From positions 1 through 54,494 of the forward strand of contig JANXSQ010000011.1 of assembly GCA_025356595.1 (NCBI GenBank): a stretch of 54,494 nucleotides of DNA, given 5' to 3'. Positions 1-54,494 of this stretch are shown piece by piece. The notes beneath the pieces were generated by a model. That model was not told the origin of the DNA. It made no database searches and saw only the letters and a program-made list of their open reading frames with translations. Every line of letters starts with the position of its first letter. The first letter of the stretch is position 1. Made by a program: the position numbers and the translations under genes. The DNA is from Janthinobacterium sp. Its GTDB lineage: Bacteria > Pseudomonadota > Gammaproteobacteria > Burkholderiales > Burkholderiaceae_D.

Positions 1-464
1 TGGCCGACCAGCTTCGTGCCGCGCTCGACTTTTTCGGCCGAATCGTCGATCAGCAATTTGATTTCCTTGGCCGCGCCGGCGCTGCGCTGCGCCAGGTTGC
101 GCACTTCCGAGGCGACGACCGCGAAACCGCGTCCTTGTTCGCCGGCACGGGCCGCTTCGACTGCCGCGTTCAGCGCCAGGATGTTGGTCTGGAAGGCGAT
201 GCCATCGATGACGCCGATGATGTCGACAATCTTGTTGGCCGAGGTATTGATCGAGCCCATCGTTTCCACCACTTGCGAGACCACATCGCCACCCTTGCGG
301 GCCACGTCGGAAGCGCTGGCGGCCAGTTGGTTCGCTTCACGGGCATTGTCGGCGTTCTGTTTCACGGTCGAGGTCAGCTCTTCCATCGCCGAGGCGGTTT
401 TTTCCAGCGAGCTCGCTTGCATTTCGGTACGCGACGACAGGTCGATGTTGCCGGCGGCGATTTC
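1..464 (-). repeat. Second copy of the 525-bp MCP signalling-domain repeat (partial)
   Basis: This is the downstream copy in gene sense. It aligns with 465-989 at an exact offset of 525 bp (175 codons), so the frame is kept. Positions 1-119 are identical to 526-644. Beyond that there are scattered, mostly synonymous differences, so the copies have begun to diverge. The copy should extend about 61 bp beyond the window start. Confidence 0.9.
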
Positions 465-1841
465 ACTCATGATGTCGGTGACGCGGCGCACGCTGGCGAC
501 CACCTCGCCCATCGTCACGCCGGCCTGGCCGACCAGCTTCGTGCCGCGCTCGACTTTTTCGGCCGAATCGTCGATCAGCAATTTGATTTCCTTGGCCGCG
601 CCGGCGCTGCGCTGCGCCAGGTTGCGCACTTCCGAGGCGACGACGGCGAAGCCGCGGCCCTGCTCGCCGGCCCGGGCCGCTTCGACGGCCGCGTTCAGCG
701 CCAGGATATTGGTCTGGAAGGCGATGCTGTCGATGACGCCGATGATGTCGACGATCTTCTTGGCCGACTCGTTGATCGAACTCATGGTGTCGACCACCTG
801 CGAGACCACCGAACCGCCCTTCAGCGCCACGTCGGACGCGGTGGCGGCCAGTTGGTTGGCCTCGCGGGCGTTGTCGGCGTTCTGCTTGACCGTCGAGGTC
901 AGCTCTTCCATCGCCGAGGCGGTTTTTTCCAGCGCGCTGGCCTGCATTTCGGTGCGCGAGGACAGATCCAGATTGCCGGCGGCGATTTCGCGCGAGGCCG
1001 TGCCTATGGTTTCCGTGCCGACCCGCACCTGGCCGACGATGCCCACCAGGCTGTCGCGCATTTCCTTCATCTCCGCCAGCAGGCTGACGTCGTCGCCGGC
1101 GTCGGTGTCGATGGCGATGGCCAGGTCGCCCTTGGCGATGCTGCCGGCGATGCGCGCCGTGTAGTCGGGTTCGCCGCCCAATTGCTTGAGCAGGCTGCGG
1201 CTGATCACGAAGGCCGCCGCGACGCCCAGCGCCACCGCCAGCACGCCCAGCAATATCATGAAGCCGCGCGCGTTGTCGAAGGCGGTGCGGGCGTCGGCCT
1301 GCACCTGAGCGTTGAGCTTATCCTCGACCACCGCCAGTTGTTCCAGCGCCTCCATCCATTTCTTTTGCACGGGACGGATTTCCTTGATCATCACCTTGGT
1401 CGCCTCTTCGGCCTTGTCGGCCAACCACAGCTCGGACGCCTTGGCGATGGCCGGCATGGCCGCCGCCTGGTGTTCGCGGATCGCCGCCAGCAGCGCCGTC
1501 TCTTCGCCCGTCGCTTCCAGCGCGAACTGCGCCGCCAGCTTCTTCTGGTCCTCGTCGTAGCGCGCCGTCTGCGCCTTGATGCGGGCCATTTCCGGTTCCA
1601 TGTCGCCGGCGTCCGTCATCAGGGTCAGGATGCGCAGCGAGGTGATGCGGTCGCTGACGTTGCCGCGCATATCGATCACCAGGCGCGTCGCGACATTGTT
1701 CACGTTCACCACATGGTCGAGCCGGTCCTGGATCTGCGCCATGCGCGCGATGCCGACCACGGTCACCGCCACCAGCAAGACCAACACCAGCGCGAACCCG
1801 AGACCCAGGCGGGTACCAACCTTCATTTTTGTTAAATTCAT
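1..1841 (-). CDS. Methyl-accepting chemotaxis protein with duplicated signalling domain (3' end outside window)
   Basis: Transmembrane chemoreceptor that passes ligand signals to CheA/CheW. The reading frame starts at the ATG at 1841 (MNLTKMKVGTRLGLGF) and is open to the window edge (about 613 codons seen). Residues about 11-32 form TM1, 33-190 a helical periplasmic domain resembling the four-helix-bundle MCP sensor, about 192-214 TM2, then a HAMP-like segment. From about residue 284 comes the cytoplasmic domain with the conserved hairpin tip (AFQTNILALNAAVEAARAGE). About 175 residues later, instead of the usual post-tip segment, the domain starts again (IAAGNIDLSSRTEMQAS) and a second complete tip follows. 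Ordinary family members have one tip, so this is an internal in-frame duplication. No convincing flagellar sigma-28 promoter was found upstream. The C-terminus cannot be seen. Confidence 0.93.
   Translation of the reverse strand, partial: MNLTKMKVGTRLGLGFALVLVLLVAVTVVGIARMAQIQDRLDHVVNVNNVATRLVIDMRGNVSDRITSLRILTLMTDAGDMEPEMARIKAQTARYDEDQKKLAAQFALEATGEETALLAAIREHQAAAMPAIAKASELWLADKAEEATKVMIKEIRPVQKKWMEALEQLAVVEDKLNAQVQADARTAFDNARGFMILLGVLAVALGVAAAFVISRSLLKQLGGEPDYTARIAGSIAKGDLAIAIDTDAGDDVSLLAEMKEMRDSLVGIVGQVRVGTETIGTASREIAAGNLDLSSRTEMQASALEKTASAMEELTSTVKQNADNAREANQLAATASDVALKGGSVVSQVVDTMSSINESAKKIVDIIGVIDSIAFQTNILALNAAVEAARAGEQGRGFAVVASEVRNLAQRSAGAAKEIKLLIDDSAEKVERGTKLVGQAGVTMGEVVASVRRVTDIMSEIAAGNIDLSSRTEMQASSLEKTASAMEELTSTVKQNADNAREANQLAASASDVARKGGDVVSQVVETMGSINTSANKIVDIIGVIDGIAFQTNILALNAAVEAARAGEQGRGFAVVASEVRNLAQRSAGAAKEIKLLIDDSAEKVERGTKLVG
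465..989 (-). repeat. First copy of the 525-bp MCP signalling-domain repeat
   Basis: This is the upstream copy in gene sense. It encodes from IAAGNLDLSSRTEMQAS through the hairpin tip to VASVRRVTDIMSE. The join to the second copy falls where IAAGN and the normal IAAASQEQ-type segment of such receptors resemble each other, which suggests unequal recombination between two similar short sequences. Confidence 0.88.
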
Positions 1842-2235
1842 TTCGGCTCTTCGTAAGTGACACTGTGGATAAGAGTTGCCCGGCGTGCTGCAGTCATACA
1901 AGACGAAGGCCGCGCCGAACCGGCTTCGCCGCGCGTGACTACCACGCGTGGGATGCCGGCCAGACGCAGCCTGGTGGATGTATTCGGTGAAAATCGCAGC
2001 CCTGGAATAAGTGACTGCGCATGCAAAATATTCACGAAAATCTCCCTTTTTAAAGCGCCGACGGCGCTGTATCAAAAAGAAATATTGTGAATATGATTTG
2101 CCGTTATTGAATTATAGATGCAAGTTTTGCCTTAAAGCAAGCATAAACAATATTGACAATACGCATATTAACTTTCTGTTGGGAAAGCACACAATCGCCG
2201 ATGCTTGCACGGGGAAAAGCCGGAATGGCGGGGAT
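1842..2235. other. Intergenic region between the chemoreceptor and dusA
   Basis: About 390 bp without a supportable gene, more AT-rich than its surroundings at 2000-2200. It contains a small perfect inverted repeat (AGCGCC, 3-nt loop, GGCGCT) near 2054-2068. It presumably carries the chemoreceptor promoter, but no clear -35/-10 or sigma-28 site was recognised. Confidence 0.5.
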
Positions 2236-3273
2236 TTATGCGTAGGGGGCAAGGCGCGCGGCCGCCTCCAGCAAGAGGTTGGCGTCGCCGGCGGCGAGTT
2301 TTTTCGCGTCCGACATGGTCTGGCGGAAGGCGCGCGCCCCGGCCAGGCCCTGCATCAGGCCCAGCATGTGGCGCGTGATGCTGTTCAGCTTCAGGCCGCG
2401 CCCGCCATCCTTGGCCAGTTGCGCCTGGATGTAGGGGATCATCGCCGCCAGCACTTCCTCGCGCGACTTCACCGGCGCCGTGTCGCCGTAGTAGCGCTGG
2501 TCGAACTGCGCCATCGAATACGGATTGTGGTAAGCCTCGCGGCCCAGCATCACGCCGTCGACGTGGCGCAGGTGCAGGTCGATCTCGTCCTGGGTCTTGA
2601 TGGCGCCGTTGATAATGAATTCGAAGTCGGGGAAATCGCGCTTCAACTGGTAGGCGAAGTCGTACTTGAGGGGCGGGATCTCGCGGTTTTCCTTCGGGCT
2701 CAGGCCCTTCAGGATGGCGTTGCGCGCGTGCACGATGAAGGTCGAGCAACCGGCCGCCGCCACCGTGCCGACGAAATCGCGCACGAAGTCGTAGGATTCG
2801 AATTGGTCGATGCCGATGCGGTGCTTGACGGTGACGGCTATCGTCACCACGTCGCGCATGGCCTTGACGCAGTCGGCCACCAGTTGCGGCTCGGCCATCA
2901 GGCAGGCGCCGAACGCGCCCTTCTGCACCCGCTCGGACGGGCAGCCGCAGTTCAGGTTGATCTCGTCGTAGCCCCACTGCTGGCCCAGCTTGGCGGCGGT
3001 GGCCAGGTCGGTCGGATCGCTGCCGCCCAGTTGCAGGGCGACGGGATGCTCCTCGTCGTTGAACTGCAGGTGGCGCGCCACGTCGCCGTAGACCAGGGCG
3101 CCGGTGGTCACCATCTCGGTGTAGAGCCAGGTGTGGCGGGTGATCTGGCGGTGGAAGAGACGGCAATGGCGGTCGGTCCAATCCATCATCGGGGCGACGG
3201 AGAGGCGGCGGGAAGGCAGGGTTCGGACGGTCACAAGACACTCGCTACAAGAAAAGGGAGACGGAAACGTCAA
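2236..3273 (-). CDS. dusA: tRNA-dihydrouridine(20/20a) synthase DusA
   Basis: FMN-dependent enzyme that reduces uridine to dihydrouridine in the D-loop of tRNA. It is a TIM-barrel protein with the N-terminal SVAPMMDWTDRHCR flavin-binding motif. The catalytic-loop motif NLNCGCPSERVQ (Cys111 before Pro-Ser in the 345-residue version) and the KHRIGID segment are typical of the DusA subgroup rather than DusB or DusC. It is full length for the family. The start is uncertain: the ATG at 3273 gives an extra 13 residues, while a GTG at 3234 (VTVRTLPSRRLSVAPMM) would give a more usual N-terminus. It lies downstream of typA in the same direction, about 85 bp away, with a GC-rich hairpin between them. 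Confidence 0.95.
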   Translation of the reverse strand: MTFPSPFSCSECLVTVRTLPSRRLSVAPMMDWTDRHCRLFHRQITRHTWLYTEMVTTGALVYGDVARHLQFNDEEHPVALQLGGSDPTDLATAAKLGQQWGYDEINLNCGCPSERVQKGAFGACLMAEPQLVADCVKAMRDVVTIAVTVKHRIGIDQFESYDFVRDFVGTVAAAGCSTFIVHARNAILKGLSPKENREIPPLKYDFAYQLKRDFPDFEFIINGAIKTQDEIDLHLRHVDGVMLGREAYHNPYSMAQFDQRYYGDTAPVKSREEVLAAMIPYIQAQLAKDGGRGLKLNSITRHMLGLMQGLAGARAFRQTMSDAKKLAAGDANLLLEAAARLAPYA

Positions 3274-3324
3274 ACCCGCTGCCCCGCATCACCTGGACAG
3301 GCTTTGCGGAAACAGCGGGCTGAT

Positions 3325-3344
3325 TCCCGGGGCGGGCCCCGGGA
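3325..3344 (-). terminator. GC-rich hairpin downstream of typA
   Basis: Perfect 8-bp inverted repeat TCCCGGGG / CCCCGGGA with a CGGG loop in the typA-dusA gap. There is no T-run after it in either direction, so it may be a weak terminator or a transcript-end stabiliser rather than a classical intrinsic terminator. Confidence 0.35.
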
Positions 3345-3359
3345 CGGCATGCGGAGGGA

Positions 3360-5192
<1,833 letters not shown>

Positions 5193-5382
5193 GGTCGTAG
5201 TATTTACAGAAAAACTGCGGGGTGCGTACGGAGATGTACGAGGTATCTGAATGCTTGCCTGATTCCGGAACCGCGTAGTATAGCATGACGCGCCGCAAGT
5301 CTCTTTGAACTTTCAAGAATTGCGCGCGACGAGTCACACACGGCCGGCCCAGCCTAGGCACGACGTTTTCAATCAACAACAT

Positions 5383-5444
5383 CGGGCCAGGGTGCGCAGG
5401 GGACGGTTTTTCCGCTCAAAACCGTCCGCTAGGCCCCTGGTCCG
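5383..5444. other. Two-tier long hairpin between truB and typA
   Basis: The inner stem is a perfect 10-bp repeat (5401-5410 GGACGGTTTT with 5418-5427 AAAACCGTCC, 7-nt loop). An outer 10-bp stem is formed by 5383-5392 (CGGGCCAGGG) and 5435-5444 (CCCTGGTCCG), fully pairable in plus-strand RNA with one G-U and with one A-C mismatch in minus-strand RNA. No T-run follows, so it is not a standard terminator. It begins just after the truB stop and may insulate or stabilise the truB transcript end. Confidence 0.6.
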
Positions 5445-5455
5445 GGGTAAAACCA

Positions 5456-6379
5456 TTATTGGTGGGCCGTGGCGATCAGCCGTTCCGGCGCCAACACGCC
5501 GTATTCTTGCATGGTGCCGGTGCCGAGCAGGCGCTCGCCGTGATACACGCGCACCCGTCCCAGTTCGGCCGGAATGGCGACCTCTTCCTTGCCTAGGGCG
5601 ATGCGCTGCCCCTGCAGGAAGCGCTTCGCCAGTTCCTCCGTCAAGGCCAGGACGGGAAAGCTGGTCAGCAGCGCGTCGACCGGCGCCAGCAGGCCGTGCG
5701 GCGCCGGGTGGGCCACCAGCGCCTCCAGCGTGACGACGTGCTCCAGCGTCAGCGCGCCGACCTGGGTGCGCCGCAAGGCGTTCAGGTGGCCGCCGCAGCC
5801 GAGGGCGTTGCCGATCTCTTCGCCCAGCACGCGGATATAGGTACCCTTGCTGCACATCACCGAGAGGGTCAGGAAAGGCGCCTCGTAGCTGAGGAATTCG
5901 AGTTTGTGGATGGTCACCGGGCGCGCTTCGCGCTCCAGCGTGATGCCGGCGCGCGCGTATTCGTACAGGGGCTTGCCGTCGCGCTTCAGGGCCGAATACA
6001 TCGGCGGCGTCTGCAGGATGGGGCCGCGGAACTGCTCCAGCACGGCTTCGATCTGCGCCTGCGTCACGTCCACCGGGCGCTCGAGGATGACGGCGCCTTC
6101 GGTGTCGCCCGTGTCGGTGTTCTGCCCCAGGTGGACGCGGGTTTCGTAGGTCTTGTCCGCCTCCAGCAAGTCTTGCGAGAACTTGGTCGCCTCGCCGAAG
6201 CACAGCGGCAACAAGCCGGTGGCGAACGGGTCGAGCGTGCCGGTGTGGCCGGCCTTCTTGGCGTTGAGCACGCGCTTGGCCTTGATCAGCGCGTCGTTGC
6301 TGGAGAAGCCGACCGGCTTGTCGAGCAGGAGCACGCCGTCGACCAGGTCGCGCACGCGTTTCGGGGTGTGGGGTTTCAT
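5456..6379 (-). CDS. truB: tRNA pseudouridine(55) synthase TruB
   Basis: Makes pseudouridine 55 in the T-loop of tRNAs. The sequence has the TruB core: LLLDKPVGFSSN near residues 17-28 and the catalytic-loop motif GHTGTLDPFATGLLP with catalytic Asp50. It continues into KTYETRVHLGQNTDTGD and a C-terminal PUA-like region ending near the stop. About 307 residues is the normal length. The ATG at 6379 (MKPHTPKRVRD) is preferred; an in-frame TTG at 6388 would add three residues. It starts 13 bp after the rbfA stop, so it is almost certainly cotranscribed with rbfA, infB, nusA and rimP. Confidence 0.97.
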   Translation of the reverse strand: MKPHTPKRVRDLVDGVLLLDKPVGFSSNDALIKAKRVLNAKKAGHTGTLDPFATGLLPLCFGEATKFSQDLLEADKTYETRVHLGQNTDTGDTEGAVILERPVDVTQAQIEAVLEQFRGPILQTPPMYSALKRDGKPLYEYARAGITLEREARPVTIHKLEFLSYEAPFLTLSVMCSKGTYIRVLGEEIGNALGCGGHLNALRRTQVGALTLEHVVTLEALVAHPAPHGLLAPVDALLTSFPVLALTEELAKRFLQGQRIALGKEEVAIPAELGRVRVYHGERLLGTGTMQEYGVLAPERLIATAHQ

Positions 6380-6392
6380 GGCGCGCAAGGGA

Positions 6393-6830
6393 TTACTCGG
6401 CGTCCGTTTCCGAATCGGCTTCCTTGGCCTGCTCCGGCTTGACGTCCGGTTCGGCGTCGGCGGCGCGCACCGAATTGGCCTTGTCGATCAGCAGGGACAT
6501 TTCCATGCCGCGCGAGCTCGACGAATCGTAGACGAAGTGCAGGGCCGGCAGCGTGTGGATGTGCAGGCGCTTGCCCAGCTGGCCGCGGATGAAGCCGGCC
6601 GCGGCGGTCAGGCCTTCGACGGTGTTCTTGATGGCTTCCTTGCTGTCTTTCAACATCGTGAAAAACACCTTGGCGTGCGCGTAATCGAGGGTGATCTGCA
6701 CCTCGGTGACGGTGATCATGCCGACGCGCGGATCTTTCAACTCGTAGGTGAGGATTTCGGCCAGGTCGCGCTGGATCTGGTCGGCCACGCGCAAGCCGCG
6801 GGCTGGCATGGTTTTGCTATGTTTGGCCAT
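6393..6830 (-). CDS. rbfA: 30S ribosome-binding factor RbfA
   Basis: Late 30S maturation factor with a single KH-like domain that binds near the 5' end of 16S rRNA. It is 145 residues, slightly longer than average because of an acidic tail (about the last 20 residues, rich in Glu, Asp and Ala). The core shows [24 protein letters not shown], then [20 protein letters not shown] and [18 protein letters not shown], all hallmark RbfA segments. The start is the ATG at 6830. It lies between infB (114 bp upstream, with a hairpin in the gap) and truB (13 bp downstream), the conserved order of this operon. Confidence 0.97.
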
Positions 6831-6909
6831 AATAATGACTGCTTCCTAAGTGCCGCAGGGCGCATTCGCTGTCCGGGGTTGCCGTGCAGCTCGTGCGCCC
6901 TACGTGTTT

Positions 6910-6933
6910 GCGCGGACAAGAATATGTCCGCGC
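6910..6933 (-). other. Intercistronic hairpin between infB and rbfA
   Basis: Perfect 9-bp stem GCGCGGACA / TGTCCGCGC with a 6-nt loop, 12 bp after the infB stop. It has no T-run. It could be a processing or stabilising element within the polycistronic mRNA that sets infB expression apart from rbfA and truB. Confidence 0.55.
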
Positions 6934-6944
6934 CAATCGTGCTA

Positions 6945-9800
6945 TTACAGAGTCCGGGCGATTTCCTGGACTTCGAACACTTCCAGCACGTCGCCGATTT
7001 CGATGTCGTTGTAGCCCTTGAGCGACAGACCGCATTCGAAGCCGGAACGCACTTCCTTGGCGTCGTCCTTGAAGCGCTTCAGCGATTCGATCTCGCCGGT
7101 CCAGGTGACGATGTTGTTGCGCAACAAACGTACCGAGGAACCGCGCTTGACGACGCCGTCCGTGACCAGGCAACCGGCGATCGCGCCCACTTTCGAGACC
7201 AGGATGACCTGGCGGATCTCGACCGCGCCGATGACGCTTTCGCGCTTCTCAGGCGACAACATACCCGACAAGGCGGAACGAATTTCGTCGATCGCGTCGT
7301 AGATGATGTTGTAGTAGCGGATGTCGACGCCGTTCGACTCGGCCAGCTTGCGCGCCTGGGCGTCGGCACGGGCGTTGAAGCCGATGATGACCGCTTTCGA
7401 GGCCACCGCCAAGTTGACGTCCGATTCCGTGATACCACCGACGGCCGCGTGCACCACCTGGACCCGCACTTCCGAGGTCGACAGTTTTTGCAGCGACTGC
7501 ACCAGCGCTTCTTGCGAACCCTGCACGTCGGTCTTGATGATCAGCGGCAGATTTTTGACTTCGCCCTCGGCCATCTGGTCGAACATGTTTTCCAGTTTCG
7601 ACGCTTGCTGCTTGGCCAGTTTGACGTCGCGGAACTTACCTTGACGGAACAAACCGATTTCGCGCGCTTTGCGCTCGTCCGCCATGACAACCACTTCTTC
7701 ACCGGCGACCGGCACTTCGGTCAGACCCTGGATCTCGACCGGGATCGATGGGCCGGCTTCGGCGATGCTCTTGCCGTTTTCGTCCAGCATGGCGCGCACG
7801 CGGCCATACGAGGAACCGGCCAGCACGACGTCGCCGCGCTTCAGGGTACCGGACTGCACCAGGATCGTCGCGACCGGGCCCTTGCCCTTGTCCAGACGGG
7901 CTTCGACCACCAGGCCGCGGGCCGGAGCGTCGATCGGCGCGGTCAGTTCCAGCACCTCCGCCTGCAACAGCACCTGCTCGAGCAACTCGTCGATACCGGC
8001 GCCGGTTTTCGCCGACACCAGGCAGAACGGCGATTCGCCGCCGTACTCTTCCGGCACGACTTGTTCGGCAACCAGCTCCTGCTTGACGCGATCCAGGTTC
8101 GAGCCAGGCTTGTCGATCTTATTGATCGCCACCACCAGCGGCACGCCGGCCGCTTTCGCGTGGGCAATCGCTTCCTTGGTTTGCGGCATCACGCCATCGT
8201 CGGCGGCAACCACCAGAATCACGATGTCGGTTGCCTTCGCACCACGGGCACGCATCGCCGTAAAGGCTTCATGGCCAGGGGTATCCAGGAAAGTGATGGT
8301 GCCGCGCGGTGTTTCAACGTGGTACGCACCAATGTGCTGGGTAATCCCGCCCGCTTCGCCGGAGGCGACTTTGGCGCGGCGGATGTAATCGAGCAGCGAG
8401 GTCTTACCATGGTCGACGTGACCCATGACGGTGACGACGGGAGCGCGCGGCTTGGCTTCGAAGTGGGCGTGCTCGCCGATGTCGGCCAGCAGCGCTTCAG
8501 GATCGTCCAGTTCGGCGGCGAACGCCTTGTGGCCCATTTCCTCGACCAAAATCATGGCCGTTTCCTGGTCCAGCACCTGGTTGATGGTGCACATCTGGCC
8601 GAGCTTCATCAAATGCTTGATGACTTCGGAAGCCTTGACCGACATCTTGTGGGCCAGTTCGGCGACGGTGATCGTCTCCGGCACGTGGACATCCTTGATG
8701 ACGGCTTCGGTAGGAGCCTGGAAATTCGTTTCGCGGTCGTCGTGGTGCGAAGGGCGACGGCCCTTGGCACCGCCACGCCAGCCGTCGCGGCCGGAAGGGC
8801 CGCTGTTGCCGCGTGGTTTGGGACCACCGGTGGCGCCGCGTTTTTTCGCGTCGTCCGACCAGGTCGAGGAGACATTCGCCGATTTAATCGACTTCTTGTC
8901 GGCCACAACAGGCTTCTTGTCGCCCGGCTTGTCGCCCGGCTTCTTGTCGGCTGGTTTGTGCAGCGTGCCTTCCGGCGGCTTCGGCTTGACTGCGGCGACG
9001 ACGGGCACCGGCTCGGGTGCCTTGATGGCGCGCCGCGGCGCGTTCATCATGGCCTTGATCTGCGCCACTTCGTCGGCCACGGCCTTGCGGGCGCGGTCGG
9101 TCGCTTCGGCCTTGTCGGCAGCTTCTTTGGCGGCGACGGCGGCTTTTTTCTTCGCTTCTTCGGCGGCGGCGCGTTTCTTCTCGTCGGCGGCGCTATCGTC
9201 GGCGACGACGGGCGCGCCGGCGGCAACCGCGGTCGCTGCCTTGGCGGCGGCTTTCTTGGCTTCCGCTTCGGCTTCGCGTTTCGCGCTCAGTTCGGCCGCT
9301 TGCGTGGCTTTCGCTTGCGCTTCCTTCTCGGCGTCGAGCTTGGCCAGGCGTTCTTGCTTCTCGCGCAGGTCAGCTTCCTGACGGGCGATCAGCTCGACCT
9401 GGCGGCGCGCGTCTTCTTCGCGGCGCGCCACTTCGGCGGCGTCGATCACCGGGGCGGCCGGGGCGGCTGCCTCGGCGACCGGTGCCGGCGCGACCTCGTC
9501 GCGTTGCACGAAGGTGCGTACCTTCTTGACGGCGACCTGGATCGTGCGCGACTTGCCAGTGGCGTCGGCCTGCTTGATCTCGGTGGTTTCCTTGCGCGTC
9601 AGCGTGATTTTCTTTTTCTCAGTGTCAGCCACTGCGCCATGGGTGCGGCGCAGATGATCCAAAAGCTTGTCCTTATCATCTTTCGACAATGGATCTGACG
9701 TCGAACTTTTTTCGACGCCGGCAGAACGCAGCTGCGTCAGCAGCAAATCTGCAGGCATCTTCAGTTCGGTGGCAAATTGGGCTACGTTGTTACTCGCCAT
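6945..9800 (-). CDS. infB: Translation initiation factor IF-2
   Basis: GTPase that delivers fMet-tRNA to the 30S subunit and promotes subunit joining. It is 951 residues, in the range of long-form bacterial IF-2. Residues 1-50 ([21 protein letters not shown]) are the IF2_N domain. About residues 60-330 form a long Ala/Lys/Glu-rich, probably helical and disordered linker, followed by a second IF2_N-like segment ([14 protein letters not shown]). The G domain starts near residue 455 with [19 protein letters not shown], then [15 protein letters not shown] and NKIDKPGSN. Domains II-IV end in [23 protein letters not shown]. It lies 46 bp after nusA. An internal start giving a short isoform is possible but cannot be assigned. 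Confidence 0.98.
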
Positions 9801-9846
9801 TCAGTCCTCTTTTCTATGTGTCGCGGAGATGATAAAGATACTCAAA

Positions 9847-11897
<2,051 letters not shown>

Positions 11898-11956
11898 GAA
11901 ATTCTCCAGATCAAAGCCCGTCGCGGCCTGAAAACAGACGCCACAAACGGTTCAAC

Positions 11957-11980
11957 AAAAAAAAAATGGGCATCTGCCCA
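11957..11980 (-). terminator. Intrinsic terminator inside the rimP operon leader (probable attenuator)
   Basis: In minus sense the sequence forms TGGGC, loop AGAT, GCCCA followed by ten T residues (plus-strand A-run 11957-11966). It lies between a good promoter (12056-12084) and rimP, about 60 nt before the rimP start, so transcription of the operon must read through it. A leader segment CATCTG (12000-12005 on the plus strand, read in minus sense) is exactly complementary to CAGATG spanning the terminator loop and both arms, giving a possible 6-bp antiterminator. Confidence 0.75.
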
Positions 11981-12055
11981 CCTTCTTGTATTTCCTAGCC
12001 AGATGAAAGCACTCCCCACCGAATGACCCTGTGGAGAACTTTTATTAGGCTGCAG

Positions 12056-12084
12056 ATTATAACCCCTTCTCGACCGCGCCGCAA
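12056..12084 (-). promoter_or_regulatory. Sigma-70-type promoter of the rimP-nusA-infB operon
   Basis: In minus sense: -35 TTGCGG (12079-12084), a 17-nt spacer, and a perfect -10 TATAAT (12056-12061). Transcription would start near 12049, giving a leader of about 150 nt before the TTG of rimP. Confidence 0.75.
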
Positions 12085-12133
12085 TGCCGCGCAAGCCTTC
12101 GGGTGCTCATACAACACTTATAAAGTCGGCAAT

Positions 12134-12154
12134 GGCCCGGCTTGCGGCCGGGCC
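12134..12154 (-). terminator. Hairpin downstream of rluB
   Basis: Perfect 8-bp stem GGCCCGGC / GCCGGGCC with a 5-nt loop, 11 bp after the rluB stop. The following bases are only mildly T-rich, so termination strength is uncertain. Confidence 0.5.
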
Positions 12155-12165
12155 CGGCGCGCGCC

Positions 12166-14329
12166 TTAAGGCTTGCGCGGACGGCGCGCCATGCCTTGAT
12201 CCATGCCGCCGCGCCCCTGGTCCATGCCGCCGCGCGGCGCGCCGGAGCGGGCCTGGCCCTGGCCGGCACCGTTGCGGCGCGGACCCGTGTTGGCGAAACC
12301 AAAAGTCGTTTGCAGCGGATCGGGCTGGCGGCCGCGCGGCTGGTCGCCGTCGACCGGACGACCCTGCCCCTGCGGACGGCCTTGGGCTTGACCCTGCGGA
12401 CGACCCTGACCCTGCGGACGACCCTGGCCTTGCGGACGGGCCTGGCCTTCGAAGGCCGCCGAGGCCGAGCGCGGCGCGCCGGCGTACTGGCCGGACGACT
12501 GGCCGCGGCCCGGACCACGGGCTTCGCCGGGACGGCCTTCGCCGCCCGGACGACCCGCGCCGCCGGGACGACCCTGGCCACCGGCACCGCCGGCGCCGCC
12601 TGGGCGGCCCTGGCCGCCGGGACGACCGGAACCCTGGAACTGGCCGCCCTGCGGCTGGCCGCGACCCATGCCGCGCGCGCTGACCGGATACGGATCGGCG
12701 TTGCGGTTGCTGGCGTCGATGCGGTTGCCGTTCGGCTCGTCGGACTCGCGCGTGGCGCGGCCCTTGGCCGCGGCGGCGGCGCGCGGATCACCCGAGGCCG
12801 GCATTTTCTTTTCGATGCCGTAGGCGGTCAGCAGATCGCGCACGGTGTTCTCTTCCATCTCTTCCCAACGGCCGCGTTTCAGGCCGCTCGGCAGGGTCAT
12901 CGCGCCGTAGCGGGTGCGGATCAGGCGCGACACGGTCAGGCCGATGGCCTCGAACATGCGGCGCACTTCGCGGTTGCGGCCTTCGCCGATGATCACGCGG
13001 TACCATTTGTTGATACCCTCGCCGCCGCCGTCGGCGATCTTCGAGAAGTTCGCCATGCCGTCTTCCAGCTCGACGCCGGCCAGCAGTTTCTGGCGCATGC
13101 CCTCTTCCAGTTCGCCCAGGGTGCGCACCGCGTATTCGCGGTCGATGCCGTAGCGCGGGTGCATCAGGCGGTTCGCCAGGTCACCCGAGGTGGTGAACAA
13201 CAACAAGCCTTCGGTGTTGAAGTCGAGCCGGCCGACGGCCAGCCATTTGCCGGCCTTCATGGTCGGCAGGCGGTCGAACACGGACGGACGGCCATCCGGG
13301 TCGTCGTGGCTGACGATCTCGCCGGCCGGCTTGTGGTAGACCAGCACGCGCGGCGGCTTCTTGCTGGCGCGGCGCTGGATCAACTTGCCGTTGATGCGCA
13401 CATGGTCGCTCGGCAGGATGCGCTGGCCGATGTGGGCCGGCTCGCCGTTCACCGAGACGCGGCCCGACATGATCAAGTCCTCCATGTCGCGGCGCGAACC
13501 GAGACCGGCTTCGGCCAGCACCTTGTGCAGTTTCGGCGCGTCGTCGTCCGAGGTCAGGTCGCGGCGCACGGCCGCTTTTGGCGCCGCGCGGCCATGCGTC
13601 GGCTCTTCGCTGTCGAAGGCGTCCGAGGTGACGAAGGAGAACACGGCGTCGGCGTCGCTGCCTTTAGTGACCGGGCCGGACTGGCGTCCCTTGCCCTTGC
13701 CTTTGCCGGCGTTCTTGCCGGCGCCGCGCACATCGTTGCGCGGCGCGCGTTCCTGGCGCGGCGCGGCGGCGACGGCATTGCCGTCGGCGTCGAGCACGGT
13801 GGCGGCGACCGCGTCGGCGTCGGCCACGGGCGCATCGGCCAGCGGCGCGTTGCGCGGCACATTGATGCGCGGCGCGCGGTCGGCTTGCTGGGCGCGCATC
13901 TGGCGCGGACCACGCGGCGCGCGCGGCGCGGCCTCGTCCGGGCTGTCAACGGCGGCGGCGGCGGCGGCTTCGGCGGCGACCAGGATCTTCTTCGCTTCGC
14001 GCGGCGTGCGCGTCGGGCGCGGCGCCGGCGTCGGCGCGGCGGCGGCATCGGCGTCGGCCGGGGCCGCGTCCGGGGCCGCTTTCGCGGCCGGCTTGGCGCG
14101 GGTTTTCTTCACGGGCGCGTCGGCATCGACGGCGGGCGCGGCGGGCGCATCGGCGGCGGCGGCATCGACGCCGGCATCGGCCTTGCTGCGGCGCTTGGGC
14201 TTGGCCGGCGCGTCGCCGGCGGCGGCCGCATCGGCTTCGATTTGCGCCTTGGTGCGGCGTTTCGGCTTGGCCGCCACGTCGTCTGCTGCGCCCATCACGG
14301 CAACGGGAACTGTCTCTGGGGTGTTCGGA

Positions 14330-14337
<8 letters not shown>
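12166..14337 (-). CDS. rluB: 23S rRNA pseudouridine synthase RluB with very long disordered tails
   Basis: Forms pseudouridine 2605 (E. coli numbering) in 23S rRNA. The catalytic core is at about residues 268-510: an S4 RNA-binding domain ([20 protein letters not shown]) followed by the RsuA/RluB domain with catalytic motif [12 protein letters not shown] near residue 371 and [17 protein letters not shown]. The N-terminal 265 residues are Ala/Lys/Arg/Pro-rich (repeated KPKRRTKAQ and KPKRRSKAD). The last 210 residues are Gly/Arg/Pro/Gln-rich with GRPGG and GRPQGQ repeats. Both are predicted disordered and RNA-binding in character. The ATG at 14337 is chosen because it overlaps the scpB stop (ATGACTAA); a TTG upstream at 14376 is unlikely. 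E. coli RluB is under 300 residues, so this 723-residue form is unusually long. Confidence 0.93.
12369..12440 (-). repeat. Short tandem repeat coding the RPQGQG tail of RluB
   Basis: Imperfect units of about 18 bp built on CCCTGCGGACGACC (exact copies at 12392 and 12410, flanked by diverged copies) encode repeated Gly-Arg-Pro-Gln-Gly-Gln. Such repeats can expand or contract, so tail length may vary between strains. Confidence 0.7.
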
Positions 14338-15115
<778 letters not shown>

Positions 15116-15486
15116 AGCAATTCTGTGCGGATGTGTATTGCAAACCGTATGCAAGAAGCCAAATCATCTCAACGGGACAGGGGGCGGACATCGTGGGACG
15201 CCGCCTGACTGGATACGCGTTGAGGCTGTTTTCCGACGCCCTGGCCGATGCGCGCTGAGCGGGAAGAATGGTACAGCTGGAGAGAAATGGTCCCTGCCGG
15301 CGGCGACGCCGGTTCGATCAGTCGGCGCCCAGCAGTTGATTTCTTAGTGAAATGGGATCGCGAACCGCCATATTCAGGCAAAAAATCAGTGCGAGCGCGA
15401 GACGCCGTTTCATCCAACGATGCCAATTGTACCCGATAAAACGGCGGCCAGCGCAAAAACGGGTAAACCCTTTCTGCCGGGACACA
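15116..15486. other. Intergenic region between scpB and glk
   Basis: About 370 bp with no convincing gene. A minus-sense TACAAT (15426-15431) with only a poorly spaced TTGCGC upstream is a weak promoter candidate for scpB. A 31-codon minus-strand ORF beginning MKRRLALALIFCLNMAV resembles a bare signal peptide but has no mature part. Confidence 0.4.
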
Positions 15487-16500
15487 TCAGCCCCCGGCCA
15501 GCGTTTCCGCCAAAATGGCCGATGCGCCAAGAAAGGCCGGGTATTGCGCTGTAATAACAAACGTTGGCACCTGTGAAAGATATTCGGCGAAACGGCCCTT
15601 TTGCTCGAAACGGGCGCGGAAGCAGGAACGTTCGAAGCGCTCGCCCAGGCGCGGCACGATGCCGCCGCCGATATACACGCCGCCCAGCGCGCCCAGGGTC
15701 ACGGCGACGTTTCCGGCCATGCCGCCCAGCATGCCGCAGAAGGCCTCGATGACCGCGTCGCACAGGGCCGACTCGCCGGCCAGCGCGCGCCGCGTGATCT
15801 CGGCGGCGGCGAGGGGTTCGGCGGCGGCGCCGGCGCGCTCGGCCAGGGCGCGGTAGATCAGCTCCAGGCCGTCGCCCGACAGGAGGCGCTCGGCCGAGAC
15901 GTGGGCGAACTCGCGCCAGGCGAAGCGCAGGATGGCGATCTCGGTTTCATCGACCGGCGCGAAACTGACGTGGCCGCCCTCGCTCTGCAGCGCCGTCCAG
16001 CCGCCGCGGACGGGAATCAGGCCCGACACGCCCAGGCCGGTGCCGGCGCCGATCAGGCCCAGCGCCGCGCCCGGACGGGCCGCGCCGGCGCCGACCTGGC
16101 GCTTGTCGGCGCCCGACAGCTGCGGCAGCGCGCGCGCCAGCGCCGTGAAATCGTTGACGACGACGAAGTGCTCGAAGCCGCATTCCCGGCGCAGCGCCTC
16201 GATCGAGAACGACCAGTGGTGGTTCGTCATGCGCAGCAAGTCGCCGTCGACCGGATTGGCGATCGCCACGGCCGCCTGGCGCACCCGCGCGGCGCCGGCC
16301 GCCGCCACTTCCGGCAGGCGCAGATAGGCTTGCAGGGCGGCCGCCAGCGTGGCGTAGTCGGCGCAGGGCAAGACCTTGACCGAGCCGATGCGGCCGGGCG
16401 CGCTTTCCAGGGCGAAGCGGGCGTTGGTGCCGCCGACATCGGCCAGCAGGCGCGGGCCGTCGGCGAATGGCGGCGATGCGGTGGAGGACGGTGTGGACAT
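15487..16500 (-). CDS. glk: Glucokinase
   Basis: ATP-dependent hexokinase that phosphorylates glucose to glucose 6-phosphate, feeding glycolysis and the Entner-Doudoroff route. It is 337 residues. Motifs are the phosphate-binding [15 protein letters not shown] near residues 18-32, [13 protein letters not shown] with the catalytic Asp, [13 protein letters not shown], and EGGHVSFAP. These are characteristic of the bacterial Glk family (COG0837) rather than ROK kinases. It lacks the second SIS/RpiR domain found in some betaproteobacterial fusions. It lies 77 bp downstream of the DedA-rhodanese gene on the same strand; cotranscription is possible but no functional link is evident. Confidence 0.95.
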
Positions 16501-16577
16501 GATCTCGACCTATAAAGGTGCAGCGAGGATGAAGGGAGTGCCTGCGGCGGCGCGCCGCCTAGATTCTGATGGGGTAC

Positions 16578-17534
16578 TTAGCCTTGAACGCTGTGTCGCA
16601 AGGGCAGCTCCGGCGCGGCCGGCCGGTAGGCGGCGTTCCACGCCTCCAGGCCGCCGTGCAGGGGCTTGGCGCGGTGGTAGCCGTAGCCGTGCAACTGCTT
16701 GGCGACAAGGGACGCCGTCACATCGTTGGGACAGCTGCAATAGACGACGATGTGGCGATCCTTGTCGAGCATGCTGATGGCCTCGATCGGCGCGCCGCCC
16801 TTGTACAGCACGGCGCCCGGCGCGCCCGGTTCGAGCAGTTGCGCGGTGGCGCTGCGCGCGTCGACCAGCACCGGCTCGGCGCCGTCGGCGATCAGCTGGC
16901 CCAGCTCGGCGACGCTGATGCGCTCGACCCGCACCTTGCGCTGGAAGCGTTTGCGCTCGACGTACTTGAAGCAGATGAACAAGGCCAGCAGGCCGAGCAG
17001 CGCGATCAGCGCCGTCGTGCCCATGGTGGCGAGGATGTCGAGCACGGCGTCGACGCGGCTGTGGAAATAGGCGCCGATGGCGATGCCGGCGCCGCTCCAC
17101 AGCAGGCCGCCGAGCACGCTGAAGACCAGGAAGGTGGGATTGCCGGTGCCCAGGGCGCCGGCCAGCGGCGGCGCGATGGTGTTGAAGCCGGGAATGAACT
17201 TGGCGACGACCAGCGCCTTCGGCCCCCAGCGCTTGAAATTATCCTCGGTCTGGCTGACGCAATAGTCGGGCGACAGGGAGATGCGGCACAGCAGCTTGAG
17301 GATGCGCTTGCCGTAATGGCGCCCGGCGCGGAACCAGAAGTAGTCGCTGATCAGGCAGGCGGCCATGCTCACGGCCAGCACCGCCGGCCAGCTGCCGTCG
17401 CCGTCGACGGCCAGCGCGCCGGCCACGATCAGGATGGGAAAGGCGGGGATCGGCAAGCCGATCTGCTCGAGCAGGACCACGCCGAACACGATCAGCACGC
17501 CGTATTGCTGCAACAGTAAAATGAGATGCGCCAT
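16578..17534 (-). CDS. DedA-family membrane protein fused to a rhodanese domain
   Basis: Residues 1-200 are a DedA/SNARE-associated (VTT) domain with several hydrophobic helices and the conserved stretch FIPGFNTIAPPLAGAL; the FR-x-GRHYGKR segment is also typical. DedA proteins are proposed polyprenyl-phosphate or phospholipid translocases. Residues about 215-305 form a rhodanese domain: VLVDARSATAQLLEPG, IPGA-like entry, and the active-site loop VYCSCPNDVTASLVAK, where Cys precedes a Ser-Cys-Pro. The rhodanese should face the cytoplasm after the last helix. The 318 residues match the sum of the two domains. It sits between an ABC importer operon (59 bp upstream) and glk. The substrate of either domain is unknown. 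Confidence 0.88.
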   Translation of the reverse strand: MAHLILLLQQYGVLIVFGVVLLEQIGLPIPAFPILIVAGALAVDGDGSWPAVLAVSMAACLISDYFWFRAGRHYGKRILKLLCRISLSPDYCVSQTEDNFKRWGPKALVVAKFIPGFNTIAPPLAGALGTGNPTFLVFSVLGGLLWSGAGIAIGAYFHSRVDAVLDILATMGTTALIALLGLLALFICFKYVERKRFQRKVRVERISVAELGQLIADGAEPVLVDARSATAQLLEPGAPGAVLYKGGAPIEAISMLDKDRHIVVYCSCPNDVTASLVAKQLHGYGYHRAKPLHGGLEAWNAAYRPAAPELPLRHSVQG

Positions 17535-17593
17535 GCCGCCATCTTATCCGAAAGAGGCGGCCAAGTGGCGGCAACTGGCCACGGCGCGGGCCG

Positions 17594-19294
<1,701 letters not shown>

Positions 19295-19302
19295 GGCCGC
19301 TC

Positions 19303-20415
19303 CTATTTCACTTTGGGGTCAAGCGCGTCGCGCAGGGCGTCGGTGAACAGCGAGAACGCCGTCACCAGCACCGCCATGGCGATCGCGGCGGCGCTCAATT
19401 GCCACCATTTGCCAAGAATCAGTTCGTTCTGCGCCTCGTTGAGCATGCTGCCCCAGGAGACCATGCCGACCGGCACGCCGAAGCCGAGGAAGCTCAGGAT
19501 CACCTCGGCCTTGATGAAGCCGACCACCAGGATGGACATCTGCACCAGCGCCACGTGGCTGACGTTGGGGAAGATGTGCGAGAACATCTTGCGCCAGTGC
19601 GAGGCGCCGATGGCGTCGGCCGCCATCACGTACTCGCGCGCCTTGTGCTTGATGTATTCGGCGCGCATCAGGCGGTAGGGGCCGGTCCAACCCGTCAGGC
19701 CGAGGATCAGCACGATGGTCAGCAGGCCTTTTTGCTGCAGCACGGCGGCCACCGTCAAAATCATCAGGATCGAGGGGATCGAGGTGAAGATGCTGTAGAA
19801 CCAGTTGAAGAAGTCGTCGACGCGGCCGCCGAAATAACCCGAGAAGGCGCCGAACAGCGTGCCCAGCACGACCGCCAGCAGGGCCGCCACGAGGCCGACG
19901 ACGATCGAGGTTTCCGCGCCCTTGACGGTTTTCTTGAGCACGTCGTGGCCCCATTTGTCGGCGCCGAAGGGCAGCGTCTCCAGCTTCGCCGCGTGGGCGC
20001 GCTGGTTCGCCTTGGCCATGCCGGCGCGCAGTTGCGCGACCTCCTTGCCGAGCGGGTCGTCGATGCCGTACATGTCGACGTGCACCTCGGGGTTGACGCC
20101 CATCTCGGCGCGCAACTGGCGGATGTCGTCGGCCAGCGGGTCGAGCACGTTGACCGGGGTCGCCTCGTTTCTGTCGGCCCTGGCCTTGGCGGCGTACTCG
20201 GCCGGCGCCTGGGCGCCCGTGAAGGTCGGCGGCGCGTAGTTGACGGCGACCTCGTCCTCCCAGTCGGCGACGATGAGGCCGCTGGCCGAGAGCACCAGCA
20301 TCAGGAGAAAGGCGCCGACCACGGCCAGCGCCAGCATGGCGATCTTGTCGGCGCGCAGGCGGCGCCACGCCAGGGCCCACAGGCCCGGCGATGAGTGGGT
20401 ATTCGGCATCGGCAT
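19303..20415 (-). CDS. Peptide-type ABC transporter permease (DppC/OppC/YejE-like)
   Basis: Inner-membrane permease of the BPD_transp_1 family. It is 370 residues with an N-terminal TM helix (about 25-47), a periplasmic insert of about 115 residues, and five further helices. The EAA-loop signature for ATPase docking is near REYVMAADAIGASHWRKMFSHIFPN. The large insert after TM1 (with PFGADKWGHDVLKK) is longer than in E. coli DppC and recalls YejE, a permease of the peptide/microcin C system. The start at 20415 or 20409 (MPMPN) is ambiguous. It follows the first permease with a 2-bp gap. Confidence 0.92.
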   Translation of the reverse strand: MPMPNTHSSPGLWALAWRRLRADKIAMLALAVVGAFLLMLVLSASGLIVADWEDEVAVNYAPPTFTGAQAPAEYAAKARADRNEATPVNVLDPLADDIRQLRAEMGVNPEVHVDMYGIDDPLGKEVAQLRAGMAKANQRAHAAKLETLPFGADKWGHDVLKKTVKGAETSIVVGLVAALLAVVLGTLFGAFSGYFGGRVDDFFNWFYSIFTSIPSILMILTVAAVLQQKGLLTIVLILGLTGWTGPYRLMRAEYIKHKAREYVMAADAIGASHWRKMFSHIFPNVSHVALVQMSILVVGFIKAEVILSFLGFGVPVGMVSWGSMLNEAQNELILGKWWQLSAAAIAMAVLVTAFSLFTDALRDALDPKVK

Positions 20416-20417
20416 CC

Positions 20418-21356
20418 TTACTTCAGTTGTACGCGTGGGTCAACGGCCTGGTACATCAGGTCGGTGAGCAGATTGAAGACCATGGTGGCGGCGGCGACGT
20501 ACACGGTGATCGCCTTGATCACCGGGAAATCGCTGCGCTCGACGGCCAGGATCACTTCGCGGCCGATGCCGGGGATGCCGAAAAAGCGCTCCAGCAGGAA
20601 GGCGCCGATGAGCAGCGCCGGCAGGTTCGACATGACGTGCGTGATGATCGGGATCGAGGCGTTGCGCAGCACGTGCACCCACATGATGCGGCGCTCCGGC
20701 AAGCCCTTGGCGCGCGCCGTGCGCACATAGTCGGCGTTGACCTCGTCGAGCACGAAGGTGCGGAACAGGCGCAGGGTGGGCGCGATCGAGACGGCCAGGC
20801 CGATCAGGATCGGCAGCGCCGAATAGCGCAGCAGGTTTTCCCAGAAACCGTCGCCCCAGCCCTGCACCGGGAACAGGCCCAGCTTGTAGGCGAAGCCGTA
20901 CTGGAAGACGATGATGTAGACCAGGATGGAGATCGACATGCCGACGGTGCAGGCGATCATCACGGCGCGGTCGGTCAGCGAGCCGCGCACGAAGGCGATG
21001 GCCAGCGCCAGGGCGATGCCGAAGAAGGTTTCCAGCACCGTCAGCGGGATCAGCACCGTCAGCGAGGGTCCCAGGCGCGTGGCGATGATGTTCGAGACGG
21101 TCTCGCCGGTGGCCCAGCTCTGGCCGAAGTCGAAGGTGACGATCTGCTTGACGAAGATCCACAACTGCACGTAGTAGGGCTGGTCCACGCCCAGCTGGGC
21201 GCGGATGTTGGCGATGCTCTCGGCGTTCGACATCTTGCCGGCCAGGATGTAGGCCGGGTCGCCGCCCACCCAGTTGAACAGGAGGAAGACCAGCAGCACC
21301 ACGCCGAGCATGGTGGGCAGCATCTGCCACAGGCGACGCAGGATATATGCAAACAT
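20418..21356 (-). CDS. Peptide-type ABC transporter permease (DppB/OppB/YejB-like)
   Basis: Inner-membrane permease of 312 residues with six predicted helices. The N-terminal TM1 is followed by the FNWVGGDPAYILAG segment typical of DppB/OppB proteins, and the EAA loop lies in VRTARAKGLPERRIMWVHVLRNA. It pairs with the downstream permease to form the heterodimeric channel. It starts at the ATG at 21356, 24 bp after the substrate-binding protein gene, so the operon order is binding protein, permease, permease, ATPase. Confidence 0.94.
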   Translation of the reverse strand: MFAYILRRLWQMLPTMLGVVLLVFLLFNWVGGDPAYILAGKMSNAESIANIRAQLGVDQPYYVQLWIFVKQIVTFDFGQSWATGETVSNIIATRLGPSLTVLIPLTVLETFFGIALALAIAFVRGSLTDRAVMIACTVGMSISILVYIIVFQYGFAYKLGLFPVQGWGDGFWENLLRYSALPILIGLAVSIAPTLRLFRTFVLDEVNADYVRTARAKGLPERRIMWVHVLRNASIPIITHVMSNLPALLIGAFLLERFFGIPGIGREVILAVERSDFPVIKAITVYVAAATMVFNLLTDLMYQAVDPRVQLK

Positions 21357-21380
21357 TATTTTTTCCTTAGCAAGCGTGGC

Positions 21381-23177
21381 TTACTTCGCTTTTTCGATGT
21401 CGATGTATTGCCATTCCTGGTGCAGGATAGGATGCTTTTTGTAGCCCAGCACGGTCTTCTGGGCCAGCATGTTGCGGTAGCGCGCGTAGCCCATCAGGGC
21501 GCCGGCGTTGACCTCCAGCTGGCGCGCCATCTTGTGGAACAACTCGTCGCGCTCGGGGCCGGCCGGCATCTTCTGGCTGGCCGCGTACCACTGGTCGTAC
21601 TGCGGATCGCGGTAGCAGCCGTTGTTGTTCTGGTGCGAGTTCGGGCCGTAGAACAACTGCATGAAGTTGTCGCCGTCCGGATAGTCGGCCAGCCAGGGGC
21701 TGCTGCGGCTTTGCATCTTGCACTGTTTTTCCGTCTTCAGGATGTCCGAGAAGATCATGCGGTCGTTCTCCATCTTGATGCCGATCGAGGTATAGCTCTT
21801 GCGCCACATCTCGGCCTGCAGCACGCCGCTGGCCTCGTTGCGCGAGGAGTAGTGCAGCACCATCGGCTTGCCGTCGGGCAGGGTGCGCCAGCCGTCCGGG
21901 CCCTTCTTGTAGCCGAACTTGTCGAGCAGCTTGTTGGCCAGCACGGGATCGTATTGCAGCAGGCTCTTGTAGTTGGGATCGTAGCCGACCACGCCCGGCG
22001 GGATCGGGTATTGCAGCTTTTCGGCCTGGCCGTTCCAGACGATGCGGATTTCCTCGTCGATGTTGTGGGACATCGCGATGGCGCGCCGCAGGGCGATTTT
22101 TTCCTTCGAGAAGCCGCCCAGGATGGGGTCTTCCATATTCCAGTAGTAATAGGTGATTTCCGGATCGATCAGGCGCGACAGTTGCACGCCGGCCGCCGCC
22201 AGTTCCGGGCGCAGCTTGCCGTTCAGGATGGCCTTGGTGGCCAGCGGCCCGTCCAGCCAGAACAGGTCGGTGCCGCCGCTCTGGAAGGACAGCCAGCGCG
22301 ACTGGTCCTCGATGAGGACGCTGATCTCGATGCGGCCGATCTGCGGGATCTTCTTGCCCTTCATCTGGCGCACGATGCGCTGGTCGTCCGGATCGTTGCC
22401 GGCCTGGAAGTCCCAGGTTTCCGGCAAGTGGTCGGTGTTTTCCTCGAGCACGATGCGGTTGCCGCGCACCCACTGGCCCAGCTTGTAGAAGCCGGTGCCG
22501 ACCGGGTTCGAGGCCACCTCGCCCTTGCTGTCGCCGTATTTCAGCACCACCTCGCGCGCCAGGGCGCCGGTCGGCTCGTGCGCCAGGATCATGCCGAGGT
22601 TGAAATCGGTCTGGGTCAGCTGGATGCGCAGGGTGTAGGGGTCGAGCAGCTCGAAGCCGGGGATCGCCGCGTCATAGTCGAACTTGCCGCTCTTCTTGGC
22701 CTGCTCGGCCAGCTTGTCGAGGCCGACGATCTTGCCCTCGAACAGCCAGCTGTGCGGCGAGGACAGTTTCGGGTCGAACAGGCGCTTCCACGAATACACG
22801 TAGTCGGCCATCGTCAGCTCGCGGCGCTTGCCGTTGAAGGCCGGATCGGGCGTGAACAGGATGCCCTTCTTCAGGCGTATCGTATACGTCTTGCCGTCGG
22901 CCGAGACCTCCGGCAGCGCGGCGGCGCTGCCCGGCACCAGGCGCGCCGGCCGGGCCAGATAGTCATAGGTGTACAGGGTCTCGAAGATGGCTTGCGTCAG
23001 ATGGCCGGTGTACAGGTCGCGCGCGATGGCCGGATCGAAACTGGTCTCGGCGGCCGGCAATATGTAGCGCAATACCTTGACCGGCTCGTTCGGCTCGTTC
23101 GGCGCGGCCGCCGCCGGCGGCAGCATGGCGCCCAGCGTCGTCGCCAGCGCCAGGCGCCGTAACCATTGTGATCTCAT
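21381..23177 (-). CDS. Periplasmic peptide-binding protein of the ABC importer (SBP family 5)
   Basis: Extracytoplasmic solute receptor of the DppA/OppA (SBP_bac_5) family, about 598 residues. The ATG at 23177 is chosen because GAAGGG lies 6 nt upstream and the product begins with a clear Sec signal peptide (MRSQWLRRLALATTLGAMLP, cleaved near AAA-AP). The mature part shows SFDPAIARDLYTGHLTQAIFETL and the family motif TMADYVYSWKRLFDP. Later segments include NPVGTGFYKLGQW and ALRRAIAMSHNIDEE. A longer in-frame reading to 23354 lacks support. The actual ligand (peptide, siderophore fragment or other) cannot be read from the sequence. Confidence 0.93.
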   Translation of the reverse strand: MRSQWLRRLALATTLGAMLPPAAAAPNEPNEPVKVLRYILPAAETSFDPAIARDLYTGHLTQAIFETLYTYDYLARPARLVPGSAAALPEVSADGKTYTIRLKKGILFTPDPAFNGKRRELTMADYVYSWKRLFDPKLSSPHSWLFEGKIVGLDKLAEQAKKSGKFDYDAAIPGFELLDPYTLRIQLTQTDFNLGMILAHEPTGALAREVVLKYGDSKGEVASNPVGTGFYKLGQWVRGNRIVLEENTDHLPETWDFQAGNDPDDQRIVRQMKGKKIPQIGRIEISVLIEDQSRWLSFQSGGTDLFWLDGPLATKAILNGKLRPELAAAGVQLSRLIDPEITYYYWNMEDPILGGFSKEKIALRRAIAMSHNIDEEIRIVWNGQAEKLQYPIPPGVVGYDPNYKSLLQYDPVLANKLLDKFGYKKGPDGWRTLPDGKPMVLHYSSRNEASGVLQAEMWRKSYTSIGIKMENDRMIFSDILKTEKQCKMQSRSSPWLADYPDGDNFMQLFYGPNSHQNNNGCYRDPQYDQWYAASQKMPAGPERDELFHKMARQLEVNAGALMGYARYRNMLAQKTVLGYKKHPILHQEWQYIDIEKAK

Positions 23178-23202
23178 CTGTAACCCTTCCATATCCTGTT
23201 GT

Positions 23203-23223
23203 GGCGCGCCGTATCGGCGCGCC
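23203..23223 (-). other. Hairpin in the 5' leader of the ABC operon
   Basis: Two copies of the self-complementary octamer GGCGCGCC separated by GTATC, able to form an 8-bp stem 26 nt upstream of the binding-protein start codon. Confidence 0.45.
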
Positions 23224-23735
23224 GCGGTTGCCGCCTCCCGGGTGGCGGGACTTGGCGATGTATGCCCGTGGCGCTTGCCCGTGGTGGCGGTGCGGCGGCC
23301 ATGTCGCGCGCGCGCCTTTGCGCCACGTCTAAAAAAGGCGTAACGATAACGCATATTCCACCCGATTGGCGAAAGCGCCGGGACATTAATATTTTCGCCC
23401 GCCGCCCCGGCTTGCCCCGCCTTGCATCGCCGGTAACTTGCTGCGCCGCCGCAAAAACACCGGCCCCGCCGCCCCGCCCGCGCCGCGCCGCATGGCGCCG
23501 CCCGGAGCCGGTAGTTTAAACTTAAATGAAAAACATTTGTTGCATTGCAGCATATGGAACATTTTCATTAAATCAATCATGCAAAGACAAATTGCCGGGT
23601 GTTGTTTCTATGCCGAAGCGACATCATTGCGCATTGACAGGGACGGGCGCGGGTGGTCTGATCGCCTCTTGAAATTCATTTCATATTTGTTTTAAATCAG
23701 AATTGCCAACAAGGCAATCATTTTAGCGCAATTAA

Positions 23736-23766
23736 CGCCGCCCCTGCTTATCCAGCCGGGGCGGCG
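23736..23766 (+). other. Hairpin in the 5' leader of the TonB receptor gene
   Basis: Perfect 9-bp stem CGCCGCCCC / GGGGCGGCG with a 13-nt loop, ending 8 nt before the GGAGAGAG ribosome-binding site. It could modulate translation or mRNA stability. Confidence 0.5.
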
Positions 23767-23786
23767 CCACTCTTGGAGAGAGAATC

Positions 23787-26579
23787 GTGATCATGGAAAC
23801 TGTTATCGCCCGCACCGTGCGCCTGTTGTGCGCCGGCGGCGCCCTGGCCGGCGGCCTGCTGGCCGTCCCCGCCCTGGCGCAGGACGCGAATGTGCAACGC
23901 GTCGAAATCACCGGCTCGAGCATCAAGCGCGCCAGCGCCGAAACGGCCTCGCCGGTGCAAGTCATCGGCCGCGACGAGCTGCTCAAATCGGGCAAGGCCA
24001 CCGTCGCCGAATACCTGCAGACGCTCACCGTGGACGGCGCCGGTTCGCTGCCCACCGGCTTCGGCAACGGCTTCGCCGCCGGCTCGACGGCGATCTCGCT
24101 GCGCGGCCTGGGCGCCACCTCGACCCTGGTGCTGCTCAACGGCCGGCGCATGGCGCCCTTCGCGCGCGCCGACGACGGCCAGAAAAGCTTCACCGACCTG
24201 AGCACGGTGCCGATGCAGATCGTCGAGCGCATCGAGATCCTCAAGGACGGCGCCTCGGCCACGTACGGCGCCGACGCCATCGCCGGCGTCGTCAACATCA
24301 TCCTGCGCAAGGACTTCGAGGGCACCATGCTGAAGGCCGACACCGGCCTGTCCGGCGACCGCGACGCCAAGCAGCACAAGGCCTCCTTCACCTTCGGCAA
24401 GGGCAATCTGGACAGCGACAAGTACAACTTCGTCGTCAACGCCGAATACGGCAAGTCCGACATGCTGATGAACAAGGACCGCGCCGACCGCGCCTGGATC
24501 GGCAAGGGCGACCTGCGCGCCTACGGTTATCCGATCAGCACCCAGTTCGCCTCCGGCTACATCATCGGCAAGGACAACGCCACGGCCGGCCCGGCCGGCT
24601 CGATCCGCAATCCGACCACGCTGGAGTACGCCTCCCTGCCCGGCTGCGCGACGCTGTCGACGTCCACGCCGCAAGACCCGAAAGGCGGTTGCGTCTGGCA
24701 CCAGGACCAGTTCCGCGCCATGCAGCCGCAGATCGAATCGCTGAACCTGTACACCCGCGGCACCCTGCAGCTGAACGCAGACACGCAGTTGTACACGGAA
24801 CTCGGCTACTCCAAGCGCGACACCTCCTTCCTGATGACGCCGCCGTCCATCACCCCGACCGTGGCCTTCCCGAGCTCGGCCGCCAACCCGGCCGGCGTGA
24901 TCAACTACGGCTCCGGCGCCAACGCCATCCTGCTGGCCGCCAACCACCCGCAAAACCCCTACGGCGTGCCGGTGCGGGTGCGCTACACAGCCTTCGACGC
25001 GGGCCCCAGCACGCGCAAGGCGAACAACGAGTTCAACCGCTTCGTCATCGGCGCCAAGGGTAGCCTGGCCGGCTGGGACTACGACGGCGCCTATGTGCAC
25101 TCGGAATCGAAGCTGCACCTGGACTACAGCAATATGCTGAACATGAACGTGCTGCGCGCCGCCCTGAGCGATCCGAACAGCAAGTTCTTCCCCTACTACC
25201 TGGGCGCCGACGCCGGCAAGAACCCGGCCTCGCTGTACGCGGCGATGGTGCGCAACCTGACCTCGGACTCGACGACCAAGCTCGACGTCATCGACCTGAA
25301 GGCCTCGCGCGAACTGTTCGCCCTGCCCGGCGGCATGATGGGCCTGGCCGTGGGCGCCGAACACCGCCGCGAAAAACTCGACAATCCCTCGCTCGAGGGC
25401 ACCCTCGACGGCTCGGTGAACTCCAGCTACGTCGCCGCCAAGGGCGACAGCAAGGTCTCGGCGGTGTTCTTCGAGGTGCTGGCGCCCGTCGTCAAGACGG
25501 TCGAACTGTCGGGCGCGCTGCGCTACGACAAGTACGAGCACTTCAACTCGACGACGCCGAAACTGGGCGCCAAGTGGACGCCGCTGAAGACCTTCGCGCT
25601 GCGCGGCACGTATTCCGAGGGCTTCCGCGCCCCCGGCCCGGCCGAAGCCGGCGCCCAGAGCCAAAGCACCGGCGCGGCGCCCACCGTCGACCCGGTGCGC
25701 TGCCCGGACGGCAAGAACTCGCTGGCCGGCAAGGACGCGCCCGACTGCAACATCACCATCAACGCGGTGAAGCTGGGCAACCCGGCGCTGCGTCCGGAAA
25801 CCTCGAAGGGCTATACCCTGGGCCTGGTGTGGGATCCGCTCAACGACACCAGCCTGTCGCTGGACGCCTGGAAGATCAAGCGCAGCAATGAAATCAACCC
25901 GCTGCCCTACAACGAGGCGGCCGCGCTGCCGAGCGCCATCCGCGCCGACAACAACCTGGTCATCAACGGCGCCGTGGTGCCCAACAGCGGCACCCTGCTG
26001 CTGGCGCAGGCGCCCTACCGCAACTCCAGCTTCACCGAGATCAAGGGTGTCGACCTGGACGTCAAGCAGCGCCTGCGCCTGGGCGAGTACGGCAAGGCCA
26101 GCATCGGCCTGACCTGGACCCACATCGCCTCCTGGGTGCGGGCCGAGTCCGCCACCGTGCGCTACCAGTTCGCCGGCACGCACGGCAATTGCGACACCTC
26201 GGATTGCGCCGGCACGCCGAAGGACAAGATCAACCTGATCACCTCCTGGGACAAGGCCAACTGGAACGTGACGGCGGCGCTGAACTACCGCTCGGACATG
26301 AAAAACGTCAAGTTCGCCGGCGGCAAGTGCGCCACCCTGTACGCCAACGGCGGCGAGGCGCCGAACGGCTGCACCCTGGCCTCGTTCACCACGCTGGACC
26401 TGTCGACGCGCTGGGACTACAGCAAGGCCCTGCAGCTGTTCGCCTCGATCAGCAACGTGACCGACAAGATCGCGCCGCTCGACGCCCTCACCTACGGCGG
26501 CATGAGCTACAACCCGATGGACGCCAGCGGCGCCATCGGCCGCTACTTCAAGGTCGGCGCCAGCTATAAGTTCAACTAA
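23787..26579 (+). CDS. TonB-dependent outer-membrane receptor
   Basis: Ligand-gated outer-membrane importer energised by TonB-ExbBD. It has 930 residues and a signal peptide ending in LAVPALAQ. A TonB-box-like RVEITGSSIKR follows, then the plug domain (SPVQVIGRDELLKSGKATVAEYL, ISLRGLGATSTLVLLNGRRM, RIEILKDGASATYGADAIAG). The 22-strand barrel ends in the expected aromatic C-terminus (FKVGASYKFN). The start is GTG at 23787 or ATG at 23793, both after GGAGAGAG. It belongs to the same large subfamily as the broken receptor at 41011-43803. It is divergent from a peptide-type ABC importer, which suggests a joint uptake route (inference). Substrate unknown. Confidence 0.95.
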   Translation: MIMETVIARTVRLLCAGGALAGGLLAVPALAQDANVQRVEITGSSIKRASAETASPVQVIGRDELLKSGKATVAEYLQTLTVDGAGSLPTGFGNGFAAGSTAISLRGLGATSTLVLLNGRRMAPFARADDGQKSFTDLSTVPMQIVERIEILKDGASATYGADAIAGVVNIILRKDFEGTMLKADTGLSGDRDAKQHKASFTFGKGNLDSDKYNFVVNAEYGKSDMLMNKDRADRAWIGKGDLRAYGYPISTQFASGYIIGKDNATAGPAGSIRNPTTLEYASLPGCATLSTSTPQDPKGGCVWHQDQFRAMQPQIESLNLYTRGTLQLNADTQLYTELGYSKRDTSFLMTPPSITPTVAFPSSAANPAGVINYGSGANAILLAANHPQNPYGVPVRVRYTAFDAGPSTRKANNEFNRFVIGAKGSLAGWDYDGAYVHSESKLHLDYSNMLNMNVLRAALSDPNSKFFPYYLGADAGKNPASLYAAMVRNLTSDSTTKLDVIDLKASRELFALPGGMMGLAVGAEHRREKLDNPSLEGTLDGSVNSSYVAAKGDSKVSAVFFEVLAPVVKTVELSGALRYDKYEHFNSTTPKLGAKWTPLKTFALRGTYSEGFRAPGPAEAGAQSQSTGAAPTVDPVRCPDGKNSLAGKDAPDCNITINAVKLGNPALRPETSKGYTLGLVWDPLNDTSLSLDAWKIKRSNEINPLPYNEAAALPSAIRADNNLVINGAVVPNSGTLLLAQAPYRNSSFTEIKGVDLDVKQRLRLGEYGKASIGLTWTHIASWVRAESATVRYQFAGTHGNCDTSDCAGTPKDKINLITSWDKANWNVTAALNYRSDMKNVKFAGGKCATLYANGGEAPNGCTLASFTTLDLSTRWDYSKALQLFASISNVTDKIAPLDALTYGGMSYNPMDASGAIGRYFKVGASYKFN

Positions 26580-26600
26580 GCGGGTGTCTTGAAAAAAAAG

Positions 26601-26632
26601 CGGGACGGTGAGTGATCACCGTCCCGTTTTTT
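26601..26632 (+). terminator. Bidirectional intrinsic terminator between the TonB receptor and aroG
   Basis: Perfect 11-bp stem CGGGACGGTGA / TCACCGTCCCG with a GTGA loop, followed by TTTTTT on the plus strand. An A-run at 26592-26599 supplies the T-run for the minus strand. It serves both convergent genes. Confidence 0.93.
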
Positions 26633-26663
26633 GTTTGCCGGCGCCCGCCGGGCGCGGCAGCGC

Positions 26664-27725
26664 CTAGTTGTCCTCGCGCAGGCGGCGCTGGCGCACGGCG
26701 GCGGCCAGGCCTTCGAGCACGGCCAGGCTTTGCGGCCAGTCGATGCAGCCGTCGGTGACGGACTGGCCGTACACCAGCTCCTTGCCGGCCACCAGATCCT
26801 GGCGTCCCGCCACCAGATTCGATTCCACCATCACGCCGACGATGCGGCCGTCGCCGCCGGCCACCTGGGCGGCGATGTCGGCGCAGACGGGAATCTGGTT
26901 TTCCGGTTTCTTCGAGCTGTTGGCGTGCGAAGCGTCGATCATCAGGCGCGCCGCCAGGCCTTGCGCGCCGATCGCCTTGCAGGCCTCGTCGACGCTGGCC
27001 GCGTCATAGTTCGGCGTCTTGCCGCCGCGCAGGATGATGTGGCAATCCTCGTTGCCGTTGGTGGAGACGATGGCCGAGTGGCCGCCCTTGGTGACGGAGA
27101 GGAAATGGTGCGGCTGCGACGCCGCCTTGATCGCCTCGACGGCGATCTTGACGTTGCCGTCGGTGCCGTTCTTGAAACCGACCGGGCAGGACAGGCCGGA
27201 GGCCAGTTCGCGGTGCACCTGGGATTCGGTGGTGCGCGCGCCGATCGCGCCCCAGCTGATCAGGTCGGCGATGTATTGCGGGCTGATGACGTCGAGGAAC
27301 TCGGTGCCGGCGGGCAGGCCCATCTCGTTGATGTCGCGCAGCAGCTCGCGCGCCATGCGCAGGCCGTCGTTGATGCGGAAACTGTTGTCCATGTACGGGT
27401 CGTTGATCAAGCCCTTCCAGCCGACCGTGGTGCGCGGCTTTTCGAAGTACACGCGCATGACGATCTCCAGCTCGCCGGCGAAGCGGGCGCGCTCCTTGAC
27501 CAGCAGGCGCGCGTACTCCAGCGCCGCCTTGGTGTCGTGGATCGAGCAGGGGCCGATGACCACCATCAGGCGGTCGTCCTGGCCGTGCAGGATGCGGTGC
27601 AGGGCGATGCGCGAATCGGCCGCCGTCTGGCCGGCCGCCTCGGAGCAGGAAAACTCGCGGATCAGGTGCGACGGTGGGGTTAATTCCTTCATTTCGCGGA
27701 TGCGCAGATCGTCGGTGCGTGGCAT
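26664..27725 (-). CDS. aroG: 3-deoxy-7-phosphoheptulonate synthase (AroG-type DAHP synthase)
   Basis: First enzyme of the shikimate pathway; condenses phosphoenolpyruvate and erythrose 4-phosphate. It is 353 residues and closely follows the E. coli AroG/AroF/AroH class I family. Motifs include DDLRIREMKEL at the N-terminus, VVIGPCSIHD, MRVYFEKPRTTVGWKGL, SWGAIGARTTESQVHRE, SCPVGFKNGTDG, and the metal-site segment DASHANSSK. The ATG at 27725 is chosen for the GGAGAG 5 nt upstream; the longer reading would run back through the leader terminator. Resemblance is strongest to the phenylalanine-sensitive AroG, which fits the phenylalanine-rich leader peptide upstream. The isozyme assignment is inference. 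Confidence 0.95.
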   Translation of the reverse strand: MPRTDDLRIREMKELTPPSHLIREFSCSEAAGQTAADSRIALHRILHGQDDRLMVVIGPCSIHDTKAALEYARLLVKERARFAGELEIVMRVYFEKPRTTVGWKGLINDPYMDNSFRINDGLRMARELLRDINEMGLPAGTEFLDVISPQYIADLISWGAIGARTTESQVHRELASGLSCPVGFKNGTDGNVKIAVEAIKAASQPHHFLSVTKGGHSAIVSTNGNEDCHIILRGGKTPNYDAASVDEACKAIGAQGLAARLMIDASHANSSKKPENQIPVCADIAAQVAGGDGRIVGVMVESNLVAGRQDLVAGKELVYGQSVTDGCIDWPQSLAVLEGLAAAVRQRRLREDN

Positions 27726-27766
27726 GGTGCTCTCCAAAAAAGAATCGAAAAATAAACCGTGAAAAC

Positions 27767-27796
27767 AAAAAAAAACCGCCATCGTTGGCGGTTTTT
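27767..27796 (-). terminator. Attenuator terminator in the aroG leader
   Basis: In minus sense AAAAACCGCC, loop AACGAT, GGCGGTTTTT with a run of nine T residues. It stands 41 nt before the aroG ATG and 45 nt after the leader-peptide stop codon. The 5' arm ACCGCC (27787-27792) can instead pair with GGCGGT (27849-27854) inside the last codons of the leader peptide, giving a mutually exclusive antiterminator. Confidence 0.9.
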
Positions 27797-27841
27797 AAGG
27801 ATTTGCTGGGATCTCGTCGTGCTTGCTACGTGAACCGGCCG

Positions 27842-27910
27842 CTACTCCACCGCCTTTGGGTTGGAATTGCTAAAATAAAAATGACCGGTAAAAAACGGGA
27901 AGCTGCGCAT
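27842..27910 (-). CDS. Phenylalanine-rich leader peptide of aroG
   Basis: A 22-codon ORF beginning MRSFPFFTGHFYFSNS and ending TAG at 27842. It has five Phe codons (one TTC, four TTT) and one Tyr within codons 4-13 and no Trp. An AGGA ribosome-binding site lies 9 nt upstream, and the transcription start predicted from the promoter is about 18 nt upstream. Codons 19-21 contain GGCGGT, complementary to the terminator's 5' arm. A ribosome stalled at Phe codons 11-13 would leave this segment free and favour antitermination. A ribosome reaching the stop codon would mask it and let the terminator form. This is the classical leader-peptide attenuation design, as in pheA of E. coli. Function is inferred, not shown. 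Confidence 0.88.
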   Translation of the reverse strand: MRSFPFFTGHFYFSNSNPKAVE

Positions 27911-27934
27911 GGACTTGATCCTATCTGTTGAACG

Positions 27935-27964
27935 ACTATAGCGCCAAATGAGGCCTGTTGGCAA
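27935..27964 (-). promoter_or_regulatory. Promoter of the aroG leader transcript
   Basis: In minus sense: -35 TTGCCA (27959-27964), an 18-nt spacer, -10 TATAGT (27935-27940). Predicted start near 27928, about 200 nt before the aroG ATG. It precedes the leader peptide at exactly the distance expected. Confidence 0.8.
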
Positions 27965-28066
27965 GCGAATTGTCCCAATGGCCGCGTCGCGGCGCGGCGC
28001 CCGGCCCCGCCGGGGGCGCAGGCCGGCGGCCCGCGCCACGGCTCAGTGCGGCTGCCGGCGCCCCGC

Positions 28067-29527
<1,461 letters not shown>

Positions 29528-29593
29528 GATCGGGTCTTTTCGTCGGTGTGATTCAAGTATTCGGGATGTCGGGATATCGGGATACCGGCGCGG

Positions 29594-30391
29594 CTACATG
29601 GTGCGGTGGCGCAGCGCCGGCAGCGCTTCGCGCACGCTGGCCAGGAACAGCGGGTCGATCTCGCCGCTGACGACGCCCTCGCCCTCCGGCAAGACCGCCT
29701 TGATCTCGCCCCAGGGGTCGATCAGCATGCTGTGGCCCCAGGTGCGCCGGCCGTTCGGATGCAGCCCGCCCTGCGCGGCGGCCAGCACATAGCACTGGTT
29801 TTCGATGGCGCGGGCGCGCAGCAGCACTTCCCAGTGCGCCAGTCCGGTGGTGTGGGTGAAGGCGGCCGGCACGACGATCAGCGCGCACTCGCCCATCGCC
29901 CGGTACAGCTCGGGGAAGCGCAGGTCGTAGCAGACCGACAGGCCGACGCGGCCGAAGGGCGCCTCGAAGCTGCCGACCGCCGCGCCCGGCACGATGGTGC
30001 GCGCTTCGTCGTAGGCCTCGCCGCCCTTGGAAAAGCCGAACAGGTGTATCTTGTCGTAGCGCCCCACCGGCCGGCCCTCGGGGTCGTAGACCAGGGTGGT
30101 GTTCAAGACCTTGCCCTCGAGTTCGGAAACCAGGGGCAGCGTGCCGCCGATCAGCCAGATGCCGTGCTCGCGCGCCATCTGCGCCATGCACTCCTGGATC
30201 GGTCCCTGCCCCGGCCGTTCGGCGTGGGCCACCTTGTCGCTGTCGTGCTGGCCCATGATGGCCCAGTACTCCGGCAGCGTCACCAGGCTCGCGCCGGTGG
30301 CGGCCGCCTGGCCGATCAGGCGCCGCGCCGTGGCGATGTTCTCGCTCACGGACGGCGATGAAATCATCTGTACTGCCGCAACTGTGTTCAT
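29594..30391 (-). CDS. Carbon-nitrogen hydrolase (Nit1/YbeM-like, probable deaminated glutathione amidase)
   Basis: Nitrilase-superfamily amidase of 265 residues. The Glu-Lys-Cys catalytic triad is visible: Glu41 in LPEYWAIMG, Lys114 in RYDKIHLFGF, Cys154 in LSVCYDLRFPELYR. The combination of these contexts is typical of the Nit1/NitA branch, which hydrolyses deaminated glutathione as metabolite repair. The ATG at 30391 (MNTVAAVQMISSPSV) is chosen; the upstream extension is not conserved in style. It lies 54 bp after yhdP and 66 bp before tldD and is probably cotranscribed with both. The specific substrate is inferred from the subfamily. Confidence 0.93.
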   Translation of the reverse strand: MNTVAAVQMISSPSVSENIATARRLIGQAAATGASLVTLPEYWAIMGQHDSDKVAHAERPGQGPIQECMAQMAREHGIWLIGGTLPLVSELEGKVLNTTLVYDPEGRPVGRYDKIHLFGFSKGGEAYDEARTIVPGAAVGSFEAPFGRVGLSVCYDLRFPELYRAMGECALIVVPAAFTHTTGLAHWEVLLRARAIENQCYVLAAAQGGLHPNGRRTWGHSMLIDPWGEIKAVLPEGEGVVSGEIDPLFLASVREALPALRHRTM

Positions 30392-30445
30392 ATAATCCCT
30401 GCCTGTTCTGTTGATACCGGGCCGGCCGCACCGGGCCACGCCGGC

Positions 30446-33400
30446 CTACTTCGTTTTTTCCGGCACAGTCGCCAATTTACCACCATCGAGCTTGGTGATC
30501 ACGGGCGCCTTCCACGGCCCCGTCACTTGCATCTGGTAGGTCAGCGCCTTCATCACCGGCGCGCGCAGGAACAACTGCGCCAGGAAGCTGCCGATGCCGA
30601 TCACCGGATTGACGGCCAGGGCGTACACCAGCGGCCCCGTGCCGAGGTTGAATTCGGGAATCACGACGACGTGCAGATTGGTCGATTCGTTGGCGATGTC
30701 GGCGCTGCCGTCCATCAGCACCGTGGCGGCCACGCCGTGCATCTTCAGGTTGTCGGTCTTCAGCACGCCGCGCGCGATGGTCGCGTTGGCGCTGATGCCG
30801 TCGAAGGCCAGGCCCTCCGAAAAGACGTCGTGGAAGTCCAGCTTGAGCAGGCGCGGCAGCGCTTGCAGGCTGAGCACGCCCAGCAGTTTGGCGGCGCCCG
30901 GGTCTTGCTTGAGGAACTGGCCGCGCTCGACGTTCATCTGGATCTGTCCCGCCAGGCTGGGAATGTCCAGCGAGTAGGGCAAGCCCTTCCAGTTGATGTC
31001 GCCGCTCAGCTTGCCCTTGCCGTTGCGCACCGTCTCGGCGAAGCCGAAACGGTCCAGCAACTTGCCGGCGTCGGCGATGTCGAGCGCGAAGTTCAGGCTG
31101 GTGTTGCTCTGGCCATCCTTGACGATCCACTTGCCGCTGCCCTTGAGTTCGCCGTCGGCGTTGGCCAGCGACAGCTTGCTGACGCGCCAGTCGCGTCCGG
31201 TGGCGGCGGCGTTGTGGGCCTGCAGCTCGAGGCGGCCGATCTGCCTGTTGAACAATTCGAAACGCTCGGCGACGATGTCCAGGGCGGGAATGGTCTGGCT
31301 GGCGCTGCCCTTGCCCTCGAGCAGGTCCTTGACGTCGCCGGCGGCCGATTCCGGGATGACCAGCGAGGACAGGCGCGCCGTCATCTTGCCCAGGCCGGAA
31401 GGCGTCTCGACCCAGCTGACATAGCCCGAGGCCTGGGTGGAGTCGACGTTGGCCTGCCACAGACCCTTCTGGTGGCTGGCGCCGACGACGACGTTCTCCA
31501 GCTTGCGCTCGCCGAGGATGAGCTCGGCGGTGCGGGCCGCCATCAGGTCCGGCACCACGTACTGGGCCAGGTCCGGGCCGTCGGTGGCGGCGACTGCGCC
31601 GGACGGGCCGGCGATGGCCGAGCCGGCGGCCAGCCAGGCGTCGACGTTGAGCGACTTCAGGCTGACGTTGACCATCATGCCGCTGTCCGGCTCGGGCGCC
31701 GGCATGTTCACGCCTATCCCGCCGCGCACCACGCGCCAGGCTTCCCTGCCCTGCTTCTGGCGCAGGTAGTGGGCGGCGACGCCGCCGCCCAGGGCGATGC
31801 GGATGTCGTCGCGCATCAGGCCGGCCTCGTTGGCGGCGCCGGCGTTGAGGACGAATTTCAGCGGCAGGCCCTCGCCGGCGGCCTTCTTCAGGGGCGCCGG
31901 GAAGTCCAGCCCCAGGCCGACCAGATTCGAATCGACGGCCACCTGGACCTGGTGCTCGCGCGCCGTGATCAGGCCGCTGTAGCGGGCCCCGCCGCTGAGG
32001 TGGCCGGCCAGGCGCTGCATGACGGCCGCCGGATAGGTCTTGCGCAGGCCGTCGACGGTGACGGCGCCGGCGATGCGCACGGCGATCGAATTGTCGCGCT
32101 GGCTGCCGCCGGAAATGGCCACCGGACCGCCCAGGAAGGCGCCGCCCAGGCCGTTCAGATTAACACCCTTTTCATTGAACTCGATCTTGCCGGTCGAGGC
32201 CTGCACCGGCGGCAGGTCCGGGAACAGCACGATGTCGTTGCCCATCAATTGCAGCGCGCCCTGCACCTTCGACTCCAGCATATGGTTCAGCGGCAGGCGC
32301 AGCTTCAGGGCCAGGCGCGCGTTGCCGCTGGCCGTGGTCTCGTCGGTGAAGTGGGAGATCCACTCCAGCACCGGGCTCGCCTCCAGGTATTTCAGGTATT
32401 CCTGCATCAGCCCGTAGGCGCCGCCGTCGATCTCGAGCAGCATGTCGTGCACGCTCAGGTCGGCGATGACGGCCTTCACGCCGGACAGGGCGACGCCGCC
32501 GGTGGCGGCCGTCTCGCCGCGGATCTCCATGCGCGCCCGCTCGAACAGGAAGCTGCCCTTGATGCGCTCGGCCTGCGGCCACAGCGGCCGCTTGCCGTCC
32601 TTGGCCAGATGGCCGGGCGCGTAATTGAGTCTGGCGTTGTCGAGCCGGCCGGCGACGCGGAATTCGCCGCGGTTGCGCTCCTGCGCGGTGTCGGCCTTGA
32701 AGGGGAAATGCGCCAGTTCGCCGCGCAGGCGCAGCGCGACCTCGCGCGCCGTGCCGTCCTCGAGGGCGCCGACCAGCCAGGCGCGCAAATCGGACGGGGT
32801 TTGCCGCGGCAGATAATCGCCGATGGTCTTGATGTCGAAATGCTGCAGGCTGCCGGTGAAGTCGGCGCTGCCCAGGCCCTTGCCGGGCGCCGCGTTGAGC
32901 GGCAGCAGATGCGTGCCGCGCAGCGTACCGGCCAGGCCGGGACGCGCGAAGTCGAACTTGTCCACGTCGACGCGCAACTGCTCCTTGCCCTCGAAGGACC
33001 AGCGCGCCTGCAGGTTCAGGCGCTCGAAGGGCATGGCCGGCGTGGCGAAATAATCGGGCATCTGCAGCACCAGCCCGTCCGAGGCCAGCCTGACGCTGCC
33101 GCCGCGCTCGGTGGCGTCCAGCGTCCCGCTCAGGTTGTCGAAGCCGGGCACGGCCGCCACCGCCGCCCGGGCCGGCACGACGCCGTCCTTCGGCTGCGCG
33201 GCGCGGGCCGGCTGCGGCTTCAGGCTCAGGCCCAGCAACTGACCCTTGACGCGGAAGCTGTCGACGGCCGGGAAGCTGCCCCGCCATTCGGCCGAGACGT
33301 CGCGCAACTGGCCGGCGGGTGCCAGCTCGTCGAGCGTCTTGCGCAGCGCCGCGCTGAGCGGCAGGCGCCCGGCCAGGGCCGCCAGCGTCTTCAGGTCGAG

Positions 33401-34588
33401 CAGGCGGGCGCGCAATTCATTGCGCTGCGGCTGGCCCTTGGCGGCGGCGACATGGCGCTCCGAGAGCGAGGTCGGCGCCAGCGTCAGGCCGTCGCGCGTT
33501 TCCAGCGAAAAATCGCTGAGGCTGACGGCGTGGCCGTGGGCGCCGAAGGTCGGCTTGCCGTCCGGCGGCGCGGCGGCGAAATCCTCGCGCGCCGAGACGC
33601 GCCCGTTCACGCGCAGCAAATCCAGCGGCGGCAGGTCCGGCCCCAGGCGCGCCCGCACATCGCTCAGGCCGACGTCGGCGGTGAAGCCGGCCAGGCGCGC
33701 GTGGTCCAGCGTCAGCCAGGCGCGCAGCGCGCCGCGCCCGGCGCTGAGCTCGAAGGGATAGTCGAGGTAGTTTTTCCAGGCCGCCAGGTCGGCGTCCTTC
33801 AGGTCGGCGAACAACTCGCCCTTCCACTGCGCCACGTCGGAGACGCGCCGGGCGAAGGGCGGATGGGTGAAATTGGCGCGCACGTCGAGCGGCGCGGCCA
33901 GGCTGGCCGGCGGCGTCGCCTGCAGGCCCAGCTGGTGGCGGCGCCACTGGTTGCGCAGCACCAGGTTGAGCTTCTCGAGGGCCAGCTCCTGGCCGCCGTG
34001 CAGCTCGTCGCTCCAGCGCAGGCGCCCTTCGCGGATGATGATTTCGCGCTGCGCCAGCAACCAGTCGGCGCCGCCGCCGTCGCCGCCGCCGGACAGGAGC
34101 ACGCCGGCCGCGTACAGCTTGCCGTCGGCGCCGCGGCGCACCTCCAGGTCGGGACGGATGACTTCCAGCGACTCGAAGCGCACCCCGCCCGCGGGCAGGC
34201 TCCACCACGACAGCGTGGCCGACACGCTCGGCAGACTGAGCACGGTGCGCCCGGCGCCGTCGCGCAGCGTCACCTCGCCCAGGAACAGGTTGGGATTGAG
34301 GCCGCGCCAGGAGGCGTAGATGCGGGAAATGGCGACCTGGTTGCCGAGCGCGCGGCTGGCCGCCCGCTCGATGCCGCCCTTGTAGTAATCGATGTTGGGC
34401 AGGACCGCGTAGCGCAGGAAGAGGAACAGGACGGCGAAGGCGAAATACGCCAGCAGCAGGAATTTGACGGTGAAGCCGAGCACATGGTGGCTGGCCAGAT
34501 TGCACAGGCGATAGACGGCACGCAGCCGCTGCCAGCGCACGGCCAAAGGCGTATGCGCGGTCACGGTCTCCTCAGGCGGCTTTTGCAT
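30446..34588 (-). CDS. yhdP: YhdP-family AsmA-like envelope protein
   Basis: Giant inner-membrane-anchored periplasmic protein of 1380 residues (TIGR02099/DUF3971 plus AsmA-like C-terminal domain). In E. coli, YhdP with TamB and YdbH carries phospholipids from the inner to the outer membrane. One TM helix lies near residues 38-62 (VKFLLLAYFAFAVLFLFLRY), followed by NQVAISRIYASWRGLNPNLFLGEVTL, the conserved entry to the repeated beta-groove fold. The C-terminus (FNLGTGPLVYALAVNPVIG, LTYQMQVTGPWKAPVI) is a family hallmark. No frameshift is seen. It heads the yhdP-nitrilase-tldD cluster and is divergent from glnE. Confidence 0.95.
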   Translation of the reverse strand: MQKPPEETVTAHTPLAVRWQRLRAVYRLCNLASHHVLGFTVKFLLLAYFAFAVLFLFLRYAVLPNIDYYKGGIERAASRALGNQVAISRIYASWRGLNPNLFLGEVTLRDGAGRTVLSLPSVSATLSWWSLPAGGVRFESLEVIRPDLEVRRGADGKLYAAGVLLSGGGDGGGADWLLAQREIIIREGRLRWSDELHGGQELALEKLNLVLRNQWRRHQLGLQATPPASLAAPLDVRANFTHPPFARRVSDVAQWKGELFADLKDADLAAWKNYLDYPFELSAGRGALRAWLTLDHARLAGFTADVGLSDVRARLGPDLPPLDLLRVNGRVSAREDFAAAPPDGKPTFGAHGHAVSLSDFSLETRDGLTLAPTSLSERHVAAAKGQPQRNELRARLLDLKTLAALAGRLPLSAALRKTLDELAPAGQLRDVSAEWRGSFPAVDSFRVKGQLLGLSLKPQPARAAQPKDGVVPARAAVAAVPGFDNLSGTLDATERGGSVRLASDGLVLQMPDYFATPAMPFERLNLQARWSFEGKEQLRVDVDKFDFARPGLAGTLRGTHLLPLNAAPGKGLGSADFTGSLQHFDIKTIGDYLPRQTPSDLRAWLVGALEDGTAREVALRLRGELAHFPFKADTAQERNRGEFRVAGRLDNARLNYAPGHLAKDGKRPLWPQAERIKGSFLFERARMEIRGETAATGGVALSGVKAVIADLSVHDMLLEIDGGAYGLMQEYLKYLEASPVLEWISHFTDETTASGNARLALKLRLPLNHMLESKVQGALQLMGNDIVLFPDLPPVQASTGKIEFNEKGVNLNGLGGAFLGGPVAISGGSQRDNSIAVRIAGAVTVDGLRKTYPAAVMQRLAGHLSGGARYSGLITAREHQVQVAVDSNLVGLGLDFPAPLKKAAGEGLPLKFVLNAGAANEAGLMRDDIRIALGGGVAAHYLRQKQGREAWRVVRGGIGVNMPAPEPDSGMMVNVSLKSLNVDAWLAAGSAIAGPSGAVAATDGPDLAQYVVPDLMAARTAELILGERKLENVVVGASHQKGLWQANVDSTQASGYVSWVETPSGLGKMTARLSSLVIPESAAGDVKDLLEGKGSASQTIPALDIVAERFELFNRQIGRLELQAHNAAATGRDWRVSKLSLANADGELKGSGKWIVKDGQSNTSLNFALDIADAGKLLDRFGFAETVRNGKGKLSGDINWKGLPYSLDIPSLAGQIQMNVERGQFLKQDPGAAKLLGVLSLQALPRLLKLDFHDVFSEGLAFDGISANATIARGVLKTDNLKMHGVAATVLMDGSADIANESTNLHVVVIPEFNLGTGPLVYALAVNPVIGIGSFLAQLFLRAPVMKALTYQMQVTGPWKAPVITKLDGGKLATVPEKTK

Positions 34589-34782
34589 CGATAAGGTGAT
34601 AGATCGGGCCCGGCGTCAAAAAATGGCTAAAATCGCCTGAATAAACGGCGCGCTTGCTTCCAGGCAGCGCCTCCCTTACCATCGTCTGACAACGGCGGGC
34701 GGCGCGCGTTTCCGCCTGCGGCCCAATTCTACCGCATCCCCATGCGAAACAACGCCCGATTACCTATCATTTACCGCCACCG

Positions 34783-37524
34783 ATGAACCATTCCCCCCTG
34801 ATGTCCGCCTCCCGTTTCTACCAGCGCTGGTTGGGCGCCGCCCCCGGGCGCGCCGAGAAGGTCGAACAACTGGCGCTGCAGCCGCTGCACCAGGCCGATT
34901 TCGCCGCCCTGCTGGCCCGGGAGGGCGAAGGCGGCCTGCCCCCGCCGCGCGCCATGCGGCGCCTGCGCAACCTGCTGGTGGCCGGCCTGATCCAGCGCGA
35001 CCTGGACGGCCTGGCCGACCTCGACGAGGTGGTGACGGCGATGACCGGCTTCGCCGACTTCGCCATCCAGACCCATCTGGCGGCGCTGATGGAGGAGGCG
35101 GTGGCCGCCCACGGCATGCCGATCGGCCACGAATCGGGCCTGGCGCAGGAACTCATCGTGCTGGCCATGGGCAAGCAGGGCGGCGGCGAGTTGAACGTCT
35201 CCTCCGACATCGACCTGATCTTCGTCTACCCGGAGGACGGCGACACGGCCGCCGGCGCCGGCCAGCGGGCGCTGTCGAACCACGAGTTCTTCGTGCGCCT
35301 GGGCAAAAAGCTGATCGCCGCGCTGGCCGAGATCACCGAGGACGGCTTCACCTTCCGGGTCGACATGGCGCTGCGCCCGAACGGCGCCTCCGGGCCGCTG
35401 GCGGCGAGCCTGAACATGGTCGAGCAATACCTGATCGTCCAGGGCCGCGAATGGGAGCGCTACGCCTGGGTCAAGGCGCGCGCCGTCAGCGGCACGCCGG
35501 CCGACATCGCCGCGCTGGACGCCATCGTGCGCCCCTTCGTGTTCCGCCGCTACCTCGATTTCGGCGTCATCGACGCCATCCGCAATATGCACGGGCAGAT
35601 CCGCGCCGAGGTCGACCGCCAGGAGCGCCTGCATCCGGACCGCAGCAACAACGTCAAGCTGGGCCGCGGCGGCATCCGCGAAATCGAATTCCTGGCGCAG
35701 GTCTTCCAGCTCATACGGGGCGGCCGCGAGGCGGCCCTGCGCGACCGTTCGACGCGCGCCACGCTGCGCGTGCTGGCCGAGAAATCCCTGCTATCGACGG
35801 AAATCGTCGAGCAATTGCTGGCATCCTACACCTTCCTGCGCAACCTCGAACACCGCCTGCAATACCTCGACGACGCCCAGACGCACACTCTGCCGGCCAA
35901 CGACGGCGACCGCCTGATCGTCGCCCGCATGATGGGCCTGGCCGACACGGCGACCCTGCTGGAGCAACTCGAGGCGCAGCGCAAGTTCGTCGCCGCCCAG
36001 TTCGACGAGATGTTCAGCGACAAAACCGCCGCCAACGACGAGGGCAATCTGGACCCGCAGGCCAGCAACGACAGCGGCGACCCGGACAACCGCGAAGCCA
36101 TCGAGGCGCGCTTCACGGCGCTGGGCTTCGCCGACCCGGACGCGGCGGCGCGGCGCCTGATCGGCACCTGGCAGGCGCCGCGCCTGCAGTCGCTGCCCGA
36201 GGCCAGCCGCAACCGCCTGGTGGCCCTGGTCAACGCGGCCCTGCCGCTGATCGCCAAGAACGCGCCGCGCAACGGCCCCGGCGACCAGTTGACGACCCTC
36301 GGGCGCCTGCTCGACTTCCTCGAGGCCATCGCCCGCCGCGCCGCCTATCTGTCGCTGCTGACGGAATACCCGCACACCCTGGAGCGCGTGGTGCTGATGG
36401 TCTGCGCCAGCGGCTGGGCCGCCAAATTCCTCACCCAGCACCCCATCCTGCTCGACGAGCTGCTCGACGCGCGCATCCGCAACGACGTGCCCGACCCGGC
36501 CGCGCTGGCGCTCGAGCTGCAGCAGCAACTCGACGCGGCCGCCGGCGACACCGAGCGGCAGATGGACATCCTGCGCGAAACCCACCACGCCCAGTTATTC
36601 CACTGGCTGGCGCAAGACCTGGCCGGCGACCTGACCGTGGAAAGGCTGGCCGACTACCTCTCCAGGCTGGCCGACATCATCGTCGCCGCTACCATCCAGG
36701 CGGCCTGGCAGGCGCTGGCCTCGCGCCACCGCGAGGTGCCGAAGTTCGCCGTGATCGCCTACGGCAAGCTGGGCGGCAAGGAACTCGGCTACGTCTCCGA
36801 CCTCGACGTCATCTTCCTCTTCGACGACGAGGACCAGGACGCGCCCGGCCTGTACGCCAAGCTGGCGCAGCGCTTCATCACCTGGATGACCTCGCACACC
36901 TCGGCCGGCATCCTGTTCGACGTCGACATCGCCCTGCGTCCGGACGGCGCCTCCGGCATGCTGGTGTCGAGCATCCAGGCCTTCGAGCGCTATCAGGCCA
37001 ATTCGGCCTGGGTGTGGGAACACCAGGCCTTGACGCGGGCGCGTTTCTGCGCCGGCGACGCCGCCATCGGCGCGCGCTTCGAGCAGATCCGCGAAGCGGT
37101 GCTGCGCAAGGAGCGCCCGGAAAACGGCGCGCTCAAGCAGGAGGTCATGGCGATGCGCCGCAAGATGCGCGAGGCGCATCCGAACCGCGGCGGCCAGTTC
37201 GACCTGAAGCAGGACGCCGGCGGCATGATCGACATCGAATTCATGGTCCAGTTCCTGGTGCTGCAGCACGCCCACCGCTACGCGCAACTGACGGCCAACA
37301 CCGGCAACATCGGCCTGCTGCGCCTGTGCGGCGAACTGGGCCTGATCGAGCCGGCGCTGGCGGCCAAGGTCGGCGACGCCTACCGCGCCCTGCGCAAGCT
37401 GCAGCACCAGATGCGCCTGCAGGGACAGGACCTGGCCCGGGTCGAGACGGCCCAGGTGGAAACGCACACGGCCAGCGTGCGCGCGCTGTGGGCCGCGCTG
37501 TTCGGCGAGAATGTTGCACAATAA
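34783..37524 (+). CDS. glnE: Bifunctional glutamine synthetase adenylyltransferase/deadenylase GlnE
   Basis: Controls glutamine synthetase by adding or removing AMP in response to PII. The 913-residue protein holds two nucleotidyltransferase domains, both intact. The N-terminal deadenylase has GGGELNVSSDIDLIFVYPEDGD near residues 130-150. The C-terminal adenylyltransferase has KLGGKELGYVSDLDVIFLFDDEDQD near residues 663-687. Each is followed by a helical regulatory segment (GRGGIREIEFLAQ and DAGGMIDIEFMVQ). The start ATG at 34783 has no clear Shine-Dalgarno; another ATG lies at 34801. The 194 bp upstream are shared with the divergent yhdP. Confidence 0.97.
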   Translation: MNHSPLMSASRFYQRWLGAAPGRAEKVEQLALQPLHQADFAALLAREGEGGLPPPRAMRRLRNLLVAGLIQRDLDGLADLDEVVTAMTGFADFAIQTHLAALMEEAVAAHGMPIGHESGLAQELIVLAMGKQGGGELNVSSDIDLIFVYPEDGDTAAGAGQRALSNHEFFVRLGKKLIAALAEITEDGFTFRVDMALRPNGASGPLAASLNMVEQYLIVQGREWERYAWVKARAVSGTPADIAALDAIVRPFVFRRYLDFGVIDAIRNMHGQIRAEVDRQERLHPDRSNNVKLGRGGIREIEFLAQVFQLIRGGREAALRDRSTRATLRVLAEKSLLSTEIVEQLLASYTFLRNLEHRLQYLDDAQTHTLPANDGDRLIVARMMGLADTATLLEQLEAQRKFVAAQFDEMFSDKTAANDEGNLDPQASNDSGDPDNREAIEARFTALGFADPDAAARRLIGTWQAPRLQSLPEASRNRLVALVNAALPLIAKNAPRNGPGDQLTTLGRLLDFLEAIARRAAYLSLLTEYPHTLERVVLMVCASGWAAKFLTQHPILLDELLDARIRNDVPDPAALALELQQQLDAAAGDTERQMDILRETHHAQLFHWLAQDLAGDLTVERLADYLSRLADIIVAATIQAAWQALASRHREVPKFAVIAYGKLGGKELGYVSDLDVIFLFDDEDQDAPGLYAKLAQRFITWMTSHTSAGILFDVDIALRPDGASGMLVSSIQAFERYQANSAWVWEHQALTRARFCAGDAAIGARFEQIREAVLRKERPENGALKQEVMAMRRKMREAHPNRGGQFDLKQDAGGMIDIEFMVQFLVLQHAHRYAQLTANTGNIGLLRLCGELGLIEPALAAKVGDAYRALRKLQHQMRLQGQDLARVETAQVETHTASVRALWAALFGENVAQ

Positions 37525-37620
37525 ATATACTTTCCGGGAAGGAATCCGTTATGATGTATTTGAGCAATACAGAGCGCCGCCGCTCGGCGCAGCGCCGATT
37601 CCCTTACCTGGAGACCGTCA

Positions 37621-38085
37621 ATGAAAGCATTTCTTAGCGCAGTGGCCAGCAGCCTTTGCATTCTCAGCCTGTCGGGCGCGGCGCTGGCCGCCGACAAGGG
37701 CACGGCCGACGAAGCCGTCGCCATGACCAAGAAGGCCGTGGCCCTGATCAAGTCGGCCGGCAAGGACAAGGCCTTCGCCGAAATCAACAATCCGGCCAAC
37801 GCCAGCTTCCACGACCGCGACCTCTACGTGTATGTCTACGACCTGCACGGCGTGACCCTGGCGCACGGCAACAACCCCAAGATGGTCGGCAAGAACCTGA
37901 TCGAGTTGAAGGACAACGAAGGCAAGGCCATCACCAAGACCCTGATCGAAACGGCCAACAGCCCGGCCGGCAAGGGCTGGGTCGAATTCAAATGGCCCAA
38001 TCCGGTGAGCAAGCTCATCGAGCAGAAAGCCGGCTACATCGAGAAGGTCGACAACATGATGGTCGGCTCGGGGATTTACAAGTAA
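37621..38085 (+). CDS. Small secreted single Cache-domain protein
   Basis: A 154-residue protein with a signal peptide (MKAFLSAVASSLCILSLSGA, cleaved after ALA-A). The remainder is one small-molecule-binding Cache domain of the sCache_2 type: DEAVAMTKKAVALIKSAGKDKAFAEI, LYVYVYDLHGVTLAHGNNP, GKNLIELKD and GWVEFKWPNP. There is no transmembrane output domain, so it is a free periplasmic binding protein, perhaps a partner of a chemoreceptor or kinase elsewhere. A CTGGAG ribosome-binding site lies 8 nt before the start. It lies 96 bp after glnE; the gap contains AT-rich sequence suited to a promoter. The ligand is unknown. Confidence 0.85.
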   Translation: MKAFLSAVASSLCILSLSGAALAADKGTADEAVAMTKKAVALIKSAGKDKAFAEINNPANASFHDRDLYVYVYDLHGVTLAHGNNPKMVGKNLIELKDNEGKAITKTLIETANSPAGKGWVEFKWPNPVSKLIEQKAGYIEKVDNMMVGSGIYK

Positions 38086-38133
38086 GTCCCGCGGCATGGA
38101 GTGGGCGGCCGGAAACGGTTATGATGTCTGCAG

Positions 38134-38895
38134 ATGCCCATCCAATACCTGTCCCATTTAAGCAGTGAAAAACGCGACCGCCGCTCGGATCTGCATCTGG
38201 GCTGCGTGCTCGCCTTCGTCGCCGGCGCGGTCAACGCCGGCGGCTTCCTGGCCATCGGCGGCTACACCTCGCACATGACCGGCATCGTCTCCGGCATGGC
38301 CGACGACCTGGCGCTGGGCAACGTTTCGGTGGCGCTGGCGGCGCTGGCGGCCTGGCTGGCCTTCATCAGCGGCGCGGCCACCACCGCCGTGCTGATCAAC
38401 TGGGCCCGGCGGCGCCGCCTGCGCAGCCAGTACGCCCTCAGCCTGCTGCTCGAAGCGCTTCTGTTATTAATCTTCGGCGTCGCCGGAACCTATCTGGCCG
38501 CGCTGCGCGACATATTGGCGCCGGTCACCGTTTTATTACTCTGCTACATCATGGGATTGCAAAACGCCATTATCACCAAGATATCCGGCGCCGTGATCCG
38601 CACCACCCATATCACCGGCATGTCGACCGATATCGGCATAGAACTGGGCAAGCTGTTTTATTACAACCGCAAACCCCTGCCGGAATTGGTGGTGCGCGCC
38701 AACCGCCAGAAACTCAAGATGCACGCGCTGCTGATTCTATTCTTCTTCACCGGCGGCATTACCGGCGCGCTCGGCTTTAAACACATCGGCTACTCCGCCA
38801 CCATCTTCCTCGCCGCCGCGTTGGCCATGCTGGCGGCCGGCCCCATCGCCCACGATATACGTCTGCTGTGGCGGTATCACCGTCGCCAAAGCTGA
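38134..38895 (+). CDS. YoaK/DUF1275 family membrane protein
   Basis: A 253-residue inner-membrane protein with six predicted helices. It has the family motif AGAVNAGGFLAIGGYTSHMTG near the N-terminus and GLQNAIITKISGAVIRTTHITG in the middle, followed by TDIGIELGKL. DUF1275 proteins are of unknown function, though the fold is transporter-like. The start ATG at 38134 lies 48 bp after the Cache-protein gene on the same strand. The C-terminus is a basic cytoplasmic tail (LLWRYHRRQS). It is the last intact gene before the IS30-disturbed region. Confidence 0.9.
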   Translation: MPIQYLSHLSSEKRDRRSDLHLGCVLAFVAGAVNAGGFLAIGGYTSHMTGIVSGMADDLALGNVSVALAALAAWLAFISGAATTAVLINWARRRRLRSQYALSLLLEALLLLIFGVAGTYLAALRDILAPVTVLLLCYIMGLQNAIITKISGAVIRTTHITGMSTDIGIELGKLFYYNRKPLPELVVRANRQKLKMHALLILFFFTGGITGALGFKHIGYSATIFLAAALAMLAAGPIAHDIRLLWRYHRRQS

Positions 38896-39518
38896 TACCA
38901 CGCCGCCCGTCGGCCGCAGCATCGCCCCATCCCACCCATCAGCAACGACGTCCGCACGACGAGGCGCCAACTCCGGCAAGGGCAGGGCTTGCCCATATCG
39001 AGCCAGAAATTGATGTGATTATGCTAAATATCAGCTTGGCGGAGGCGCGAGAGCCTGTCGCCCGGGCTGCCGGGCGGGTGGCGCACCTCTTGTTTAGGGA
39101 CGCGGCGTATCGTTGGCGATACCGCCGCGCCAGACGGCCGCAGGAGGTGCATCCGGCGCCATTGCGCCGCGCCGTCCAATAGCTGTCGTTATCAAAAAAC
39201 CGCCGCGCCATTCCATCAGCATGTTTTCGAGTGTTTAGATTGTTTGTGAATGGCAGCGCTGCGCGTTCCGGGCTCCCATCTGAATCACGAAAAGTATCGA
39301 TACGATTATTTTCATGCTTCGGCTTTCCAAGCCGGAAATATGAATCGCCGCATCGCGTCTTTTGTACGACGCTAAGCGATAAACAAACCCATTCCCGTCA
39401 AAATCGGCGTCCACCGGAATAAAAATACGATCATAAATATTTAAATGAAATCAATGCCAACGTGAACATCGCACGTGGCGGCGAGCGCCTCGCCGCCTTC
39501 GTCGGAATAACTGGGCGG
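38896..39518. other. Non-coding region left of the IS30 element
   Basis: About 620 bp without a supportable gene. The part at 39230-39470 is clearly AT-rich compared with the surrounding chromosome, suggesting a horizontally acquired or decaying remnant. The part at 39050-39155 is rich in inverted repeats (see hairpin). No protein family was recognised in any frame. Confidence 0.5.
39101..39129. other. Nested hairpin in the non-coding region
   Basis: CGCGGCGTATCG, loop TTGG, CGATACCGCCGCG, an 11-12-bp stem with a one-base bulge. It is nested within an outer repeat GCACCTC (39083-39089) / GAGGTGC (39144-39150). It could be a structured RNA, a palindromic mobile repeat or a decayed terminator. 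Confidence 0.5.
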
Positions 39519-40604
39519 TTTCAAATTCCAAGTGCAACACTGGGTTAATGAACAGTATTCGTCGGATGTTGTAGCAGGGCTATGTGCTGAGTATAAACGA
39601 CCAGCGGCGATTCAAATCCAAGCCTGGCCCGAGGGCGCGTATTGAGCGAGAGCGCAATGGCATCCAATTCGTCCTGGGAGTAAATCGACAGGTCGGATCC
39701 TTTGGGCATGTACTGGCGCAACAGGCCATTGGTGTTCTCGTTGGAGCCGCGTTGCCAGGGGCTGTGCGGGTCGGCGAAGTAGATCTGCACGCCGGTGCGC
39801 TCGGTCAGTGTTTTGTGGCCGTGCATCTCGCGGCCCTGGTCGTAGGTCATGGTTTTGCGCATCGCCGCCGGCTCGCGGTTGAGGACGGCGGAGAAGCTAT
39901 CGACGACGGCCTTGGTGGTGGCGTTGTCCATCTTGGCCAGCACGACGAAGCCGGTCGTGCGTTCGACCAGCGTGCCCACCGACGAGCGGTTGCCGGCCCC
40001 CTTGATCAGGTCGCCCTCCCAATGGCCGGGGATGAGGCGCTCCTCGATCTCAGGGGGACGGATATGGATGCTCTGCATGTCCGGGATCTGGCCGCGACGG
40101 TCGGTGCCACGGCTGCGCGGCTTGCGCACCTGGTTGTGGTGGCGCAGGCAGGCGATCAGTTCGCGCTTGAGCTCGCCGCGCGGATGCAAATAGATGGCGT
40201 TGTAGATGGTCTCGTGGGACACGGTTTTCTCAGGGTTGTCTGGCCATAGGAGCCGCAGTTTGCGCGCTATTTGCTGTGGCGACCAGAAGAGTCTGAGCTG
40301 ATGCCGAACGACTTCGAGCAGGACGCTGCCGGCCTGGAGTTTAGCCATGCGCCGAGGCACTGCCCGGCGGGCTTGGCATTGCAAATGCGCCCGGTTGGCA
40401 TCGTAGACACCGGCGCCGGCGGTGCGCTTGATTTCACGGCCAATCGTGCTGGCCGAACGACAAAGGCGTTTAGCAATGGACCGAATGGAGCACAGGTCGT
40501 CGCGCATGGTCATGACGACTGCGCGCTCCTGGGTAGTCAGATGTTTGTAGATTTTCGCCATGGCGGCACCTTACAGGAGAAGGTGTTGCACTTGGTCTTT
40601 GAGA
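39519..40604 (-). mobile_element. IS30-family insertion sequence, complete
   Basis: A single transposase gene bounded by terminal inverted repeats. The left end is 39519-39540 (TTTCAAATTCC then AAGTGCAACAC). The right end is 40583-40604, whose complement reads TCTCAAAGACC then AAGTGCAACAC; 19 of 22 bases match. The element is about 1.09 kb, in the family range. A few more bases outside (GGGC on both sides) also match, so the true ends may lie slightly further out. A short target-site duplication could not be fixed. Confidence 0.88.
39545..40561 (-). CDS. IS30-family DDE transposase
   Basis: A 338-residue transposase, full length and apparently functional. It has an N-terminal helix-turn-helix (LTTQERAVVMTMRDDLCSIRS, then CRSASTIGREIKR), a second DNA-binding region (WSPQQIARKLRLLWP), and the IS30 core. 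The DDE residues are visible: Asp in GHWEGDLIKGAGNRSS, Asp in MTYDQGREMHGHK, Glu in SPWQRGSNENTNGLLRQYMP, followed by the signature KGSDLS. The start ATG at 40561 lies 22 bp inside the right inverted repeat. No frameshift is needed for expression. Confidence 0.96.
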   Translation of the reverse strand: MAKIYKHLTTQERAVVMTMRDDLCSIRSIAKRLCRSASTIGREIKRTAGAGVYDANRAHLQCQARRAVPRRMAKLQAGSVLLEVVRHQLRLFWSPQQIARKLRLLWPDNPEKTVSHETIYNAIYLHPRGELKRELIACLRHHNQVRKPRSRGTDRRGQIPDMQSIHIRPPEIEERLIPGHWEGDLIKGAGNRSSVGTLVERTTGFVVLAKMDNATTKAVVDSFSAVLNREPAAMRKTMTYDQGREMHGHKTLTERTGVQIYFADPHSPWQRGSNENTNGLLRQYMPKGSDLSIYSQDELDAIALSLNTRPRARLGFESPLVVYTQHIALLQHPTNTVH

Positions 40605-41010
40605 ATGCCCTGGAACGCGGGTCCCGCCAGGGTCATCTACGCTGACCTGGCCGGGAGACGATCCGTACCGGCAGCCCCGCCCGCCAACCGCGAGCGCTCC
40701 AGTTGGCGGCAATTGCGCGCACGCGACAAACTCTCCGACTGCGGCGAAACGGTGGCGACGCCGGCCGCGCGCGGCCTGTTTGGGCAGCGGTTCCGCTCGC
40801 GCCCGTAGCCCGCCGGCGGGTGGCCGGCGGCATAAAAAAACGGCGCGGCATGGCAAGATTGCCACGCCGCGCCGTCCGGGTGCGGGTCGCCAAGCGCTCC
40901 GCCATTCAAGATGACTGGTGTCATGCCGCGCTCTTGTGAGCGCATAAAAATGCGCGCCAGGAACACAACACGAAACTAAGATTCGCGGCCCGGACAGGCG
41001 CCAGCGTCAA
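40605..41010. other. Region between the IS30 element and the broken TonB receptor
   Basis: About 400 bp. A plus-strand frame continues from the IS end to a stop at 40808 (NAGPARVIYADLAGRRS and onward), but it matches no family I recognise and could be chance. The receptor's terminator lies at 40834-40873. Nothing else was identified. Confidence 0.4.
40834..40873 (-). terminator. Intrinsic terminator of the TonB receptor gene
   Basis: Stem CGGCGCGGC-A-TGGC / GCCA-C-GCCGCGCCG with a 6-nt loop (13 paired bases, one A-C mismatch) and a run of seven T residues in minus sense. Confidence 0.88.
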
Positions 41011-43803
41011 CTAGAATTTGTACTCAGCACCCACTTTCATCGTGCGTGGACGCAGCTTGTAGCCACCATTCAGATCGATCGGCAGTTGCTGGTCAAACAC
41101 GTTATTGATGATCATCGACAGACGCAGGTTTTTGATGCCCGTGTAAGCGACGTTCACGTCGGTGCGCCAGTCGGCGCCGATGCGGCAAGGCAGCGTGTCG
41201 GTGATATCGCGACGGCAAGCGGCTTCTCCGAAGCTATCGAAATCCGTTTCGTCGGAATTCAAGGCCGTGCCCGACACATAGTTGACGCGCGTGCCGACCG
41301 TCCACGGACCTTGGTTCCAGGCTGCGCTCAGCACCGAGGTGACGCGTGGCGACTGGTACAACCCGATCGTGTTCGGGCGATAGGCGTTCGCATCGACGTC
41401 CCACGAACGCAGCTTCAGTCCGATCGTCGTGGCCAGGCCAACGGTGATCTTGCCGGTACTGCTATCGCCGAAACGACCGGTGATGTCCAGATCGATACCG
41501 GAGGATTCGGTTTTCCCGAAATTCTCATAGCTCAACATCAGGGATTGGATGCTGCCCGAGGTGAAGGCCAGATTCGCGCCCGGCTTGAGTGCATTGGCGC
41601 GGTCGGTCAGACGGCGGTCGGTGATGCTGACTTCATTCCGCTTCAACTTGTCCGAATAGCCCGGTTGGTCTTCGCGCGCCAGTACATACGGCACATCGCG
41701 GTAGGCGATCTCATTCTTACGCTCGATCTTGAAGTAATCGATCGCTATGCTGATGTTCTTGACCGGCTCCAGCACCATACCCAGCGTGATGCTGCGCGAG
41801 GTTTCCGGCTTCAGGTCCGAGCTCGAGGAAATCATCGCCGGCACCGACGTCAGACAACCGGAGTTGTACGCCGTCGCCGCATCGTTTTGGTCGGCTTTGT
41901 CGCCGCCCTTCAGGATGTTGCGGACTTCCGTGGCCGTCGCGCAACGCTTTGGATCCTTCGTGTTGTTGAAGAAACCGGTCACGCCGACTTGGCCCAGGGT
42001 TTCCGGAATGTTCGGCGCGCGGAAGCCACCGGCGGTTGTGGCGCGGAACATCAGCTCAGGTGTCACGGTCCAGCGTGCACCCAGCTTAGGCGAGACGTGG
42101 CCGGAGAAGCCCGGGGCCTTGTCGTAACGCAAGGCACCGTTCAACTCCAGGCTTTTCAGCACCGGCGCATTCAATTCCATGAACACGGCGCTCAGGTCGC
42201 GCGAACCGTCGATGAGCAGGGAGCCGCGGTTGATGATTTCCGCGTTCATGATGTTGTCGGTCGACTTGATGCTCATCTTCTCCTGGCGCAGTTCACCGCC
42301 GACTGCCAGCGAAAGCGGACCACCCGGCAGCGTCATCAACTCGCCGCTGATGCGGCCGTCGACAAAGTTTTGCGACACATTTGCATCGGTGCCCGTGACA
42401 GGGAACATTCGGGCCAGCAGCTCAGGACTGTTCGGGCCACCAATTTTGTACTCGCCGCTGGCGACCGCCGCCGGCAGCACGGTGCGGTCCGGGCCGTGGT
42501 CGCGCACCTTGCCGGTGCTGCTGGTGCGACCTGCGGCCACTTGCCAATCTCAAGCACCGAAGGTACCTTCCAGCCCGGCCATCGCGCGGTACTGGCTGGC
42601 CTCGGACGGGGCGGACCACATGCTGTCGTCATCCATGAAGCGGTAGTCGATACCAACCGGGTAATTGAAGGGGTTGGCTGGATTGCCCACGGCAAGTTTT
42701 GGTTTGGTGACGTTTTGCGATTTCTTGGCGTTGCCGTCGAACCAGGTCCACGGCGAACCCGCCGCCATGCCAAATGGCAGCGAGCGGTAGTCGGTGCGCG
42801 TCTTCGAGTACGAGAACTCGCCGAAGGCCTGCAGCGTGTCGGAAATTTTCAGGCGCGCGCCGCTGAAGAAGTTCAAGCGCTCCGCGCCATCCGACGAGTT
42901 GATCAAACCGTTCAAGTCGTTCGCGCACAAGCCGCCCTGCACGCGGTCAGCCGGGCAGCTGGCGACCGCCTGGCGAATTTTCGGGTGCGGGTTTGCGCCG
43001 CCCTGGGCCGGCTCGTTTATATTGCCCGGGAAGGAGGTAAAGCTGACGTTGCCGAACGAGGGGACGACGAACTCTTTGTGCCAGCCCGGGTACTCATTCA
43101 TCACATCGGCCTGCGAATAGCCCTTGCGCTTATACGCTTCCAGATTGGCGAAGACGTTGAAGCGGTCCTTCTCCAGGTCACCGTAGCCGGCGATCACGCC
43201 GACCAGCGGCTGCTTGCCGATCTGCGGGCTGACGCCTTGCTTGTAGCTCGCGCTCAAGCCGATACCTTGGTAGCCTTTGCGGGTAATGATGTTGATCACG
43301 CCGGCCATGGCATCCGAACCGTAGATGGCGGAGGCGCCATCCTTCAGCACTTCGATACGGTCGATAATGTCGGTCGGAATCGAATCGACGTTGACGAAGG
43401 TCTCTTTGCCGCCGTCGGCGAAAGCGAAGTTCGAGATACGTCGGCCATTCACCAAGACCAGGGTCGCGCCCTTGCCCAAGCCGCGCATGGACGCGCCGGA
43501 GGCGCCGGCGGCGAAGCCGGTACGACCGCCGTCGTCCTTCAGGGCGGTGGTATCAAACGCGGTCAGCGTGTCGAGGACGTCGCGCACGGTGCTCGCGCCG
43601 GTCGCCTGGATTTCTTCGCGGCGAATCACGGTCACCGGCGAAGCGGTTTCAGAGGCGATGCGCTTGATGTTCGAGCCGGTCACCACCACTTTTTGTATAT
43701 TTTCGTCGTTCGCAGGCGCGGTCTGCGCCATTGCGTACTGCGAGGATACCAAGGTCAAGGCCACGGCCATGACGCTTTTCTTCAGGACTAATTGTTTTTT
43801 CAA
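41011..43803 (-). pseudogene. TonB-dependent receptor interrupted by an in-frame TGA
   Basis: A receptor of 930 codon positions in a single reading frame. Codons 1-417 encode the signal peptide (MKKQLVLKKSVMAVALTLVS, ending YAMAQ), TonB box (KVVVTGSNIKR), plug (MRGLGKGATLVLVNGRRI, DGASAIYGSDAMAG) and early barrel. Codon 418 (42550-42552) is TGA. The frame then continues without shift as DWQVAAGRTSSTGKVR to the aromatic C-terminal strand (MKVGAEYKF). The normal motif here is very probably GTFGAWDWQVA, so a Trp TGG became TGA. The rest shows no decay, so the event is recent, or a sequencing error, or read through at low level. It has its own terminator at 40834-40873. An IS30 element lies about 400 bp downstream. 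Confidence 0.9.
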
Positions 43804-44105
43804 AACTCTCTCCTCAGATGATATTTTTTGTAAAAATATTAACTATTTATATTGTATGCGCGATTCATAGTTGATCGTGCTCGAGAAGTTTCTCACAATC
43901 CCTGTCTAATTAAAAAGAAATTGTGACTTTTTAAAAATATTGCAAATTTTGTTGCCTTAACACAATTGCCATTGATATTTTCTATCTACAACTCTATATT
44001 CGGCCTTGACAATACCCGTCTCCGTTACCCCTCCCCAAAAAACTCTATGCCTCAGGGCAAAAAAAAACGCCCCTAAGGGCGTTTTGCAAGACTGTCCGCG
44101 ACGAC
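43804..44105. other. AT-rich promoter region of the TonB receptor and end of gapA
   Basis: About 300 bp, strongly AT-rich at 43800-43990, with no gene. It contains the gapA terminator (44059-44085) and must hold the receptor's promoter. An A/T-rich leader with CTCTCTCC (GGAGAGAG in minus sense, 43808-43815) supplies the receptor's ribosome-binding site. Confidence 0.6.
44059..44085 (-). terminator. Intrinsic terminator of gapA
   Basis: In minus sense AAAACGCCC, a 4-nt loop, GGGCGTTTT followed by further T residues (plus-strand A-run from 44059). It stands 20 bp after the gapA stop codon. Confidence 0.93.
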
Positions 44106-45116
44106 TTATTTTGCCGTCATCAGCGCCACGGTGGTGTCCAGCATGCGGTTCGAGAAACCCCACTCGTTGTCGTACCACGACGATACCTTGACCAAACGAC
44201 CGGACACCTTGGTCAGGGTCGAATCGAAATTCGACGAAGCCGGGTTGTGGTTGAAGTCGATCGATACCAGCGGTTCGGTCTGGTACGTCAGGATGCCTTC
44301 CAGCGCGCCTTCGGCCGCCGTCTTCATCAGCGCGTTGACTTCCTCGACCGTCGTGTCGCGCTTGGCGATGAAGGTCAGGTCGACGAGCGAAACGTTGATG
44401 GTCGGCACGCGAATGGCGAAGCCGTCCAGCTTGCCGTTCAGTTCCGGCAGCACCAGGCCGACCGCGGCGGCGGCGCCGGTCTTGGTCGGGATCATGCTCA
44501 TCGTCGCCGAACGGGCGCGGCGCAGGTCTTCATGCATCACGTCCGACAGCACCTGGTCGTTGGTGTAGGCGTGCACGGTGGTCATCAGGCCCGTTTCGAT
44601 GCCGATGGCGTCGTTCAGGGGCTTGACCAGCGGCGCCAGGCAGTTAGTGGTGCACGAGGCGTTGGAGATGACCGTGTCGGTCGATTTCAGCACCTGGTGG
44701 TTGACGCCGAAGACGACGGTGGCGTCGATATCCTTGCCGCCCGGCGCGGAGATGATGACTTTCTTGGCGCCGCCCTGCAGATGCAGGGATGCCTTTTCCT
44801 TGGTCGTGAAGAAACCGGTGCATTCCAGCACCACGTCCACGCCCAGCTCGCCCCATGGGATTTCAGCTGGATTGCGCTGCGCGAAGACACGGATGGTGTC
44901 GCCGTTGACGATCATGTTCTCGCCCTCGACCGTGACGGTGCCGGGGAACTTGCCGTGCGCCGTATCGTAGCGGGTCAGGTGGGCGTTCGACTTGGCGTCG
45001 CCCAGGTCATTGATCGCGACGATCTGGATGTCCTGTTTCTTGCCGCCTTCGTAGAAAGCGCGCAAGACATTGCGGCCGATGCGGCCATAACCGTTGATTG
45101 CAACTTTGATCGTCAT
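44106..45116 (-). CDS. gapA: Glyceraldehyde-3-phosphate dehydrogenase, type I
   Basis: NAD-dependent glycolytic/gluconeogenic enzyme, 336 residues. It has the Rossmann start [20 protein letters not shown], catalytic Cys155 in [13 protein letters not shown], and the substrate-binding segments [16 protein letters not shown] and [15 protein letters not shown]. Asp/Leu residues at the end of the second Rossmann strand ([12 protein letters not shown]) suit NAD preference. The ATG at 45116 is chosen because AGGAG lies 7 nt upstream; the longer reading to 45152 begins in the tkt-gap intergenic space. It follows transketolase by 48 bp, the common tkt-gap arrangement of carbon-metabolism operons in betaproteobacteria. 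Confidence 0.98.
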
Positions 45117-45164
45117 ACTTTGCTCCTGATTAAAAAATGAGGTACTTAGCACTAAACACTGAAA

Positions 45165-47159
45165 TTATGCGGCCAGAACGCCTTTGACTTTCGCCACGAC
45201 GTTCTCGACGGTGAAGCCGAAATGCTTGAACAACACGTTCGCCGGGGCCGATTCGCCGAAGCTGTCGATGCCGACGACGGCGCCTTCGAGGCCGACGTAT
45301 TTGTACCAGAAGCTGGTCACGCCCGCTTCGATGGCCACGCGCGGCACGCCTTTGGTGAGGACACTGGCCTTGTAGACCGCGTCCTGGCGGTCGTAGACGT
45401 CGGTCGAGGGCATCGAGACGACGCGCACGGCGATGCCTTCGGCGGCCAGCGCTGCGGCGGCGGCCACCGCCAGCTCCACTTCGGAACCGGTGGCGATCAG
45501 GATCGCCCGGGCGTCGGCGACGTCGTTCAGGACGTAGCCGCCGCGGCTGATGGCTTCGATCTGCGCGGCCGAACGTTCCTGGTAAGGCAGGTTCTGGCGC
45601 GAGAAGATCAGGGTCGACGGGCCGTCCTTGCGCTGCACGGCGGCGCCCCAGGCGGCCAGCGACTCGACCGTGTCGCACGGGCGCCAGTTGTCCAGGTTGG
45701 GGATCAGGCGCATCGACGAGACGTGCTCGACCGATTGATGGGTCGGGCCGTCCTCGCCCAGGCCGATGGAGTCGTGGGTGAAGACGAAGATCGAGCGCAG
45801 CTTCATCAGCGCGGCCATGCGCAGCGCGTTGCGGCTGTAGTCGGAGAAGGTCAGGAAGGTGGCGCCGAAGGGAATGTAGCCGCCATGCAGCACGATGCCG
45901 TTCATGATCGCGCTCATGCCGAATTCGCGCACGCCGTAGTTGATGTGGTTGCCCGGCTGGCCGGAACGCACGGCGACGCACTCTTTCCAGTTGGTCAGGT
46001 TCGAGCCGGTCAGGTCGGCCGAGCCGCCGAGGAATTCCGGCAGCGACGGCGCCAGCGCCTGGATGGCGTTCTGGCTGGCCTTGCGGGTGGCGATGTTTTC
46101 CTTCTTCTCGACGCAGGCGGCCATGGCCGAAGCGAGCACGTCCGGGAAGGAGGCGGGCAGATCGCCCCGCATGCGGCGCGCCAGTTCGGCCGCTTCGGCC
46201 GGGAAGGCGGCGCCGTAGGCGGCGAAGCGCGCGTTCCACTCGCCCTCGGCGGCGGCGCCGGCCGCTTTCGCGTCCCAGGCGGCGTAGACGTCGGCCGGCA
46301 TCTCGAAGGGCGCGGCGTCCCAGCCGATGTACTCGCGCACGGCGGCGATTTCCTTGTCGCCCAGCGCGGCGCCGTGCACCTTGTCGCCGCCCTGCAGGTT
46401 CGGCGAACCCTTGCCGATGACGGTCTTGCAGCAGATCAGGGTCGGCTTGCTGGAGGTTTTCGCGGCGCCGATGGCGGCCGAGACGGCGGCCACGTCATGG
46501 CCGTCGACCGACAGCACGTTCCAGCCGTAGGCGTCGAAGCGCTTCGGCGTGTCGTCGGTGAACCAGCCCTCGACCTTGCCGTCGATGGAGATGCCGTTGT
46601 CGTCGTACAGCGCGATCAGCTTGTTCAAGCCCAGCGTACCGGCCAGCGAGCACACTTCGTGGGAGATGCCCTCCATCAGGCAACCGTCGCCCAGGAAGGC
46701 GTAGGTGTAATGGTCGACGACGTCGAAACCGGGGCGGTTGAACTCGGCCGCCAGCAATTGCTCCGACAGCGCCATGCCGACGGCGTTGGCGATGCCCTGG
46801 CCGAGCGGGCCGGTGGTCGTTTCCACGCCGGGCGTGACGTCCACTTCCGGATGGCCGGGGGTCTTCGAATGCATCTGGCGGAAGGCCTTCAGGTCGTCCA
46901 TCGTCAGCGCGTAGCCGCTCAGGTGCAGGAGCGCGTAGTGCAGCATCGAGCCGTGGCCGTTGGAGAGCAGGAAGCGGTCGCGGTTCACCCATTTCGGATT
47001 CGCCGGGTTGTGGCGATAGTGTCCGCTCCACAGCGCGACGGCGATTTCCGCCATGCCCATCGGCATGCCTGGGTGGCCGGAATTGGCCTTCTGGACGGCG
47101 TCCATTGCCAGCGCGCGGATCGCGTTGGCCATCTTGGTGGTGGGGAGCGTAGAGTTCAT
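45165..47159 (-). CDS. tkt: Transketolase
   Basis: Thiamine-diphosphate enzyme of the pentose phosphate pathway; it also makes erythrose 4-phosphate, the substrate of the DAHP synthase elsewhere in the window. It is 664 residues. Features are the N-terminal [20 protein letters not shown], the ThDP/Mg motif [18 protein letters not shown] with [10 protein letters not shown], the substrate His-containing [15 protein letters not shown], and the central pyrimidine domain with [19 protein letters not shown]. The start is the ATG at 47159. It is transcribed with gapA and is divergent from rsmE across 174 bp. Confidence 0.98.
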
Positions 47160-47333
47160 CGTGTGTGGTCGATCGCGGAGTTTGAATTCGTGTGCAGTAG
47201 GGAGGTGCTACTTTCTGAAGCTAAGTATTTTACCAGACCAAGGGTGTCCGAATTAGAATTGCGCTGCGAAGTACTGCGCTTTGACGCCGTTTCCGCCCCC
47301 TTTTCCGATCTTTTTCCCCCATCAGGATTTTGC

Positions 47334-48059
47334 ATGCCGCGTTTCTTCTGTCCCCAAGCCCTCGCCGTCGGCGCCATCGTCGACCTGCCGGAGGCCGTCG
47401 CCCGCCACGTCCAGGTGGTGCGCCTGGCGCCGGGCGAGTCCATCACCCTGTTCAACGGCGAGGGCGGCGAGTACACGGCCGTACTGCTGGCCGTGGAAAA
47501 ACGCCGCGTGACGGCCGAACTGAAGGCCCACACGGCGCGCGACGCCGAACTGCCCTACGCGGTGACGCTGGCGCAGGCGCTGCCGGAGGCCTCGAAAATG
47601 GACTGGATCATCGAGAAGGCGGTCGAACTGGGCGCCGCCGCCATCGCGCCGCTGGCGGCGCAGCGCTGCGTGGTGCGCCTGTCGGGCGAGCGGGCCGAGA
47701 AGAAGCACGCCCACTGGCAGGGCGTGATCGTTTCCGCCTCCGAGCAGAGCGGGCGCAACCGGCTGGCCCAGCTGGCGCCGCTGAACGATTTCCCGGCCTG
47801 GATAGCGCAGCAGGACATGCACAGGCGCATCCTGCTGAGCCCGCGCGCGGAGCAGTCGCTGGCCGACTGGGCGCGCCACCAGGCGCCGCAGGCCGTCACC
47901 CTGATGGTCGGCCCCGAGGGCGGCTTCAGCGAGGCCGAGGAAAAGGCCGCGCTGGCCCAGGGCGCGCTGGCGCTGTCGATGGGGCCGCGCGTCCTGCGCA
48001 CCGAGACGGCGGCGCTGGCCGCGCTGGCCGCGCTGGCCGCCGCCTGGGGCGGCATGTAG
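47334..48059 (+). CDS. rsmE: 16S rRNA (uracil(1498)-N(3))-methyltransferase RsmE
   Basis: SPOUT-class SAM-dependent methyltransferase acting on 16S rRNA U1498 in the decoding region. It is 241 residues with an N-terminal PUA-like domain (MPRFFCPQALAVGAIVDLPE, then HVQVVRLAPGESITLFNGEG). The SPOUT domain has the knot motifs ALPEASKMDWIIEKAVELGA, SEQSGRN, LMVGPEGGFSEAEE and LGPR-like MGPRVLRTETA. The ATG at 47334 follows AGGA by 7 nt; a much longer upstream reading in the same frame is antisense to tkt and is rejected. A strong terminator follows immediately. Confidence 0.97.
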   Translation: MPRFFCPQALAVGAIVDLPEAVARHVQVVRLAPGESITLFNGEGGEYTAVLLAVEKRRVTAELKAHTARDAELPYAVTLAQALPEASKMDWIIEKAVELGAAAIAPLAAQRCVVRLSGERAEKKHAHWQGVIVSASEQSGRNRLAQLAPLNDFPAWIAQQDMHRRILLSPRAEQSLADWARHQAPQAVTLMVGPEGGFSEAEEKAALAQGALALSMGPRVLRTETAALAALAALAAAWGGM

Positions 48060-48080
48060 CGCTGGCGCGTCGCCCATGAA

Positions 48081-48114
48081 AAAAACCCGCCGGCTCGCGC
48101 CGGCGGGTTTTTTT
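48081..48114 (+). terminator. Bidirectional intrinsic terminator between rsmE and the Oar-like receptor
   Basis: Perfect stem ACCCGCCGGC / GCCGGCGGGT with a TCGC loop, an A-run before and a run of six or more T residues after, so it works for the convergent genes on both strands. Confidence 0.94.
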
Positions 48115-48165
48115 GTCGCTTGGCGCGGGCGGCATCGCTGCCGTCCGCGCCGTGGCGCAAGTCGC

Positions 48166-51100
48166 TTAGAACTTGTAGTTGTATTCCGCCGTCAACTTGA
48201 CCGAACGCGGCGCCGTGTAGCTGATGACGCGGTTATAGGTTGGCGAAATGCTCTTGCTGCTGTCGACGTTGTATGTTTCGTCGATCGTTTGAGCGGTCTG
48301 CTTGTTGAACAGGTTGAAGACGTCGACCTTCAGCGCCAAGCCCTTCACCAGTTGCGGACGGTAGGCCAGGTTCATGTCCAGGCGCACGTCCCACGGCAAA
48401 CGGCCGGAGGTGCCGCGCGGCATAGGCTTGTCGCAATAGAAATAGACCGAACCATAATCCACCGCGCGCGGGGTCGCGGGGTTCCAGCCGAAACAGCTCT
48501 TCGGCCGGCCCGAGGCGAGCAAGCCGTTCGCGCCGACGGTCCATTCAGGTGCAAACTCGTAGAAACCGAACGCCTTGATCTGGTGCTCGCGGTCATTCGG
48601 CAGCAAGCCATTGGCGCCGACCATCAACTCTGGATTATCCCAGGTCGATGTCGCGGCGACGTCGGTTTGCGCGTTGTCCGAACGGGTCTGCCCTTCGGTG
48701 TTGCCCTTGCTGCGCGACCAGGTGTAGTTGACGCGGCCATACCAGCCGTTGCGCATCGGATGCTCGGCGAACAGGTCGACCGCCGTGTAGGTACGCTTGG
48801 CGTCATCGAAGCCGAGTTGTTCCTTGGTCAGGTGGATCGTCGTGTAGTTCGAACGGGTGTTGGCGAAGTCGACCAGGAAGGTGGCATCCTTGCCGGGGTT
48901 GAACGACGCGCAGGTGAATCCGCCGTAATTGTCCGTGTTGATTTTGTTGGTCACCGCGTAGGCGTCGATCAGGCGCGAGTCGCAATAGTCATCAATGGTC
49001 GCCTTCAACTGACGGTAGGTGACCTTCGCGCCGAAGTTCAGGCTAGGGGAAAACGCCTTTTCGAAGCCCAGCGTGATTTCGTCCTGGTACGTCGCCTTGA
49101 TATCCGTCGCCGTCACGGTCTTCGGATCCTTGGGCTGGCCCATCTCATTGTTTGTCGAATAGGCCGGCGCCATCGAAATCAAACCGGTCGGCTGACCGTA
49201 CTGGTCGGTGCCGGTGTAGGTGAAGCCTTCGCGCGTCAGCACCGAGGCGCTGCCGCCGCGCACGGCCAAGTGGGTCGGGATCTGCAGCGCGTAGCGGCCG
49301 GCGCTACCGAACACTTTAAGCGAGGCGTCGCCATGCACGTCCCAGACGCCGGACAGGCGCGGGGAAATGATGCTCTTCACTTCCAGGAAGGTTTCGCCGG
49401 CGCCGTTGACGTTTTTAAAGCCCTCGTTACGCAGGCCGGCAGTGATCAGCACGTCCTTGGTGACTTGGTAGCGGTCTTCCAGGTACTGGGCGGTCTGCTC
49501 GGACCGGGCGTCCGTGATGCTGTTTTGCAAACGTCGGCTGACCCAGTAACCTTGCTTCGCCAGGGCACCGGCGTTGGGGTTGGCGTCCGTGGTGGTGTCG
49601 GTGTTGCCCAGGGAAATGGAGTATTTACCGTCGTCGTCCTTCGGAGCACGGGCGTATTTCCAGATGCCGCCGCCGCCGTAGTAATCACCCACGCCGGTCG
49701 AGGTCAGCTTGTTGTTGTCTAAACCGGCGCGCAGGGTGTGACTGCCAACCTTGTATTCCAGATCTAGGCGGCTCGAGCGGATCTTGCTGGCCGAATCGTT
49801 ACTGGCGACGGTGCTGCTCAGCACCTGCGGGCTGGCGTAGTTCAGGCCGGGCGCCTGGACATTACTGGCGGCGAGGATCTGGTACAGATCCAGGGGAGTC
49901 GTCCCGACTTGCTCATAGCGATTGGCGCCGGGGGTCTTGCTCTGCCCATACAGCGCGTTGATGGTCAGCGATTCGGTCAGATTGCCCGTGTAGCGGATGA
50001 TCTCGGTATCGGCGCCGACCGACGGGCCGTAGACGGAATTGTTTTTGTAGTGCTGCGAGGCCGTCGTCGCACCGCGCTGTCCCGTGGCGTAGTCGTAGCC
50101 GGACAACTGACGGTCTTCCTTGCCGGTGTCACCCATCAGCGTCAATTCGAGGCGATGGTTGTCGTTGATGTTCCAGTCGAACTTGGCCAGATAGCGGTCC
50201 ACCGTGTCCTGGCGCGACTCCCAACCGGTCGAAGCATTCGACGCCGATGTGCGTATCCCCACCGAACTGCTGTCGGCGTTGGTGTTTTCCTTGTTGTTTT
50301 TCTTCGTTTCCATCGCCAGGAACATGAACAGCTTGTCCTTGATGATCGGGCCGCCTAGATAGGTGCCGTAGCTCTTTTCCGTTTGCGAGTTGCTGGAATT
50401 TTTCCGGAACAGGGTGCCGTCGGTCGCCTTGTTGTCGGGCGCGCCGGTGTTCTCGTACAGGCTGTCTTTTTCCTTCGAGCGCAGGCCGTTCGGCGTGATG
50501 CTGGCGCTGACGCCGAACTCCCAGTTGTTGGTGCCGCTCTTGGTGGTGACGTTGACGACGCCGCCGACCGAACGGCCGAACTCGGCGCCGAAGCCGCCGG
50601 TCAGGATCTGCGCCTGGGCGATCGCGCCGAAGGGCAGTTCCGAGGCGCCCAGCTGGGTCAGCGGATTGGTGGTCGGGAAACCGTTGATGTAGTACGCGTT
50701 TTCGGACGCGCCGCCGCCGCCGAAGGAGGCGCCGGCCGAATAACGGGAGTCGGCGCGGGTGGTGTTCGGCGCCAGCTGGATGATGGCGTCGACCGTCTGG
50801 GCGATCGGCAGCTTGGCCAATTCCTTGGCGGTGAAGGTGGCGCCGTTGTTCGAACTGGAGACGTCGATGCGGTTGCGCCGGCCCGTGACCTGCACCGCTT
50901 GCACGGCGGTGGCGTTGAACGAGGCGTCCACGCCCTGGCCGACGATGACGTCGGTCTCGGTGGAGGAAGCCACCGCGCCGGCGCGCATCAGGTTGATCTT
51001 ATAGTGGCCCGGGGCCATGCCGCCCGCCGTGTAGCGTCCGGCGGCGTCGGGCGTCACCGTGCGCTTCGCGCCCGTGTCCGTGTTCAGCAGCTCGACGGTG

Positions 51101-51243
51101 GCGCCGGCCGGCGAATCGACATGGCCGAAAATCGTCCCGGCCGCGTTCGACTGGGCCATCACCGCGGGCGTCACCGCGGCGCTCAGTGCCGCTGCGCTGA
51201 ACGCGATCGACAGGGCGCGTACCAATACTGTTTTTCTCAACAT
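48166..51243 (-). CDS. Oar-like TonB-dependent receptor with N-terminal carboxypeptidase-regulatory-like domain
   Basis: Outer-membrane receptor of 1025 residues. The signal peptide ends in AVTPAVMAQ. Next is a beta-sandwich CarboxypepD_reg-like domain (GTIFGHVDSPAGATVELLNT, GRYTAGGMAPGHYKI). The plug follows (VQVTGRRNRIDVSS, LPIAQTVDAIIQLAPNTTRA, AYYINGFPTTNPLTQLGASE, GGFGAEFGRSVGGVVNVTTK). The long barrel ends in VKLTAEYNYKF. Oar-type receptors were described in Myxococcus and are common in proteobacteria with proteolytic lifestyles; the substrate is unknown. The start ATG at 51243 lies about 350 bp from the upstream Sel1-like gene. No interruption was found. Confidence 0.94.
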   Translation of the reverse strand: MLRKTVLVRALSIAFSAAALSAAVTPAVMAQSNAAGTIFGHVDSPAGATVELLNTDTGAKRTVTPDAAGRYTAGGMAPGHYKINLMRAGAVASSTETDVIVGQGVDASFNATAVQAVQVTGRRNRIDVSSSNNGATFTAKELAKLPIAQTVDAIIQLAPNTTRADSRYSAGASFGGGGASENAYYINGFPTTNPLTQLGASELPFGAIAQAQILTGGFGAEFGRSVGGVVNVTTKSGTNNWEFGVSASITPNGLRSKEKDSLYENTGAPDNKATDGTLFRKNSSNSQTEKSYGTYLGGPIIKDKLFMFLAMETKKNNKENTNADSSSVGIRTSASNASTGWESRQDTVDRYLAKFDWNINDNHRLELTLMGDTGKEDRQLSGYDYATGQRGATTASQHYKNNSVYGPSVGADTEIIRYTGNLTESLTINALYGQSKTPGANRYEQVGTTPLDLYQILAASNVQAPGLNYASPQVLSSTVASNDSASKIRSSRLDLEYKVGSHTLRAGLDNNKLTSTGVGDYYGGGGIWKYARAPKDDDGKYSISLGNTDTTTDANPNAGALAKQGYWVSRRLQNSITDARSEQTAQYLEDRYQVTKDVLITAGLRNEGFKNVNGAGETFLEVKSIISPRLSGVWDVHGDASLKVFGSAGRYALQIPTHLAVRGGSASVLTREGFTYTGTDQYGQPTGLISMAPAYSTNNEMGQPKDPKTVTATDIKATYQDEITLGFEKAFSPSLNFGAKVTYRQLKATIDDYCDSRLIDAYAVTNKINTDNYGGFTCASFNPGKDATFLVDFANTRSNYTTIHLTKEQLGFDDAKRTYTAVDLFAEHPMRNGWYGRVNYTWSRSKGNTEGQTRSDNAQTDVAATSTWDNPELMVGANGLLPNDREHQIKAFGFYEFAPEWTVGANGLLASGRPKSCFGWNPATPRAVDYGSVYFYCDKPMPRGTSGRLPWDVRLDMNLAYRPQLVKGLALKVDVFNLFNKQTAQTIDETYNVDSSKSISPTYNRVISYTAPRSVKLTAEYNYKF

Positions 51244-51595
51244 GTGATTTCCTATTTTTTGCGCTTCTCTGATAGATAAGCTTGGCTAAGTTTGTGTACT
51301 CAATCACGTCGTACAACACGTTGGTAAAGGATGTCTCAATTCCCTTCCCGGCCGCTGGTGAGCTGGCCCGCCGATCGGATTCGATACAGAAAAACATCCG
51401 ACCAGACATTCATGGAAACATGAGCAAACAATCACTGTCAACAACGCGACAAGCTTTATGCCAAGAAACAACAGATGTCTTGCCAACAAACCATATAATT
51501 TACTGATTTCACCAATGCGGTGCGGGGGTGCACAAAATTATCCACTGTCAAGTTGAAAAACGCAGTGCGAACGTTCGGCGGCGCTGAACCGATTC
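51244..51595. other. Upstream region of the Oar-like receptor
   Basis: About 350 bp, AT-richer than average and without a gene. It lies between the Sel1-like pseudogene stop and the receptor start. No confident promoter was chosen; a TGGCAT-containing segment resembling a sigma-54 site lacks the -12 GC pair. Confidence 0.45.
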
Positions 51596-52402
51596 TTACT
51601 TCGACGGGGTTTTTTTCATCGCGTTCTCCCTGGCCGTGCTGGCCTGCCTGCCCTCCTCCAGTTCGCGCTGGTTGCGCTGGTACAGCAGCGCGTCCGTGCC
51701 CAGTTTGGCCTGCAACTGCTGGTTGTTCTTGGCGACGTAGGCGTCCGTGGCCCCCTTCCAGGCCTCGTTCTCGGCGAGGATCTGCTCGGCCACGCGCCGG
51801 GCGTCGGCGCCGATGCGGGAGTAGGTCGCGCTGATGAGCGCGCCGGCGCTGACGAACTCCTCGTTGTTCATCAGCTTGAGCAGACCGGGCGGAATGGTCT
51901 TGGTGACGGGCATGGCGCCGTTCAAGCCGTCCGCGAAGCGGCCGTAGCAATCGCGCCAGGCGCGCACGGCGGCGTTGACGGCCTCGATGTCGGCGTTCTT
52001 CGTCGACACGGCCGGGAACGCCGGACGCGCGCAAGCGTACTTGGCATAGGCCACGGCGGCGCCGTCGAAGTGCGCCACGTAGTAGGCGATCTCGGTCTTG
52101 CGCGCGGCGCGCTCCTGCACCAGCGCCAGCGATCGCGGCGCCTCCTGGTTGCCGGCGGCGGCGGCCTTGCCCAGCCAGTAGGCCGCCTTGCCGGCGTCCT
52201 CCGCCGTGCCTTCGCCGAAGCCGTACATTTCCCCCAACTACAGTTGCGCGGCGCTGTTGCCGGCGCCGGCCAGGGCGTTGAAGCCCTGGAAGGCGCGCGC
52301 GAATTCCTTGTTGTCCCATAGTTTTTGGGCATCGGCCAGCTCGTCGGCGGCGGCCGGGGCGCAGGCGGCGCATAGCAAGAGCGCCAGGGAAAGTGTCTTC
52401 AT
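51596..52402 (-). pseudogene. Sel1-repeat-like secreted protein interrupted by an in-frame TAG
   Basis: The reading frame starts at the ATG at 52402 with a signal peptide (MKTLSLALLLCAACAPAAAD). It continues into LADAQKLWDNKEFARAFQGF and NALAGAGNSAAQL, then meets TAG at codon 55 (52238-52240). Directly after, in the same frame, it goes on LGEMYGFGEGTAEDAGKAAY to the stop at 51596. Sel1-like repeats have AQLxLGxMYxxGxG, so the lost codon was very probably CAG (Gln). Without the stop the protein would be 268 residues: a signal peptide, about two Sel1 units and an all-helical C-terminus. The only difference from an intact gene is the single codon. Sel1 proteins mediate protein-protein contacts; the partner is unknown. 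Confidence 0.82.
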
Positions 52403-52660
52403 CGTCTCATCCATTCAGTTCGGGGAAAGGGCGCGCCGGCGGCGCGGGCCGGGCGGAACGCCCGAGGCCGAATGCAATGTTGCCACATTTCACATGGCGA
52501 ATTATCACCAAAAACCACGCCGGCCGGCGCGATCCGCCGCGCCCGGTCGATGCGGGTAAAATAGCGCCTTTACGCGCGCGGCCAGGCCAGGCCGCCGCCG
52601 CGCTACCACTGTTGGCGTGCCGCTCGGCGAGCGGCACAGGATATTTCGGACATACTGACC

Positions 52661-54289
52661 ATGCTGCGACTCAATGAAGTAAAACTCCCGCTCGAACACG
52701 ACGAGGCGGCCCTGACGGACGCCGTGCTGGCGCGCCTGGGCATAGCCGCCGGCGCCCTGCTCGGCTACACCATTTTCAAGCGCAGCTACGACGCCCGCAA
52801 GCGCAGCGCCGTGGTGCTGATCTACTCGCTCGACGTGGCCGTGGCCGACGAGGCGGCCGTGCTGGCGCGCCTGGCCCACGACGCCCACGTCGCGCCGGCG
52901 CCGGACACGGCCTACCGCTTCGTGGCCGGCGGCGCGCTGCCGGCCGGCCCGGCCGGCGGCGCCCGCCCGGTGGTCATCGGCACCGGCCCCTGCGGCCTGT
53001 TCGCCGCCCTGGTCCTGGCGCAGATGGGCCTGCGCCCCCTGATCCTCGAGCGCGGCAAGGAGGTGCGCGAGCGCACCGTCGACACCTTCGGCTTCTGGCG
53101 CAAGCGCGAGCTGAACCCGGAATCGAACGTGCAGTTCGGCGAGGGCGGCGCCGGCACCTTCTCGGACGGCAAGCTGTACAGCCAGATCAAGGATCCGAAG
53201 CACTACGGCCGCAAGGTCCTGACGGAGTTCGTCAAGGCCGGCGCGCCGGAGGAGATCATGTACGTCAGCAAGCCGCACATCGGCACCTTCCGCCTGGTCA
53301 AGATGGTCGAGCAGATGCGCGCCAACATCGAGGCCATGGGCGGCGAATACCGCTTCAACAGCAAGGTCGTCGACATCGACATCGAGCCGGGCGCGCAGGG
53401 CGGCCAGGTGCGCGGCCTGACCCTGGCCGGCGGCGAACACATCGCCACCCGCCACGTCGTGCTGGCCATCGGCCACAGCGCGCGCGACACCTTCGAGATG
53501 CTGTATGAGCGCGGCGTCTACATCGAGGCGAAACCGTTTTCGATCGGCTTCCGCGTCGAGCACCCGCAATCCTTGATCGACAGCTGCCGCTTCGGCCCCA
53601 GCGCCGGCCACCCGATACTCGGCGCGGCCGACTACAAGCTGGTGCACCACGCCGCCAACGGCCGCTCCGTGTACAGCTTCTGCATGTGCCCGGGCGGCAC
53701 CGTGGTGGCGGCCGCCTCCGAGCCGGGCCGTCTGGTCACCAACGGCATGAGCCAGTATTCGCGCAACGAGCGCAACGCCAACAGCGCCATCGTCGTCGGC
53801 ATCACGCCGCTCGACTATCCGGGCCATCCGCTGGCCGGCATCGCCCTGCAGCGCGAGCTCGAGGAGCGCGCCTTCGCCCTCGGCGGCGGCAACTACGACG
53901 CCCCCGGCCAGCTGGTGGGCGATTTCGTCGCCGGGCGCGCCTCCACCGAATTCGGCAGCGTGACGCCGTCCTACAAGCCGGCCGTGCATCTGACCGACCT
54001 GGCCTCGGCGCTGCCGGACTACGCCATCGCGGCGATGCGCGAAGCCTTCCCGGCGTTCAACAAGCAGATCAAGGGCTATTACCAGGCCGACGCCGTGCTG
54101 ACCGGGGTCGAGACGCGCACCTCGTCGCCGATCCGCATCAAGCGCAACGACGACGACCTGCAAAGCCTGAACACGCGCGGCCTGTTCCCGGCCGGCGAGG
54201 GCGCGGGCTACGCCGGCGGCATCCTGTCGGCGGCGGTGGACGGCATCAAGGTGGCCGAGGCGGTGGCGCTGGCCATGGCCGCCGCCTGA
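52661..54289 (+). CDS. FAD-dependent dehydrogenase of the COG2509 family
   Basis: A 542-residue flavoprotein of uncharacterised function. An N-terminal domain of about 95 residues (MLRLNEVKLPLEHDEAALTD, FKRSYDARKRSAVVLIYSLD) precedes the Rossmann FAD site VVIGTGPCGLFAALVLAQMG near residues 106-125. Family motifs are NVQFGEGGAGTFSDGKLYSQI, CMCPGGTVVAAASE and the C-terminal EGAGYAGGILSAAVDGIKVAE, which contacts FAD. Its substrate is not known. The start ATG at 52661 has only a weak ribosome-binding site. It is divergent from the Sel1-like pseudogene across 258 bp. Confidence 0.92.
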   Translation: MLRLNEVKLPLEHDEAALTDAVLARLGIAAGALLGYTIFKRSYDARKRSAVVLIYSLDVAVADEAAVLARLAHDAHVAPAPDTAYRFVAGGALPAGPAGGARPVVIGTGPCGLFAALVLAQMGLRPLILERGKEVRERTVDTFGFWRKRELNPESNVQFGEGGAGTFSDGKLYSQIKDPKHYGRKVLTEFVKAGAPEEIMYVSKPHIGTFRLVKMVEQMRANIEAMGGEYRFNSKVVDIDIEPGAQGGQVRGLTLAGGEHIATRHVVLAIGHSARDTFEMLYERGVYIEAKPFSIGFRVEHPQSLIDSCRFGPSAGHPILGAADYKLVHHAANGRSVYSFCMCPGGTVVAAASEPGRLVTNGMSQYSRNERNANSAIVVGITPLDYPGHPLAGIALQRELEERAFALGGGNYDAPGQLVGDFVAGRASTEFGSVTPSYKPAVHLTDLASALPDYAIAAMREAFPAFNKQIKGYYQADAVLTGVETRTSSPIRIKRNDDDLQSLNTRGLFPAGEGAGYAGGILSAAVDGIKVAEAVALAMAAA

Positions 54290-54400
54290 GGCAGGCCGGG
54301 GCCGGCGCCTCAGGCCCGCCCCCGGCTCCCCCGCTTCGTTCGACCGTTCCCGGCCTCAGAACGTGTTCACAATCTTGCCGCATGGCCGGATAATGACGGA

Positions 54401-54494
54401 ATGAGAAAGCCCTACGCCAGCGACATCAATCGAGAGAAGTTTGAAGAAATCCTGCCGGTGCTGCAAAGCGTGAGGAAGCGCACGAAGCCAACCA
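54401..54494 (+). CDS. IS5-family transposase, 5' fragment (continues beyond window)
   Basis: An open frame beginning MRKPYASDINREKFEEILPV at the ATG at 54401 matches the N-terminus of IS5-family (IS4-superfamily) transposases, which typically start M-R-K-x-Y-x-S-D-I. Only 31 codons are visible. The element's left end is probably in the preceding 50 bp, where CAGAACGTGTTCACAATC begins at about 54357. The inverted repeat cannot be confirmed because the right end is outside the window. Confidence 0.75.
   Translation, partial: MRKPYASDINREKFEEILPVLQSVRKRTKPT

Follow-up and report, generated by a model that had tools for sequence, protein, structure and literature searches.

The window analysed here, i.e. 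the whole stretch of 54,494 nucleotides, carries on its minus strand a gene for a DAHP synthase (aroG), preceded by a promoter-like site, a short open reading frame and an intrinsic terminator (Table 1). In a sequence-only reading of this DNA the region had been described as a promoter, a ribosome-binding site and a 22-codon ORF with five Phe codons and one Tyr codon, followed by a stop and a nine-T terminator 41 nt before aroG, with GGCGGT of the leader complementary to ACCGCC of the terminator; on re-reading the sequence all these elements proved to be exact. The sigma-70-type site, TTGCCA-18-TATAGT (27964-27935), was the sole promoter-like match in the scanned stretch, the expectation from shuffled sequences being 0.2. 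Phenylalanine is encoded by codons 4, 6, 7, 11 and 13 of the leader, and tyrosine by codon 12. The 41 nt are counted between the last T of the terminator (27767) and the ATG of aroG (27725). Between GGCGGT of codons 19-21 (27854-27849) and ACCGCC (27792-27787) the complementarity is exact, and in the computed fold of the window the pairing reached further, joining GGCGGUGGA with UCC...ACCGCC. The ORF located 5' of the leader region (29527-28067) is presumably a tldD-like gene.

Table 1. Features of the aroG upstream region, with positions in the window and the basis of each assignment.
Feature	Position	Strand	Basis and remarks
-35 hexamer TTGCCA	27959..27964	(-)	Promoter scan; also in most relatives among the alignment rows listed
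-10 hexamer TATAGT	27935..27940	(-)	Promoter scan; also in most relatives among the alignment rows listed
AGGA, likely leader ribosome-binding site	27919..27922	(-)	Read from the sequence; 8 nt 5' of ATG
Leader ORF MRSFPFFTGHFYFSNSNPKAVE and stop TAG, 22 codons	27842..27910	(-)	Kept in relatives
Control codons 4-13	27872..27901	(-)	Five Phe, one Tyr; aromatic runs in relatives
Region 1, UUCCAACC, one strand of the 1:2 hairpin	27858..27866	(-)	RNAalifold consensus (37 sequences) and single-sequence fold
Region 2, GGCGGUGGA, antiterminator 5' strand within the ORF end	27846..27854	(-)	Stalled-state fold, base-paired with region 3
UCC extending the antiterminator helix	27799..27801	(-)	Stalled-state fold, base-paired with the GGA of region 2
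Region 3, terminator 5' arm AAAAACCGCCA, common to antiterminator and terminator	27786..27796	(-)	Terminator scan, covariation tests
Region 4, terminator 3' arm TGGCGG and nine-T tract	27767..27781	(-)	Terminator scan, covariation test
Intrinsic terminator, 11 pairs	27796-27771	(-)	Nine T, the last at 27767
aroG, DAHP synthase, AroG/AroFGH type	26664..27725	(-)	NF006723, 575.3 bits (cut-off 568); TIGR00034
ORF 5' of the leader region	29527-28067	(-)	Upstream neighbour of the promoter-leader-terminator stretch

Among the 357 ATG-initiated ORFs of 12-40 amino acids in the window, only one contained at least five Phe within ten residues, and this one was the leader itself. The leader RNA folded 4.6 standard deviations below its shuffles (z -4.6), none of 200 shuffled sequences being as low. 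The terminator alone was not rarer than chance (one found by a simple scan, 1.3 expected), and the main evidence for the putative element is its conservation. Codon usage in the leader (27842-27910) favours TTT, the locally rare Phe codon: the TTT:TTC ratio was 4:1 here versus 5:102 in five long genes of the window, and 314:117 across 90 leaders of the window's own family. Passages of PMC1183508 on codon choice in attenuators call rarity alone an oversimplification.

The alignment of upstream regions proposed in the sequence-only reading was run with 110 regions preceding aroG, 30 from whole genomes (the window's own included) and 80 from named contigs (e.g., Janthinobacterium, Massilia, Duganella, Rugamonas, Collimonas and Herminiimonas), the two sets overlapping in species. 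The ATG, the GGCGG motif and the terminator occurred together in 109 of the 110 regions including the window's copy, that is in 108 of 109 relatives; aromatic codons, GGCGG strand and terminator are all kept. L115, a near relative, has neither leader nor terminator, and its aroG follows the tldD-like gene after a short gap. The aromatic run was plain in the printed sequences, being weakest in L030 and L060, where only FYF is left. Within the same printed set, changes of leader length 5' of FYFS comprised whole codons (multiples of three). Some leaders of Duganella and Massilia change frame after FYFS, yet retain GGCGGTG; natural frame variants of the leader end (L038, L066, L068, L069, L072, L073, L076, L077, L080, L083), with the stop further downstream, all keep GGCGGTG. 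Since the changes before FYFS come in whole codons and GGCGGTG is retained despite the later change of frame, the codons and the RNA strand look separately constrained. In the alignment A1 (37 sequences), GGCGGTG was invariant, and RNAalifold proposed the 1:2 hairpin and the terminator. The strands being invariant, no covariation was detected among the nearest relatives (1570 of 5000 permutations were as low; RNAalifold covariation term -0.09).

For the tests described below, 241 upstream regions were collected, of which 191 passed a filter for a leader plus a terminator; removal of duplicates left 153. Omitted from the fold and pairing tests were L182, L229, L242 and L030 (of which L060 is a duplicate), in which the ORF was picked wrongly or was unconvincing; the tests thus comprise 59 leaders of other families and 90 unique leaders of the window's own family, the latter drawn from the nearest-relative regions together with 12 own-family matches to the model R1 (see below). 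A later set comprised 36 loci, one of which (L304) yielded no leader; L310, which lacks aroG, had been kept out of this set.

The earlier claim that stalled and completed translation would give opposite structures was supported by the fold probabilities calculated for each ribosome position. The transcript was folded as it would be before the terminator 3' arm exists, the edge of the ribosome being placed 12 nt beyond the start of the A-site codon. In four groups of leaders the antiterminator probability was 0.83-0.97 for a ribosome standing on aromatic codons versus 0.11-0.23 for one at the stop: 0.875 versus 0.198 (59 leaders of other families), 0.847 versus 0.220 (90 of the own family), 0.833 versus 0.228 (25 of the families f63 and f68) and 0.968 versus 0.108 (10 from outside the class). 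The stalled value exceeded the stop value in 182 of 184 leaders. In the window, the antiterminator probability was 0.81-0.83 at codons 6-15 and 0.10-0.18 from codon 21 to the stop; a stall at the Phe codon 4 gave only 0.31, and the value dipped to 0.15 at codon 17, recovering at codons 18-20. Shuffled spacers yielded 0.55 in the stalled state and 0.40-0.46 at the stop, hence the contrast between stall and stop is in part, though not in its size, accounted for by base composition. With no ribosome on the transcript, a hairpin within the leader end (UUCCA.CC/GG.GGUGGA, found with RNAalifold and in the single-sequence fold) occupies the antiterminator strand, and the antiterminator probability was 0.03 in the window, 0.23 on average in its own family and 0.62-0.86 in the other groups. 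Judging by these values, termination would be the default in the window and its family, and untranslated leaders of the other groups would tend to read through.

Several features of the locus are those of an attenuator: the leader ORF has a cluster of codons for an amino acid that the pathway makes, an intrinsic terminator stands between the leader and the structural gene, and aroG belongs to the pathway of the amino acid presumably sensed. An antiterminator that excludes the terminator depending on the position of the ribosome is predicted by computation only, two of five covariation measures not exceeding the controls. We consider it very probable, judging by sequence and modelled folds, that the region is a classic ribosome-mediated transcription attenuator, which would couple aroG to the charging of tRNA-Phe, with tRNA-Tyr playing a lesser part. 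According to this model, the ribosome would trail the RNA polymerase along the 22-codon leader. When charged tRNA-Phe is scarce, the ribosome would stall at codons 6-13 and cover region 1; region 2 (GGCGGUGGA) could then pair with UCC...ACCGCC while the terminator 3' arm is still to be synthesized, and transcription would continue into aroG. When charged tRNA-Phe is ample, the ribosome reaching the stop codon would cover region 2, the terminator would form, and the transcript would end at about 160 nt. If the leader is left untranslated, the 1:2 hairpin would hold region 2, resulting in termination as the default state in the window.

The pairing of the leader end with the terminator arm was then considered outside the nearest relatives. 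Across the 59 members of other families the native pairing energy was -13.12 kcal/mol versus -12.45 kcal/mol for permuted partners, with none of 5000 permutations as low. A separate alignment, A2, also comprised 59 sequences, 46 from other families and 13 from the window's own one. Its columns 83 (leader), 181 (5' arm) and 195 (3' arm) showed the triple U-A-U in 18 and C-G-C in 13 of the 59 sequences; A-A-U, in which the leader pair is missing, was found in 12, and other combinations in 16. Such triples are expected when two competing helices share one strand. For the antiterminator helix, doubly changed cells numbered 22 against 12.5 in shuffled alignments (0 of 500 as high), 15 of the 22 coming from a single column pair. 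Pairs changed on both sides (3 versus 2.9 in shuffles; 360 of 500) and pair types (11 versus 10.6; 255 of 500) of this helix were not above the shuffled control, and the helix slid by +3 scored higher on both (5 and 16, respectively). These two measures are rated the least open to relatedness of the sequences, which the shuffle and slide controls both leave in. The terminator helix was above the controls on all five measures, including doubly changed cells (29 versus 8.9, 0 of 500). A coupled change of the three strands is partly shown by the alignments. As for the compensatory changes proposed as a check in the sequence-only reading, the strands seem to change partly in step outside the family; among the invariant nearest relatives no such changes were found, and two antiterminator measures stayed at the level of the shuffles.

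Within the order the element is widespread, though not universal. Thirteen families of the order have members in which it was seen directly 5' of aroG, as have two more families of the class and three outside the class. The model R1 matched 96 of 399 genomes of the order (E 0.01). Matches from other families preceded an aroG homologue at 17 of 18 loci, and then at 33 of the next 40 fetched; the eight of these 58 without aroG in the stretch examined scored 27-32 bits, except for L145 (37.6 bits), which scores as high as true R1 loci. A broader model, R2, matched 148 of 399 genomes at 1e-3, with full-length matches at 1.4e-7 or better in 105 genomes of 15 families (counted by hand); 13 of these 15 families (all but f11 and f21), and part of their genomes, were checked for an adjacent aroG. 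Many weak matches to R1 and R2 are confined to the model's terminator end. One weak partial match to R2 (E 5.8e-4, model positions 57-136) lies elsewhere in the window, at 48080-48148 on the minus strand, and is probably an ordinary terminator.

Of 78 genomes sampled evenly from the other families of the order, 56 had an AroG homologue, and 19 of the 56 showed a leader with a terminator. Altogether 75 AroG places were found, six of which, at 36-39% identity, were left out, leaving 69; the 19 comprise 15 of these 69 places recognized with the strict terminator and four or more aromatics per ten residues, plus four from a looser scan. By the strict scan, 21 of 69 places had a terminator preceded by a short ORF of any kind, versus none of 690 shuffled regions. 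A search of the class (369 genomes) gave four strong R2 matches outside the order (three in f63, one in f68), all four before aroG; six weaker outside-order matches inspected in the same search were not before aroG. In the family f63, 26 of 99 genomes matched R2, with the locus in front of aroG in 25 of these 26. A search of the phylum (299 genomes) revealed 33 matching genomes at 1e-6. The families f253, f256 and f260, which lie outside the class, account for 15 of these; all ten outside-class loci fetched precede aroG (seven as judged by alignment, three by reading the translation).

The composition of the aromatic run differs between lineages, and this change of codons leaves the most room for surprise. 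Tryptophan was encoded in 22 of 90 own-family leaders, 29 of 59 leaders of other families, 24 of 25 leaders of f63 and f68 and all ten from outside the class; the window leader has none. The outside-class loci L311-L320 are aroG leaders that combine Phe, Trp and Tyr (YFWYF, FWYF, YWYF); a type II DAHP synthase is also present in all seven searched genomes of this set. The supposition that Trp-containing leaders go with a single DAHP synthase was not supported (13 of 34 one-enzyme versus 16 of 31 multi-enzyme genomes, Fisher p 0.32); the comparison covered 65 of 79 genomes, two of f43 and 12 from outside the order being left out, and type I-beta enzymes were not counted. We regard it as an even chance that one ancient aroG attenuator with a GGCGG/CCGCC core extends across Proteobacteria beyond one class, its specificity being retuned through the codons of the leader: dominated by Phe in the family of the window and, with runs such as FYFWYYF or YWYF, a multivalent Phe/Tyr/Trp sensor elsewhere. 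If so, all three aromatic end products would be sensed at the common first step of the shikimate pathway.

These codons also bear on what the window's element itself would sense. The Tyr codon 12 and the Trp residues of so many other leaders would fit a sensor of all aromatic amino acids, Tyr and Trp included, in which the dominance of Phe is incidental here; we hold this to be rather unlikely, as the window leader has no Trp and a Phe to Tyr ratio of five to one, and as, according to passages of PMC11802643, Tyr supply is without effect on the Phe-Tyr-Phe leader of Corynebacterium glutamicum. It is highly improbable that the peptide acts by nascent-chain stalling, sensing free Phe in the exit tunnel in the manner of TnaC instead of uncharged tRNA. 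The FYF run is indeed highly conserved among the nearest relatives, third codon positions too, which could suit such a peptide; between families the peptide drifts while its aromatic richness stays (FYFYFF, FFFSRFY, YWYF), and a stall caused by excess Phe would presumably turn a biosynthetic gene on, i.e. with the wrong sign. An ordinary terminator stopping upstream transcription, with an incidental ORF in a T-rich stretch, is just as improbable: one terminator-like match is expected by chance and leader genes were proposed, in the part of PMC4833913 concerned, to raise translation generally, but both parts are kept in nearly all nearest relatives, leader length changes by whole codons, the leader cross-pairs with the terminator, and the promoter-like site sits between the upstream gene and the hairpin.

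Taken together, the anatomy of the locus and its conservation in relatives, as observed here, and the computed folding by ribosome position support the Phe attenuator that had been proposed in front of aroG; the transcription start, the actual termination and the response to amino acids we infer. DAHP synthase opens the route to all aromatic amino acids, and a conserved RNA switch would explain the end-product control of aroG in many Proteobacteria. The leaders with differing aromatic codons offer a natural series for testing how the specificity of an attenuator changes.

The attenuator logic proposed for the window, with 1:2, 2:3 and 3:4 pairings, is shared with the trpL attenuator, Phe codons standing in place of Trp codons. 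With pheL (before pheA) and pheM (before pheST) of E. coli the element shares the Phe-rich leader, the antiterminator competing with a terminator and the U-tract; it differs in its target, aroG, and in the location of the antiterminator strand inside the ORF end, an arrangement from which the layout of pheL and pheM differs. The Rfam models scored in the window below their gathering scores (RF01859 Phe_leader, 21.5 bits versus 55; Trp_leader, 13.9 bits versus 41), as did all 16 window matches obtained at a permissive threshold, and no Rfam family reached its gathering score in 11 related loci; NCBIfam offered no model for the leader peptide. The transcription of DAHP synthase genes in E. coli is controlled by TyrR and TrpR, hence enterobacteria share with the present element the end-product control of the same step, exerted there by protein repressors. 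TrpR (TIGR01321) was found in the E. coli control and not in the window's genome.

A second aroG-type gene of the same genome, on contig 79, encodes a protein 52% identical to AroG and has no Phe leader in the ~180 nt upstream on the contig. Likewise, no Phe leader was seen in the stretch read upstream of the paralogue on a plasmid of Cupriavidus sp. EM10, the sole plasmid record inspected, and a second plasmid search gave no close orthologue among the 40 matches listed.

In Vibrio, the DAHP synthase gene of the operon aroA I-alpha-Y > tyrA is, judging by its name, presumably of the Tyr type. Among other attenuators linked to tyrA, one is predicted for this operon in Table 7 of PMC1173090, likewise before a proteobacterial DAHP synthase gene; it differs in being a database prediction tied to tyrA, and the passages of that paper concerned give no leader peptide or amino acid. 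In Ralstonia solanacearum, a member of the same order, deletion of the sister DAHP synthase gene raised the expression of aroG1-lacZ and aroG2-lacZ ~10-20 fold; 1 mM Phe lowered aroG-lacZ 2-3 fold in the deletion strains, the mechanism being unnamed, and had a small effect in the wild type (47 to 40 Miller units), as stated in portions of PMC6379268, in the main text of which the words "attenuat-" and "leader" are absent. Perhaps the effects of the sister gene and of Phe are what such a switch would predict. The main text of a 2010 survey of premature terminators (PMC2965389) contained none of the terms aroG, DAHP and phenylalanine. Our literature search revealed no report of an aroG leader peptide for Proteobacteria in the portions of the sources covered; the survey of proteobacterial attenuators by Vitreschak (2004), cited in PMC1262725, may mention one.

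The closest published counterpart is the aroF leader of C. glutamicum, aroR, which contains Phe-Tyr-Phe and responds to Phe, according to passages of PMC4046766 and PMC11802643. The sequence-only reading had supposed that control of the first shikimate step by tRNA-Phe charging would be a distinct design; aroR is a precedent for that design. Both elements place a Phe/Tyr leader, with Phe-Tyr-Phe, before a DAHP synthase gene, transcription of which rises when Phe is limiting, as published for aroR (Neshat 2014, in the passages concerned) and as predicted here. The likeness was drawn from published descriptions, and C. glutamicum is an Actinobacterium; the two elements presumably arose independently. 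Attenuation of a DAHP synthase gene by a Phe leader is thus a known kind of control, and the proteobacterial aroG leader is a new member of it.
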